Origin: Dryococelus australis
Taxonomy: Eukaryota; Arthropoda; Insecta; Phasmatodea; Phasmatidae
DNA: 64,000 nt
Assembly (NCBI GenBank): GCA_029891345.1
Contig: CM056993.1
Span: forward strand, 278,396,016 to 278,460,015
Reading direction: 5' to 3'
Both the position numbers and the translations under genes were made by a program. The notes beneath the pieces were generated by a model that searched no databases, had not been told where the DNA came from, and saw only the letters and a list, made by a program, of their open reading frames with translations. This document shows, piece after piece, positions 1-64,000 of the stretch; positions within the stretch are counted from its first letter, which is position 1; every line of letters starts with the position of its first letter.

Positions 1-28
1 TAACTGACTACCTCCCTTGTGCAGTGAA

Positions 29-351
29 GTTTTTAAGCAAAGTAAAGTCGATATCTATGATGAAACACCGGTGAAGACAGTAGTGAGGATGTCACTGATA
101 CTGTTCAAGACATTCCTTCAACAAATACTGTGAAAAAGGCAGAAGGCATCAACAACACTTATTGTATATTTCCTGAAGACCAGAATGAACTTGTTAATAA
201 ACTTAGATATCTATTGCAGTTTAAAAAACACTATGAATATTATGGAATAAAAGAGATGGTTTTCACTATAACAACACTTAAGGATTATGGTTACATAGAA
301 TCAAGTAAAATCTTTAAACACCTGAGAAGTATAACAATACATTTTAGTTAA
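29..351 (+). pseudogene. 3' part of zinc-finger/DUF8207-like viral-element gene (left arm copy)
   Basis: This is the 3' end of a gene whose 5' part lies outside the window. The recognisable stretch is the C-terminal block around DQNELVNKLRYLL followed by TTLKDYGYIESSKIF. It matches the inverted copy at 12171-12861 and, more distantly, the C-terminus of the plus-strand gene at 39.2-40.06 kb. In arthropod genomes I associate this block with the DUF8207 family found beside virus-like capsid genes. Compared with the right-arm copy, one base is missing near position 75, which shifts the frame. The reading frame after about 130 stays open to the stop at 349-351. The function of the domain is unknown to me. 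Confidence 0.6.
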
Positions 352-1548
352 CCCTATTACTTAACCAAAAAAAGTAATTATTTCAAGTAAACATTGTGTA
401 ATAGGAATATGTTTCAATTTGAAATATTATGTTTTCCTCAAACCAATTAAGTCGTTTGAATTAGCCTGGAGTGTTAATTAGGTTTGTGTATAAATCCTAA
501 TTTTTGAGGAATAAAATAATAGCCTTATTTGAGGAATAAATACTGTCTGTGGAATAAAAAAGCCTTATCTGAGTCCTAAACAAACCTATTTGAGGAATAA
601 AGTATGTTATGAGGAATGAATCTGAGGAATAAGAAACTGAAAAACACCCTATAACATATAACCAATATTAAAAATTTTGGTATCTATATTTGTGAAGTGC
701 CCTATACTTACTGGTGCTATGATTTTTGTAACCTCCTGTACCTGGTTGTGTTAAAATGTTGTACATAAATTTTTGGATCATCCTGTATTTGTATATATTT
801 TGAAACAATTGTCTAATATGTCATATGTGTTGTAACAACATGTAGTTTCCTAATTTTGTAAATAAATGAAATGTCTTAAAATGAATGTTTACGTTTATTT
901 AACATATTCCTTATTGAAAGTGAACTTGTTTAAATAAGAAAAATGTTTTCTCCCAATATACATTTGCGAGGAATGTAATAAAAATGTCATAACAGAGAGA
1001 GAGATTCTTAAACTTTCTATTAAAAGTATGTTGCAACGAGTTAAACGTATATGAGTTCTATCAGAGACAAACTATGTTCTTATTAACATGACATACTGTT
1101 ATACCGAAAAAATCCAGAGGAAAAGTTCTGGAAGCGAGCACTCTACCCACTTTTCCATAACTAACAATATAATATACCATCCCTGATAAGGCTTGGTTGA
1201 TATAAATTGGGCTCGAGTCTGGGTTAGGTCATGTACGAATTTAATCTAGTTTCTGACTTTCAGCGTTGGTTACCTATGATTGTAATATATAGATTCTGGT
1301 TTCGAGTCTCGAGTTAGGTACGGATGAAATATAGTTTCCCTTCTAAGGGTTCAACCATAATAGATGATACATAATATACATTATGATATATGTTGGTAGG
1401 TTATGTTGCATAACTATATTTTACGTTGGTTCATTACGATATGTAATATGTAACATTCTTTCATGAAATAATAAACATAACATGTAATTAATAAAAAATA
1501 TATATTTGTTTGTGCACAGGGAAAAGATAGTTTAAATGTATGAGAAAG
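29..1548 (+). repeat. Left arm of long inverted repeat (about 1.5 kb)
   Basis: This segment recurs in reverse complement at 10908-12493 with small indels along its whole length. It holds the end of the zinc-finger/DUF8207-like gene, then about 1.2 kb of AT-rich sequence without a gene. That part includes a run of degenerate GAGGAATAAA-type repeats at about 500-630 and two direct copies of a tRNA B-box-like string (CTCGAGTCTGGGTTAGGT near 1211, CGAGTCTCGAGTTAGGT near 1303). Similarity fades near 1548. The outer end coincides with the window edge, so the true outer boundary is unknown. Confidence 0.85.
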
Positions 1549-2664
1549 CTTGTTGAAATGTATAACATTCTGCTTGCAAACACCTCGTATTGTGAAAATT
1601 TCATATTGGTATAATAATAGTTTGTGTAATAAATTGTTAAATAAGAATATAATACCAAACCTCGTGGCTTAAAACTGGACAAATACAACTTGAATTCTAA
1701 TATATACACGCTAAATAAAAAAAGTATAATATTATTTTTATTGTGTTAAATTTGCTTATAATTTAATAAAATCCATATCTGTTATGTAATATCTAGGTCT
1801 AATACATTTAGATAGCGAATTATGAAATAAAAAATTTAGCTAGAACTGATAATTGTGGGCTATAAATAGCACCTCCCACCCCACCCATGCATTTGCAAAT
1901 CTGACTTCATGGAGGTAGCACCTCTCTTCTCATGCTCGAACAGCCAGTGAAGTGGTCTGCAATGCCTAGGTCAAGGGCACCGGTCGCCTGCCCATCAGCT
2001 GCTACCAGGACCTGATGCAACTGTATTGTGTCGTGAATGAATTTCTCGTTTACAGTTCTACTGCCCATTTGGAAATTCGCCCGCTTTCTCTGGAATTCGG
2101 TCGGCCGCCCGCTCTCCTCTTGCTTGACTCTGTGGGGCTTTGCAAGCAAGGAACCAACTCGCCTGCCCATCGCTTCTGAAGCGACAGTGAAACCAAACCT
2201 CCTCACCTGTCTGAGAAGTTACCCGCAGAGATCGGTCGACCACTTGCTAGGCTGCCAGACTAGGATCCCATGGAGTTCCCAAGAAGATTGTGAGCACTTG
2301 CCTGCCCGATGCTTACCTGCAGAGCAGGGTAGTGCTCATGCAGCTTGACCTAGGTTTGGGTCTCCTTCATCAACCACCTTCTTCGCTACAAGAATTTAAG
2401 TTAAGAATAAATCTAGGGTTTCCTTTATTTTGCTTAATTTTTTTATATTTTCTTTAAACTTCCCTAGAAGCATTCACATTTTAAGAAATATTTATGGCTT
2501 GAAAGAAATTTAAATCAAACTGAATGATTGTTCTTTGGAATCTATTAAACATTTAAATTAATTTTCTTTACAAATCAGTGGATATTTCTTAAGTATTTTA
2601 GGAATGTTTAGTAATGTTTAAGGGTGGATGTTTAAGGAGGGCTTTTGGCTGTAATTGATTGTTA
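1549..2664. other. No gene recognised
   Basis: 1549-1860 is AT-rich. 1870-2350 is distinctly GC-richer and carries overlapping open frames on both strands (for example 1907-2206 minus and 2037-2348 plus). None resembles a protein family I know, and open frames on both strands are expected from composition. It may be a fragment of an unrecognised transposon. Confidence 0.4.
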
Positions 2665-3253
2665 GTGTGAGTATATGACTGTGAGCATGAGTTCTGGTGA
2701 AAAGTCATGAAAATTAAATTCCAGATGTAAATTTTTCATATAGTTTTGAGTTTATTTAGCAGAGCTGAGAGAAGAGGTATACCACCAGCAGACTCATACT
2801 TGCTCTATATGGAATAGGGTCCATGTCAATAACACACACCCACTGCCTCTCTTCATTGTTTAAATATTCGCAAAGTATGTGAAAAAGCATCTAGAATGTA
2901 TGGCCAAGTACTCTGAGAAATTTTGGTTATGTAGTTGTATGGCTGTGAGTGTGAATGCGGGGAAAAATTCATGTAAATTTAATTCCAGATATAATTTTTT
3001 CATGTAGTATTGAGTTTATTTAGCAGAGCTGAGAGAAGTATACCACAAGTAGATGGATCATTGCTCTATATGGGATAGGGGTTGTGTCAATAACATGCAC
3101 CTACAGCCTCTCTTTACTGTTTTAATATTCACAAAGAATATGAAAAAGCATCTAGAATGTATGACCAAATACTCTGAGAAATTTTGGTTAGGTAGTTGTA
3201 TGACTGCGAGTGTGAGTGTAGGGGATAAGTCATGTCAATTTAATTCCAGATGT
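2665..3253. repeat. Tandem repeat, about 2.3 copies of a ~260-bp unit
   Basis: The same string of landmarks recurs at about 260-265 bp spacing: GACTGTGAGCATGAG near 2678, its variant near 2943, and again near 3202. Each is followed by AATTCCAGAT, TTGAGTTTATTTAGCAGAGC, and a block ending in GAAAAAGCATCTAGAATGTA. The third unit is cut short at about 3253, where GC-rich sequence begins. Units differ by scattered substitutions and small indels. No coding potential is seen. Confidence 0.85.
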
Positions 3254-4139
3254 ATGTAGAGACGCGTGACAGTCCCTGCTGTCAGACTGCTCCTGCCCCT
3301 AGGTAACTTGGGCGACGCTAGGCGAGTCATGTCTAATCTACTTTATTTTGTCTGGGGCGCAGGTGCCAGCCCGGTGTACACTACGGGCCTCGTGGGTCGA
3401 TGGCTGGGCATGAAGTCAGGCCCTATGACCTAGACTCCCCTATGAGGTACCGGCCTCGGGTAGTGGCACAGCAAGTCGGCGAGGTGGTGTGGGGTTGGAG
3501 GGTACCTGTGCCTTTGTATTCACACTGACTGGTGTTTCGTTTGACTGGGGTGTGATCTGCTCTGGTACAGGTGCTCCAGGCTGTGGTTCGGTTTTGTCTG
3601 GTTGTCTGATGCCAAAAGTGCCTCCTGCACTACCAGATGGTATCCCTCTGCGACCTTGGTGGATGGCTCAAACTATCCAATGGGAAAAATGACTGGAACT
3701 GGTATCCTGAGGCGTCATTAAAGTGCAGCTTGTTCCTGTGGACTGAGTAACCCGGAACCGCTAGGGAGGATACGTTCTCCCTGGGAAAGCTTAGCAATTG
3801 CCCTCGCCTTTCTGGCCATCACTCAACTCCACCCCCGTGGGTGTATGGCATGAGGTATAGATCAGAACAGCAGGAGTTGGGTAGTTGATGTGTCAGTGTT
3901 TTGGTGTCCCATAGGTGTAGACTTCCCTGTACCAGCCTGCAGCCCTCTCAGCACCACTAGGGAGCTGTGAGAGTTGGGCATCTGGTTGGCAAGTCCAATC
4001 CACTGGCAACATACCTATGTCGTGGCTCTACCATTCCTTCCTCATGGTGCAAGGAATGGGTGGCCTTCCAATGGTGGTGTGGTGAGGGTCCCGGGGTCAC
4101 TGGCCTCCCTGAACTCAAAGAAGATACCCTCTTCGGCAC

Positions 4140-4205
<66 letters not shown>

Positions 4206-5130
4206 TGAGGATGGGGCAACTTCGAGCTGACAAGCCAATTTCCACAGGACGGTATCCTAATGTCGTGGATTACCGTTCCTCCCACGACGTATAAGGAATG
4301 GGTGGCCTTCCAAGGATGTACTTGTTCTGTTTTGCAGTGTGCGTTCGGCAGTATGAAAACCCGGTCTCCTGTCAAGTCCTGCAGCCCCGATGTGACACAG
4401 GAAAGAGCTTGGAGTGAAAGCCGAGATGACTGGTAAGAACGGTGATTATCTACCAAGTGAAATAAACACTGATGGCAGAGGTGATAACTCCTAATTCCCC
4501 CATGGAGTATACAGAAGGTTAAACACCCTATCATTAAACAGGGGAAGGCACCCCGTGCAAAGCTGGGTGGATTAGGCAGTTAATGCGTGTTTCCTCGAGG
4601 CGAGCTCCACTCTCAGGTAACTGCCTGTTAGGGACCAATCGTGTTTAAGTGTAACTTCTTGACATCCGCTGGGTCTTCCATAGGATTCCGCTGCAGAGGA
4701 ACTTCGGCCCTACGAAGAGAGCGATAAAGCTCAGGAGAGGTTGGAGCCTCGGCAGCAGTAACTGGGTCAGTGAGAGTTCAGGAAGCGATCCAGTACTGAG
4801 AAGAACTGGCGATCAGGAGGCTTGATTGCCGGACATTTTATACTTCTCGGCCATCCCTTCTTCTGCTGGCATGGTGCGTTTGGGGAGGGGGCACAGTAGG
4901 TTCGAGCCCGGTATCTGGATTCTGCGAATGGGTGGCGTATTGAAGAGCGCCAGGATCTAGTCTCTTGTATGTGGTGGCATCTAGTGGCACACTGTGGTAC
5001 TTGAAACAGACCTCTTGCATAGTCTCGGTGGCTCATCAGGTCTTGCAGATGGCGGCAGTGATGTGACTTATGGAAGAGCTGTCAGGAGTGTAGTTGTCTG
5101 ATGAGTAGCAGTCATTTACTATAGTAGAGA
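3254..5130. repeat. GC-rich repeat, unclassified transposon-like sequence
   Basis: Base composition switches sharply here from AT-rich to GC-rich, with no open frame of recognised family on either strand. The motif AGGAATGGGTGGCCTTCCAA occurs twice (near 4052 and 4296). In the first copy it sits beside an inverted CATTCCTT, which would form a small hairpin. A (GA)n microsatellite lies between the two copies. The composition and repeated hairpin motifs suggest the untranslated or terminal region of a retroelement, but I cannot name it. Confidence 0.35.
4142..4202. repeat. (GA)n microsatellite
   Basis: About 30 uninterrupted AG units. The long Arg-Glu and Leu-Ser open frames across it are artefacts of the dinucleotide repeat. 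Confidence 0.95.
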
Positions 5131-5436
5131 AGACGTCATGCCTCAGTAGTTATAAGAAATGTTTAAGGGAGGGATGTGCATATAAGGTATGAACTATGGA
5201 ACAGATAAAACAAGCCGGAACTATGCCCCTCATGTAAAGCATGATGGGGGAGATGTATATTCTCAGCTCCCAAGCTTGTTCAATATGAGTTGACTAAAGA
5301 AGGATGTATGATGACGAATATATGAGCCTTGAGTATTTCTAACAAATGAAATATTTTTGATGTGTATACTATGTGATGGTTTGGGCAATTAAATTAATTT
5401 TTACACATTTCATTTTTAAAGTTGTTGGGTAAATGC

Positions 5437-5481
5437 GAGTGAGAGAGATAGAGAGAGAGTGTGTGTGTGTGAGAGAGAGAG

Positions 5482-5516
<35 letters not shown>
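5437..5516. repeat. Compound GA/GT microsatellite
   Basis: Mixed GA, GATA and GT runs interrupted by GGGG. Confidence 0.9.
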
Positions 5517-5518
<2 letters not shown>

Positions 5519-5594
5519 TCTATTTTAAGTTTCAGAAAAATTTTACTTCTAAAATGCATGATTGTATATTTGTAAGAGTATTACATGTGTATGT

Positions 5595-5935
5595 AGGTTT
5601 GCTGTATGTATTGCATGTTTAGTTTTATAGCACAAAATGTTTGAATTTTAATATTTTTTAAAGAATGTTTAGTTTATAGCATAAAATATGTTTGAATTTT
5701 ATACAAGTCTTTTAAATGCTTTGAGTGTAACAGATTAGTTCCCCTTGCTAAAACTTTCGTTATTAAATTTATTTTCAAAAAATTTATAAAATCCGCAACA
5801 TTTTTTAACGGTGTAAAACTACTTAAAAGTTTTTGAAACTGTATCTCTACTTAAACGTTTTGATGGTGTAAAACTTCTTAAAAGTTTTTGATGGTACATC
5901 ACTACTATAAAGTTTTGATGGTGTAAGATTCTATT
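5595..5935. repeat. Short degenerate tandem repeats
   Basis: Two copies of a ~70-bp unit containing GTTTAGTTTATAGCA and TGTTTGAATTTTA run from about 5620 to 5705. From 5808 to 5930 a ~60-bp unit built on GATGGTGTAAAACTTCTTAAA is repeated about three times. Non-coding. Confidence 0.7.
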
Positions 5936-6872
5936 TTTTTATGTAACATTTTTCTCTCACAAAAGTGGTGTTCAGAGTGGGCTTAAACTGGAATGCAATA
6001 TCGTTAACACAGTCCACTCACTTTTTACAAAACGCAACTTGCCGCTGGGAAAAATAGGCAAGGCAAATCCTGGGATACTGTCAATTAAGTACTGGAGAAG
6101 GGATGTTTGACAAGAAATCCATGCCACAGAGAAGTTGACAGAGTGGCATGGCTAGAGGGGAAGTGCCCAGTCTCCCACGGTCGCGCATGTGCACCCACAG
6201 GCTTTGCATGACAGCGGTGGTGAAGGGGAAGTTGTCGGGCTAGGTTGGAGGGCAAGTGCCAACTTTCTCCTTTTCCTATCCCTCGTCACAATGCAGAGAC
6301 ACCTGCAGGGTCTATGTGATATCTCATTGGAGGTGAAAGGGAGCGGGCAGGGGGTTGTTAGTCAGGCCTGGGAGGGGTAGAGCGACTATTAGATGGCACA
6401 TGTGGGCACTAATGGTAGTTTAGTGTACTAGAGTTTCCATTCTTTCATCCGTTTCATGATATGCATATCTCTCATCTGTGTGGACCAGCCCGGCCTGGCG
6501 CTTCTCGCCTCATTTCCCCTCACCCTGCACATGCCGCCATCACGCAGCCAAGACCTTGGCCCATCTATTGTGTTTCTCCTCACCTGCTAGCTACCTGACT
6601 GCAAATGTATTCGGGCTTTAGTGCCTTTTACTCACAGCTCTCGCTCCTATATTTCCCCAACAAAGATAACATTTAAAATTGAGAAAAAAAAACTGGTTTT
6701 TCTAGGCTGTTAATAATAATGAAATTATTATTTCTACTTGTATTATGTGTGCTTGTGTGTGTTATTAAGAGTTTTTTTCTTTTCTCAGAACGAGGGGTTA
6801 CTTGAGTGTATTTATTGTGGCGTTTAAAGTTTTATATCGGGAAAACTAAAGAAAGTTTTTAGTTAGGTGAAA
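5936..6872. other. No gene recognised
   Basis: Mixed-composition intergenic sequence. A short open frame at 6189-6380 has no recognisable features. The last ~170 bp before 6873 are AT-rich and could be the leader of the small gene at 6873, but I see no defined promoter. Confidence 0.4.
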
Positions 6873-7214
6873 ATGGGAGAGCGTAAGCGATCCTGTATTG
6901 ACATATTGCTTGAAGATCTTTACGTAAGCAATTCCGATTCGGAATGACAGACAGAAAGACAAACAAGCTGTCGAGACAGTGTCCCTGAGCCTAAGCGGAC
7001 ACGAGTTAATCTTTTGGACGATGATCCCTACTTAAGCAATTCTAGCACGAATTCGCTTACGGAGAGATTGTCAAAACCAAAAGGTCAAAACTTGTCCCCT
7101 TCCCCCTCATCAGATCTTGAGACCAAAGTTTCGCTCGCTCCCCAAATGCGCTCAATTCTCGGCTATAAGCGAAATGGCTTTCTATATGAGCCTTTAGAAA
7201 GCCGCATCGACTGA
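6873..7214 (+). pseudogene. Small acidic/Ser-rich gene of virus-like element, one in-frame stop
   Basis: From the ATG at 6873 one frame runs to the stop at 7212-7214 (about 113 codons), broken only by TGA at 6945-6947. The two halves carry related strings: EDLYVSNSDSE before the stop and DDDPYLSNSSTNS after it, which suggests an internal duplication. The N-terminus is basic (MGERKRS) and a second basic patch, PKRTRV, resembles a nuclear-localisation signal. It sits 328 bp upstream of the zinc-finger ORF on the same strand, so both probably come from one virus-like element. I do not recognise the family. Confidence 0.5.
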
Positions 7215-7542
7215 TTTTACTAAATTAATTAAAGTTCACTTAAAAATAATTTTATTTATATAAAATAATACAGTTTTTTATGCTAGTAAAACATATTTTA
7301 TTTACAGGTAAGTGGATTAAGTGTGGTCATTTTCCTCTGTTTTCAGCACGATCTACGTATATTATGACATTAATTGTGCTTTCTGTATCGTCAATGAAAA
7401 TACCGGTTTCAGATGTATTGTGTGATAAAACGAATAATCTAATTTAATTTACAATCCCTAGAAATTAACTATTGCTCACGTTTGCATTCCGTAAAGTTAT
7501 CTATAACCTTTTATAAGCAGTTTCATTATAACTTGGAATAGT

Positions 7543-7917
7543 ATGGAAGGAATGATGTCTTTGCTGTGTCGCTTCTGCGATAAAGAATTTACAGATTTAT
7601 GGAACTTACGACGTCACGAAAGAACGACCTGCAAGATGAACAGTTCGACTGTTAGTTTTGAATGTGAATTCTGCCAGAAGCAGTTGTCTCGGGTTAATGT
7701 TTTAAAGAGACACTATAAAAGCTGCAGCTGTGGTTCTCCATATCCACACCCACATCTACATCCACATCCACACCTACATCCACATCCACACCTACATCCA
7801 CATCCACATCCACGTCCATCTCCACAATCTGGTACAAAATCTGCTCCTCAGTTACCTCCAAATATTATATATGTTAATTCAGGGATGAAAAGTAATCCGA
7901 TGCCCCAGCTTCAGTGA
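7543..7917 (+). CDS. Two-finger C2H2/C2HC-type zinc-finger protein of virus-like element
   Basis: An intact 124-residue frame. Residues 9-30 form a first finger (CRFCDKEF, then HERTTC) and residues 40-61 a second (CEFCQKQL, then HYKSC). In each the last ligand is Cys rather than His. From residue 66 a His-Pro-rich tract (HPHLHPHP repeats) is encoded by a DNA minisatellite. The same two-finger layout occurs in the minus-strand gene at 12.7-12.86 kb, which continues into a DUF8207-like C-terminus. Here that C-terminus is absent, so the ORF may be truncated. The role is probably nucleic-acid binding. With no stops or frameshifts it is the best preserved viral-element ORF in the window, but at this length that could be chance survival. 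Confidence 0.6.
   Translation: MEGMMSLLCRFCDKEFTDLWNLRRHERTTCKMNSSTVSFECEFCQKQLSRVNVLKRHYKSCSCGSPYPHPHLHPHPHLHPHPHLHPHPHPRPSPQSGTKSAPQLPPNIIYVNSGMKSNPMPQLQ
7737..7830. repeat. 12-bp minisatellite inside zinc-finger ORF
   Basis: Repeated CCACATCCACAC/CCACATCTACAT units encode the HPHL/HPHP tract. Because the period is a multiple of three, copy-number change keeps the frame. Confidence 0.85.
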
Positions 7918-8074
7918 AATTTCATCATCTAGTCTCAAATACGAGATAGTGGCTACCGCGTTCGCCGACAGTATAACATGATGCATGGATAATTAACGAT
8001 AGGGATATCCATATATTTCAGTACAGGCTGGCGGTAAGTAATCCAAGTTATTAGCGATAAGAATGTTTGCAATC
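7918..8074. other. No gene recognised
   Basis: Spacer between the zinc-finger ORF and the SINE tail. Nothing recognisable. Confidence 0.4.
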
Positions 8075-8140
8075 CGATGCTGCTCCATACTCGCCTCGCT
8101 TCATCCTCATCGACTCTCAAGACCCGGTTTCGAGAATCGC
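8075..8140 (+). mobile_element. SINE-1 3' fragment
   Basis: Carries the tail block of the tRNA-derived SINE seen in full at 20430-20663: GCTGCTCCATACTCGCC, then CTCATCGACTCTCAAGACCC. The tRNA-like head is missing. Confidence 0.65.
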
Positions 8141-8149
8141 TATAATCTC

Positions 8150-10907
8150 TTCACTCGCTCCGATGTACAGATAAAACATTTTTGCTACAAGGTTTTAATA
8201 AAATTACAAATCCATAAATCAGATGATGTCTTACTAGAGGTTATTAAATAATATATGTCTAAATTTTTTTCCCCTCGATACTTCAGTTAATGTCATGACA
8301 TATTCTGCCTTGTCATCTACAACACCACGACTGTCAATGATGTTCATCTGCCGTCACCATACACACCTCCTGTTCCACAGTCATCGCAGCTGTCTGCAAT
8401 CATCATCGCACTTGACTACAATCGTCATCGCAGCTGTCTACACAAACTATAAATTGTGTTACCATTCAATGCTGCTGCTACCTGTTTGCCTACCTGTAAG
8501 GCATTACATAACTTCTGTATCAACTCTCTTGATACAATTGTCTTCGATAAATTGCCCCCTTCTCAAATAAGAAGAAATCCAAAGTGGAAACTGCATGAGT
8601 GTGAGTGTTTTACCTCAGTCACTTGGTGTGTGTGAGTGAGAATTACCCATATGTGACAAGTGAACACCCCTCTGTGCATGTCTACGAACACACCTCCCGA
8701 ATATGTCGTTAGGGAAAATATTGTAAATATTTAGGAAAGAGAGACATCAACCATAATGCTCTGAAAATTGTTTCTTGTACATAAATCTCTTCAATTGTGT
8801 TTTAATTTTTGTAAATATTTTTTAAATCTTGTAATAGATGTCAAACACTTTTGTAACAGTAGTAGTTTTAGTAATAGTAGAGTAGTAATAATAGTTTTAG
8901 TAACAGTAGTTGTAGTAGTAAGTTTAAAATATACATAACTTTGAGTAAATGTGTGATAGTTTAAAACATAATATGTCTTGATAAAATGACTTTGAAAAAC
9001 TTGTAGGGTAATTAAGTTTGTAACATGAGTTTTGTATATTGCAATGTATTGTTTTTGTAAAAAATTGCTTGTTTTTGGTAATTTGGCTGTAAGATGATTG
9101 TTTTTAAAGTACGTGCAAAATTGTTTTGTAAATATCTGTATAAAAATTGTGATTGAAAGATGACTTTTACTTTGTGCGGATCTTTGCTGTAAAGTGAATA
9201 TTTTTGTGTGATATTGTAAATACTTAAGTTTAAGGATGATTTCGAAAATAATATTTTATAATAATATTTTAAAAAGGAATAGTGTGAGACTTTTTTTTTA
9301 AATTCCCCATTCCACTAACTTTTTTCAATAATATCTTATGTATAATGAGTGATGGTTTATTAGTAGTGAAAAGAAATGAGTAGGTGTCTATCAGTAGTGG
9401 TGAGGTGATGACCTGTATAAAAAAATTCAGGATAACTGTTTGCTTGCTTTCATGAAGAAAATTTAATTTTCTTAACTTAAAAACTAACTTTGAAGGGCTG
9501 ATGGGAAATTACAGAAAATTATGGAGAAAATCAAACATAGCGGAATGAATGAATGAAGTTTTGCAAAGGAATGAGGCAACAGGTTAGAATCCTGAGAGAA
9601 CTTTATTGGGCTGTTGGACAAGAACTCTAGGGAATTTAACTAAAGTTATACACAAAGACCTTTTCAGAGGGGCAGGTAGAAAGACCTCTTGGTAACACAC
9701 CACAATGTTTATCTGCTGCCCTAAAACTGGGAACGTTCAACCAAACTTTAAAAAAAAATATTTCTCCTTCACAGCATCAAGTTTACAGCTGTTGCAGAAT
9801 CAACATTCAGATGTCTGGCGGTGAAAAAAAAAAAAAAACCAACACAGCCATACTTTACACAAAATCAGAAAACATAATTGAAAAACTTTTTTTAGAATAG
9901 TAAAATTCAACTCTGTTACTTACTATTTTTTATTGAGTTAATTTTATAGTAGGAAAGTAAAATTTCAATATTAGATAGTGTTCGTTTAAAATGAAAATTG
10001 AAACACAGAATAATAAAGTTGAACAATATTGTATTATATTTTCCTGTACGATAGCGTAGCCGAAAATCTTGGGTTGGTAGTCCTGAAAGTTTTCTCGGTG
10101 GTAATGCTGTGCAACAGTGAAATGGGAGATTAAAATTTCTGGCTTAGAGGCCGTTTTCAACTTAATTCATTATCAAGTTCAAGATACATGTTATGATCTA
10201 ATTGTAGTAAATATGTTCCCATTTTCTTAATCCGTATATTGATAATCATATTTATGATAAACATATATGGATATTTTACACAAATGTATCCTATCACGTT
10301 TCCAATTTGGTTAAAATTCTATTTTATAGTATGTTTCTGTCGAATTTTTTTCTTAAAGGTTATTATGGGGGAGTAAAAACTTGTTTGATAAATATTTGTT
10401 CATTTTTATATATAAGTCTTGTGTATTTTTTTTAATTTCTATATATTTTCCTGCATAATTGAGTTTGCAAAGTGAATATTAATTTTTTCAAGTAGAAGAC
10501 AAAATATTTTTGCTCGGGAGATTTCAAACAGCTAGGAAGACATTTTGACCTTGTTAGTCTCGACGGTTGAAATAATCGTTGACCTGAAATGCACTCCCCT
10601 CCAGAATGAACCTTGGTATTTTGCTTTGTCGAAAGAGACACTTTCCCTATGGTATAACAAAACGGAAATGTGTTATGCGGGGGTTTGTTGGACTCAGGCT
10701 GACAACCTCTGAAATCTTGGTTTCTGTAGTTGATACCATTGAAATTTAACCTTGAATGAATGGTCACACTGTTAACACCTCAGATCTCTAAACGTAAGAG
10801 GTTTTGAGATATTGGTAAACACTATACTCCTAAAATTTCGAAGATAGTATAAATTATAAAGTAGATAAGGTTTAATCTGAAAAATTCCACACTATTCATT
10901 TAACTTT
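8150..10907. other. AT-rich intergenic sequence, no gene recognised
   Basis: Includes a degenerate TAGTAGTAA-rich tract at 8855-8935 and many TTTTGTAAATA-type motifs between 8700 and 9250, giving a low-complexity feel. Open frames (8295-8570 plus, 9930-10160 minus, 10432-10767 minus) have no recognisable domains. Confidence 0.5.
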
Positions 10908-12493
10908 AAATATCTATACATTTGAACATATCTATCCTTTTCACATCAACGAACGAATTTATATTTTATTAGTTAATGTGTTACATTCATTATTCTGCGA
11001 AAGAATGTTATAGTATTATGTATAGTAATGTACTAACATAATGAACCAATGTAACATATAGTTACGTATCATAACATAGCAACATAATTGAACATAACAT
11101 ACCAACATAACAAATATCGTCTACTACATATTGTCTATTACATTTGAACCCTTAGAAGGGAAATTAGATAACATTCGTACCTAACTCGAGACTCGAACCC
11201 AGAATGTATGAATTACAATCATGGGTAACCAACACTGAAAGTCAGAAACTAGATTACATTCGTACATGACCTAACCCAGACTCGAGCCCAATTTATATCA
11301 ACCAAGCTTTCTCAGGGATGGTATATTATATTGTTAGTTATGGAAAAGCGGGTAGAGTGCTCGCTTCCAAGACTTTTACTCTGGATTTTTTCAGTATAAC
11401 AGCATTTCGTGTTATTAAAAACATAGTTTGTTTTTGATAGAACTCATATACGTTTAACTCGTTGCAACTTACTTTTAATAAAAAATGCAAGAATCTCTCT
11501 CTGTTACGACATTTTAATTACTTTCCTCTCAAATGTCACTGGGGAGAAAATATTTTGCTTACTTAAACAAGTTCACTTTTAATAAGGAATATGTTAAATA
11601 AATGTAAAAATTCATTTTAAAACATTAAATTTGTTTACAGAATTAGGAAACTACAGAATGTGTACAAAACATAGGACTTATTAGGCAATTATTTCAAAAT
11701 ATATACAAATATAGGCTGATCAAAAAATTATGTACAACATTTTAACACATCCAAGTACAGGAGGTTACAAAAATCATAGCACCAGTAAGTATAGGGCACT
11801 TCACAAAAATAGATATAAAAAATCTTAATACTGGTTATATGCTATAGGGTGTTTGTCAGTTTCTTATTCCTCAAATTCATTCCTCATAACATACTTTATT
11901 CCTCAAATAGGTTTGTTTAGTACTCAAATAAGGCTTTTTTATTCCACGGACAATACTTTATTCCTCAAATTAGTTTGTTTAGTACTCAAATGAGGCTTTT
12001 ATTTTATTCCTCAAATAGGACTGTTTATTCCACAAACCTAATCAACATTCCAAGCTAATTCAAACAAATTAATTGGTTTGAGGAAAACATAATATTTCAA
12101 ATTGAAACATATTCCTATTACACAATGTTTACTTGAAATAATTACTTTTTTTTTTGGTTAAGTAATAAGGTTAACTAATACGCATTGTTATACTTCTCAG
12201 GTGTTTGAAGATATTACTTGATTCTATGTAACCTCGTTCCTTAAGTGTTGTAATAAAAATCGTCTCTTTTATTCCGTTATTATTCATAGTGTGTTTTAAA
12301 ACTGCAATAAATATCTAAGTTTATTAACAAGTTCATTCGGGTCTTCGGGAATTATGCACTGAGTGTTGTTGATGCCTTCTGCCTTCTTCACAGCATTTGT
12401 TGAAGGAATGTCTTGAATAGTATCACTGACATCCTCACCACTGTCTTCACCTGATGTTTAATCAGAAATATCGACTTTACTTTGCTTAAAAAG
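10908..12493 (-). repeat. Right arm of long inverted repeat
   Basis: Reverse complement of 29-1548. Corresponding landmarks are easy to find: TCCCAATATA-region versus the ACTGGGGAGAAAA region near 11540, the repeated GAGGAATAAA block near 11870-12020, and the gene end at 12171. The arms keep co-linearity but differ by many point changes and short indels, so the duplication is old. Confidence 0.85.
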
Positions 12494-12861
12494 ACTAGGT
12501 GTATCGTCACCGACACTGATCTTGGCAGCTGGTTGCTGTAGGTTATGTCGAAAATTGTTACGTTCACATGTAATTGTATATTTCATACAATCCAATTCTA
12601 TGTCATTTCTGGTAATTACGTTATTTCCCTCTCCTTCTGTGATATCATGTAGTGTAGATGTTACATTTATTTTCTCAGGAGGAATATTATTATTATTTTT
12701 TTATATATCTTGACATGACGACTCAAGTTATCCGTTCGTGCAAACTGACGAAAACAGTATTCACAGTTAAGAATCGTACAAGATGAACTCTTCAAACATT
12801 CCCTTCTCTCATGTCTGTGAACATTGTAGGCGAAAGTGTAAATTTTCCCACAGTATTTGAG
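12171..12861 (-). pseudogene. Zinc-finger + DUF8207-like gene of virus-like element (right arm copy)
   Basis: Read on the minus strand, 12861-12705 encodes two fingers (KYCGKIYTF with HRHERREC, then CEYCFRQFARTDNLSRH). The expected first Cys of finger one is replaced (HLKYC). A frameshift follows in an A/T run near 12690. A long frame then continues to the block DPNELVNKLRYLL, broken by a TAA near 12460, and degrades after a TAA just past LLQF. Only the part below 12493 is duplicated in the left arm. The gene shows that the two-finger module and the DUF8207-like C-terminus belong to one protein, so the ORF at 7543 is probably the N-terminal half of a relative. Confidence 0.65.
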
Positions 12862-14289
12862 GTGTGTAGTTAATTTGGTGATGTCTCCATTCTAATCAAT
12901 GTTGATTAAATGAATAATCTTCGGTGTGAAAATAAAGTTTACTTCAGAATAGATGTTCACCTCTCAATGTCAGAATGTCAACTAACTTGTTTATGTATGA
13001 ATGTACTGTTTAAACAGTATGAGATTTCATTAATGATGATAAAAATATGTTCTGTTCTAATATTTGTATGTTAATTGCAGGGGTATGCATACTAATTCAC
13101 CATGTAATTAAATCTATATATGTTAGACGGAATACGTCTGTACTTGGTATTCGATTAAAATGAATAAATAATAATTTAATTTCAGGAATATAGAATGGAG
13201 AGATGAGTTTAGAAGTATTTTGTAGGGAATTTTTAAAGATATTGTTTACTAAACGATTGTGTTATTAGGATGTTATTCTGTTGAGTAAACAGTTTTGAGC
13301 TGTGATCGTCTTAATGGTCTTCTGTTTTAAACATGCATATGTAATACGGATTTAGTTTTTCCCACAAACTTTTGTCTGATAATTCGTTATGTCGATTCCA
13401 AAGTTGTATGAAATAAAGTTATTTGTTTCGGATATCTCTTTATGATGTAAATAATTAGTTAGTAGTTGGAATGCAATATCCTAAAAGATGATTTATACAA
13501 TTGCAAAATGGCCACCATTTTCCTATATATTTAGCTTAAATGTATTGAAGTAGGGGGGGAAATTGATATATTCCAGCTCCGATAGAAGTCATTTCTAGCT
13601 GGATATGTGTTATTTCGTTAATATTAAGTCCTAATTTGTTTTCTAGGGAAATATATTTGTAAATAAGTTCGAGTATATCCAATTTTTATGGTGGATAGTG
13701 TATCTAAAAATATGGATTGGGAAGCTTTTGAATTGAAACTTTGGTTATCAGTAAATTTTAGTGTCTTAGACAAGTCTACATTTCAAATACGTATTTTCTC
13801 TGTTGTACACATATATTTGAGAAGAGATTGAAAGTTTGAATGTGTAGGAGTGTGTTGTGTCTTCCATCATAATACTTGAAACTTAGGTAAATGGAATGAT
13901 ATGTGTTTGGAAATCGGCGATCTTTCAAAGTTTTATAATAAAAATTCTAGCAAGTGTAAATGTCTCTTGTACGAAAAACATACTCAGTTTCCTGGAAATT
14001 CTTTAATAAGTTTGCTGGAAATGGAATAAGTTTATTGGATTATAATTAATTTCTTGGATTAAGATATACAATTTGTTGGAATTTTATCTGAGGATTAAAA
14101 TTTCGGGTAATATTTAGCTTCAGGAAATAAATTTTGATCGGTGGGACTTGTGAAAATTTTAATCCACTGGAAATAAGACAGGTTAACAAATTCCGAAGAG
14201 TCCAAACTTCGCTGCACGAGGGGAGGGAGTCTGTTAGGCAAGCAGACAGTCTTCGTCTTGGGAAAAAAAACCTGCTCTGGGTTGGAGGG
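12862..14289. other. AT-rich, no gene recognised
   Basis: No domain or repeat family recognised. If the minus-strand zinc-finger gene belonged to an element extending rightward, its other genes should lie here, but I find none in any frame. Confidence 0.45.
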
Positions 14290-14725
14290 GTCTAGGGGTT
14301 CGGCACAGGGGGGTGGTTGTCATCCTGAACTTGAGCCGGTCCTGAGGGCGAGGGGTGGCATGTAGAGGGACTACGAGCAGCCTACTCCCAATGTGCATGC
14401 AAGTAGGCAGTTGTCACCATCTTGTTTCTGTGGAGAAAAATGACAATCGAGGACAGGTGGATGACACCCCCCAAGACCTCGCACGTTGGTGAGGGGCGAT
14501 AGGCGACATAGGGGTTGTTGGCATCGTGGAGTCGGACCAGCTCTGAGGGGTGCAGGGTTGGGTGGGTGGTTGGGGTTTGACGGGGTGGCAGGCACCGTCC
14601 TCCCAATGTGAAAGCAAGTACGCAGTTGATGCCATCTTGAGAAATAACTGAAAACATTTGATGATTGTGGGCAGCTCGGGGCAGCGTGCACTGATGAATG
14701 TTGGGGAGGGGAAAGGGGATGTAAG
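14290..14725. repeat. GC-rich imperfect tandem duplication, ~215-bp unit
   Basis: Two units share GGGGTGGTTGTCATC/GGGGTTGTTGGCATC, a GGTCCTGAGGG/AGCTCTGAGGG block, and CTCCCAATGTG with GCAAGTA(G/C)GCAGTTG. The starts are near 14308 and 14510. Both sit in a G-rich strand context. Overlapping minus-strand open frames (14371-14767) in three frames follow from composition and are not supported as genes. Confidence 0.6.
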
Positions 14726-17035
14726 TAGCTCTGAAGTGAAGTGACCAGCTATCTCAGTCGCCACCATATTCAGTCATTCATCAATGCTTGTGGGAGACAG
14801 ACGTTCTACTCGTCAGATCCTTCATAAAAACTACACCTCTAGACACTTTGCGGCCGATGAGCTTACAATCGGGGGTTATGGCAGCTATGGACCATTGCAC
14901 CTACCTTAATCTTTATAGTACTACCAATGATTTAATATACAAGTATTTTATCGGGAAAATATAAATTTATGTGTGTTAACTTTTTTTATATTCGGATCGA
15001 TATACTGCGTTGGTCATAAGTAATTGATTTCTGTGTTCGGTCTACGAAAATATCATTTTTGTTAACAATTGCAGTGAATTTCATAAACATAAAAAAAATC
15101 CCTTCATTTACGAGTTTATACCGTAATTAAAACACGGTCGTCTATCGGCCACGCTGGACGTATCTGCTCACAGCTCGACATAAGTGCTACTTATTCATAC
15201 ATCGAAAGGATTCATTTTAATACCATTTGGGGTAAGATTTTTTCTATCATTATATATTTTACTTATCAGAATAATAGATGTACGCTATTGTGTTTGGTAT
15301 AAATCATATTATGAGTTTTTCTGCCATAAGAACAGTCACCAGACTGGATCGTGTAAGGTATGTGTAATTTGTACGTGTAAACTTGTTAATTTGTTATTTA
15401 TTCATTCTGACTACCTGGATTTTGTTTAAAGACAGTAGTTGTACATTATACTTGTCTCTTCTGTTATTCATTCACACGTAGAACTCGTTTAAAGACTTTG
15501 CCTTTTGTAATTTCACAGCTGGATTTCGTTTAGTGAGTTTGCACTTGTCGACATCAGATGTTATTCGCGTAGTTAAAATTCTCTCTCATGTAAATTATAT
15601 TTCTAAGTTCGAGACTCACATTACATTTAAGACTCGCGTAATTCCACTTGTTATTCATGTAGTCATTTGAAATTTCCGATTCGATGCGTGTAATTTATTC
15701 ATACATAGAATGCTCTGATATTCTCTAATGTTTAATTGCATTCCGAAAACAGATCATTTAACACGTAAATCTCATCTTTCAAAGTCTCATATCTACCATC
15801 TACAAGCAATATCCCCCTTTAATAAAATATAAAATTTATTCTTAGGCCACTCTTAGAAATCGTTTAAACACTCTGAATTTCGATCGCGTGTTAAATATAT
15901 TCGTAAAAATCGCATATCTACCACCACCATTAACACCTCAAAATTAAAACAATTAGAAGAAATTAGCCTTAGCACCCATGTGCACTCAACTCTACACCTA
16001 TATAAGACATTGCAACCCACCAGTCTGGTTAGTCGCCTCCAGGACACCACACCATCAACATTGTACAGAACTTCTGCTACCCCCCTCCCCCCCAAAAGAA
16101 AGAAAAAATGGATCCGATTAAAAGTTTACCCTTTAAATCCATTTAACCCGTTCAATAAATTTAACTCTTGCTATCAATTTAATCCTTTTAATCAATTTAA
16201 TCATTTAAATTAAATTTAACCCTTTCAATTTCTGGTCGGATTAAAATCGAATTCAGGATTATCCTTTCAATCGAATCGATAATCCATCAATTAAACCCAA
16301 TTAATCCCAGGTGGGGTGAAACCGGCGTACTCCTACTACTAGTGATTACTAATCTTTAAAGCTGAGAATATGCTAAAACTTCCTTAATCTCAGCAATTTT
16401 CCATTTTCTTTGACGGAACTTAATAATCTCTGAGGTTCTCAATCGCTCATATGTTGGAGTAGTACTTAAACATAATTTATTTGTCTCGTGTGTGTGAAGT
16501 ATTTGTAGATTTGTAGAGAAATTAGATCTCACTACCATTAAAATGCATGAGACCTGTGTTGTACTACAGTGTTATTTTTGACGCAGTATAGAGGCCCACT
16601 TAATTATGCTGTTACTTCATACTTACACAAATACTAATAGGTGTAAAATTCCAGTTGAAATTTGAATTTTAAAGATACTTCTCCCCATATAGTAAATTTG
16701 GCGCCTCGACGTGGTGGCCGTGTTTGTAAAGGACATTATATTTATGACGTTCGGTTCGCCATTACATTACCTTTGGAACCGTAACTCAGTACTTAATAGA
16801 GTTCCGCCTGCCGTGTGCTTGGACTGCGGTGCCTGAAATCCTGGTTTTCTGACGAAACTATTAAACGTGCCCCCAGTATGTTTACATACTTAAAGACGTA
16901 ACCCAGATGGGGACGGAATGGTAGGCCTACTTTAAAGTTATCACGCATGCTGTGAATATTATTTTGGAGCCCTCCAATATTGCTAATAACCGCTTTTATC
17001 AGAAAGCAGTATCTTAAAACATACTAGCCATAAGC
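14726..17035. other. No gene recognised
   Basis: Intergenic. 15360-15560 has loose repeats of TTATTCATTC and ACTCGTTTAAAGAC. 16120-16220 is a degenerate array of TTTAATC/TTTAACC words. Open frames such as 15980-16213 cross that array and are not credible. Confidence 0.5.
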
Positions 17036-17275
17036 AAAAAAACAGTTTAGTGGTAGTCATAAAATATTTCGTGTCTATTCACCCCACCATAATATTTTGT
17101 GATGAGCACAAAGTATTCTGTAGTCCCTACAAAGTGTAGTACAGTAAGCAGAACATATTTTGCAGTCAGCAAAAAAGTTTAGTGGAGACAGCAAACATTT
17201 TCGTATTCACCACAAAATATTTTGGTGGTGTCAATATTCACTAAATATTTTGTGGCTACCACATAACTGTCTTTT
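17036..17275. repeat. Degenerate repeat cluster built on AAATATTTTGTGGT
   Basis: Variants of AAATATTTTGTGGT (ATAATATTTTGTGAT, AACATATTTTGCAGT, AAATATTTTGGTGGT and others) recur at 25-40 bp spacing on both strands. Similar AAATATTTTGTT words occur at 18870-19090 and 20150-20310. Probably the interior of a non-autonomous DNA element. Confidence 0.5.
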
Positions 17276-18010
17276 TTTTTTTTTCACTCTACGATAGGAG
17301 CCTGTATTGAACTTTGCTAAAGACTTTTCTCTAATAAGATGATAGAATCACAACTGAAAGTCCTATACGTACTCGCAGCACTACGAGGTCATTGTACGCT
17401 AGTTCCGAGCCTTGCACGAAGCGGCGATGGCGCTCTTGTAGTGCGTGCCAGTGTAACCCGTATAGCTTCCGCGCTACTAGGAAAAAAAAAAAAAACGATG
17501 CAGGCAGGCGGGACCCTAGGCGCTGCCTACCAACTCTGCAGCAATTTTATGATAACCGTTTCTGACAGAAAGTGTTCTACGTGGAATTTCTTCATGAATT
17601 CTGGCATGTCAAGAATTATTGCGAAATTTAATATTTTTTATAGCATTTATCATAAGAATTCTACAAAAAATGAATAAATATTCATTTTTAAAATATTTTA
17701 AAGTGGCACTATTTTTCAGGCAATTGTGTTGAATGATTTATTGTTTGAAACGGATATCATTTAAATTCTCGCACTGACTCTCCATTTAAATTTAGTGGCT
17801 TTACGGTTGGTAGCATCCCTTACAAGTACAGAGTAGTTCACTTCTATTTCAAAACAGCCTCATACCGCGAACTTCTACCGCACACGCCAGGAATATGCCG
17901 TCACTTGCCAGCAACAAGACGATATGCCATTAGCTTAGCTAGCGCATGGCATATAACTTACTCGCCAGCCAGCAGCCCAGGCAATAAGGGAACTTCCGGA
18001 ATACGTGGTA

Positions 18011-18797
18011 AAGGTTGTTCACGATCACGTGAACATTTTGACATCAACCTTTAAAAAAAGTCACTACTTGCATATATTTTAACGGGCGCCCTGAGTGACA
18101 TGCGCCCGGTAAAGTTGGTAACGATGGAGGGAAAGTAGTTCCACATCTTAATGTTGAATTAAGAGTGTTAGGTAACCATTTGTGGCAGCTTAAATTATTT
18201 CTTTCGGTTTCTGTATATTTAATGCATGTAGGTGTAAAAATTGCGAAATTTGTAAAATGTTTACTTTTCTGATAATTTTACTGTTCTGTTTGTCTGACGC
18301 ATGAATGAAGTGATAAGGTCCATGGCAATATCAATTTTACATACCACATTTTCGAAAATTCAACGGCGCATCCACCGATGTACACCTGACTTTCGAAAAT
18401 TAATCGTTTGGTGAGTCCGGTTGAACCAGTGAAATCTGGTCTGAAAATCTGTTGGATATGGTGGATATACACCAAAACATCAACCGATGGATTTTTCGAA
18501 CGCTTTCTCTGAAAAATAAAAGTTAACACAAATACAACTCGTAATTTTCAAGCATTCAATAATATATTTTTAATGTAATTGTATTAATATGTGTTTGTAA
18601 GCAGATGAAAATACCACTAAAAATCAATCTGATGTTCGAAAAATACCTCTATCGGTGTACACCGGTGTATCAACCACTGGTGGATCTATTGATGAATTTT
18701 TGAATACGCGGATAGGCCGGAAAAATACACAACGTGGATACAAGTAGATCTTAAGCAGGGCTTTCAAAAGTGCTCACTTTACCGTGAACGGCCTATA
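18011..18797 (+). mobile_element. MITE M1 copy a (interrupted by M3)
   Basis: Ends AGGTTGTTCACGATCACGTG and CACTTTACCGTGAACGGCCT are inverted repeats of the M1 terminus. The interior is collinear with copies b and c (GTTAGGTAACCATTTGTG, ACGCATGAATGAAGTGA). Coding capacity is nil, so movement would depend on a transposase supplied elsewhere. Confidence 0.8.
18344..18714 (+). mobile_element. MITE M3, nested in M1 copy a
   Basis: This 371-bp block is absent from M1 copies b and c at the same place (after TTTTACATA). It has imperfect inverted ends: TTTTCGAAAATTCAACG against the reverse complement of TGATGAATTTTTGAATAC. Subterminal words TCGAAAA, CACCGATG and TACACC recur in both orientations. 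ATA flanks both sides and may be the target duplication. It is the only copy recognised here. Confidence 0.6.
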
Positions 18798-19599
18798 GCA
18801 AGTCGGACACAATACCAGTTCCCAGGGCCTCGCACAGCCAATCAGCACTGAGAGAAATGTTTCTTCCAACCAGCTAAATATTTGTTTTTATAGGGACAAA
18901 ATTATATTTAGTTGCCACAATAAAATATGATGCTGAGTAAACAAAACTTGACAAACAACAAAATTAATTTTCATCATCTTACAAAATACACGCTTGAATG
19001 AACAAAACCTCTTTGTTGGACTAAAAGAAATTAGACTGTCAACCAAATATTTTGTTGAATCAACTGTATATATTTGTTTGGCCACTCATTTGATTCACTG
19101 TAAAAAAAATCTTCTGGTAAAATTCCTAAATTGTAATTGAAGATTTTAGCCTATAAGCTGTATTGGAATAATACTACATATCAGACTGAAAATTTTGTAG
19201 GAATGTTGTGTGTCGTTACTATACAAGGCTGGGGACTTCCCTACGTGTTTGACTGTTTCGTGAGAGAATGTAGGAACGCTACCATGAATGTATCAGGAAA
19301 TAGTTTACCATTCGAATTTTATCACTATTCGCATACATTGATGTAATTTTACGAATAATTTCTTCGAGCGTTGCCTTCGATCGAAAATACAGCTCGAGAG
19401 TTTGTTCGCATTTTTGTGACTATTAGGATAGTAAAAGTGTTTCGTAATGCATTTTCTGATGCTTAATAACGGTACAAACATCATAATAAAACAAGTTCAA
19501 CATCAAAATAAAAAATAAGACTGTGAAACATGAAATATTTATTTGCGCACGTTGTTCAGTATTCGAAGTTTATGTACAGATATTCTGACTTTATCAGTA

Positions 19600-20023
19600 C
19601 AGGCTGTTCACGATAAAGTGAGCACTTTTGAAATCAACCTTAGAAAAAATGTCACTGCTCCTCTCTCCATATACATTAACGGGCGCACTAAGTGACAATC
19701 ACCCAGTAAAGCTAGTAACGATGGGAAGAATTAGTTCCCTATATTAAAGCCGAATAAAAAGTATTAGGTAACGATTTGTGATCAATTTAATTGTTTCTTT
19801 CGCTTTGTGTTTAATTGAATGCATCGAAGTGTAAAAATTTGCAGATTTGTGAAATGTTTACTTTTCTCATAATTTCACAGTTTAGTTTGACCGACGCATG
19901 AATAAAGTGACGAGACTCATGGCAATGTTAATTTTACATAAGGTGGAAGAGTACACAACATTCATACAAGTAGATCTTAAACAGGGCTTTCAAAAGTGCT
20001 CATTTTACCACGAAAAGCCTATA
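19600..20023 (+). mobile_element. MITE M1 copy b (complete)
   Basis: 424 bp with inverted ends CAGGCTGTTCACGATAAAGT and AAGTGCTCATTTTACCACG...CCTATA. The interior matches copies a, c and d throughout. TA-like dinucleotides flank several copies, suggesting a TA target. No coding sequence. Confidence 0.85.
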
Positions 20024-20029
20024 GTCACA

Positions 20030-20130
20030 TTAGCTGAGGTTGCTAGAGGGTAGCGTCCAGACCTAGTGCTCGGCCGGAAACAATCTACTGTAGGTACGAA
20101 CCTCGGTTGGACCTATTATTTTTTATAGCC
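20030..20130 (+). mobile_element. Possible tRNA-derived SINE head
   Basis: TAGAGGGTAGCGTCCAGACC resembles a pol III A box, and GGTACGAACCTC 60-70 bp downstream resembles a B box. Not matched to another copy in the window, so this is tentative. Confidence 0.3.
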
Positions 20131-20429
20131 GAAACTGTTTAATGTACATAGAGACGAACAAATATTTAGTCGCGCCAACCAAATATTTGTCTGGGGTAAC
20201 CAAGTAAGATAACGATTTAATTTCGTTTCAACAACAAAATATCTCATCGCCCCTATACAAAAAAAAATGATTTCGTTGTCCCAAACGAACTTTGTTTGAT
20301 TCAACAAAACCTTTTCCACAGAGAGCGAATGGGTACGCCTGCATTAAAGGAACAGCAACGCTCTTTCACTTCTATATACTTACCTATTCTGTGGCACCGA
20401 GCTGGAACGGAGATGTTTGCGCGGGTTCT

Positions 20430-20663
20430 TAATATCGGGGTCTTGAGAGCCGATGAGGATTAAGCGAGGTGATTATTGAGCAGCGCCTGAATGAAGGGGC
20501 GGGGGAACGGGATATCCTCGAGAAAACCCGTCGACCGACTAGAGACGTCGTCCGGGCCGATTCTCACGTGCAAAAACCTCGGGAACGACCGGCGCCGGGA
20601 ATCGAGGTCTGTTCGCTTTGGGGGGAGGCGAGCGCTCTGGCCGCTGCGCCACCGCGGCCCCTA
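20430..20663 (-). mobile_element. tRNA-derived SINE-1, near full length
   Basis: On the minus strand it begins with a tRNA-like head: GGTGGCGCAGCGGCCAGAGC (A box region) and the B box GATTCCCGGC. The body follows, and the 3' block reads CTCATCGGCTCTCAAGACCC. The same head, body and tail are seen at 27210-27443, with tails only at 8075 and 31840. Non-coding, and dependent on a LINE for movement. The open frames across it are compositional. Confidence 0.8.
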
Positions 20664-20735
20664 TGCGCCGAGCTGGAACTGGGAGCCTAGCGTTTCGAAG
20701 CCCGTTATAATGCGAAGGTCCCAGTGTGCGACTTG

Positions 20736-21160
20736 TATAGGCTGTTCACGGTAAAATGATCACTTTTGAAAGCCCTGCTTAGGATCTACTTGTATACACG
20801 TTGTGTATTTTTCCTGCCTTATGTGAAATTAACATTGCCACGGGCCTTATCACTTTATTCATGCGTCGGTCAAATGAAACTGAAATTGTTGATAAAGTAA
20901 ATATTGCACAAATCTGATCATTTTTACACGTCGATGCATTAGAAAACACAGAAAGCGAGAGAAATAATTTAAGTTATTACAAATGGTTACCTAACACTTT
21001 CTGTTCAACGTTAATATATGGAACTACTTCCCCCTACATCATTACCAACTTTACTGGGCGAATGTCATTCATTGCGCCCATTAAATATATTCAGGTAGGG
21101 GCAGTGACTTTTTTCTAAGGTTCATTTGTAAAGTGCTCAATTTATAGTGAACAGCCTTTA
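20736..21160 (-). mobile_element. MITE M1 copy c
   Basis: Reverse orientation relative to a and b. Starts TATAGGCTGTTCACGG and ends GTGAACAGCCTTTA. The interior is collinear with copy b. Confidence 0.85.
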
Positions 21161-21194
21161 CCAAAGGATAACACATCGAAATACATTGGGTTGG

Positions 21195-21197
<3 letters not shown>

Positions 21198-21226
<29 letters not shown>

Positions 21227-21453
21227 TAAGAGGGGGAGCCTAGATACGCTGTTGTCAACAAATATTTTAAACACAAAAGTAATCACACGAGGAATTAAAC
21301 CAAACTATGTTTACAAATGAACGAATCAAATTAAACAGAACTAATAATCAAATGAAAGAAAAAAATACAGGTAGTATATGAAGAAACGTGAAATATATCT
21401 TGAACACCACGACGAAATTAAAAAAAAAAAAAAACACACACACACACAACACA
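21198..21453. repeat. Microsatellites: (TG)n(G)n and (A)n(CA)n
   Basis: (GT) then a run of about 15 G at 21198-21227, and A-run plus CA repeat at 21418-21453. The sequence between them is A-rich and without a gene. Confidence 0.8.
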
Positions 21454-21794
21454 CAAACAAAACTGGGCGAAACCCCGACGACAGCGTTGAAGAATCCAGA
21501 GTCTGTCAGTTGATTCTCGAACCATCGCTATTGGTTTGCTAAGAAATCTCTCCTCTTCTCTGATTTTTTCTGTGTTTCGTTCAGTTTTGCTCGTATATAT
21601 CTGTTTGTGCCTAAGTATTCGTCTGTGCTTTCTTCGTCGCGTCGTCTCAGACGTTTAGTATATATCCTTAATATATAATCTTCATTGTTTGTTTACTAGT
21701 ACTGTATCTTTGTCTCGTTTACGTGTACGAAAAATGAACTTAATTTTTATTTTGTTTTTAGTATGACTTTATACGTCACATTATGCAGTTCAAT

Positions 21795-22075
21795 AACTTA
21801 ACGTCAAATAAAAAATGTTAGGTAACCATTTGTGATAACTTAAATTATTTATTTCGCTTTCTGTTTTCTTTAATGCATCAAAGTGTAAAAATGAGCAGAT
21901 TGGTAAATATTTACATTCCTAATAATTTCACAGTTTCACTTAACCAACGCACGAATAAAATGATGAAGCCCGGGGTAATGTTAATTTTACACAAGGTGGA
22001 GGAATATACAACTTGCATACAAGTAGATCTCAACCAGGGCTTTTAAAAGTACTCATTTTGCTGTGAACAGCTTAC
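21795..22075 (+). mobile_element. MITE M1 copy d, left end missing
   Basis: Collinear with the right two thirds of copy b from GTTAGGTAACCATTTGTG to the terminus GCTGTGAACAGCTTA. The left terminus is absent. Confidence 0.75.
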
Positions 22076-22371
22076 ACTTATAAATACTCTCGCCATTATG
22101 CTGTAAGAGCTATCAGAACAAAAAGTGACTGTGCTTACAGATCAGAAAAGCTACTCTTAAAGCTAACAAACCCCAATAATTTGTATTCCCAACTCACGAA
22201 CTCTGACACACAGCTTACGTTCGGCAGCTCACAACAGATAACCAATTGCATCGTTTCGTTAATCGTCTTGACTTGTGTGTTATCATAACGAATGACAGAA
22301 ATAGCAAGAAAATGTACACATTAGCGGACATGCCTGTCTAACTCAAGTAATGGTGAATTACTAGGGACACC

Positions 22372-22652
22372 GGAATTTCGCGAAAATATTTCACGACCAA
22401 CTGTACTTCACAGCACTTTATATCAGACCCACTTTCGTGACTAGATGGTTTCCGTGTTACGCGTCTTAGGTGCGTGTGCGCGAATCACAGATGTACAGTA
22501 TTGACGTTACCTAATTCTGATTGGCCAGCCGAGAAGGAAAATGTTTTCTCACAAAGACAAGCCTCCAATAAGGAAAAAGAAGCAGCTGGTATGGCCGTAG
22601 GGCATTGAAATATAGCATGTGCATTTCTTTTCTCGAAATTCAGGTGTCCCTA
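22372..22652. mobile_element. MITE M4, Tc1/mariner-like ends
   Basis: 281 bp with ends TAGGGACACCGGAATTTCG and the reverse complement of CGAAATTCAGGTGTCCCTA. The outermost TA on each side fits a TA target duplication. No coding sequence. The superfamily assignment rests only on the TA. Confidence 0.7.
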
Positions 22653-23739
22653 TAAAGGTGTTACGATGGCGGTGACACGTTGTGGGTACCTGTCTTGATA
22701 CAATCTACGAGCTCTGTGCGCATTGCAGCCTTCTGTGCTCTATACAAAATGCATGCCCACCATCTCTTCCCAATAGTACCTTGACTTGCTCACCTCGCGG
22801 TAGCTCGACACTCGCTGTCTGCCAATAAGCACGGCAAACATACTGTACACCTTATTCATAGGGTCAAATATTACCTATAGGTATGCATAACATGACACGT
22901 ACGTTCTCTACCAATGTATTGAAGTTTTCACAGCTGTCCCAGTATGCTTTTCTTGCAAACTGTTAGTCGGCGAGTTTTAGTCACTGAAGCCTTTTTTAGG
23001 TGTTACTAACACATAATTCATTTCTGCACTACATGCAAAGTTGCACTTTCATAATGAGGTGGCAACACTGATATGTGTACGAAGAGGATTGATTTGCACA
23101 GGGTTCGTGTTTGCATCTTGCACATTGTTATACTGTTACCTAGTGCACGAAACACCGTGTCTTAATATTTATCAGTTTCCATTTAATTTGATATATTCGG
23201 ATTTTAATACCTTACTCTCGGGGGTAGTTTTTTACCCTTTGGAGTCATTCGTGGACCTATGTACGTCAGGCATTTTGTAGCTGATTTTTCATGAGGAATA
23301 ACCTGGTGAAGATTATCGATAGAGTTTTCAAACTTCCTGTTTTGGGCGAGTTCCTTCTTTCCTACCGATAGTTTGTCTAGAATGTATGCGTTTGGTCTCC
23401 GTTTCGTTACTAGTTCTTCATGCGGTTAAAAACGTAATAACGGCACGGGAAATTATTTTTACGTTCTGGGCAATCACGCAGAAGGAAATATCCTTATGCA
23501 GACGGTTGTTTTAGGGTTAAGTGAATGTGTTTGATATATCGACTGACTAGAACCGACGCGTTTACCATGTAACTCCGAGAAACCTAGGTGTGTTAGCATT
23601 TAATGAACTCTTAGTCAAATGAGTTCGCCAGACAATTTAAGAAGAAACATCAGTGACTTAAGATCTGTAATATGCATATTTTATTGGATGTATGTATTGA
23701 AAGTTTGCATGGCAGAAGTGTTATGAGGAATGAGTGGTA
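22653..23739. other. No gene recognised
   Basis: Intergenic. The 79-codon frame at 23041-23280 has hydrophobic stretches but no recognisable features. Confidence 0.4.
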
Positions 23740-23985
23740 GGCAGGTGTGTGCGTGTGTGTGTGTGTGTCGGCGGTCTGCGTGCAGAAGAGCGGACGGGAG
23801 AGCAGCCAGGAAGGGCGCGGGCCTGCACGTAGCCACATGTGTGTCAGCAATGCGGCGTGCGGGGGCTGTGCGCGAGGCTAACGGGCACGCCGCTACTCTC
23901 TCCGCTGCCAAGAGGACGTCGAGACGCTGCCCGACACTGGCCCGCCTGGGCCACATTCCCGGCGTGGCCACCTGTGGGTGAAGTC
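23740..23985. other. CpG-rich island-like segment with (GT)n
   Basis: CpG- and GC-rich over about 250 bp in an otherwise AT-rich area, with a (GT)n run at 23746-23768. An 83-codon plus-strand frame (23730-23981) is Arg/Ala/Cys-rich, as composition alone would give. A GGTGAAG splice-donor-like string lies at its end. It could be a promoter or first-exon region of a host gene, or simply a GC-rich repeat. I cannot decide. Confidence 0.3.
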
Positions 23986-24228
23986 CTGTCTCTCACACTC
24001 CCCATGCACAATACATTCATCTCGATCTCCTGCACCTACGCACGATAGGACACGGACCCCATGCCTGATTTTCCAGAAGGGGTGTCTGCCTCCCAGGCTG
24101 AGCTTGAATCGTGAGGAGGCAAGACTTAACGTCTCGTTGACAACGAGGTCATTAGCGACGGCTGTTCAGAGAGGCAGGAACGAGGGAAGAATCGGTCGTG
24201 GCCTATAGCATTCCCCTAGTGTGATTTC

Positions 24229-24335
24229 GGGACACCGGGGAAAAGTGACATCAGGATATCCGGACCAGGATTCGAATCCAGTTCCTCCCGAATGCGAGTC
24301 TGAACGTTTACCATTGCGACACCTCGCTCGGTAAT
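24229..24335 (-). mobile_element. tRNA-derived SINE-2 head
   Basis: On the minus strand, GAGGTGTCGCAATGGTAAAC fits a tRNA A-box region and GGATTCGAATCC a perfect B box, 40-50 bp apart. The flanking TCACTTTTCCCCGGTGTCCC is the presumed tRNA-unrelated body. Distinct from SINE-1. Confidence 0.65.
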
Positions 24336-25331
24336 CATGATGATGATCGGCTTGGTGGGGATTTGGTCGACTTCTTAACAGTCAGATCATTGGGACTCCA
24401 ATAATGAATTTCTACGGGTAGAATTTCAAATGTATGGAGAATAAGCCGAAGACCCACTAGTTAGGCTTGCATTAAGATGTGGATCTGAGGGTATCGGAGT
24501 TTGAAGTCCCAACTGAGTGCTGCCTTATTATGCAAGGACGACAAGTGTCGGAGAATAGGAAGGAGGAGTACGGGCTGACCTAGAACACGTTTCAGGGTCC
24601 CTCATAAGTGTTTGCATGGCGAGGAGCGAGTATTAAGTTTATAAATCCCTATTGACGGGCCCTTATTTTGGTTGGTACGTCCGATGTCGGAATGTGAAGT
24701 ACTCATGCTGGTAGTGGTTGAAAATTCGCTAAGGTGGCGGAGATTCTCCTAATAATAAGAACGTAACCAGTGTGCCAAGGAGAAAGTTCGAAAATAAGAT
24801 CGTTTATAAACCTTGGGTAAGTAGGGTGCATGGAAGAATTTGTTTTATTTAATGTTTCCGGATAGGGCTGGATGAAGAAAACCCACTACATCCTTGCGTG
24901 GGAATGCGGAAATATTTTGGGCGGTCCCCATGCTTTGTTAACCGAAAGATCTTTTTGTCTACCAGGCTGTACTTGAATCACGGGAAATTGTGATGGTTTT
25001 CGCCTGATGGTGGGCTGGTCAACTCCTTAACAGCCAGAAAGTCTGGGCCCAAGCAGAAATTTCCACTTGAAGAAATTAAACTGTATAGTAATGGATGAGC
25101 AGAGCTCTGTAGGGCGAGCAATGTATTGCATGTTCAGAACACCATAACTTGGGCCCGGAGATCTTAGGCGCTGTCAGTGAGTCGGTAAACCTCAAAATCG
25201 TCGATTAAAATGAAGTAGTATGGTCTGACCAATAAACCCGCTTGAGGTTATCTCTTCTTGACTCGTGATGGCGTGGGAGGAAGAGGGCGAGAGGATGGAT
25301 ATTTCTCCTTGCGGGCTCTCGTTTTGTCTGG
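24336..25331. repeat. Dispersed repeat pieces, no gene
   Basis: 24345-24415 and 25000-25070 are related: both carry GGTCRACTYCTTAACAGYCAG followed by a GGG and AATTTC block. CCAGGCTGAGCTTGAATCRYG near 24093 recurs in altered form near 24963. These are likely decayed retroelement pieces, perhaps the bodies of SINE-2-type units. Confidence 0.45.
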
Positions 25332-25566
25332 TATATGCTGTTCACGGTAAAGTGAGTACTTTTTGAGGCAGTCTCATCAGACATAACGACCAATAAATAC
25401 ATTTCGTTGTGACGTCGGACTTTGCGTTTTGAGTATGGTGAAATGTATTGCATTTATTACTCGCATGACAGCGTTTACTTTAACAAGTGGTGGAAGGACA
25501 TAGATTGAATGAAAGAAAAAATTACCAGGGCTTCGAAAGTGCTCACTTTACCGAGGAAAGCCTATA
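25332..25566. mobile_element. MITE M1-related element e (different interior)
   Basis: 235 bp with M1-type ends (TATATGCTGTTCACGGTAAAG and GCTCACTTTACCGAGG) but an interior unrelated to copies a-d. It is a distinct non-autonomous subfamily using the same terminal sequence, presumably mobilised by the same transposase. Confidence 0.7.
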
Positions 25567-25638
25567 CACCTAGGTCAGGTGGGTTGGATTCGTGCAGGTG
25601 GTGGTTGAAAATTCACTACATGTTTATTTATTAATCCC

Positions 25639-25639
25639 T

Positions 25640-25691
<52 letters not shown>
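25639..25691. repeat. Poly(A) run, ~53 nt
   Basis: An uninterrupted A tract, probably the tail of a retroposon whose body (25567-25638) is not recognised. The Phe-only open frames on the minus strand are artefacts. Confidence 0.9.
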
Positions 25692-25695
<4 letters not shown>

Positions 25696-25866
25696 AGCTT
25701 GGTTTCTGCTTGGATGAGTAAATATATTAATGTTAAATTGTACTGTAGTGCAGAGTCTCGATTCCTTGATAGACATAACGTTGAAGATGAATAAATCCAA
25801 ACTGTATGGTAAAAGATGAGGCCTGTCGGGACACCCAACAAGTGTCTCAAAAATTAAGGAGTACAA

Positions 25867-26084
25867 CGGGTTGGCCGTAGTCTAGTTCATAGTTGTGATA
25901 CCCTTTACTGTGCGGTGGGTTAAACAGCCATTCTTTTCGAGCTTCCGCCGGCCCACTTGTCCCGCTCTGATGGGATGACTCGTGCAGGCGGTTAGTTCGT
26001 GTTGCTATGCATTAGGGACTTCGGTCTCTTATCAAGAAAAATGAGACGTCCATAAACAATAAACGAAAAAAAAAAAAAAAAAAT
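25867..26084 (+). mobile_element. Poly(A)-tailed short retroposon (SINE-like)
   Basis: A 200-bp segment beginning near GGCCGTAGTCTAGTTC and ending in an A tract of about 18. A region resembling a degenerate A box (GGCCGTAGTCTAGTTCATAG) lies at its start. Not matched elsewhere in the window. Confidence 0.4.
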
Positions 26085-26773
26085 AGGACGGTGTGCCTCG
26101 GAAGGCAAAAATTGTAAGGGGTACACAAATAATTGACTTTATTTATTTATTTATCACAGAGGGGCTTGCGCAAAACGGGGGCATACAGAAACTAGTGTTT
26201 CACACCTCTCACTTGACTTTAAACAGGCTCCGCCATTGGATCAATGGTGTAAACTTTGGCATTAATCCCTGGCTCCCGTTTGCGAAGGTTCTCACGTGGA
26301 CACACATGCGGTGCTCTTGTTTGCTCCTCTGTCCTAATTCAGCCGCTGCTCCATCACATCTCTCATATCATCACACCTTCTGGCAGGCAGAAACGACTGT
26401 TCTGTCCCTCCGGGTAGGTCAGCTACCTCCATTTAGCCCTAGCTTCCTCTCATCCGTAGTGAGTTCGCCTGAAGGCTGGGACATCATGAATATATTAATT
26501 TTAAGTGACTCCAATTCAAAATGTGCGACTTTTAGCCTAGCTTAAAACCAACTCTTAATAGAAATGTGATTGTAATTCAGAAATATTCACCATGATAGAG
26601 CGTAAATATATATGGGAAACATCCGGGAGAATAAAACACAACCCTATTGGAAGATGTAATTAAACAACGTACTATTGTGAAGAATTGTAAACCTGTGTAG
26701 CCGTTCCTTTATATAGAGCGGATGTCTTTTTGGTCAAGGAACTAGTGCACCACCGCCTCAAGACAATCCGGGT
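26085..26773. other. No supported gene
   Basis: The longest open frame (26093-26545, 150 codons) shows no motif, membrane pattern or family resemblance. It begins directly after a poly(A) tract and carries TTTATTTATTTATT, so I treat it as non-coding. Confidence 0.45.
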
Positions 26774-27033
26774 ACAGAGTACTTGGAGCACAGAGGTGAA
26801 ACAGCAGCCTATACCGTGAACTCCAGCCGCACAAGTCGGAACGTCGGCAATCAGCACCTCGTAACTTATTCGCCAGCGGCTAGCTCCGCCAGTAGGAGAT
26901 CTTACACAGCACGCTGTAGCCATTCAGACACAAGGCCCGTTACAGATTCTCGCGCAGCCAATCAGAGAATGGATACGCCCACATCAAAGGAACCGCTACG
27001 CCATTTCGCCTCTGTGTACTTATCTACTCTGTG
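26774..27033. mobile_element. MITE M2 copy b (intact)
   Basis: 260 bp with ends CAGAGTACTTGGAGCACAGA and the reverse complement of TGTGTACTTATCTACTCTG. It is the reference for the split copy at 17829-20394. Confidence 0.75.
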
Positions 27034-27209
27034 ATTGGGGCGCGGTTCCCGGCGAGGCCAGACGTTGCCGCTGGCCGGATTGATTTCTCCGAGCACACCA
27101 GATTCATTTCGTACAGGGAATATCGGTTAGAGTACGCATGCTAGTTGCGCTGTAACCTCTGGCCATGTTCTAACATTGGGTTGCTTTTTGCCAATATAAT
27201 CGTGGATAG

Positions 27210-27443
27210 CGTGAGTGAGTGACGAGATTAGGTGAAACGATGAGGGTGAAACGAGGAGAGTATAGAACAGCGCCAGAATGAAAGGACGGGGGGAACAGAA
27301 GATCCCCGAGAAAACCCGCCTACCAGCGGCATCGTCCCGCACGATTCCTACATGCGAAGATCCGGGAGCGACCCCGCCGGGAATCGAGCCTGGATCGCCT
27401 TGGTGGGAGGCGAGTAGTCTAGCTACAACACTACCGCTGCTTG
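27210..27443 (-). mobile_element. tRNA-derived SINE-1, near full length
   Basis: Minus-strand head with a B box in the GGCTCGATTCCCGGC region, followed by the same body as 20430-20663 (CGGGTTTTCTCGGGGATC near the middle). The tail differs by short indels. Confidence 0.8.
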
Positions 27444-27629
27444 TGATAGCATTTGAGACTATAAAACGGTGTATGAACAAATGTGAAAAGGATGACAAAC
27501 TTCTCATTGTGCGGGGGAAACATTCTGACAGCGCCTAACAGCGATGTATTCGAAGCGGGATGCAGACGGAGCTTCAAATGAATGCAGGGACGAAGAAAAC
27601 GGATGCACCCCGAGAAAATCTACTCGCAA

Positions 27630-27745
27630 ATTGTAATACCTACAACACGCCGAAATACAGGTTTGACCCCGCATAGAATTGAACTCGGTTCATGTCGTGG
27701 TGAAAGGCGAGCTTTCTGACCACCACACCACAATGGCCCTCCCGC
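27630..27745 (-). mobile_element. tRNA-derived SINE-3 head
   Basis: On the minus strand, GGTGTGGTGGTCAGAAAGCT fits an A box region and GAGTTCAATTC a B box. A Gly-rich 5' start (GGGAGGGCC) resembles that of SINE-1, but the body differs. Confidence 0.55.
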
Positions 27746-27995
27746 GGAGTTTTTTTTCTTTTGTTCTCCGGGAGGAATACGTGTTACCAACGCCACCGAG
27801 TACTGGTTTTAAGTCCGTACCAACTCCCAGCGCCCAAATTAGACATAAATCCGTGCGGGTCAGTCTACAGTCGAAGCTTTTCAGGTAATTTATTCGGAAA
27901 AAATCGTAGAGAAATAATTCTTAGTACAAACCTTAATTTTGGTGTAAGAAATAATATATCAAAAGTCAATTGGATCCGAGGTGTGCCCGCTGTAC

Positions 27996-28249
27996 TACAC
28001 TGTAAAAAAATGTACAAAAACTTATTTTATTATATCTGTCTATTAATATGGTTTTTACTGTAAGGCATGTGTTATAAAAACCGAAGACAATTAAATTAAC
28101 TACAAAAAAAGTAGTAAGCATTTTGTTTTGTAGACATGTTTGTCTTCGCAATGTAGTGGTTTGAAGGTGGTTTAGAAAGTAAACTTACAAGTAAAATCAA
28201 CGGAGAGAAACTATAAAAATCAGTTTTTTTGTAGACATCTTACAGCGTA
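27996..28249. mobile_element. MITE M5
   Basis: 254 bp, A/T-rich. Left end TACACTGTAAAAAAATGTAC, right end the reverse complement of GTAGACATCTTACAGCGTA. The inverted ends pair over about 20 bp with a few mismatches. Non-coding. Confidence 0.6.
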
Positions 28250-29932
28250 GCGCAGTGATAATAGTTCAAATATAATATGACTTATGATATATTATTCATT
28301 ACATCAAAATGCAGATGTGTGCCAAAAATTATGTCTCTGCGACTGCCCCCTCCCCAAGTTTAGTCTCAAAGATGCCAAGGCCACAACTTGGACGAAGTTG
28401 TCCCGGTAGCACGCTCATCCCATTCATTCGCGCGGCAGAAGAAAGCCAAGGCGCCCTCGATTAGGACATGGCCAAGGTCAGGGGAACACAAATACGGCAG
28501 CTGGTGAACCGGCGAAGGCCAGCTAGTAACTGTCTTTTATTTATATGGCAGAGACGCAACCGACCAAAACACGCTGCCTCAGAGCAGTGACGTAACCACG
28601 TCTTTCGGAATTATACAGCCAGCAGATTAATAATAAAAAAAAAAAAAAATTCCTAATGCAATAATTTAAACAGGAATTTCGAAAACATTCATTAATTGTA
28701 ATAATGATATTTAATTTTATACATTAACGTTATTCGTTCTAAAGGCATTCATCTCAATAACTCCAAAGTTAACCGAGTCATTTAGAGACCTTATAATAGC
28801 CCATTCACATACTCCTAATTTTTCAGAAGCCCTGGTGAATTTCTACTGCTAGGATATTCCTCCGCCCCATGCAAACAAAACTTAACCGAGTCTAGAAAAT
28901 TACACTAAAGAGACAACGCACCGCGCTCGTGCGCACTCAGTGTAATAATATATTTTGCATAGGAACTATTTGTTGCTATTGGTTACCAACACACCTATTT
29001 TATCTCTGTTTATATTCATATTGATTACAAGTAAATATTAAAATTTATAGATAAAATATAACTGTATTTTTAATACAACAAAAAATAAGGCAATTTTATG
29101 ATCTTTCATGCTAACACAAATAACAACCGCTCGCGATAGCTACCATAAAAAAAAACACGTTATAAATGGTGATATTTGTCAAATGTTTGATTCAAAAAGT
29201 TTGAAGAAACAGCGAATAGACTCTATTATTTCTTTGTGTACATTATTGTCAGAGGTAAGATAATTTAACGAATTCTCTTTTTTTTTTTTTGTCACTGTAG
29301 ACTCCAAACACATATACTCGAGTGTTCCTTTATGATTGGACCACAGTGATTATGGTATTCTCTATTCAGATCTTTAGCGGGTATTAAACAGGAAGAAGTA
29401 ATGTGGCCCTATCAAGTGCAACCAAGGTGAATAGAAAAAGAAGAAGAAATATCTCCCACCATGGCAGCGGCCAACGTATCAACACATTGTGGGACGAGTG
29501 CGTAAAGGACTGAAAAGTTTAGGCTGCTGCCAAATGAATTTGCGAAATTATCTTCCCTATAGTTTAGTCGCGGTTTCTTCACACTTTTGGTTTGAATCAA
29601 ACTTTGGAAAAACCACCTCGTGTACGACGTGCTTGGATGTTTCCTAAATATGTCATGTATCGTAATTGTTTTACGCTTATACTCACGTAAAAGAATCTTA
29701 TTATTGTTGAAGTGAACATTTATTTATATTTTGCCTTTAAATTATAACATTTCTTTTATATTTAATATAAATAAAAAACAGGACTAAAATAGGCGTGTTG
29801 GTAATGCTTAGTAAGAAATAATTCCTACGATAAATATTATTGAAGTGAATGCGCGCGAATGTGGTACGCTGTCCTTTTGGTGTAATTCTAGAGATTTGGT
29901 TAAGATTTGTTAAAGCGGAGGAATATCTTGAG
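28250..29932. other. No gene recognised
   Basis: Mostly AT-rich. 28320-28620 is GC-richer without a recognisable frame. Confidence 0.5.
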
Positions 29933-30150
29933 AGTAGAACATAAGCAGAGTTCAGAGAAGTTGGAAGAAACCGTGAATAGGCAATATTTATTGTATACTA
30001 AGAGCCCAGCCCGTGAGCTTTTTTTTTTAGTATTGTCACGTGCCTAGAATAGTTACTGTTACAAATTTTGGTTGTCATATATATATATATGCAATACGAT
30101 TTTTGTCTGTCTTCGAATGGTTATCATACAAAGACAGACAAAAAACGTAT

Positions 30151-30223
<73 letters not shown>

Positions 30224-30368
30224 GCACGCAACCAAAATTTGTAACAGTAACTATTCTAGGCACGTGACAATACTAAAAAAAAGCTCACGGGCTGGGCCCC
30301 TAGTATACAATAAATATTGCCCATTCACGGTTTCTTCCAACTTCTCTGAACTCTGCTTATGTTCTACT
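29933..30368. repeat. Near-perfect 436-bp palindrome
   Basis: The left arm (29933-30113) returns in reverse complement at 30128-30368. Over roughly 145 bp outside the TA/CA repeat I count only two substitutions and one A/T-run length change. The arms meet around 30114-30127, with GTCTGTCTT on one side and AAGACAGAC on the other. The right arm is longer because it carries an expanded (TA)n(CA)n tract. It would fold as a long hairpin. No coding sequence. Confidence 0.9.
30154..30222. repeat. (TA)n(CA)n microsatellite
   Basis: A long TA run followed by about ten CA units, inside the right arm of the palindrome. The left arm has only a short TA run. Confidence 0.95.
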
Positions 30369-30377
30369 GCTGCGACT

Positions 30378-30745
30378 GCTGCCCCATTTGATATTTCTCT
30401 ATCCACTTGGCCACTGTGGCCCCACTTGATATAGTTCTATCCACTGAGCCATTGCGGCCCCACGTGGAATCGCTCTAAAGGACCTATTTGATATATATCT
30501 ACCCACTTGGCAACTTTGGCCCCACTTGATATAGTTCTATCCACTGAGCCATTTCGGCCCCACTTGGAATCGCTCTAAAGGCCCTATTTGATATATATCT
30601 ACCCACTTGGCAACTTTGGCCCCACTTGATATAGTTCTATCCACTGAGCCATTGCGGCCCCACTTGGAATCGCTCTGTCCACTGGGCCACTGTGGCCCCG
30701 CTTGGAATCATTCTATCCACTGAGCCACTGCGACCCCACTTGGAA
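30378..30745. repeat. Minisatellite with ~100-bp higher-order unit
   Basis: Short units built on CCACTGAGCCATTGCGGCCC alternate with TTGATATAGTTCTAT and TTGGAATCGCTCT spacers. The block starting CCTATTTGATATATATCTACC recurs after exactly 100 bp (30483 and 30583). Later units (30660-30745) lack the long spacer. Confidence 0.85.
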
Positions 30746-31011
30746 ATTAACTCAACATTCAAGCGGGAAATTTAAAGTAAACAAAAATAATATTCCATTA
30801 CCTTCTTATCTCTATGCGATAATCTCTATGCAGTAATACAAAAATTTCATATAGGAAAAAAGTAATTAAAAATGAGTTTTTAGGGCAAAAGGTAATAATT
30901 GCATAATCTGATCTTGCTGAAATTCGAACTTGACCTGTATTTGACCGTAAGGATTCGCTCTGTAAAATTTGAAGAACTTCTGTTGAGTTTCAAGGGACTT
31001 AGAAGTATTAA

Positions 31012-31093
<82 letters not shown>

Positions 31094-31839
31094 TCTCATT
31101 ATATAGGATGGTCCGACCATGAAAAACTTAACACTGTCATGGAAACAAAGAACTGTAATCTTACGACTTTAAATGGCACTGTGAAACTCTGACAAACGCG
31201 TGTTACTATTACGACAGTAATTAATCTAGCATGAAATAAATACAACAAAGAAGCTGGTTTCAGCTATCGCTAACTTAAATGCTTCACTTGAAAGCAAATG
31301 CTTAAACTTTGAACTATTTCCCCTAATTTGTTACGACCATTAAACTTAAGTACTACATTTAGCGTGTGCGTTAAAAATGCGCATATGAAATCACAAACAA
31401 TAATATGTTTTCAGAGGTTGATTTCGAAAGTGTTTTTGTTAACAGTGAACAAATTAGGTATATTCATTTTCTTTTTTTTTGCTAGACATCGTGGTATAGG
31501 CTGCTGGGCTTGTTAAGCACACGCCCTTCTACTCAAGTACGTCACTGAAACTAATGTAGCTTAATCAGCTGAAGAAAGCGATTTAAAAAATAATAATTCA
31601 TAGAAAGTTGTATCCGTACAACACGAAGGAATGCTGGCCTACAATCCTACCTTCTTACTTTGAGGAGGGGAAGGGGTAGTGTTGTCAGAAACTTTCACGT
31701 GTGTGAACAAGTAGTTGTTCGTAGAAAACGCACCACCAATGTAACGGATGTGCGAAGAATCGGCACACAGGGAAGAATTGTGTTTGCCGAGACCGGCGTA
31801 AATAGTCGCGTTTCCAGGGGCGACATTCTCATTCACTTT
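30746..31839. other. No gene; (CAGA)n(GA)n microsatellite
   Basis: 31016-31091 is a CAGA run followed by GA repeats. The rest is AT-rich intergenic sequence with no recognised feature. Confidence 0.6.
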
Positions 31840-31986
31840 CTGGGTCGCTCCCGGATTTTCGCACGATTCCGCTGCTCGGCGGATTTTTTCGGGGATATCC
31901 CGCCCACCCCCGCCCTTGTATTTCAGCGCTGCTCCATTCTCTCCTCACTTCACCCTCATTGGCTCTCAAGACTTCGTGAGGGTAAC
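31840..31986 (+). mobile_element. SINE-1, 5'-truncated
   Basis: Begins inside the SINE body (GGTCGCTCCCGGATTTTCGC) and runs to the tail block CCCTCATTGGCTCTCAAGAC. The tRNA-like promoter head is missing, typical of truncated LINE-driven insertion. Confidence 0.75.
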
Positions 31987-34111
31987 ATGGAATCTTGTTC
32001 ACTACAAGTAAACTACATTCGCATGTCACTTGTTTTAAACAATAAATTGTCTGATACTTAACGTCGATATTATTGGAGTTTTACTAACGCACAAAAGTTT
32101 AATGCATTTTTAAAGTCCTTTAGTGTACACAAACAGCTGTGGGGAAATATCGATTACTAGACTTCCAGTAACTTAAAAAACCAAGGGAGAAATAGATTTA
32201 TTTTCTTATGTGTGAAACACAGTTTGTTTGTATATCTTGTCATCAGATAGGTATTACATTGCAAATATTTTGAAGTTACAGTCGTGTTGGACCAAGCATT
32301 AGAATTTTATAAGCAAAAAGTTTTTCCTTATAAGAAAAGTTTTAGGTGGAAATTGTAATGTAATATCTTATACGAATTATTTGCGTGGATAGATTTTTTG
32401 CAAAACATACATTGACTGTTACAAACTAACTTGAAAGTATATAATGTCAAAATTGGCGCTATTTGATAAAGCTTATGAACTGCAACAAAGTGATGGAAAA
32501 GCATTTGAGCAACATTTACGTGAATGGAACATGTCCTAGGGGTATAAATTTGTGTTATTTTGAATATATTTAATAAAGTATTTTAGTAACCATGAATTTT
32601 GATAATTACAAAAATATTTTCTCTATTGTTATAAATACCGGGGAAAGGTTAGTGTTTGCAAAACTGAATTGAAATTAAATACTGCAAATATTTGCATCAT
32701 TGAAAGCACTGAAAATGTTAATATCTTTCCTATATTTTACCAGAAAAAATATTAAACTTATAGATATAAATATATATTTATAAGTATCATTTACAATTTT
32801 TTCCCCATCACTTTAATACAGCTGCGATAAATTGTCTGCTGTATGGCGGGCTAGAAGCTAAATCGCCAATACATTGACGAATTTTCTGTATTTAATACTG
32901 AAGAAAATGTATTTTAATCGGTTCGCATTGATGTGTTATGTTCAGGAACGAAGGAAACGATTGCCATGCTCAAGCCAATTGCATTTCCATGTAGCTGCCA
33001 TATGTATATCATACCAAACAATTTTATTTTTGTGTTAAGAAGCGTGTAAAACAGAGGGACTATGTTTATTATCTGAGTATAGACATAATAAACATCAACA
33101 ACAGTAGTAGGGAAATGTTCCTTGACGCGCAAGGGCGTGGGGCGTAGGGGCACAGGAGCCGGCCTCCGCCATGTTGTTACGTCACCCGTCCACTATCTTT
33201 GACCCATATGACATTGACCGTGACATTTGACCCGTGACCGTGATCTTGACCCCGGTGTCCTCTAACCTCACAACCTCAAAAAATTGCAAAAAAAAAAATT
33301 CTTTAAAAATTATTTGAAAAATGTAATACAACATTTTTTTAATGAAATCGTTAAAGAAATTTATAACAAATTATTACTAAGAAATTATAAAAATTAAAAA
33401 AAAAATATTTTGAAAATATTAAAAAGTTATTTCAATTATTTTCAAATTTTAGTCTCCCGGTAGTTATTTTTCCTAACAATTTCCCTTTTTCCCTTAACAT
33501 TTCCCTTGTTTCGAATAAAATTTCCCTTTTCTGCTTAAAAAAATTCCGAAAAATCTATAAAAACTTATGTAAGAATTTATTTAAAAGAAAGAACTTACAT
33601 TTCCGAAGGTTCTCCCAGCACCACGTCCAGCAGACGACAGACTCCCTCACCCCCACTCCCCCCCCCCCAAATATACTCATTCTAACGTATAACACCATTT
33701 TTTTTTCGTACATAATTTATTTACACATGTTACTAGAGGTGGCCATATTTGTTTTTGCTGTTCGTCATTTGTTTATATATGTTACTGGATGCAGTCATAT
33801 TGCTAAGTGCAGTTCTTTATGCTTGTTTTTTACTGTCATTTGTTTTAGAGTTTATGTCTTACCTTCGTTCGGTTACCATATTAGATTTCATATATTTACA
33901 TCAACTATGTACGATCAAGTGACAGCGATATTTATTTATGTGTTTAAAGTATAGGTTGAGCTGATTACCCCCGCCAATGTTTTTCATTGGCTAATTAGTG
34001 TTTAGTCGACAAGCCTCCTCCACTTTCGTTCCATCAATTACTCACTTTAGTTTGACTCCCTCCATGTTAAATTATATATTTTCAACACATAGGTAGTATC
34101 AATTATGCCGC
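31987..34111. other. No gene recognised; TGACC-rich patch
   Basis: Mostly AT-rich. 33165-33270 contains about eight TGACC/TTGACC words in one orientation within 100 bp (GACCCGTGACCGTGATCTTG region), then poly-A-rich DNA. 33440-33540 has repeats of TTTCCCTT. It is probably a repeat terminus. Confidence 0.45.
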
Positions 34112-34409
34112 CTGCTATCGGCCTGTACCAAATGGTGACATTGGCCATTCCTGCAAAGTACTTAAACCGACATATTTATTATTTTTATTCTTATATATAA
34201 AGCGGAGAGGTTTTTGGAATAAAACACAGCATATCATTTTACATAAAATTTGTTGTACACATAATAAAATACACAAGTTTATTCACTGCTCGATGTCCGC
34301 CTCGGCGACTCAAGAATCGAAGCGGGCAGGGAAACCCCACCACTTGAAGTCGCCCTTCCGTTAAGTCGTTTAGACACCTTCTCAAACCTTGAAGCTGGCG
34401 ATGCTCGAA
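34112..34409 (+). repeat. Left terminal inverted repeat of 6.1-kb element
   Basis: Pairs with 39889-40198. Landmarks shared in reverse complement include CTGTACCAAATGGTGACATT, CATTCCTGCAAAGTACTTAA, AATAAAACACAGCAT and CGATGTCCGCCTCGGCGAC. Divergence is moderate, with many substitutions and a few indels. Confidence 0.85.
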
Positions 34410-34449
34410 GACGACCAAACATTTATAGTGTGTGAAAAGTCAACTGCGC

Positions 34450-35642
34450 TCACAACAGTATTTTGACGGTCTTGTCTCTGCTATTGTAAGATACAAGCCG
34501 GCCATGAAATATCAGGCAGTTCGTGTATGTGTTGGCAGGAATATTTTTATGTGTAGTGAATTCGATCCTGCAGTCGATCAAGTTGGAGGTAATACTCACA
34601 TCGAATACCATGAGCGGGGACAAACTCTTGAACGTATCAGGGCTCAATATCGGGGATTGGGTGCGCCCATAATATGCAGTTTGGGAATGAGCGTACATCT
34701 AATATGCCAGCAGGTGCTGTCCATCTACAAAGTTCATGTTCATTTCAACGCACTGGTAGCTTTCACTATTCAAATATATTTTGACATTTTCTATTTGACA
34801 TGTGTCGAACTGCAAACGGCTCACTCTTACATTGTGTTGTGTTTTGGCCTGTAGCCCAACAATGATGTACCTCAATTTCTCAGAAGCAAAGCTGGACTTC
34901 ACCATCCAGTTGATATAATAATCTGGGGTATGTCACCAGACACCATGGCCTGAAAGCCACACATATGTTTTTACCATCTTCCACATTCTGCAACATTTGT
35001 ATGTGTTCTGCAGTGCTCAACTGCATATGAGGCAGCATCCATTCGATGGACTGTAGTTTCAGTCCCACTGTTTCCAGATTTTCTCCAATACCCACTATGG
35101 TATCCACATGTGTATTGGCGAGAATTATTACCAGCTGCTGCTTCGAATCGAAGGTAATTAGTTTGTAGTCTTCTGCAAATCCAAATAGCATGGAGAACGG
35201 AATACGTATTTCGAACCTGCCTTCGGCATAAATGGGAACACTGTAGCCATCTTCGAATTCCCAGCCGGCCATCTTGACTGCAGACAGCTCACTCAGCATG
35301 AGTGAAGCGTAATTTTTGATCGTTCAGGTTATGCCCACATTTCGTGACTGGTTCACCTCGGCACCATTGAGAACATAGGCAATGCGATCGATCAGGTGAA
35401 GAATTCCATTGTTTGTTATTTTTGTGGATGCTGGATTGGATCCATCTTCTTTCATCAGTCCCCCTGATTCGCAGGAAACACTGGCAAGGAAGAGTGTAGA
35501 TATCTTGATGTTGGACCGCTATCTGAAATTCCGATGGTATTGTGTATGAACCGATCAGGAACGGCTGGTACACATGAAGTTCCACCTTTGTTATGCTATC
35601 TTCGATAATGGCTGGCTCTTCTTAGTTTAGGAAATCTTCCAT
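34450..35642 (-). pseudogene. Major capsid-like protein (probable double jelly-roll)
   Basis: A ~397-codon region from ATG at 35642 to a stop at 34450, matching in length and motif order a capsid-like family widespread in arthropod genomes beside packaging ATPases. Recognisable strings in order: VLNGAEVNQSRNVGIT near residues 85-100, GFAEDYKLITF near 160, WMLPHMQLS near 205, and YLNSESYQC with FPANTYTNC-like ANTYTNCLIFHGRL toward the end. Breaks: a stop after MEDFLN, a frameshift near 35460, a stop near 35315, and frame changes near 34900 and 34700. The double jelly-roll fold is inferred from the virus group, not visible directly. The gene ends 40 bp inside the left terminal repeat. Confidence 0.65.
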
Positions 35643-35772
35643 GGAGATTGACCTCGTAGCCGAGACTGCAGAGGATAATCTCGCTAGCACATTAACTTCT
35701 TGGAGACCGATGATGTACTGATTGTAGATTTTGCACGATACGTTATTTTATAGTTTCTGATCGATGTAAGTA

Positions 35773-36418
35773 TTATTCCCATCTTCTCAAATGCAGGCAT
35801 AGTGTAATTTCTTCGTTTCGAATGTTCACCAACTCTCCATGCTGGTCGACTACTGTCACGAGCTCCTCGTGCGTTTTCTTCGTGACGACTGGAACGAAAT
35901 TATGCTTAGTGGTGCCACAACCAGTTTATATTCTGGAGGGACCATAGGTAAAAATTCATGCAGCGTATTGCTCGGACCGCCATTGAGGTACGCACTGCTC
36001 GCCAAATTGCAGGTTATTCGTATCACATTGAATGGCAAAATGTTTACTGGCTACGACGACACGTGTGTTTTTCCACCTTCTTAGATATGTGTCTCGAACC
36101 CCAGCATCTGTAGAGTATTGGGATTCAAACATTGTTCGAATTCTGTGTCGGGGGACAGTGAATCTTGAATTTACCTTGCCATGTCGTCTATTACATAAGA
36201 GCCAACAGGCTGTGAAATTTCATGGGAAACATTACCACATTTTACGAGGTACAGCACGCAGTTTTTTTTTTTTTTCATAAATGTTCGGTATCGCATTGTA
36301 GGTTTGAAAATTAACAAGGCCTATGCTCCATTCCTCCTCCAGGTCGAATGGCAAAAAATGTACCGCACGCAGCTCGGAGCTCGGAGCTACGACTCGTCAA
36401 GGTAAGTGTTATCGACAT
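35773..36418 (-). pseudogene. Minor structural (penton-like) protein
   Basis: About 215 codons. The N-terminal part contains FLPFDLEEEWSIGLVNFQTY followed by NAIPNI. The C-terminal part contains GGPSNTLHEFLPMVPPEYKL and ends ITLCLHLRR before TAA at 35773. Both blocks match a small structural protein that regularly neighbours the capsid gene in related arthropod elements. A penton-like role is inferred from order and size. A poly-A tract near 36260 (Lys run), a stop near 36235 and frame changes near 36000 and 35900 break it. The proposed start at 36418 overlaps the end of the protease frame by about 30 bp. A local GAGCTCGGAGCT duplication near 36375 makes the start uncertain. Confidence 0.55.
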
Positions 36419-36800
36419 GACTTATAGTTTCCTCATGGTGTATAGTCTTTTTATACACTAATTTGTAGGGGTGAACCTGGAAGTGAATGTAAAAATTTCC
36501 GCAGTCCTGCATGTTAGGCAGCTGTTCCGTTTCGTAGTTGTACATACATTAGTTAACAATTTTCCAGTACTCACACTGTTCGGGCGGAGGACGCAAATTC
36601 CTAAAACTATCATAGTAGTCTGCGTGTTTAAGCTCTTTTATGTAAACTACCCATTGCATGCCAGGCCCGGCTATCTAATTCTTCTCTCCTGGGTTTGGCG
36701 GGCAAACCATCTCTCATAAATACTCCTTTTTGAATTGTATGCAAACAGTTCCAAATCCAAATTTGTGACCGCTCATTTCGGTAGAGATCTCATTATTGCC
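36387..36800 (-). pseudogene. Adenain-like (C5/Ulp1-type) cysteine protease
   Basis: Motif order of adenovirus-type maturation proteases is visible: GVFMRDGLP near the start, AGPGMQWVVY at the catalytic-His block, YYDSF at the Asp/Asn block, and NMQDCG with the presumed Gln and nucleophilic Cys. The expected His is Gln here (GMQWV instead of a HWV-type motif), so even an unbroken copy would be inactive. A frameshift near 36700 and stops near 36690 and 36560 also disrupt it. In adenoviruses and Polintons this enzyme cleaves capsid precursors during maturation. It lies between the PLA2-like and minor structural genes, as expected for a morphogenesis cluster. Confidence 0.6.
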
Positions 36801-36825
36801 TCTTCCTGCTGCGACACTTTTGAAC

Positions 36826-37517
36826 ACTTCCACCTCCTACTGGGCATGGTCTTAGGTACAGACATTGGCCATTTATTCTACCCATGGCTATAGCTTATAT
36901 ATTTGCATTGTATATTTCTGCCTCAGTTAACTGCTTCCATTCATTCGATGCTGTGTCGATGGCTCGGACGATACCACTCGTGGCTCCGATTAGGTCTCGG
37001 AGGGTCCTGAGTGCAGGCAAAAGCAATGGAAAAATCCACCGGTAGATATTTTCTTAGCCTTGCAGATTTTTCTTTCTTCTGTAACTGCTTTTCTTTTCAC
37101 TAGTGCCTTTCTTTTGCTCTAATCACCCATGCCCATTTTCACTTTGACGTTCATCAAGTTGGAAACCTCCCACTCTGCAATTTTTTCTCTGAGCCCAGTG
37201 TCTGATAAATTTCTTATTTCGTTCACCTTCTGTGCAAGTATCTTTTATGCCCGGTGTCTGGCTTGCAGATCCTTGTGCTGTGAATAGGCGATGTCGTGCT
37301 GCTTGCATGCCTCGTCCAGGGTATTTATGCTGTCTCATTGCATGATGCATATCTCGTCCAGGGCGTTTATGCCCGCCTCGTTGCATGACAGCCATTTAGC
37401 TAGCTTTGTTCCTGGCCCACAGAACATGTAACTGGCAATGTGCAGCTCGAATGGTGGATTGTTGATCAGCTTATTGATGACCCTGCTTCATGTTACTGCC
37501 TTACCTCTTCGAGACAT
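36826..37517 (-). pseudogene. PLA2-like domain plus hydrophobic membrane-active protein
   Basis: From ATG at 37517 one frame runs about 130 codons with in-frame stops. It contains FCGPGTKLAKW (calcium-loop-like GPGT) and DEACKQHDIAYS with the His-Asp pair of phospholipase A2, the same domain type found in parvovirus VP1 N-termini. A local duplication of about 48 bp repeats the block before the His-Asp helix (NALDEICIMQ then NTLDEACKQH). The first copy has lost the His-Asp and carries a stop. Downstream, in a shifted frame, FPLLLPALRTLRDLIGATSG forms a hydrophobic helix and LYLRP a C-terminal motif, recalling membrane-lytic minor proteins such as adenovirus pVI. The likely role is endosome escape during entry. 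Confidence 0.6.
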
Positions 37518-37803
37518 CGTGGTGAACTTAGCGAGAAAAGTATAAATATGACCCTCTTATTCATTTTCGTTTCAGTATCATTCTATACTTGACATTCTAT
37601 ACAGACATATCGCATACTCCAATATGGTATTTCAGTGCAAATTCTGCTAGAAGCTATTTCATTGGCACGATGCTTCAAAGAGACATTCTAAAACTTGCAG
37701 CATTAAGTTTTCCACCACCACCGCTACCACCACCGCCATCACCACCACCACCACCTTCCCTGCTCCAGAAGATTGCAGTGGTAACACACTTATTATCAAG
37801 TAA
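37518..37803. promoter_or_regulatory. Divergent intergenic region
   Basis: 286 bp between the first minus-strand and first plus-strand genes, so it should hold both promoters. TATAAATA occurs near 37540 on the plus strand. A (CCA)n-rich tract at 37711-37763 is a local expansion. The open frame across it (37589-37816) looks like a by-product. Confidence 0.35.
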
Positions 37804-38487
37804 GATGATATTCTAACCATACGCATTCATGCTGAAGATGAAGATATCCTTCACGAATCATGGCATGGAAGCCTATTTCCGAATACAGCGAGGTGCATCA
37901 TCGCAGGACCATCAAATTGAGGGAAAACATGCGTCCTACTGAGCCTGCTGGAAGAAGAGAATGGCATTCATTTCCAGAACGTGTACCTAAATTTAAAATC
38001 GCTTCAGTAACCGAAATACCGGCGATCGGCATGAGTACTGCAGGCCATGGAAGGCATGGGTTATTTCCCCTGCAGCGATAATGAAGCAGTCGTACCTCCG
38101 AACGAAGCACTGCAAAATTCGATTTTTGTCTTTGATGTTATTACCTGTGAGAAACAATCTTGTATTCAAGAATACTTTAGCATGGGACGGCACGTGAACG
38201 TGGACTGCGTGTACCTTGTCTAGACTTATTCGCGCATACTCAAACAGATCTTTCGCGACAACGCAAACATGTTGGTGCTGTTTCGCATGGACGACACGAA
38301 TTTGCGGCACGTTTATGACGATCACGTAAATAAGAAAATTACGCTATCATATTTAAAAGATATGTGTGCCTTGTACTGGAAAGAGAAATACGGATTTTTG
38401 ACGACTGCAAAGGACTGCCCCCTATATAATGGAAGGTACAGGGGCAGTTCAATCAGTTCATCGCCGGTCGTCGAGAATGATTTATAG
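37804..38487 (+). pseudogene. A32-type packaging ATPase
   Basis: One frame of about 228 codons holds a complete ATPase core interrupted by four in-frame stops and no frameshift. Walker A is IIAGPSN, stop (TGA at 37918-37920), GKT. Walker B is NSIFVFD near 38120. It is followed by SMGRHVNVDCVYLV, stop (TAG), TYSRI, a sensor-like block. The C-terminal part reads FRMDDTNLRHVYDDHV and GFLTTAKD before the stop at 38485. This is the FtsK/HerA-superfamily ATPase that pumps DNA into capsids of Polintons, virophages and large DNA viruses. The start is unclear: the frame opens after TAA at 37801. The stop pattern (TAG and TAA at likely Gln codons) suggests ordinary mutational decay. Confidence 0.7.
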
Positions 38488-39209
38488 CATATCAAAATTC
38501 GGGCAGAGTAGCATCAAGCTGCGTCCTCACAAAGACAATGATGGAGGTTGTCTCGTACCAGGAAACGATAGAACTTATGATGCTGGTAGAGAATAATTTG
38601 AAACATTGGCAAACCCGAACTATCCGGTGATGCTGCTACTAAACATTTTGTCTTCGAAACTGGTAATGACATTATCTCGGAACTGCACATCATACTGGCA
38701 GAACGATTAGCATTCTTTCGAAACGACCTGTCCGAGCTCGGGGTGAAGATGGAGCATGTAAAAAAAAAAAAAATAGTCCGTGATATCGTGGCCATGGACG
38801 AGCATGTGACGAGTGTTCAAAGGCAAATTATCAACAGATTGAATGTATAATCTGCACAAAATGAAAAGAACCTGAATAACTGGGAAGGGTACGCGACACA
38901 TGCCTACATTCAATACCTAGATTTCCCACCTCACCACGAAAACCGATATACAAAATTACAGTAGGGACATACTGAATGTGCAGCGAATGTCTGCGCAAGA
39001 TCGAAAATATTTTGTTAGAGACTCATGACTAAACCTATAAAAAAGAGCAATGGGGAGAATTTTTATTCAATATGATGCCGGACATTGACTGCGAACGACA
39101 TCGGGCGATTCAGTCTGTCCATTCAAGAATATTCGCTCGCCAAGAGAGCCAAAATTTCCCGTCACCATAATAAATTAAGAAATTTTTAACCCCCTAACTC
39201 ATCGTCACT
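38488..39209 (+). pseudogene. Unrecognised gene region of 6.1-kb element
   Basis: Short collinear open stretches in changing frames: DAATKHFVFETGNDIISELH then LAERLAFFRNDLSELGVKM near 38620-38760, DEHVTSVQRQIINRLNV near 38797-38848, and NMMPDIDCERHRAIQSVHSR near 39070-39130. An A run at 38760-38773 adds a frameshift. The heptad-like spacing in the first part suggests a coiled coil. I do not recognise the family. It may be a separate gene or the N-terminal part of the DUF8207-like protein. Confidence 0.4.
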
Positions 39210-40060
39210 CGTAGCTGTGAAGTCCAAAATCGTCAATACCGCTAAACCTTTGAAGAAGCGAAATATGATGAAGTACAGTCAGATCAAAATGATGGATCGA
39301 ATGAGGATTTGGTACATAGGAAGAAATCCTTGAAATCTTAATGCTTTGGCTCGACAGTACCTACGATCGTACACATCTTGTAATAATACTGATAGGACAT
39401 ACGTGTTTACAGGCATAATGATAAATTGTTCCTTGGTGCTGATGAAATAGAGTTTCTAGTAGGTGGGAACATCCGAGTTAGCAATTACACGATATGTGGA
39501 ACCCCTGGGCTATACGAACTTCTATTTCGCAAGGAGCCCAGGGGGTTTACAGAATCCAACCTGCTGGACTACAAGACTTTGCTCGAACTCACGCACGTAC
39601 TTTACCAAGATAGCGAATATAAGACAGGTGTTTATAAGGACGAAGGTTACTAAGAAATCGACATTCTCGCAGACCTCTTCCGCGGCCTAGCACTGAAAAG
39701 TGGCGAAGGTCTGAAGAAGATAGACGATGGCAAGAATATTGACTACCTATCCTGGGACAACCCGAACAGGCTAGTCGATAAGCTTTAGCTACTGTTTGCT
39801 TCGTAAAGGGTTGGAAATTACTCCCACACCAATGAGATAGATTCAACCATCGAAGAACTTGAGGCGGGCTACATAAGAAGAGTCGATTGGACATCGCCAA
39901 CTTCAAGGTTCGAGAAGGTGCGAAATGATGTAATGGAAGGGCGTACTTCACGTGCTGGGGTTTCCCTACCTGCTTCAATTCCTGGGTCGCCGAGGCGGAC
40001 ATCGAGTGGTGAAGGTCGAAGAAGATTAATAAACCTGTATATTTTAATATATGTAAAATA
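39210..40060 (+). pseudogene. DUF8207-like protein gene
   Basis: Recognisable pieces: FLGADEIEFLVGGN and TPGLYELLFRKEPRG (39426-39545), then YLSWDNPNRLVDKL and NEIDSTIEELEAGYIRR (about 39745-39873), the C-terminal signature also found at 130-351 and 12.3 kb. Stops near 39652, 39786 and 39806 and frame changes break it. After the signature a Ser/Arg-rich tail (PGSPRRTSSGEGRRR) continues inside the right terminal repeat to a stop near 40060. Function is unknown. The conserved position next to capsid and ATPase genes suggests a virion or genome-handling role. Confidence 0.55.
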
Positions 40061-40198
40061 AATTTTATGTCAAATGAAATGCTGTGTTTTATTTCAAAAA
40101 CCTCCACACTTTAAATATAAGATTTAAAAAATAAATATGACAAATTAAGTACTTTGCAGGAATGCTCAATGTCACCATTTGATACAGGCCAAAAGCAG
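39889..40198 (-). repeat. Right terminal inverted repeat of 6.1-kb element
   Basis: Partner of 34112-34409. Its inner half is also the coding tail of the plus-strand DUF8207-like gene, so a copy of that coding tail sits, non-expressed, in the left repeat. Confidence 0.85.
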
Positions 40199-40288
40199 AA
40201 TATAATATGGTATTCTAATATGGTAATCTAACGAATGTGAGACCGTACAGCTGACGGCCTGCAGCGATCTCTGGATCCATAATCTAAT

Positions 40289-41832
40289 TGAGAAGAGTTC
40301 AGTTTGTTGATTAATTTATTACGTTAATTCTGTATAAAACCCTTTTCTAAGGGACGAAGTTGTCGGCCACTTCGCACACCAATGCTAACACTGAAGTTAC
40401 TCTGCTTGTGGGAGGCTGACCCCGTAAAAGCAATACTTTTAACAATGAAAAGTACACTGATGATTGAATCTACTTTTGGGCGCAGTGCCCGATGATACTC
40501 AGTAGAGTATAAGTCAATAAAAGTCGCCTATTCAAATAGGTGACAGTTTTATTGACTGAAGGGTACAAACAAATGCCACTGCAAAATCATGTGTACCCTG
40601 TTAATGCAGACCTGGCACTCCTGACCTGCCGGTGGTCGTAGCTGTAAAGTAATGCGAGAGCGTTAAGAATAGTTTCGTGAAGAATGCATCACTGTATGCA
40701 TGAATTCCTAGAATATTACCTCAGAATGCAAGTCAGGCCTCCCCTCAGCCAAAGAAAATGTTCTGGTAATACATTAAACTACTGTCTTGAATGATATCCG
40801 CCTAAATTGAAGTGCTGAAGAAGGAGGGGGGGGGGGGTAACGTGGAAGGTTACCACCTGTCCTGCCAGGTCGTTCGAGTGCTAAGGTTGGACAGATTTAA
40901 GATGGCAGCAACCTCGCCGAGCTGTGTGAGACTGCCACCAAATGCTAAATTCACATGATAACAATAATGAACACAGTACATAATTATTGTTATTGATTAG
41001 AAACACATTGGTGACATACCAGTGAATGTCGGAGCCTCCGGTTATGGTTGAGAATGTGACGTCACGAGTATGTTACCACACTTGAAGGGTGGTATTAAAT
41101 TAAATTATGCCTTACCTGGCTGATTCTCGATGAATGAAGACATTTGCACTCTTAAAACTAACATATGGATGTGGTAATAGTGAAATACGATGAATAACAG
41201 GATTAAGTGTTTGTAGTTCACTTCCTGTGATGTCTGGTGTATTTTACTATTTTGGGCGTGGTTTTGCCCTGTCCTTTGTGGGTTTTTGGTAACCCTCTAT
41301 AGAAAAACGGCTGACTTCCATAGTTAACTATGGTGCAATACCTGGTAAATCTCGCTGTATTGCAGCTCATTAATTTGTGCTGCTAGGGGGCTGCTCGTCA
41401 CTTTGCACTTCCTTAGGGAATATCATTCCCCACCTTTTGAACCCTCTTGGGACCACATAGCACACCAGGTTCGGCCACAAGGCCCGCCGACATCGTGTTC
41501 ATCAGAGAGATGTAGGCTAAAGCAGCACTTCTTACTCCCATGTTCCCTCCAATGGCTGTTCTGCCTAACGGTCGTGACTTCACAGGAAACACTATTTTAG
41601 GCCACATATCAATTTATTATGAGAGTTACCTCAAGTAATAAATTTAAAATATGGTGGCCGTCGCCCCACAGGCTGCACAATGGTAAGAAAAGTGTAGACA
41701 TGTCGTTCTTGTCGACCTGCACTGATCGGGACCGCGACCTAAAGTCGATCAATCGGGTGCTGCTGTTGCGGTTGATGCATCTGTGGTGGTATAAACGGGC
41801 ACAAGATATATATTGACGTCCTGAACACGTCA
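40289..41832 (-). repeat. Gypsy LTR A
   Basis: Collinear with LTR B (42628-43672): shared ACGAAG(T/C)TGTCGGCCACTTCG, GTGACGTCACGAGTATGT, TTCTTGTCGACCTGCACTGATCG and the end ACACGTCA. It starts TG and ends CA. It is ~0.5 kb longer than B because of extra sequence at about 40450-40990. That extra part contains a hairpin (CAATAAAAGTCGCCTATT with AATAGGTGACAGTTTTATTG, 40513-40556) and a G run at 40828. The right flank lacks a polypurine tract, so A is not the 3' LTR of the sequence next to it and is more likely a solo or displaced LTR. Confidence 0.7.
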
Positions 41833-41863
41833 ACGATTCAACAAGACCATTGCAGGCTGGGTT

Positions 41864-42610
41864 TTATGACGTCGGTTGTAGTTTAGTAATGTTTAAACTC
41901 TGTAATAGGTGTAAGACTAATTCATTGCTAAACGAAGTTCCTCTATCTATCAATATCTGTGCCATAAAGACATACTTTAGAATAACTTCTGTAATAAAAT
42001 TCGAGCACGTTTGCGCATCAATACTTTTGACTGGTTTAGCTATCGCATACCTACTAAAGAATTCTGTCATGACTAGGATATCCCCTATACGATTGTAGAC
42101 TGGCAAGTAAAATATTTTACCATTGTTAGGAAAAATGATAATCCTGCACTGGAGCAAAGGATCGATACATGTAACTTGTATTTTGTTTGCATTATCTTGC
42201 ATAATAATTTCCACATTGACCTGAAATGTGAGTGAAATAATTTTAGCAACAGTGTAGGCAGGAATATAGCCACCATTAAAAATACTTTTAACGAGAACTG
42301 ATTTGTCCTTTACCTGGATATCGTCTTTAATGCAGGGCTTCATCTCTCTCCATTTATTATGATGTATTTAGAAATAATTTTCTGTACTTTGGTGTCCCTG
42401 TTTTGATTCTGATACAAGTTCTCCACTATTGCCTTATATAAACTAGTACAGTGTAACATGTGACACGATGCGCCTCCAGATGTGCTGGGATGTGTTCGTG
42501 TCTTGCCTGGGAGCAGGTGGAGAACAGGAACTGGTGATGTGCCCGGCACCACTTTCGGTAAAGTGAACGATGTTGAATGGGGTTGTATGGCCGACGGACT
42601 ACGACGACTC
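41864..42610 (-). pseudogene. Gypsy integrase fragment (element G1)
   Basis: The 159-codon frame 41864-42343 contains GDILVMTEFFSRYAIAKPV, aligned to the first catalytic block (the usual Asp is Glu here: MTEFF), and ILIDRGTSFSNELVL with the second catalytic Asp (DRGTSF). The third block (Glu) is cut off by LTR A at its 3' side. Upstream, 42344-42610 holds a degraded HxxxxH-type zinc-binding region (HEHIPAHLEAH). It belongs by composition with the RT and RNase H pieces to its right. Confidence 0.65.
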
Positions 42611-42627
42611 TGTATACATGATCAATA

Positions 42628-43672
42628 TGAAGGAGAGCTAATTTAACTGTAACTGAATGTAAAATATCGCCTTTGGGACGAAGCTGTCGGCCACTTCGCA
42701 AGCCTATATTATCACTGAATTTACTCTGCTTGAGGGAGGCAGGCCCCGTAATTACAAAACATACACTGAAAACACTTTTAAGTTGATGCTGCTACAAGGG
42801 TGCAGGACCCTATGAAGTCAGGAGAGTCAATATAATAAAAAAACGTCTAATTATAGTATGACTGTGCTGACATATTCGTGAACGTCGGAGCCCCAGATAT
42901 GGCTAAGAATGTGACGTCACGAGTATGTCACCACACTTGAAGGGTGATATTAAATTAAATGATGCCTCAGGTGGCTGATTCTCTATAGATGATTACCTGT
43001 ACACTCTTATAATGAACATATTAACATCAGCGTGTGTTGTAATGGTTATATTTACAGGAATGTGTATGGATGTGACAACACACGGATTTCATCACAGGGG
43101 TAGAGTTACGCCCTGTTTTCTATGGTATGTTATCTACTCTCTATGATGGAGCGGGCGGTTCCCCTAGTTAATTATGGTGCAATCACCACTAAAATGCCAA
43201 AAAAATGATCCTATTAATTAATGTAGCTAGGGAGCTGCTCGGCACTTTACACTTCCTGTAGGAATGTGATTCCTCATCTTTTGACACTACTTGGAGCCAC
43301 GCCGCACTCTGAATTTGGCCACGGGACCCCTCGATATTACACATATTGGAAAGCTGTGGAAATATGCGACGTCGCTTATCCCAGTGTTCCCTCCAATAGT
43401 TGTTGTGTCTAACTGTCGTAACTTCATGGGACACACTAATTTAGGCAACATATCCATTCATCACGAGAGTTACCTCTTGTGATGGATGTTAAATATTATG
43501 AGTCGTGGCCACGAGTTACAGGGTGGCAAAAAAAGTGTAAATGCAGTTCTTGTCGACCTGCACTGATCGAGACAGCGACCTAATATCGATTGGTCGAGTG
43601 CTGCTGTGTGGTTAATGCATCTGCGATGGAACAAACGGGCACAATGGACATGTGGATGTCAGGAACACGTCA
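42628..43672 (-). repeat. Gypsy LTR B (3' LTR of element G2)
   Basis: About 1045 bp, TG...CA. It is directly followed on its right by a purine tract on the coding strand (GAGGGGGGTGT just inside), as expected of a 3' LTR on a minus-strand element. It shares the LTR A landmarks. Confidence 0.75.
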
Positions 43673-43700
43673 AACACCCCCCTCATTGGTGACCATTTGG
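43673..43700 (-). promoter_or_regulatory. Polypurine tract of element G2
   Basis: On the minus strand, AATGAGGGGGGTGT immediately precedes the LTR start TTGACGTG. It would prime plus-strand DNA synthesis. Confidence 0.55.
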
Positions 43701-43953
43701 TCATCGAAAAACCCCCAAGGGAATACCACACCACTAAGTGCAACAGGTTGCGGGGTCTCAGGTTGTATGGCTCTCAATGATGTTGTACTGTGCTGCCTGC
43801 TGATGCTCCAGGGCGATGACCCTGCTGATGATGAAGTGCCGCTGCCCGTGCTCGCCGAAGGGAGTTGTTCCCATCACAAGTGGTGCACACTGGCCGATGC
43901 AGATTCTGGCGCTTGGAGCAGTGGGGAGGGGTCGAGATCCTCTGTTCCGTCGA

Positions 43954-45480
43954 CTAATCGTCGCTGCTGCTGATGCTGTCGCTGCTCTTCGGACCCCTCG
44001 ATGCTCCTTCTTCTGGCGAGGGGAAAGGTATGCTGTCCCTCGCTGGACTTGATGCTCCTTCTGATGCTCCTTCCCCTGCACCCCTGATGTGGTCCTCCGA
44101 TGCGAGGTCAGCTGGTATTGTAGTCTTCATTGGCATCGTGGCGAAGTCTTGTGGGCAGCTTCCCTGTGGGCTGATCGGGTCCACAGTTACCCCCACTAAT
44201 TCGCTTTGTGCGACGTCTTCCGAAAGCATTGTCTCTACACTGGGTGTCATGACACTCCGGTCTGACTCACTTTGGTTTGCAGTGTCTCCGATGTTAATGT
44301 CATTGTATTTTTGAGATGGTGTAACCTTTCCCCTTGCTCCTCTTCTCCCCTGCCAGCCTTATGGGTGTATGACTACCGGGTGTGGCAGTGGGAACAAGGT
44401 ACCGAAGAGCACTACCATTTGTGCTTGAGCATGCCTCTGCTCCGCCATTGGGTGTTTCTGCTACATGCTATTGGCCATTGGGCCCTTCCTCTTGCTTAGG
44501 AGCCTCTGTACTGGGTCCTTGCATGGTTAGGCGAAGGTCGTCGTGGTGTATGGCCACCTTGCGCCTGATGCTGACCTTGATGAGGTAAGTTGTATACCCC
44601 AGCACTTTTACAACATGTGGTCCGCTCCACTTAGGGACAATCCATGCACAAAAGTTGTGCTTTGCACTGCTCAGCCTGTGATCGAGGACACAAACATGTG
44701 GTCCGAGCCTGAGCCTTTTTGGTGGGCATGTTGTTGCTGGTACCCATTGTCCTATATACCTCTCCTGGTGAATGCGTGCATTTTCTAGGTCTTGTTCTCG
44801 GCACTGTCACCTGCCTGCTATGTTTTCTGCTGCGTCGCTGTTTGCCTGTCGGATCCTGCAATCTCCAGGGAGGGGCAGCTCACTTTCCTGCAGAATTTCA
44901 GCTGGTGATTGACCTGTGGCTAGGTTCACCCTCCATCAGATTGTGAACACAGCCGCGGGAATATGTTCAGCCCAACTTGTGTGGTTCAATCCTACCCAAA
45001 GGCGCATCACAGTCTTGAGGTCTTGATTCCTCCTCTCAGTTGAGTTGGCCTGTGGTCGGTACACAGACATTGTATTATGCTGGACTACCCACCTGGTACA
45101 CAATTCTCTCCAATACTTCCCTGGAAATTGTATACCAGTGTCACTTTAGAGGGTGTGTGGGTAGCCCCATTGGGGTAGAATTCGGTCTCCAGTACACGGG
45201 CTATGTTGCAGACCCGTGCGCTGGAAACTGGATATGCTCCCGTCCATCTTGAGAATGAGACACTCACCACAAAATGGCTCCTGTGGCTTCTGTGGCTGTT
45301 GTGTTACTCAATCTGCTCTCCTACTCTTGCAGAGATTACATTTTATGAACCCCCTCATGTATTGCCTGACATCTCTGGTAACGCCGGGCCAGTGGAAATG
45401 GTTCTGCACATTTCTTGTGGTTTGTGATGAGCCAGGGTGGCCTGCGAATCGTGCATCATGTGCATGATGTAGCACCTGTG
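43954..45480 (-). pseudogene. Gypsy integrase and C-terminal tail (element G2)
   Basis: Reading minus strand across several frames: FSRWTGAYPVSSA with the NIARVLETEFYP block (45.15-45.25 kb), a core reading SDTGIQFPGKYWRELC, then YRPQANSTERRNQDLKT containing the third catalytic Glu. A C-terminal domain follows with HNFCAWIVPKWSGPHVVKVL (about 44.65 kb). The first catalytic Asp lies in a frame-broken stretch. A Ser/Glu-rich tail (43954-44250) with GEGASEGASSP ends just before the polypurine tract. Catalyses cDNA insertion in active Gypsy elements; here it is broken by several frameshifts and stops. Confidence 0.7.
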
Positions 45481-45926
45481 TTCATGCACTTTTGGGCACT
45501 TACAGCTTCCAGGCTGCTTCAGGACGATGCTGTCGTGTCTCGATGCACGTGCAGTTCATTCACCACCACTATTGTTCACTCTGCATGATGGAGGTGGCAC
45601 AATGTTGGGTGTCTGAACACTGTAGTTGTGCAATTAAAATGCTGTGCTGCAAGTCGTCGAACTCGAGTTCTGCTTCCTCAGGAGTCTCGATGATGACACA
45701 GCTCATGCAGCCCTCACCAGTTGTTGAGCGGTTGGCTGTGGTAGGGGTAAGAAGCCTGTCCCACTTTTCTTGGTCCACCACTACTGTTTCGCCTGGCGCA
45801 CATGAGAGCTCGTCTGCTGCTGATTCTCAGTGCCTGGTATGTGTTCCACCTCGAGACCTCGAGATTGTACACTTAGAGGAGTGCCCAGAATGCTAATTTG
45901 CTCCTGGCTTCTTTCATGATGTGAAG

Positions 45927-46195
45927 TCAGAGTAAGTACCGGTTGTCAGTTAGTAGTGTGAACTGTTGGTACTCTAGATATGCCCTGTACTGTTTCATGG
46001 CCCACACTATGGCCAGACACTCTCGCTCATTCACGTATCTATCCTCAGTTGCCCCGAACTTTACACTGCTGTATTCAATGACGTGCTTCCCTTGGTTACC
46101 TACAGTCTGATAAAGAACTGTTTTCAAGCCCTTCTCAATTGCAATTGCTCTTGGCTGGCTTGGTCCAGCAATGTGGCAGAGCACATGAGGTCCTC
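45927..46195 (-). pseudogene. Gypsy RNase H domain (element G2)
   Basis: Contains VLYQTVGNQGKHVIEYSSVK, RYVNERECLAIVWAMKQY and FTLLTDNR, the order found in Gypsy RNase H. It degrades the RNA strand during reverse transcription. It begins abruptly next to Gag-like sequence, so the protease and RT domains that should precede it are deleted. Confidence 0.7.
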
Positions 46196-46960
46196 CGTGC
46201 TATTGTGAATTAATGGTGCCATTGCTAGAATTTTTTCCGCTCTTACAGTTGACACAATTACTTCGAGGATCTCACGCTCGCTCATGTGTGTATGAAACTT
46301 TCTGATTTGCCCTATTTTCCTCATTGCAAACGTGGTCAAGGATTCAACTGCTTTTTACACTTCTAGCACAGCCCTGCTATGTGCTGGCTATGAGGATTAG
46401 GTATTGGCAAATCGACTTTGAAAGCTGTTAAGAAATTCTACCCACTCAATACTGTAGTGACTGATTGTTTTCCACCAATTACTTACCTCGCCAGCCAATC
46501 GAGTCCCGATACAGTTTGGACACTCTTGCTGGTACATCCCGTATCTCTCTAAACCATTCTGTGCAGTCGTTTAGGAATGCCTGCGGGTCCTCACTTGGTA
46601 GGCCTGAAAATGTTGGTAATCATTGAAATCGGACCAGGGTTTTACCGGCTTCGACGGCTCTTGTGATTGCTGTAAATAATTCGGGATTATAATGATCATT
46701 TTGTTGTGGGCACATGACAAATGTAGGTTGTGACATCCCTTTCTGTGGTTCTTCTGTTCTTCTGGGTAAGGGCATTGAATATGCCAGTGGGCTTTGGTAC
46801 ACACTGGCCCATTCTGAATGTTCCTGCGCACGTGTGCTAGACAATTCTGCCCCTATTACTGACTTGACTTGTGACCGCGGCGATGGGATTATGCATTGTC
46901 TGCAGTGGAATCTTTCGGTGTGTTTTGCGTCCACACATCTCACACCTCACGGTTTCTTAT
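46196..46960 (-). pseudogene. Gypsy Gag region (element G2)
   Basis: SEREILEVIVSTVRAEK and STEDLM near 46200-46300 resemble the capsid C-terminal helices of Gypsy Gag. Further upstream the frames 46571-46943 carry no strong motif. The frame is repeatedly shifted. The junction with RNase H near 46196 marks an internal deletion. Confidence 0.5.
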
Positions 46961-47328
46961 GACCCTTGCCTGCAAATTTCCTGTTGACACTGTTCATGCG
47001 TTTGTAAATGTTCTGTCCTGTCTGTTCGGAAAAGATTGTGTTCGCACATTTCGCAGAGAATACGGCCTTGCTAATCTGTGGTGGCCTTTTCAGTCTGGCT
47101 CAAACATTCTGGGTGAAAACTACGTGCACATTGTACACAAATTATGGCTCTGTTTCCCCTTCCTGCGCACGTAATTTGTTTCGCACACCTGCCATCTTGC
47201 CAATGCATAATTACATGTACTGTGGAGTTGAAATCGATTAAGTGTGGCTGTTTACATTGACAAACAAATTTTCTTGGAAAACCTTGTTTATTTTGCGTGG
47301 GTTGTACTATACCACAGATGGCACACAC
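46961..47328 (-). pseudogene. Cys/His-rich zinc-finger-like region upstream of G2 Gag
   Basis: The minus-strand frame 47071-47328 reads MCAICGIVQ, FVCQCKQPHL and IICVQCARSFHPECL, a spacing like RING/PHD-type double zinc sites. After a stop, further CxxC pairs follow (LCEMCEHNL, RCEMCGRK). It sits where the N-terminal part of G2 Gag would be. Unusual for Gypsy Gag, which normally has only a C-terminal CCHC knuckle. It could instead be a captured exon. Confidence 0.4.
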
Positions 47329-47369
47329 AATTGCTGGTGTACTACCTGAGGTACAACATCAGGAACATG

Positions 47370-47690
47370 TCACATGTCTACCTTGACTGTGTATTTTGTC
47401 TGGTTAACTTGAACTACTTGTGTGAGCGCAGCACCTTTAGTGGAAATACAGCTAAACGCATCAGGTAAAATGTTAAGCTTACCTTTCACTATCTGGGGTA
47501 CAAAGTCATACTCGGATAAGGCTATCGCTATCTTTTGAATCCACAGATTATGTACCACCATAGTTTTCAAATATCTTAAACTGGTGGAATGTGTTTGAAT
47601 TACAAAATGGCGCCCATACAAATACTTCTTAAAATGCATACAAAAATACCTAATTGGTCCAAGTTCATGTTCCATCGCACTTTATATTTG
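47370..47690 (-). pseudogene. Gypsy RNase H C-terminal part (element G1)
   Basis: YLYGRHFVIQTHSTSLRYLK and IALSEYDFVPQIVKGKLNIL followed by PDAFS form the end of a Gypsy RNase H and connection domain. The first half is missing: the similarity begins at about 47690, where an AT-rich insertion starts. The next G1 piece (integrase) is at 42.3 kb, beyond G2. Confidence 0.65.
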
Positions 47691-49480
47691 TAGGCCTGGT
47701 TATATCCTTCCGCCAAATATAAACAAACATTGCCATGTGAGTGTCATGCAGTGTCTGTCAAAATCAATTTTTACATGCCATTGTGAGTTACATGTGTTCG
47801 TATACTTTCGCTACACCTAAACATAAACATTGAAATATGACTTCTACTTTTATACCTGTCAAATGTGTTGTTTAATGTTTACAGCTTTTCAAAGAATTCT
47901 GTCTTTTGCAAAAACCATTCCTTATCAATATTCACAGTTTAGGCCTCCAACATTATTTAGCACAGCTTTATGACGTTTTAAAAATGCCTGAATTGACGAC
48001 AGTTCTTATGGGTATTTTACATTACCATATTTGTTTTCCACGACATAGCACAATATATGTAATCTACGTTAGTATTTTGCCACGACTATGTTTAACACTG
48101 TTTACAACTTCGAAGTAAAGGGCTGTACTAATTGTAATTATCTTTTTGTTATTAATATGCGTTGGGTCATTTCTATAAAAAGACGGCCTCCGATGGAATA
48201 AAAATTAAAACAAAGGAACAATCAGTGAAAAAGGCGCATTAAATTCAAGCACGCACTAGTGTTGCTTATTTTTGTCATACAAACTTAAAAGATAGCAGTG
48301 AACATGCACACAAATAAGCCTATGATAAGTTTTATTCCACTAACATTTCTATGTATTGCTACTTTCTGTTTATTAGGTTTATTGAAATTTATCAGGCTGG
48401 GCTTAGTATTTATCAACAGGGATTGTGGCAAATTACATTACATGACTATTTTCCAAACCTCTTAGAGCAAAGGAACAACTTTGTGATAAATAAACAGATG
48501 TGGATGTCAATAATTAACTTTATCATAAAAACTGTTCACAGTTAATATGTATAAATAGTGCTAATCAAATGTTTGAAATCACCCACACACACAGGGCCAG
48601 TGTATCACCACGATGCACAAAGGCACACAATTTCACAGATTCAATAATTAACAAAACACACACCACAGGATATTTATTACTGCTGTGGAAACAGATTTAT
48701 CACAACATCATAACTTGCTTAGGTAGGTTTAAAAAACCCAATGTCTACAAATGTGATGTGGTATTTTGAAGTATTTATCGTAATGGGAATAATCTATGCT
48801 TCATTTGGCAAAAAGCAACACACCATGTCATGACTCGCCATGCCTGCCAACTTTGCTTGATAACTGCCCCACCATCATATCCAAATATATTAAAAAAAAG
48901 CATTCAAACATTAAAATCTCTTTTCAGTTGTAAATTACAAATTCAAAAATTGTTATTTTGCTGTATGAAATATGATACAATTGAAAACATGTATAATTTC
49001 GTTGCTTACTAGCGAAGTGAAACTTCCCGAGTGTTAAAGCGATAAATAAAAAGAGAGCAACAAGTCTCGCCCAGCAAACAATTGGTTTCAGTTACCATCT
49101 CACTTGATAAATCAACACCGTTCCTCTATGGCCTACTCATGATATTTTCTACTATTATTTTAAACTGTAAAAATGAGATATTTCACCATCGGCGCTCCCT
49201 ACATATTTTAATATCTTAATAGGTAACATTTAATGTACAAATAGTATACTAAAAAACTAGATTAAAATAATATTTCAATTGTGAACAATTTCTTACCAGT
49301 TGTCGCCATTTGTCACAGCTCTCACTGTCATTAATTCATGTTTAAAAATATATAAATGTTAGAAGTTATAGAAGATATTAAGGCAATGTTTCATTTATCC
49401 AATAATGCAGTACTCTAAAGTTAACCACAGTGTAATACATTTGTGGAAAACAGGTTATTAAAAAAACAGGCTGACATGTA
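47691..49480. other. AT-rich segment splitting element G1, no gene
   Basis: Separates the RT thumb region from the RNase H C-terminus of G1. Short open frames (47906-48118, 48351-48545, 48569-48769, 48830-49012) show no family features. It could be a solo LTR or another insertion, since coding similarity resumes cleanly on each side. I found no inverted or direct terminal repeats. Confidence 0.5.
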
Positions 49481-50310
49481 ATGCCTAGAGTGTTTTTTCA
49501 AAGGTTGATTTTCAAAAGTCGCTCCAATCAGGAATGGACTATATGCAAGTATAGTGCGTAATGTGGATAATTGTTTTATGTTACTTGGTGGTGACATGTT
49601 TTGTGTGGATCGAACCTTTTCTGGGTCTGCATCAATTCAGTGAGGAATTATATAGTGACCCAAAATTTTTAGTTCTTGCTCTGCGAATGTGCATTTCTTA
49701 ACATTAACTTGGACATTAGATTGACATAACCTTGGAACACTCTCCTAATATCATTTAAATGTTCGCGAAATGTATTTCCTAATATGAAGATATCGTCAAT
49801 GTAAGCTATGGCTGTGTTCCAGTGCAAGGGTCCTAAGAGAATATCAATTAACTGTTGAAAGTGCTGAGGTGAAGTTGAGAAGCCCATAGGCAAACTGCAA
49901 AAATCGTACAAACCAACTCCATCTATTAAAAAAGCTAATTTGTATCGATATTTCCTACGCACTGGGATAGAATAACAACCCGAAAATATATCAATACTGG
50001 TTATAAATCTGAAATTGTGCAAAGAAGTGGTTAAAATATCTTCGGTGCACATGAATAAATGTCATGTGCTGGCTAAGGTTACAAAAATCAGTAAGGAATC
50101 TTATTCCGTGTTTCATTGGAATAACTAGGCTTGGTGCCGAAAATTGCGAATGGAATCGCTAAATAATATCTGCTTGTTCCATTTCTTGAACTTGTTTTAA
50201 AAGCTCCTCTCTAACTTAGGGCTTATCCGATAGGGCGTAGTTGCAATTGGTCTCTGAGAATCCAAGTCAAGTTTAATCTGGTAATTTTTCAGCTCAGTAA
50301 GATCTAAAAT
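49480..50310 (-). pseudogene. Gypsy reverse transcriptase (element G1)
   Basis: Motifs in order on the minus strand: NYQIKLDLDSQRPIATTPYR near 50.28 kb, then (frame 49669-50052) SIDIFSGCYSIPV, FCSLPMGFSTSP and the catalytic AIAYIDDIFILG near 49.80 kb. EKV and IKQL of the thumb follow after a frameshift near 49670. The YIDD box is intact, unlike in G3. In-frame stops occur upstream, near 50.1-50.2 kb. It synthesises cDNA in active elements. Confidence 0.75.
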
Positions 50311-50421
50311 GGAATGGGCAAATCTATCCTGATATTCTTGAATGATTTCTATATTGCCTGAGTCTAATGGTTGTCTAATTTATGGTTATTTGAGGTAAGC
50401 ACAGCTGCTCCTCGCTATGTT

Positions 50422-52173
50422 CTATAGACTCAATTTGATTGATACAAGATTGTATTTATTGTGCATTGTCCTTTTCTGATTGGGAAATAATTCGCAATGC
50501 CACATTTTGTGTCTAGGATAGAAGCATAATGCACATGTCATCTGACCTAATAACTGTGTTGGTTGTGATGATTCACTATGTGATACTTTAACTGTGTCAA
50601 CCGCCTGCGTGGTGCGAACATCTGACAAGGCATGCTTCCCTACATTCCACAGTGCGGTGTCGTGTTTCTTCTGTGTAGCAGTTTATGAGCACGTCGGCCT
50701 AATTTGTTGTTCGCACGGCAGGCTAAAATTAATATGCCACCTTTGATATTCCACATCGTGCCTGCCCACTACCTGTTGCCTGTTTTCTGGTTTCTTAACC
50801 ACAGTGGTTACTATGCTATCACTTTTTGCATTATACCACACAATTTCTGCATAAAATGTATGTTTGCTGACCTTATTGAAAAGCGCCCTGCAAGCATGCT
50901 TGGCCTGTTCTTGCTCATCAACAGGGGAAATGGATCTGGCCACCTTGCCACCTAGTTTTTTGAAGACTAATCTTTGTTGCCATAACAGACATAATGATTG
51001 GTACCTCGATATTGGTTTTTACTGTTATATGATTTGACGCTGGCTGATGAAACCTAGTGTACTTCTCCTGCCGCCTGTTATCTCTGTGTCCCTGATTGCA
51101 GTACGTGTCATGAAAATGCCTCAGTTGACTAAACTGTGGGTGGTGATCCGCAGATGTACATTCCTTTATGATGATGATTGGTTGTCACATGCCTTCTGGC
51201 ATGTAGTTGAATTTGTACCTGCCCCTTTGTTCGTAATGATTCGTGCAGAACTGTCTTGGGGGTTGTGTGTACCTCACTGCAGACCTACCCTTTTGTACAC
51301 CCTAATACGTGCCTGACATTTGTGGTGTCTCTTTCTGATCCTGGTGCTTTGAAATTGTCTAACTCGTGATCTCCTATTTCAATTTCGCGATCTCATAGTG
51401 AAGAATTTTGAGTTGCAGGTTGTGAGGAATTTGTCCTACAGCTTGGCTGTGCCTATAAATACCGAACTATAAGCTTTTCAAATTCCCTACCATATGATCA
51501 ATGGTGTCATTATCTAAGCCTATAATCATGTCTGTAACTGATGGGAGAAGCAACTTCCACAAGACATTAAGAAAATCGGCATCACTGACACTGGGGTTGT
51601 ACTTCCTCTAGTAGTAATACATTGTTTCTATTTGTTTCATACACCCTTAATATAGCACCTGCTGCTTTTTGTAGAAAAGCTGTTTGTAATTTTTCATTTT
51701 GTGCCAGGGATATGAAAATGTACTTTAACCTAGCCACAATTTCTGGCCTTATGAGTTGGTCTCTGTGCGAATGTGTAGGATTTTAAATGATGTGTTTAGC
51801 CGTGCCATAGAGATAAAATTTAATATGTTTACACTTGTCCATGACATCCCAGCGATTGATCTCACTTGCAGCTTCAAACTGGTCTAAAAATTTGGCAATA
51901 TTCTCGTGGTTCTGTCTGCTGAATGTTGGAATTTTCTCTGGCTGGCTGACTACAATGTGCAGTGGTTGTATAGTGTTCATTTTGTGGAAGTGTACATGGT
52001 GTGTGTGTGAGTTTGTGTGTGCTTGAGTCTATAACTTCGTATACATTGTCTGACTGTAATTGCGAGATATGTATTGGTGTTAAGTATGAGTTGTTTTTGT
52101 TAGGAAGTGAGTGTACTGTGGTGTGCATCCGGGCTGGTGTTGAAGAAATACTGTAAGTTAGTGTTCTATACAC
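50422..52173 (-). pseudogene. Gypsy Gag with CCHC knuckle (element G1)
   Basis: The N-terminal part (51783-51980) has FLDQFEAASEINRWDVMDKC and FYLYGTAKHII, typical of Gypsy capsid N-terminal helices. A perfect zinc knuckle CALCFYPRHKMWHC (C-x2-C-x4-H-x4-C) lies at about 50487-50539. The intervening 50640-51780 is degraded over several frames. It forms the particle and packages RNA in active elements. A protease would sit between the knuckle and the RT, but I could not see a DTG motif. Confidence 0.6.
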
Positions 52174-54965
52174 TTGCTGAACTAGTATGTGCTGTTTCGT
52201 GTATAATGCGAGAGGCTAGTTCGCAATCTTTCAGTATCTTTTCTGTCCTGTATGTGTCTAATGTAAGTGATTTCACGAGTTGTTTTAATTGAGACGAAGC
52301 TATCTTACTGCGGATGTTCATGTGGAAATGGTGTTATGTGTGTCACACACTGAGTACTTATAATTAATTTCTAAAATTACAAGCAGTCTACTGATTGTTC
52401 CTCAAAGGCACACACTAAAGCAACTTATGTGTTAGGAGACTTTTAAGCAAAACTAATGGGCCGAAAAGCAACTCTGTTAAAAACATGCATTAAAGATTCT
52501 AAAAAGCAAGCTGATTACACTAGACTACTAAACTAGACACAGGCATGGCTCTACACATGCAGTTGGCTGCGTGGGAAAGTGAAGCTACACAAGGCTGTCA
52601 CTTAATGCAAGAGCTGACTAAGCGCTCCCGATTGTCCTGCGGTCGCAACTGTGTGGATTTTGGATTTACCTTGGCCTGTCTGGCCATCTGTGGTTGGTAC
52701 TGAAACTTCATAACTGCCAATTGCTCTAACTTTACAACAAACACAAGAATACATTTGTCTACTGCCAGCTAAAATGTTTACCGCTGGCCTGCAAGAGGAA
52801 AGATTCAAACTGCGCCTCTACCACTGTAACGTTAGTCTGCAATGACTACTGTAGCATTGGTCTATTAAAAACAAGAACATGAACAATATAAATCACTGAA
52901 GATAATTCTCTTTACGTTACTCTAATCTGGGGGAATAACTCAAGATAGTACAATGACACAAGACAATTACTAAAACTACTAATTTTTTATTACTCTTTTC
53001 AGTACAATATTATCTCAAATGCTTTAACAAACAATACTGGATAGTACTAGATCTAAAATATCCTAACAAACAATACTGAATAAATACTCGCCTCTTCCAA
53101 GCTATGTTATCAAATATTAAGGCTTTTAACAGGGGATTTCGAATGTTCGCTGCAAATAGGTTTGTTTCAGGATCTATCCTGCACCAAAAACTATATATCT
53201 CCTTACCACTGATTAATAACGACTCCAAGCCGGAGCTTCTCTGCTTTGTGATGTTGTGTAACCGTGGTGATTGACTGATCAGGTCACGTCTCTCCAAGAC
53301 ATCAAGTATCTTGGCTCGCTCTGCTATGTTGCCCCCAAGCTGCTTGCACCGTCCTCTGGCTTCGATGTGCCCTCGAAGTGGTACCGACAAAGTGGGTCAA
53401 AGAATGGAGGCGTCATCATACACCAGCAGCCTTGTATACATTATAGGTCATCGACATACAGTACTGTCTTCTGCCACCTTCGCAGCTCCCTAGCTCCCTT
53501 CACCGCAAGTGCACCAGGACAGCACTCGGACAGCAAGGTACGGGATCGAGACTCGCAACCACAACAACCTGGCTTGATTGCTGCCTCGGCATGACGCTTC
53601 ATGCTACCCAGCATGAAAAGTTTTCACATTACAAACAGTTATTTTCAACACATTTACGCTTGAAATAACTGTTAAAATTCTCACATACGTATTCTAAAAC
53701 ACCACTCTGCTGACCCTGTGAGCCCTGGAAGTTCTGTGTTGGACTTTGTTTCGACAAAGTGGACATCCGACACAGCACAGGTCTGGCAGCATGATCGCCT
53801 ACATACCCAGTTCTTTCTCAACTGAAGCCTTGACTGTGCGCTGCTAGGGGCATGTGAGCCATAACATCATCTGCCGACATAGAGCTCCACATGGTCAGAA
53901 GAAGCTGATGCCAGATATGCTGAATGTTAATGTGCTAAACACTTTGAGATTTGTAAAGAATTCTACAGATATTTCCATGCCATTAGATTGGCTGTTCAAT
54001 AAGGGGTATCCCTCTAGGGGATAATGTGAGATTTTTTTGTGTATAAGCTCCATGCATGGGCTCATTCGGCGAGCACTGCAGCTCTGGGAGCTTCGCACCT
54101 AGTTAAGTATAAACCTGTAATTGTGAAAAATGCTCTAAATGACCCAGAAGGTCGAAGATAGGAAAGGACATTTTGAGGTCCTTAGATAAGTGTCCTTATA
54201 AATAGGTGCTATGCTGGAACACAGGAAAGACATTTAAACTTGCAATTTTCCTTTTAAAAATGTGGCTAATGTAAGGATTCAAGAAAAATATTGCCATAAT
54301 TTTTAATAATTCCTGAAAGTGACAATTTTAAACATTCCGGAGTATTAAGAATTTTGGGTGCAGCTTTTCGCCATTATTTTTTTGTACAAGCATTTTTAAT
54401 GGACTCGATTTGTACTAATAAATTTGTAAGAAGAGCCTTTATAAGATTGATGGCATGGGGGTTGGACCAGAGTGCAAGCACAAAAGGGGGGGGGGGGTGA
54501 AAGTTATGTGGATTGGAAAAATTCTGATATGAATATTGCTCGGATAGGCGCCAGCTCACAATGTGGTGAGCACGAGACTGGGGGCGGGGTCCTGCAGCCG
54601 ACGACCAGCGTGGCTTGTCCTCCAATGCTCCGCCGTCTGTGGAGACTGCCTTCATGGTGTTTTTGTAAATTCTAAGTTATTAAATTCCCATTATGCCTGG
54701 TCTAGTAGGTGCTGTTTGCCTCCCCTAATACGCCCTTCACTCTCAGAGGATTGTTATGGCCATCCTATACCTTTTGTTACATAATTGAAACTATCGGTCA
54801 CATGAGATGTGAGGCGTACCCAGAAATAAAAGTTGGCGAAGTTCATTCAGACTTTACGTTTATTTCATAAACCCTCGTGCGAGGCACATACATTTACATT
54901 CCTCAGTTTGTGCAGGAGTGTGTGAAAACAGCGAAAATGTGGTGAATCCAACATAAAAAATTAAA
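52174..54965. other. No gene recognised; possible G1 5' LTR/leader
   Basis: The position upstream of G1 Gag would hold its 5' LTR, but I find no second copy of this sequence in the window to prove it. The open frame at 53010-53390 (minus, 126 codons) and the GC-rich 53190-53590 part show no family features. A G run lies at 54487-54497. Confidence 0.4.
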
Positions 54966-56268
54966 TGAAAACTTAAGGTCCGGCCGTGTACAAAACGGAC
55001 CAGACTGCAGTGTAGCACACTCCCCGGGCGATAAAATTTATGTTAACGTTTCCAGACTAAATAAAGTTACTATTGAAATTACATGATTGGTACACAGAGA
55101 TGGTGATGGCCCGGGGAGGCCGCATCGGATATCTACACTTCTACCGCTAGACTACTGAACACGACCACGCACTGGCGCCAAGGGTGGCCATTCTGGCGCT
55201 GACCCGATAAAAAAAAAATGGAAAATGGATTTACATGTTACATGAAATGAATGGCGGTTTTAAACGACTGCCATCGCACATTATATGCTGCAATGCAATT
55301 GTACAAGATAAAATAAAAATGCCTTATATTAAAATGACTAATTTTATAACCAAGCGACCTGTATTCTCCAGGCTGTCCTGTAGCCGGTCACATTTAACCT
55401 CAAATGCAATGTTTTTGTGTGAGCGCGTGTGGCTATTATCTATTATGTACTGTCCCACATTCACTTGTGGCTGTATTTTATATATGTGTCTTTATTTGCA
55501 CTGTTTTAGTTTGGTGTAAAACACTTACATTGCAATTTCCTGTGAACTTGGAAAATGTTTATATTTTGGACAGACACATCTGGTGTCGTGCCATCATATT
55601 TGGCCACGGTTGTTTGGCCTGACTGACCATTGGAGGTTATGTTTAGCTTAAAACTAACAAAATATTTCGCATGTACATAATTACCCTCAGATCGCTAATA
55701 TGAACATAAACACTGGACTGACTGGAAATGTAAGCTTTAGATGTGCACGTGGTACTGGCTGTAACAAATGATGCTACGTTAGTTTTGTTTGCATAGGAAA
55801 TGTCAATTCACTAAATGGTAACACAAACAGATATACAATGTTATTACTAATATTATCATTTCCCGTGCAGAGTAGCCCATTGCACTCTAGTGCCCAAACA
55901 GAACACACATAACTGTCAAATGCTCCATACCCTCTTATTAACTAAATATCATCTGTTCACATCTTGCACACAACACTTACCTTAAACAAATTATTAAGTA
56001 CTTCAAAAACATTTAATAATAATAACATTCATAGAAAAATAAACTAAAACACATTATATAAAACACAACATGGGCATAACATAATCAAATACACACATGT
56101 GGTCGCAGGGGTGCACATGTGACATTTGGATGTCAACACTGACTAAAAAAATTTAAATGGCCATTAAATAAGATACTATGCACACTATGTAAAACTGCAC
56201 TTCACTCATTGAGGCTGTGATGCTGCGAACGGGCTGACTGTGAGGTTGGGGGAATGTGGAACACATCA
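54966..56268 (-). repeat. G3 3' LTR
   Basis: 1303 bp, TGAAAACTTAAGGTCCGGCC at the low-coordinate end and GAACACATCA at the other. It pairs with 60919-62178 throughout, e.g. GTTTGGTGTAAAACACTTA and GGAGGTTATGTTTA. Confidence 0.9.
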
Positions 56269-56292
56269 ATTGCCCCTCCCTCCAACCTACTG
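56269..56292 (-). promoter_or_regulatory. G3 polypurine tract
   Basis: On the coding strand GGAGGGAGGGGCAAT abuts the 3' LTR start TGATGTG. Confidence 0.7.
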
Positions 56293-56929
56293 GAGACCAT
56301 TCGTGAAGACCTGCCGAGGTGGTCTCGCTTGGTAAAATGGCCCGGTGGATGCAGAAATGCATATGGCCGAAGTATGTGTTTCCTTTGTTGCTAGTAGCAT
56401 GGTTGCACTCGTATTGTGACTGCTGCCTTGGGCGTCTCAGATGGCCCGCAGATTGTGCTCTGCGCACAGTGAATGTGGCATAGCCGCTTGAAGCAATATA
56501 ACATCAAGATGCTATCTTCTTATTCCGCTATATACTTGCTACTACTGGTTGCAGCGATACCAGGGGTACCGCTGTGGGGTCGTTTGTGGGTCGAATCGTA
56601 TGAGCCTCATGGATCAGTCGGAGTGGACTCGAATGATGTTTCTGATGATGATGTCCCCATGATAGTTGCCGGTGACTCTGAGAATCCCCAGGGCATCGTG
56701 ACATCCTACATGTCCGAGGATGGTCATGCATATTTGAGGACTGAAATCCCTGTAAATGTGTACATAGTGGGCATTGCTGTTGGTTCTGGATGCAATGCAT
56801 CTTGTTTAGGTTCTGCCACCATTCCTACGTGTTGGTTTGGGTAGTACATAGCACCGCAATGTCCTGGTCACCCAATGTGGTGGTGTGGATGCTGGGCGTC
56901 ACGATGTCGGTGGCGGCGAGTCGTAAGGC

Positions 56930-57960
56930 GTCCATATGGTAGATGGCACAATGGCCTCGTGCCATATGTATATGGTAGTCAGTCTCACACAATGCCTCAC
57001 TGATAGTGTGAAGTCAGCTCCATTTTACCGCCAGCCCGGTGCAAAATCCTTTTTTTCCCACTGACTGGGGATGTGTGCGGACATAAACACATTGCTGGGC
57101 TGGAGCTACGGCGGTAGACACTAGGAGGTAGGCAACCAGCAATTTGTGTAACGGTGCTGGTTCTCACGCACGGCATTGCACATTCGCACTTGCTCCTCCC
57201 CTCTTTCCCCTCTGTTCACTGGACTCGTGGCGTGCTCCCTCGTCCCGCTCCGTTACTCTCCTGGGAGGGGAAGCTGGGCTGGTGTCGTGCGGGTTGCCTG
57301 GTTCACCCTGGTGCATAACATAAACAAGATGGCCAGCAGCTGATCTGCCCAGGAAGTGTGATCCTCACCCATGTGCAAAAGAAGCTGTGTTGTGATGCTT
57401 GATTTCTTCGCTTAGTTGGGTTCGCACATGGGTGTACATGGCCATCATTGCCTGATGTACTCCCCATTTCGTGCAGTAATCTCGCCAAACATTGTCAGTG
57501 AACAGGGAGCCATTGTTACTCAATATGATATGGGGCTATCCCCAGCGAGGGAAAAAATGTGTCTCCAGCTCTTTTCCTATTGTCCGTGCACAGCCACTCA
57601 TTACTGCGTAGGCCTCGATCCACCTCAAAAACAAGTCCGTCATGACGACAATGAAATGTTTGCTTCGTAACATGCATGGATATGGTCCCATGAGATATAG
57701 CACCACAGTTTCGAAAGGCTCTGATGGTTCGCATGGGCCTTGTTGTTGTGTCCCATCAGTACAGCGACTCTTGAAGTGATTGCATGCTACAGACATACCC
57801 ACGATCTTTCAGACCTAAACTGTCATGCCCGGCCAGTAGAAAGTTTTCAAAACATTTCTCCTCGTCTGTGCTGTGCCGGTGTATTTGGCCGTGGCACTGG
57901 TGTGAGCATATTGCAACACTGTGTTGCGGGGTGCATCGGGCACAAACACACTTCATTTGT
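56930..57960 (-). pseudogene. G3 integrase, catalytic residues lost
   Basis: A zinc-binding remnant (SVACNHFKSR, where a Cys has become Ser) is followed by the core: VVMTDLFLRWIEAYAV keeps the first Asp, ILSNNGSLFT has Asn for the second Asp, and NPTKRRNQ has Lys where Gypsy integrases have the catalytic Glu. The C-terminal domain (GFCTGLAVKW and DYHIHMARGHCAIYHMDALR region) extends to about 56930. Frameshifts near 57480 and 57300. Inserts cDNA in active relatives; this copy cannot. Confidence 0.75.
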
Positions 57961-58252
57961 TGTTATTTTTCTGTATCTCCACACAGCCATACACGACACA
58001 CCATTTGTTTGTGATTTCACATGCGCACTCCAATATCCACTTCTCTGTAGTAGGACATTGCAGTTGTGCGTGTTCGATAGTTAAAAGTAGCGCGTAAAAA
58101 TTTGGGGCTGGTGAACACACATTAATGTTGGCGCACTGTTTTTCTGTGTTTATTGACATCTGTGGCATGGAGGGAGGGGGAAGTATTTACTCCCATTCTT
58201 CCCTGTCGCGAACGATGTTGTTACCTGGCATGTGTGACAGAATATCAAAGAA

Positions 58253-58745
58253 TTAGTTGTCTTTGCCCGTGACGTGATGCACTATGAAGTCGAAGGCCTG
58301 TAGGAACAGTGCCCAGTGCGTGAGTTTGCTACGACTTTCTCGCACAATGCGTAGCCAAACTATACTACAGATGTCCGTCAGGAGAGTGGACCTCTGATAT
58401 TCAGGTAGTTGTTGGTATCTTTTGACTCTCCAGATCACCGCTAAGCACTCCCTCTTGTTTACGTCGTAACAATGTTCTACTGCGCTGAATTTTGCACTGC
58501 TGATATCGATAATCTGTCGACGTCCGTCGTCCCCTAGTTGAAAAAGGACAGTGCCGATTACTTGCTTGCTAGCTTCTGTTTGTAAGCAGAGATGGCGGGT
58601 GGGGTCATGACATGCCATAGTTGGGCACTCACGAAAATGCTGTTTGATTTCTGAAAAGCTGTTGTCTTGTTCTTCCCACCACTGGAAATTCACGTTCGTT
58701 GACATCAGATTGATGAGGGGTATGGTTACAATGGCATAAAGGCGG
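58253..58745 (-). pseudogene. G3 RNase H domain
   Basis: A long open frame with FQWWEEQDNSFSEIKQHF, VLFQLGDDGRRQIIDISSAK, VNKRECLAVIWRVKRY and FDFIVHHVTGKDN gives the full RNase H plus connection order. It is the most intact G3 domain. The Asp of TLLTD is present. It is fused in frame with RT N-terminal residues because of the deletion described for the RT. Confidence 0.75.
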
Positions 58746-59040
58746 TCTTGTGGTGGTCTTCTCTTTGCAGGGGCACATACCAGTACTCGCCGCACAGATC
58801 TATTGTTGTTAGGACCCAAGCTCGGCCCAAACTGTTGAGAGCATCTTTAACATGCATGTACGGCAGTGGTGCATTTTGAGTGAGTTGGATTAATTTCCTG
58901 AAGTACACACAGAAATGCCAAAACCCATATTTTTTAGGCGCTAATGTTATGCCAGAATTATTTTCACTGTGGGGTGGCTCAATGATGCCATCTTGTAGCA
59001 TTTAGGATATCTGTTCCTTTATGACTTGTCACTGATGTGG
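58746..59040 (-). pseudogene. G3 reverse transcriptase, palm deleted
   Basis: Contains DGIIEPPHSENNSGITLAPK, FRKLIQLTQNAPLPYM and TTIDLCGEYWYVPL (finger and first palm motifs, with the first catalytic Asp in TTIDL). It then passes directly from HHKTAF to RNase H-proximal sequence (LYAIVTIPLINLM). About 130 residues including the catalytic YxDD motif are missing, so no RT activity is possible. Confidence 0.75.
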
Positions 59041-59184
59041 TTGATACCTGGGTGGTCTATCGAATACTGGCTTCTCTGTTGTCAATGCGATGGCATGCTC
59101 GGCCAAGGTGGTGCAGTGCAGTTGGTCGGCTCCGGTAAAAATACCTTGGCACTCATCAAGGAAACATTGCATAGCCTTGCTGAA

Positions 59185-59640
59185 CTATTCCGGTATGTTA
59201 TGGTCCAGTTCATCCAGTAGTACACATGGCAGTTGTTCATCGGCCAGTCGCGGGTCTAGATTATGGATAGTGCAACACTCCTGATTCCCAAAATAAATGC
59301 GCCGTGCGGTGGTTTCCACTACTGTATTCTGTTCAGTGAGCCATGGGATGCCCAGAATGATGTCTTCCCGGAAGTCGTTGAAGACGTAGGGGGTCATATG
59401 GGCGACGATGTCTCTGATGCGCACCACTATGTCCACCTGACCTGCGACCTTACCGGCGTGCTAGTGGGTTGCTAAGTGTATGGTTTGTTGTATCGGTTTG
59501 ACTTCGCAGGAGTTGATGAATAAGGTGTGGATGAAATTACATGATACAGCGGCATTGTTGAGGGCTCGATACTGATATTGATTTATGACGACAGATATGC
59601 AGATGAAGTTACTGTTGGGACCAATGAGTTGTGATATCAG
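59185..59640 (-). pseudogene. G3 aspartic protease, active site lost
   Basis: RALNNAAVSCNFI (about 59.55 kb) aligns with the position of the usual DTG-containing motif, but DTG is replaced by NAA. DIILGIPWLTEQN (about 59.35 kb) is the conserved C-terminal strand motif. Processes Gag-Pol in active Gypsy elements; this copy is dead. A stop lies near 59.46 kb. Confidence 0.65.
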
Positions 59641-60233
59641 AGTTTGTTGTGATGTTGGTTCAGTAGAATCACTGGTTCCCCTGGGGCAGGTGGCGTCGGG
59701 ACGCTCTACCCCGATGTCCCATTTCCCAGAAGGAAATTCCTGGTCGAATTGTCACTTGATGTTTTGGTTTTGTTAGATCATTCACTGTTCCAGTGTGGTC
59801 CATTGCACAACCAACATGGTGCGGATGGTCCATTTTCATGGTTCATTGTGTGTGGTTGCGCGGCATGTGACATTGACGGAATGCTGATGCAAGTGTTTGT
59901 TGATAATGCACTACTTCTCCTGGTATACGTGGAAGTTGTTAAACCGGCATTCTTCTCATGTGACTGTTCTGTTTCGTGGTATGGCTTCGCAGTATCCAGG
60001 TCGCGATGCGGTTGTGATCAGATGGTTGCATATAGAAGTAGCACTGTTTGGATGAAGTCTGCATCCGCTGCGTGAATGACCAGCACCAATGCCGTGCGGT
60101 ATTCATGCCATGCAGTGCTGGCTTCGACCTCGAAAATTTCCAGCATCGACATTTCCGGATGGAAGGCACGAATTTGGCATACTTTATGGGTGGGAAAAAT
60201 TATATAGTGACTCTTCTCCCTGCTCTTTTAGAA

Positions 60234-60803
60234 TCACTTTACTGAGGTGCGTAAAGATAAAAATGTACCAGCAAACTGGCACATGAAGGTCCTATGTAAT
60301 TTGTCCCATGACAACTTGTAGTGGGCGATGCCACGCCACCAAGATCTGGGATCTCCTCCCAATCTTTCGCTAATGCTTGCCTTGCTTGCCATTTCGGCGT
60401 GTATTGGCAAAGACTGGAAATGCATAGGTATTGTTGTTGTGATGTTATTGCATGCTCCATGTGACGTGAGAAACTCGGCTATACTTTCATTGGTTACATC
60501 ACTGCCAGGTTGCAGCATTGAAAAATGTTGTGTGAGGTTGGTTATCACTGTTCTTGTCCCCCTGAGCGGTGTGGAACACACTCGTGGTGGTTCGAATAGT
60601 GGTACGTCCTGACAACAGGAAGTGTCCCTTGGCAGAGTTGCTTCCTCTCGACGGGTGTGTTGTTGTGGTATTCGTAACCAGAATACAGGTGCTTCTGATT
60701 GTTGGTGCAGTTGTTGTTGCAGAAATGTCTTGAATATTTCCCTCTTATACCTTGCACAATGTATGAGGAAGGTGTCATGAAGTGTGGGTCGTCCATTCGG
60801 CAT
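60234..60803 (-). CDS. G3 Gag N-terminal part (open frame remnant)
   Basis: A 189-codon open frame starting at the first ATG after the leader. The frame contains IAEFLTSHGACNN and DPRSWWRG...LSWDKLHRTFMCQF, which fits the capsid region of Gypsy Gag (the WxxL/F pattern before the second helix group). It stops where Gag should continue. The rest (59.7-60.23 kb) is frameshifted and I see no clear CCHC knuckle. The protein would be truncated. Confidence 0.55.
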   Translation of the reverse strand: MPNGRPTLHDTFLIHCARYKREIFKTFLQQQLHQQSEAPVFWLRIPQQHTRREEATLPRDTSCCQDVPLFEPPRVCSTPLRGTRTVITNLTQHFSMLQPGSDVTNESIAEFLTSHGACNNITTTIPMHFQSLPIHAEMASKASISERLGGDPRSWWRGIAHYKLSWDKLHRTFMCQFAGTFLSLRTSVK

Positions 60804-60918
60804 TACACATTGTTCGTGTTACACTCGCAGGCAATGAGCGCATGCAACTGTTGCCACTCCAACTCCTTCGCTTCCACTGTGATTGGTACATTTTCGTAAG
60901 TTTGTTCGAAAAGTTCAA

Positions 60919-62178
60919 TGAAAACTTAAGGTCCAGCCATGTACAAAACAGACCAGACTGTAGTGTAGTGCACTCCCTGGGCGATAAAAATTACGTTAAC
61001 ATTCCAGACTAAATAAAGTTACTATTGATATTACATGATTGGTACACAAAGGGCCGGGGATGAACCTGGGGAGGCCACGTCAGATGCCTACACTACTCAA
61101 GTACCACTAGAATACTGAACATGGCTATGTGGGATGGCCGGCACCTAGTATGGCCATTCGCACATGACCCGATAAAAAAAATTGAAAATGGATTTACATG
61201 TAATGTGAAATTAATAGTGGATTTAAATGTTTGCTATCAGACATTAGATGCTACAAAACACCCGCACAATGTGAAATAAAAGTGCCTTATATTAAAATGC
61301 CTGATTTTTTAACCATGTGACATGTGTTTCCCTGGCTGTCTTGTAGCCAGTCACATTTAACCTCAAATGATTGTTTTTGTGTGAGCGCATGTGGCTCTTA
61401 TTTATTATCTACTGTCCCACATTTACTTGTGTCCATACTTTATATACGTGTCTTTCTTTGCACTGTTTTAGTTTGGTGTAAAAACACTTAAATTACAAAT
61501 TTGCTGTGAACTTGGAAAATGTTTATGTTTTGGATGGACACATCATCTGTCATGCCATCATAATTGGCCATGATGGCTTGGCCTGACTGGCCATTGGAGG
61601 TTATGTTTACCTTAAAACTAACAAAACTCTATGGATGTACACGACTACCCTCATATCACTAATATTAAGATAAACACTGGACTGACTGGAAATGTAAGTG
61701 TCAGATGTGGCATGTGATACTGGTTGTAACAGATGTTAGTTTTGTTTGCTTACTAATATTATTTCCTGTGCAGGGTAGCCCAGTGAACTCTATTGCACAT
61801 ATGGAACACACATAACACTATAATGATCAAACATACAATATGATTTTTTTAACTAAATATCATCTGTCTACATCTTGTACATGGCACTTACCTTAAACAC
61901 ACTACAGAGCTCTTCAAATTGATTTAATAATAATAACCCTTCAAAGAGAAATAAAATATAACACATTACATCAAACCCAACATGGCCACAATGTAAACAA
62001 ACACACGCACGTGTTCGCTGATGGTGCACATGTGACATTCGGATGCCACACTGACTAAAGAAATTACAATGGCCATGAATAAAAAACTATTCACACAATA
62101 TAACACTGGCTGCACTCGTCGAGGCTGCGATGCTGTGAAGGGGCTGAATGTGAGGTTGGTTGAACATGGAACATATCA
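60919..62178 (-). repeat. G3 5' LTR
   Basis: 1260 bp partner of 54966-56268, ends TGAAAACTTAAGGTCCAGCC and GGAACATATCA. It is about 40 bp shorter than the 3' LTR through several small deletions. The internal sequence next to it (TTGAACTTTTCGAAC on the coding strand) should be the primer-binding site, but I cannot assign the tRNA. Confidence 0.9.
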
Positions 62179-64000
62179 AGATGAGATTAATAAAGTCATC
62201 AATGGCTAGTATTAAAACATGCAGCCAGTAAATAAAATTTTGTAATTTTGGGAAAACCTTTCAAGTCAACTAATGTTTCATCAAATTGTAACATAATCCT
62301 TGATAAATATGTGTATTTTCGTTTTTGAATTGGTAAAAGGCTGGTCATCAGTGTTCACAATGAAATGATCACATCGCGAAAATTTTTATTGAAACACAGA
62401 CGGCGAACCTACGTTAGAGGAAACTTCAAAATTTCTCAGTCACTGTAATTGTGTCAGAAACAGACATGGAATATACTGATGTGTTAATGTAATTGAGTGC
62501 AGGGACTACGATGTACTACTCACCTTACCTGAAAGTAATATCATTCAAATGTCAGAAATGCAGTTAGAGTTACAACGAAGAAAAGCATATATTAAAACTT
62601 CACTGACTCGAAATATCTTGACTAAACCAAGAGTACTTACATTTAGTACATATTGGAGCTATCCATATTTGTAACACTAACTCCGACCCATTTAAAAACG
62701 TTCCAAGTTTCGTCTCGAAATAATTTACCATCTTAATTTTGAACTACAGAATATTCATCCATTTCGAACATTAATTTACCGCTTAAACACAATCATGTAA
62801 AAGATTAAGGCATCAGGTAGCCATAACAACCTGCCGGAAGTGAGTATGAGTATCTGGGGGAAGCTCGGATAACCCTCACTTGCCTAGGCATAGCTGGATA
62901 CAGTGAGTATGTGTTTCTTCGACTTTTGCAACTACAACTACAGTGACGTGCGGACAGAAAGGGGGCCACTTAAGGCTGTCAGCCACACAACCCATATATT
63001 TCTCTTGCTCTCCACTAAGGGAGTTCGTGCCCCCAGGAAGAATGACGGTAGTTTTTCAACTCCTATCCACAAAACCTTTCTCCTCGATGGTCCAGCCTAA
63101 AAGACACATGTCAGTAGTATGGCAATAAGACAGTGCTTAATGTAATGATTTAAATTCTTTCTGAATATTTTTATATAATAGTTTACAGCATTTTACGTGA
63201 CATCTGGCCATCCCTGTTTCATCACCATCCACATTGAACTTCATTTTAATATTTGTTCCCTAATAATAGGATTTTTGATGTCACGTGGGAGGCTTGCTCC
63301 AAGGTGGCTGGCTCCCGTGCTAACGTTAAGCGTAGCATCATATAGCCAGTGGGGTATGTCGTGCATGGTCGTCCACTCTGAGGGCTTCAACTTTAGTACT
63401 AATCATGTAGTAGCAGTGTTCTAAATTTTAAATTACTGGAACCTATTACTTTTCGCCCAGGAGAGAGTGCCGCCTAACAGCTCGGACAGTTTGTTCATGG
63501 CTGAGCTGTAATTTTTCATGTAACTATAATTTAGGCTTTGTGCCACTTTTGTCTGTTGTCAGAGCTTTCCTTGCTATAATAGAAAAGTAAGTGTAACTGC
63601 CTCTTACAAGGGTTAATAAATGAATCAGTACATCAACTAATCTTGCATGTGATTTATTTACTGGTCATTCTGACCCCATAACAAACTAATTATTTTTCTT
63701 AAAAATGCACAACAAAATTTTACAGCATTGGGTGGCCGAAACAACCCACTACATATATAATGGCATTTTAGGGGAGATCTACAGCCCCTACTAGACAAGG
63801 CATACGGAATGTAGTACATCAGGACTTCATCTCAGCAAAGCAGGAATGGTTGCTGCAGGAAATTGACATCGGGACACTGGGGAGGCCACATGAACCATAA
63901 GACTTTATGACCCTTGTTATTCTTGTGCTCTGCACTGGTGCCCAAACCTGGTAAATGTAACCCAATATCCTATCCAAGTAACATAACTTCTGACATCTAG
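62179..64000. other. No gene recognised
   Basis: Intergenic DNA of mixed composition. Short frames at 62903-63128 and 63197-63424 have no recognisable domain. Confidence 0.5.

What the first reader, a model, noticed from the sequence alone, without database searches (positions are those of the whole stretch)
34112..40198. A 6.1-kb capsid-coding element with its own terminal repeats but no polymerase
Sequence: inverted ends of ~300 bp enclose major capsid-like, minor structural, adenain-like protease, PLA2-like, A32-type ATPase and DUF8207-like genes in two divergent blocks. Known: Polintons and adintoviruses carry this morphogenesis set plus a protein-primed polymerase and often an integrase, and are 12-20 kb or more. 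Inference: this is either a minimal virus-like unit relying on replication functions in trans, or an internally deleted derivative. Because both ends flank a compact, evenly spaced gene set with no remnant of other genes, a distinct small lineage is plausible.
Basis: partly seen in the sequence, partly recalled or inferred. Interest (0 to 1): 0.9.

Follow-up and report, generated by a model that had tools for sequence, protein, structure and literature searches.

The report
Polymerase-less virus-like transposon in stick insect
The window holds one decayed copy of a common virus-like transposon of a stick insect that carries the genes for building a virus shell but no enzyme for copying its own DNA, so it probably borrowed that enzyme from relatives.

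Summary
Host: Dryococelus australis (contig-length match). Sister copies continue outward to a terminus AGTAGTAGG, window 33103; 4 of 7 tested copies have exact 6-bp target duplications, as in Polintons. The window copy lacks its right outer repeat. 'No remnant of other genes' is wrong: the inner arm encodes an integrase tail. Six of 16 fetched places carry the integrase where the window keeps only that tail; five copies, window included, share one deletion junction. A compact unit is real: the 8 capsid-integrase neighbours found among listed places lie 5.3-6.0 kb apart on opposite strands. I found no PolB in the copies examined, though PolB occurs elsewhere in the genome. Variants shared between copies show third-position bias in capsid, ATPase, protease and DUF8207-like genes; copy-specific changes do not. 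Best reading: a non-autonomous Polinton/adintovirus-like family that kept its capsid module and moved in trans. Larger elements appear to share its terminus. A helper-dependent or split virus is not excluded.

The parts
33103..34111 (+). outer part of the left terminal inverted repeat; terminus 5'-AGTAGTAGGG at 33103, preceded by AACAAC (possible target duplication, not testable because the right end is lost)
   Evidence: homology of sister copies stops here; no full mirror image right of about 40243
34450..35640 (-). double jelly-roll major capsid gene, broken into frames 34450-34698, 34702-34932, 34880-35320, 35292-35621
   Evidence: PF21738 in three pieces; a sister ORF of 415 aa is 55-58% identical over 97% of its length to Bacillus rossius and two ENA proteins; its predicted fold, pLDDT 83.2, matches viral DJR capsids. 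Upper limit is a projection.
35684..36400 (-). penton / minor capsid gene, broken (limits projected)
   Evidence: homologous family; predicted fold of homologue P0026, pLDDT 83.7, matches a MELD-virus penton and adomavirus LO5; sister ORFs projected here
36400..36800 (-). adenain-like cysteine protease gene, broken (limits approximate)
   Evidence: sister ORFs projected here; weak PF00770 and 1avp matches
36892..37437 (-). parvovirus-type phospholipase A2 gene (projected)
   Evidence: PF08398 E 6.5e-7, above cut-off, in sister ORF L017:5583-6125 that projects here
37840..38490 (+). A32-type packaging ATPase gene (limits approximate)
   Evidence: PF04665 E 9e-5, just under cut-off, in L022 at the same place; window frame 38224-38484
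   Evidence: third-position skew of the C-terminal part among copies
39902..40006 (+). remnant of a chromodomain integrase, C-terminal residues only; deletion junction at about 39885-39905
   Evidence: tblastn 60% over 35 aa, E 1e-8; junction shared with L012, L013, L018, L021

Best explanation
A fossil copy of a high-copy, non-autonomous Polinton/adintovirus-like family in Dryococelus australis. The family unit is TIR - [capsid, penton, protease, PLA2, leftward] - [ATPase, DUF8207-like, integrase, rightward] - TIR, without a DNA polymerase. Some copies, the window's among them, then lost the integrase except its tail, which lies inside the TIR. SHOWN: architecture, high copy number, termini and 6-bp target duplications, the shared deletion junction, and third-position bias in four genes among variants shared between copies. 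INFERRED: a protein-primed PolB from a larger element with the same AGTAGTAG terminus copied the linear DNA; integrase from integrase-bearing sisters or larger relatives inserted it with a 6-bp staggered cut; and the family kept its own capsid and packaging genes in use, so it may have travelled in its own particles while borrowing replication.
For: Sixteen places were fetched with the arm (20 stretches); 12 of 16 have a core collinear with the window. Exact 6-bp duplications flank 4 of 7 copies tested (L012 TATATT, L018 GAAGGG, L020 ATCGTG, L025 GTGACT); L012, L018 and L025 lack the integrase, so that form was inserted in trans. Terminus 14-mer: 707+722 exact copies against 13+13 for the reversed control. 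The 8 DJR-integrase neighbours within 50 kb, from lists of 126 and 150 places, are all 5.3-6.0 kb apart on opposite strands, leaving no room for a PolB gene between them. Integrase in 6 of 16 places at one site; one deletion junction in window, L012, L013, L018, L021. No tblastx match of the fetched PolB C-terminus (L049) in the other loci held then or the window. Codon positions 1/2/3, variants shared by two or more copies: MCP 295/211/437 (p 9e-19), ATPase 34/16/54, DUF8207-like 25/12/41, protease 61/42/84; MCP singletons 311/313/315. Trees near star-like with end branches of about 0.1: a burst.
Against: No PolB-bearing element with these termini was read, so the helper is inferred; absence of PolB rests on selected frames and one PolB query, not on a full profile scan. 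Shared variants may predate integrase loss: within integrase-less copies the skew holds for ATPase (p 4e-4), DUF8207-like (p 0.002) and protease (p 0.03) but not MCP (p 0.17), and penton, PLA2 and the integrase tail show none. Of the 32 copies in the MCP test, 19 or so were picked by protein score, which favours conserved copies. Integrase-less copies are not shown to be one clade, and the integrase group has weak support (65/95 and 48/11). Integrase-bearing L020 and L024 have a terminus that differs after AGTAGTAG, and no listed capsid place lies within 40 kb of a listed C1 terminus, so the 14-mer count need not belong to this family alone.
Confidence: 0.8

Rival explanations
1. Plain internal-deletion derivatives of a normal 15-26-kb Polinton, also moved in trans (so far as in the best reading), but with capsid genes as mere passengers; the selection signal was inherited from full-length parents.
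For: Facing exact termini 15.6, 20.9, 21.8, 25.1 and 26.4 kb apart, beside two small pairs of 4.5 and 5.8 kb; inside the 15.6-kb one a DUF8207-like gene, 61-66% aa over its last 42-47 residues in most hits, near the right end; PolB genes exist in the genome (54 matches of 91 scored); selection within integrase-less copies is only partial.
Against: The compact unit has constant capsid-integrase spacing at the 8 places where both were listed, and shared variants show third-position skew; independent deletions should give many sizes and junctions; the sampled large element is a divergent relative, not the parent.
Confidence: 0.45
2. Capsid segment of a split (multipartite) Polinton-like virus: PolB on one linear molecule, capsid plus integrase on another, both with the same termini, inserted separately.
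For: Capsid-integrase units examined contain no PolB; none of 47 PolB places has a listed capsid, integrase or C1 terminus within 50 kb; third-position skew; segmented relatives are known among bidnaviruses (PMC8363768 and PMC11071296, passages).
Against: The 2 kb at the 3' end of one PolB (L049) shows no family arm; the lists are top-scoring subsets, so the lack of neighbours is weak (about 3 expected if linked as often as capsid and integrase).
Confidence: 0.2
3. The arms are a SINE or MITE that happened to insert on both sides of unrelated DNA.
For: Many copies; the two window arms are no more alike (80.4%) than arms of different copies (80.0 and 81.3% on average); one of 16 places (L028) shows an arm with no core in the fetched stretch.
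Against: Arms are attached to the same core in 12 of 16 places, encode the integrase tail, and the star-like burst explains the equal distances.
Confidence: 0.02

Closest known systems
Polinton/Maverick transposons
   Same: 5'-AG termini, long TIRs, 6-bp target duplications, rve/chromodomain integrase (sister copies), DJR capsid, penton, A32-type ATPase, adenain-like protease (family features recalled, and PMC6431247 passages)
Adintoviridae
   Same: animal host, morphogenesis set; MCP fold matches adomavirus and MELD-virus proteins, penton fold a MELD-virus penton
   Different: Drosophila adintoviruses are 13.3-14.6 kb, the complete one with PolB and integrase (PMC8363768, passages)
Bidnaviruses / segmented bidna-like viruses (Vesanto virus)
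   Same: in the split-virus reading: several linear molecules with similar terminal repeats, PolB on some of them (PMC8363768, passages)
   Different: parvovirus-type single jelly-roll capsid, not DJR (PMC11071296, passage)
Polinton-like viruses lacking pPolB
   Same: DJR capsid set, mostly no pPolB (PMC11071308, passage)
   Different: PLVs carry other replication proteins and mostly no rve integrase; no replication protein was recognised here

Membership tests
Polinton/Maverick superfamily | 6-bp target-site duplication and 5'-AG terminal inverted repeats (recalled from Kapitonov and Jurka 2006) | tested here: met
   4 of 7 sister copies exact; untestable in the window copy, whose right end is lost
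[quoted passage not shown]
   no PolB match among the selected frames scanned; no tblastx match to the L049 PolB end in the other loci held then or the window; capsid-integrase spacing leaves no room. Not every frame was scanned.
Polinton/Maverick superfamily | rve-type integrase | tested here: inconclusive
   in 6 of 16 sister places (rve E 1.7e-6 but below cut-off); only a tail remnant in the window copy
Polinton/Maverick superfamily | DJR major capsid and penton | tested here: met
   PF21738; predicted folds
Polinton/Maverick superfamily | A32-type ATPase and adenain-type protease | tested here: inconclusive
   both hit the expected family just under cut-off or weakly
Adintoviridae | PolB phylogeny places it in alpha or beta group (recalled) | not testable with these tools
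   no PolB in the element
Parvoviridae/Bidnaviridae | single jelly-roll VP with SF3 helicase NS1 | tested here: not met
   capsid is DJR; no helicase hit among the frames scanned; only the PLA2 domain is shared
SINE/MITE | short non-coding repeat without attached core | tested here: not met
   arms carry the same core in 12 of 16 places

The most novel reading that the evidence does not exclude
A helper-dependent or multipartite Polinton virus: a long-lived lineage that evolved as a separate capsid-plus-integrase DNA molecule, under selection for particle formation, replicated by a PolB encoded on other molecules with the same termini. It would be the reverse of a virophage-style satellite: it supplies the shell and borrows the polymerase.
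Probability: 0.25. Interest if true: 0.85.

Novelty: new variant of a known kind. Interest (0 to 1): 0.6.

Why it matters
Whether Polintons are transposons or viruses is an open question. A high-copy family without polymerase whose capsid, ATPase and protease genes still show third-position-biased change suggests that making particles, not self-replication, was what selection maintained. It makes the question testable by comparing dN/dS on internal branches of PolB-less and PolB-bearing lineages in phasmid genomes. It may also account for some of the unclassified repeats of this genome (1.56 Gb; PMC10268593, passage); the family's share was not measured here.

Tried and rejected
SINE reading of the arms: rejected. 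The 17.6-kb arm pair on C5 (L009-L011) as a full-length PolB element: of the open frames of 110 aa or more in the extra 12 kb four were scanned and none hit PolB, one hit DUF7869, so it looks like a nested insertion. The 3.7-kb gap in L022 as PolB: frames up to 103 aa, no relation to other loci beyond its edge (frames not scanned by profile). Viral contig scans with the MCP profile and an integrase piece: no confirmed relative. Phage DNA search with the arm: none. PHROGs with ten sister frames: only weak matches without function. Solved-structure search with the MCP profile: none. A genome search with the large-element DUF8207-like protein, to intersect with PolB places, did not complete. No PolB protein search of the genome was made; PolB places come from the family profile alone.
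Full report
OBSERVATION. The inverted arms 34112-34350 and 39945-40198 are real (80.4% identical with gaps). The window is G000:C1:278396016-278460015 of a 3,415,067,245-base assembly. A protein of Dryococelus australis lies on a contig of 326,569,885 bases, the exact length of C17, and the published genome has 3.42 Gb and 17 major scaffolds (PMC10268593, abstract start and passages); so the host is taken to be the Lord Howe Island stick insect.

COPIES. The left arm matched at 40 scored places of 3088 first-look candidates. I fetched 20 stretches covering 16 of these places. Ten show both arms (C5 copy, L012, L013, L015, L017, L018, L020, L021, L024, L025). With L019 and L022, 12 of 16 have a core collinear with the window apart from private deletions, insertions or a local inversion (C5 has a 12-kb and L022 a 3.7-kb insert; L012, L018 and L021 have deletions); L023 and L027 show an arm with part of the capsid gene, L028 an arm only, L026 an arm with a short rearranged core. 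The DJR capsid profile gave 126 scored matches of 18,149 candidates, all over cut-off, and none in 14 control genomes. Counts are lower bounds.

TRUE ENDS. Homology goes on outside the arms to window 33103, where the sequence reads AGTAGTAGGG. Inverted self-comparison gives terminal repeats of about 1.0-1.5 kb in one piece in L012, L018, L024 and L025; in L013, L015, L017 and L020 the match is in several pieces, and in L021 only about 0.34 kb and in L022 none was found. Testing seven copies for a 6-bp duplication at AGTAGTAG-like termini gave exact matches in L012, L018, L020 and L025, total sizes 6259, 6216, 8691 and 7667 bp; L015 had a one-mismatch match with degenerate motifs, L024 and L017 none. 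In the window the mirror of 33103-34111 is missing beyond about 40243, so the window copy is right-truncated and its own duplication cannot be tested.

GENES. Minus strand: capsid (PF21738 in three stop-separated window pieces; a sister has an open 415-aa frame), penton, adenain-like protease, PLA2 (PF08398). Plus strand: A32-type ATPase, a coiled-coil and DUF8207-like gene. AlphaFold models of the sister capsid (pLDDT 83.2) and of a penton homologue, P0026 (pLDDT 83.7), match viral capsid and penton folds, with query TM-scores mostly of 0.5-0.67 among the top hits. Of 23 capsid homologues the closest are from Bacillus rossius (58% identity) and ENA contigs (50-57%); one is from the wasp Chelonus insularis (41%), the unnamed others are at 35-42%, and one Dryococelus protein matches over 12% of the length only. 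Protease and ATPase matches are below the curated cut-offs; the motif readings behind those names are by eye and recalled.

INTEGRASE. Open frames in L026 read by eye as the core end, SH3-like part and chromodomain of a Polinton-type integrase (labels recalled; Pfam gives only rve E 0.03 and Chromo E 0.1 on these frames, beside other weak matches). tblastn finds this integrase in six of 16 places, L015, L019, L020, L022, L024 and L026, between the DUF8207-like gene and the arm; pieces from L019 and L024 hit rve (E 1.7e-6) and Chromo (E 0.003), both under cut-off. The window keeps only 35 C-terminal residues at 39902-40006, and the left arm mirrors 25 of them. Six places lack the integrase with a readable junction; four of these (L012, L013, L018, L021) share the window's junction, and two (L017, L025) have a shorter one, consistent with a second deletion between two CTTCAAG repeats. 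Four places could not be scored (C5 copy, L023, L027, L028). Three integrase-less copies have exact target duplications (L012, L018, L025), so that form was inserted by integrase supplied in trans.

FIXED UNIT WITHOUT POLYMERASE. Comparing the 126 capsid places with the 150 best integrase places (of 20,167 candidates) gives 8 neighbours within 50 kb; all 8 are 5275-5974 bp apart and on opposite strands. The genome does contain PolB: 54 matches of 91 scored. None of 47 PolB places (seven second fragments of the same gene dropped) lies within 50 kb of a listed capsid, integrase or C1 terminus; with all 54 places against the capsid and arm lists the result is also zero. As these are top-scoring subsets, about three neighbours would be expected if PolB were linked as often as capsid and integrase, so this is weak evidence. 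The PolB C-terminal end in L049 has no tblastx match in the other loci held then or the window.

LARGER RELATIVES. The 14-mer AGTAGTAGGGAAAT occurs 707+722 times against 13+13 for the reversed control. Among the 100 listed places (C1, first 242 Mb) eight neighbours lie within 50 kb: seven face each other at 4.5, 5.8, 15.6, 20.9, 21.8, 25.1 and 26.4 kb, one pair (36 kb) does not. Nested insertions could inflate these sizes. Two 1-kb samples of the 15.6-kb one: near the right end a DUF8207-like gene, 61-66% identical in amino acids over its last 42-47 residues in most hits and about 30-43% before that; near the left end nothing related. The 2 kb at the 3' end of one PolB gene contains no arm. 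None of the listed C1 termini lies within 40 kb of a listed capsid place, and one lies 34 kb from a listed integrase place; integrase-bearing L020 and L024 have termini that differ after AGTAGTAG. So the 14-mer count may include other element families.

SELECTION AND AGE. Differences were counted by codon position on natural open frames, split into variants shared by at least two copies and singletons (32 copies for the capsid, 5 to 29 for the others). Shared: capsid 295/211/437 (p 9e-19), protease 61/42/84 (p 8e-4), ATPase 34/16/54 (p 3e-5), DUF8207-like 25/12/41 (p 3e-4); penton 74/65/69, PLA2 44/42/38 and integrase tail 9/6/9 are flat. Singletons are flat for all seven (p 0.33-0.99). In integrase-less copies alone: ATPase p 4e-4, DUF8207-like p 0.002, protease p 0.03, a second ATPase piece p 0.04, capsid p 0.17, PLA2 0.68, penton 0.52; in the subgroups some singleton tests are also skewed (ATPase in integrase copies p 0.03, ATPase piece in integrase-less p 0.02, capsid in the profile-selected set p 0.01). 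So several genes were under purifying selection before insertion and mostly decayed neutrally afterwards; whether this held after the loss of integrase is only partly shown. Trees of 12 and 10 copies are close to star-like with median end branches of 0.11 and 0.10; integrase copies lie on one side of a branch with weak support: most simply one burst. With recalled insect rates of 2-3.5e-9 per site per year this is of the order of 30-50 million years, a rough guess.

MECHANISM. Most likely: PolB from a larger same-terminus element copied the linear DNA from both ends, integrase in trans inserted it, and own capsid and ATPase packaged it. The first and last steps are inferred.

LITERATURE. 'Non-autonomous/nonautonomous Polinton/Maverick' and 'mini-Polinton' were found in 0 papers of the held library, 'Polinton-derived' in 3. 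Other searches listed, by title and start of abstract, nothing plainly on capsid-bearing PolB-less Polintons; passages only were seen of PMC6431247, PMC11071296, PMC11071308, PMC8363768, PMC10268593 and PMC5691397. The main adintovirus paper is not held. The Dryococelus genome paper's main text does not contain 'maverick' or 'polinton'; [quoted passage not shown]

Noticed in passing
window 41867-42343 (-) and 40356-43500: Fragment with a retroelement-type integrase core (rve E 3e-4, under cut-off), in a stretch that partly matches L027; not of the Polinton kind by eye.
   Followed up: partly
window 58256-58819 (-): Reverse-transcriptase RNase H domain (PF17917 E 6.5e-23).
   Followed up: no
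window 7543-7914 (+): C2H2 zinc-finger frame (PF00096 E 2.4e-6).
   Followed up: no
window 18009-21995: About 350-bp repeat present at four places in both orientations, also in the flank of the element copy in L002.
   Followed up: no
L026:2154-2597: In-frame fusion of the coiled-coil part of the DUF8207-like gene to the integrase core, apparently from a private deletion.
   Followed up: partly
L004 and L006 (C1:205.77 and 205.91 Mb): Two copies 94.5% identical over 3.2 kb including flanks, 134 kb apart: probably a later segmental duplication.
   Followed up: no
L009-L010 (C5:134.556-134.568 Mb): A 12-kb insert between the arm and the DUF8207-like gene carries a DUF7869 frame (E 2.7e-6): a large unidentified insertion.
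   Followed up: partly
outer terminal repeats, e.g. L024:8484-8765: Short tandem repeats whose frames read like repeated YMLLEAAIF units; seen in several copies, number not compared.
   Followed up: no
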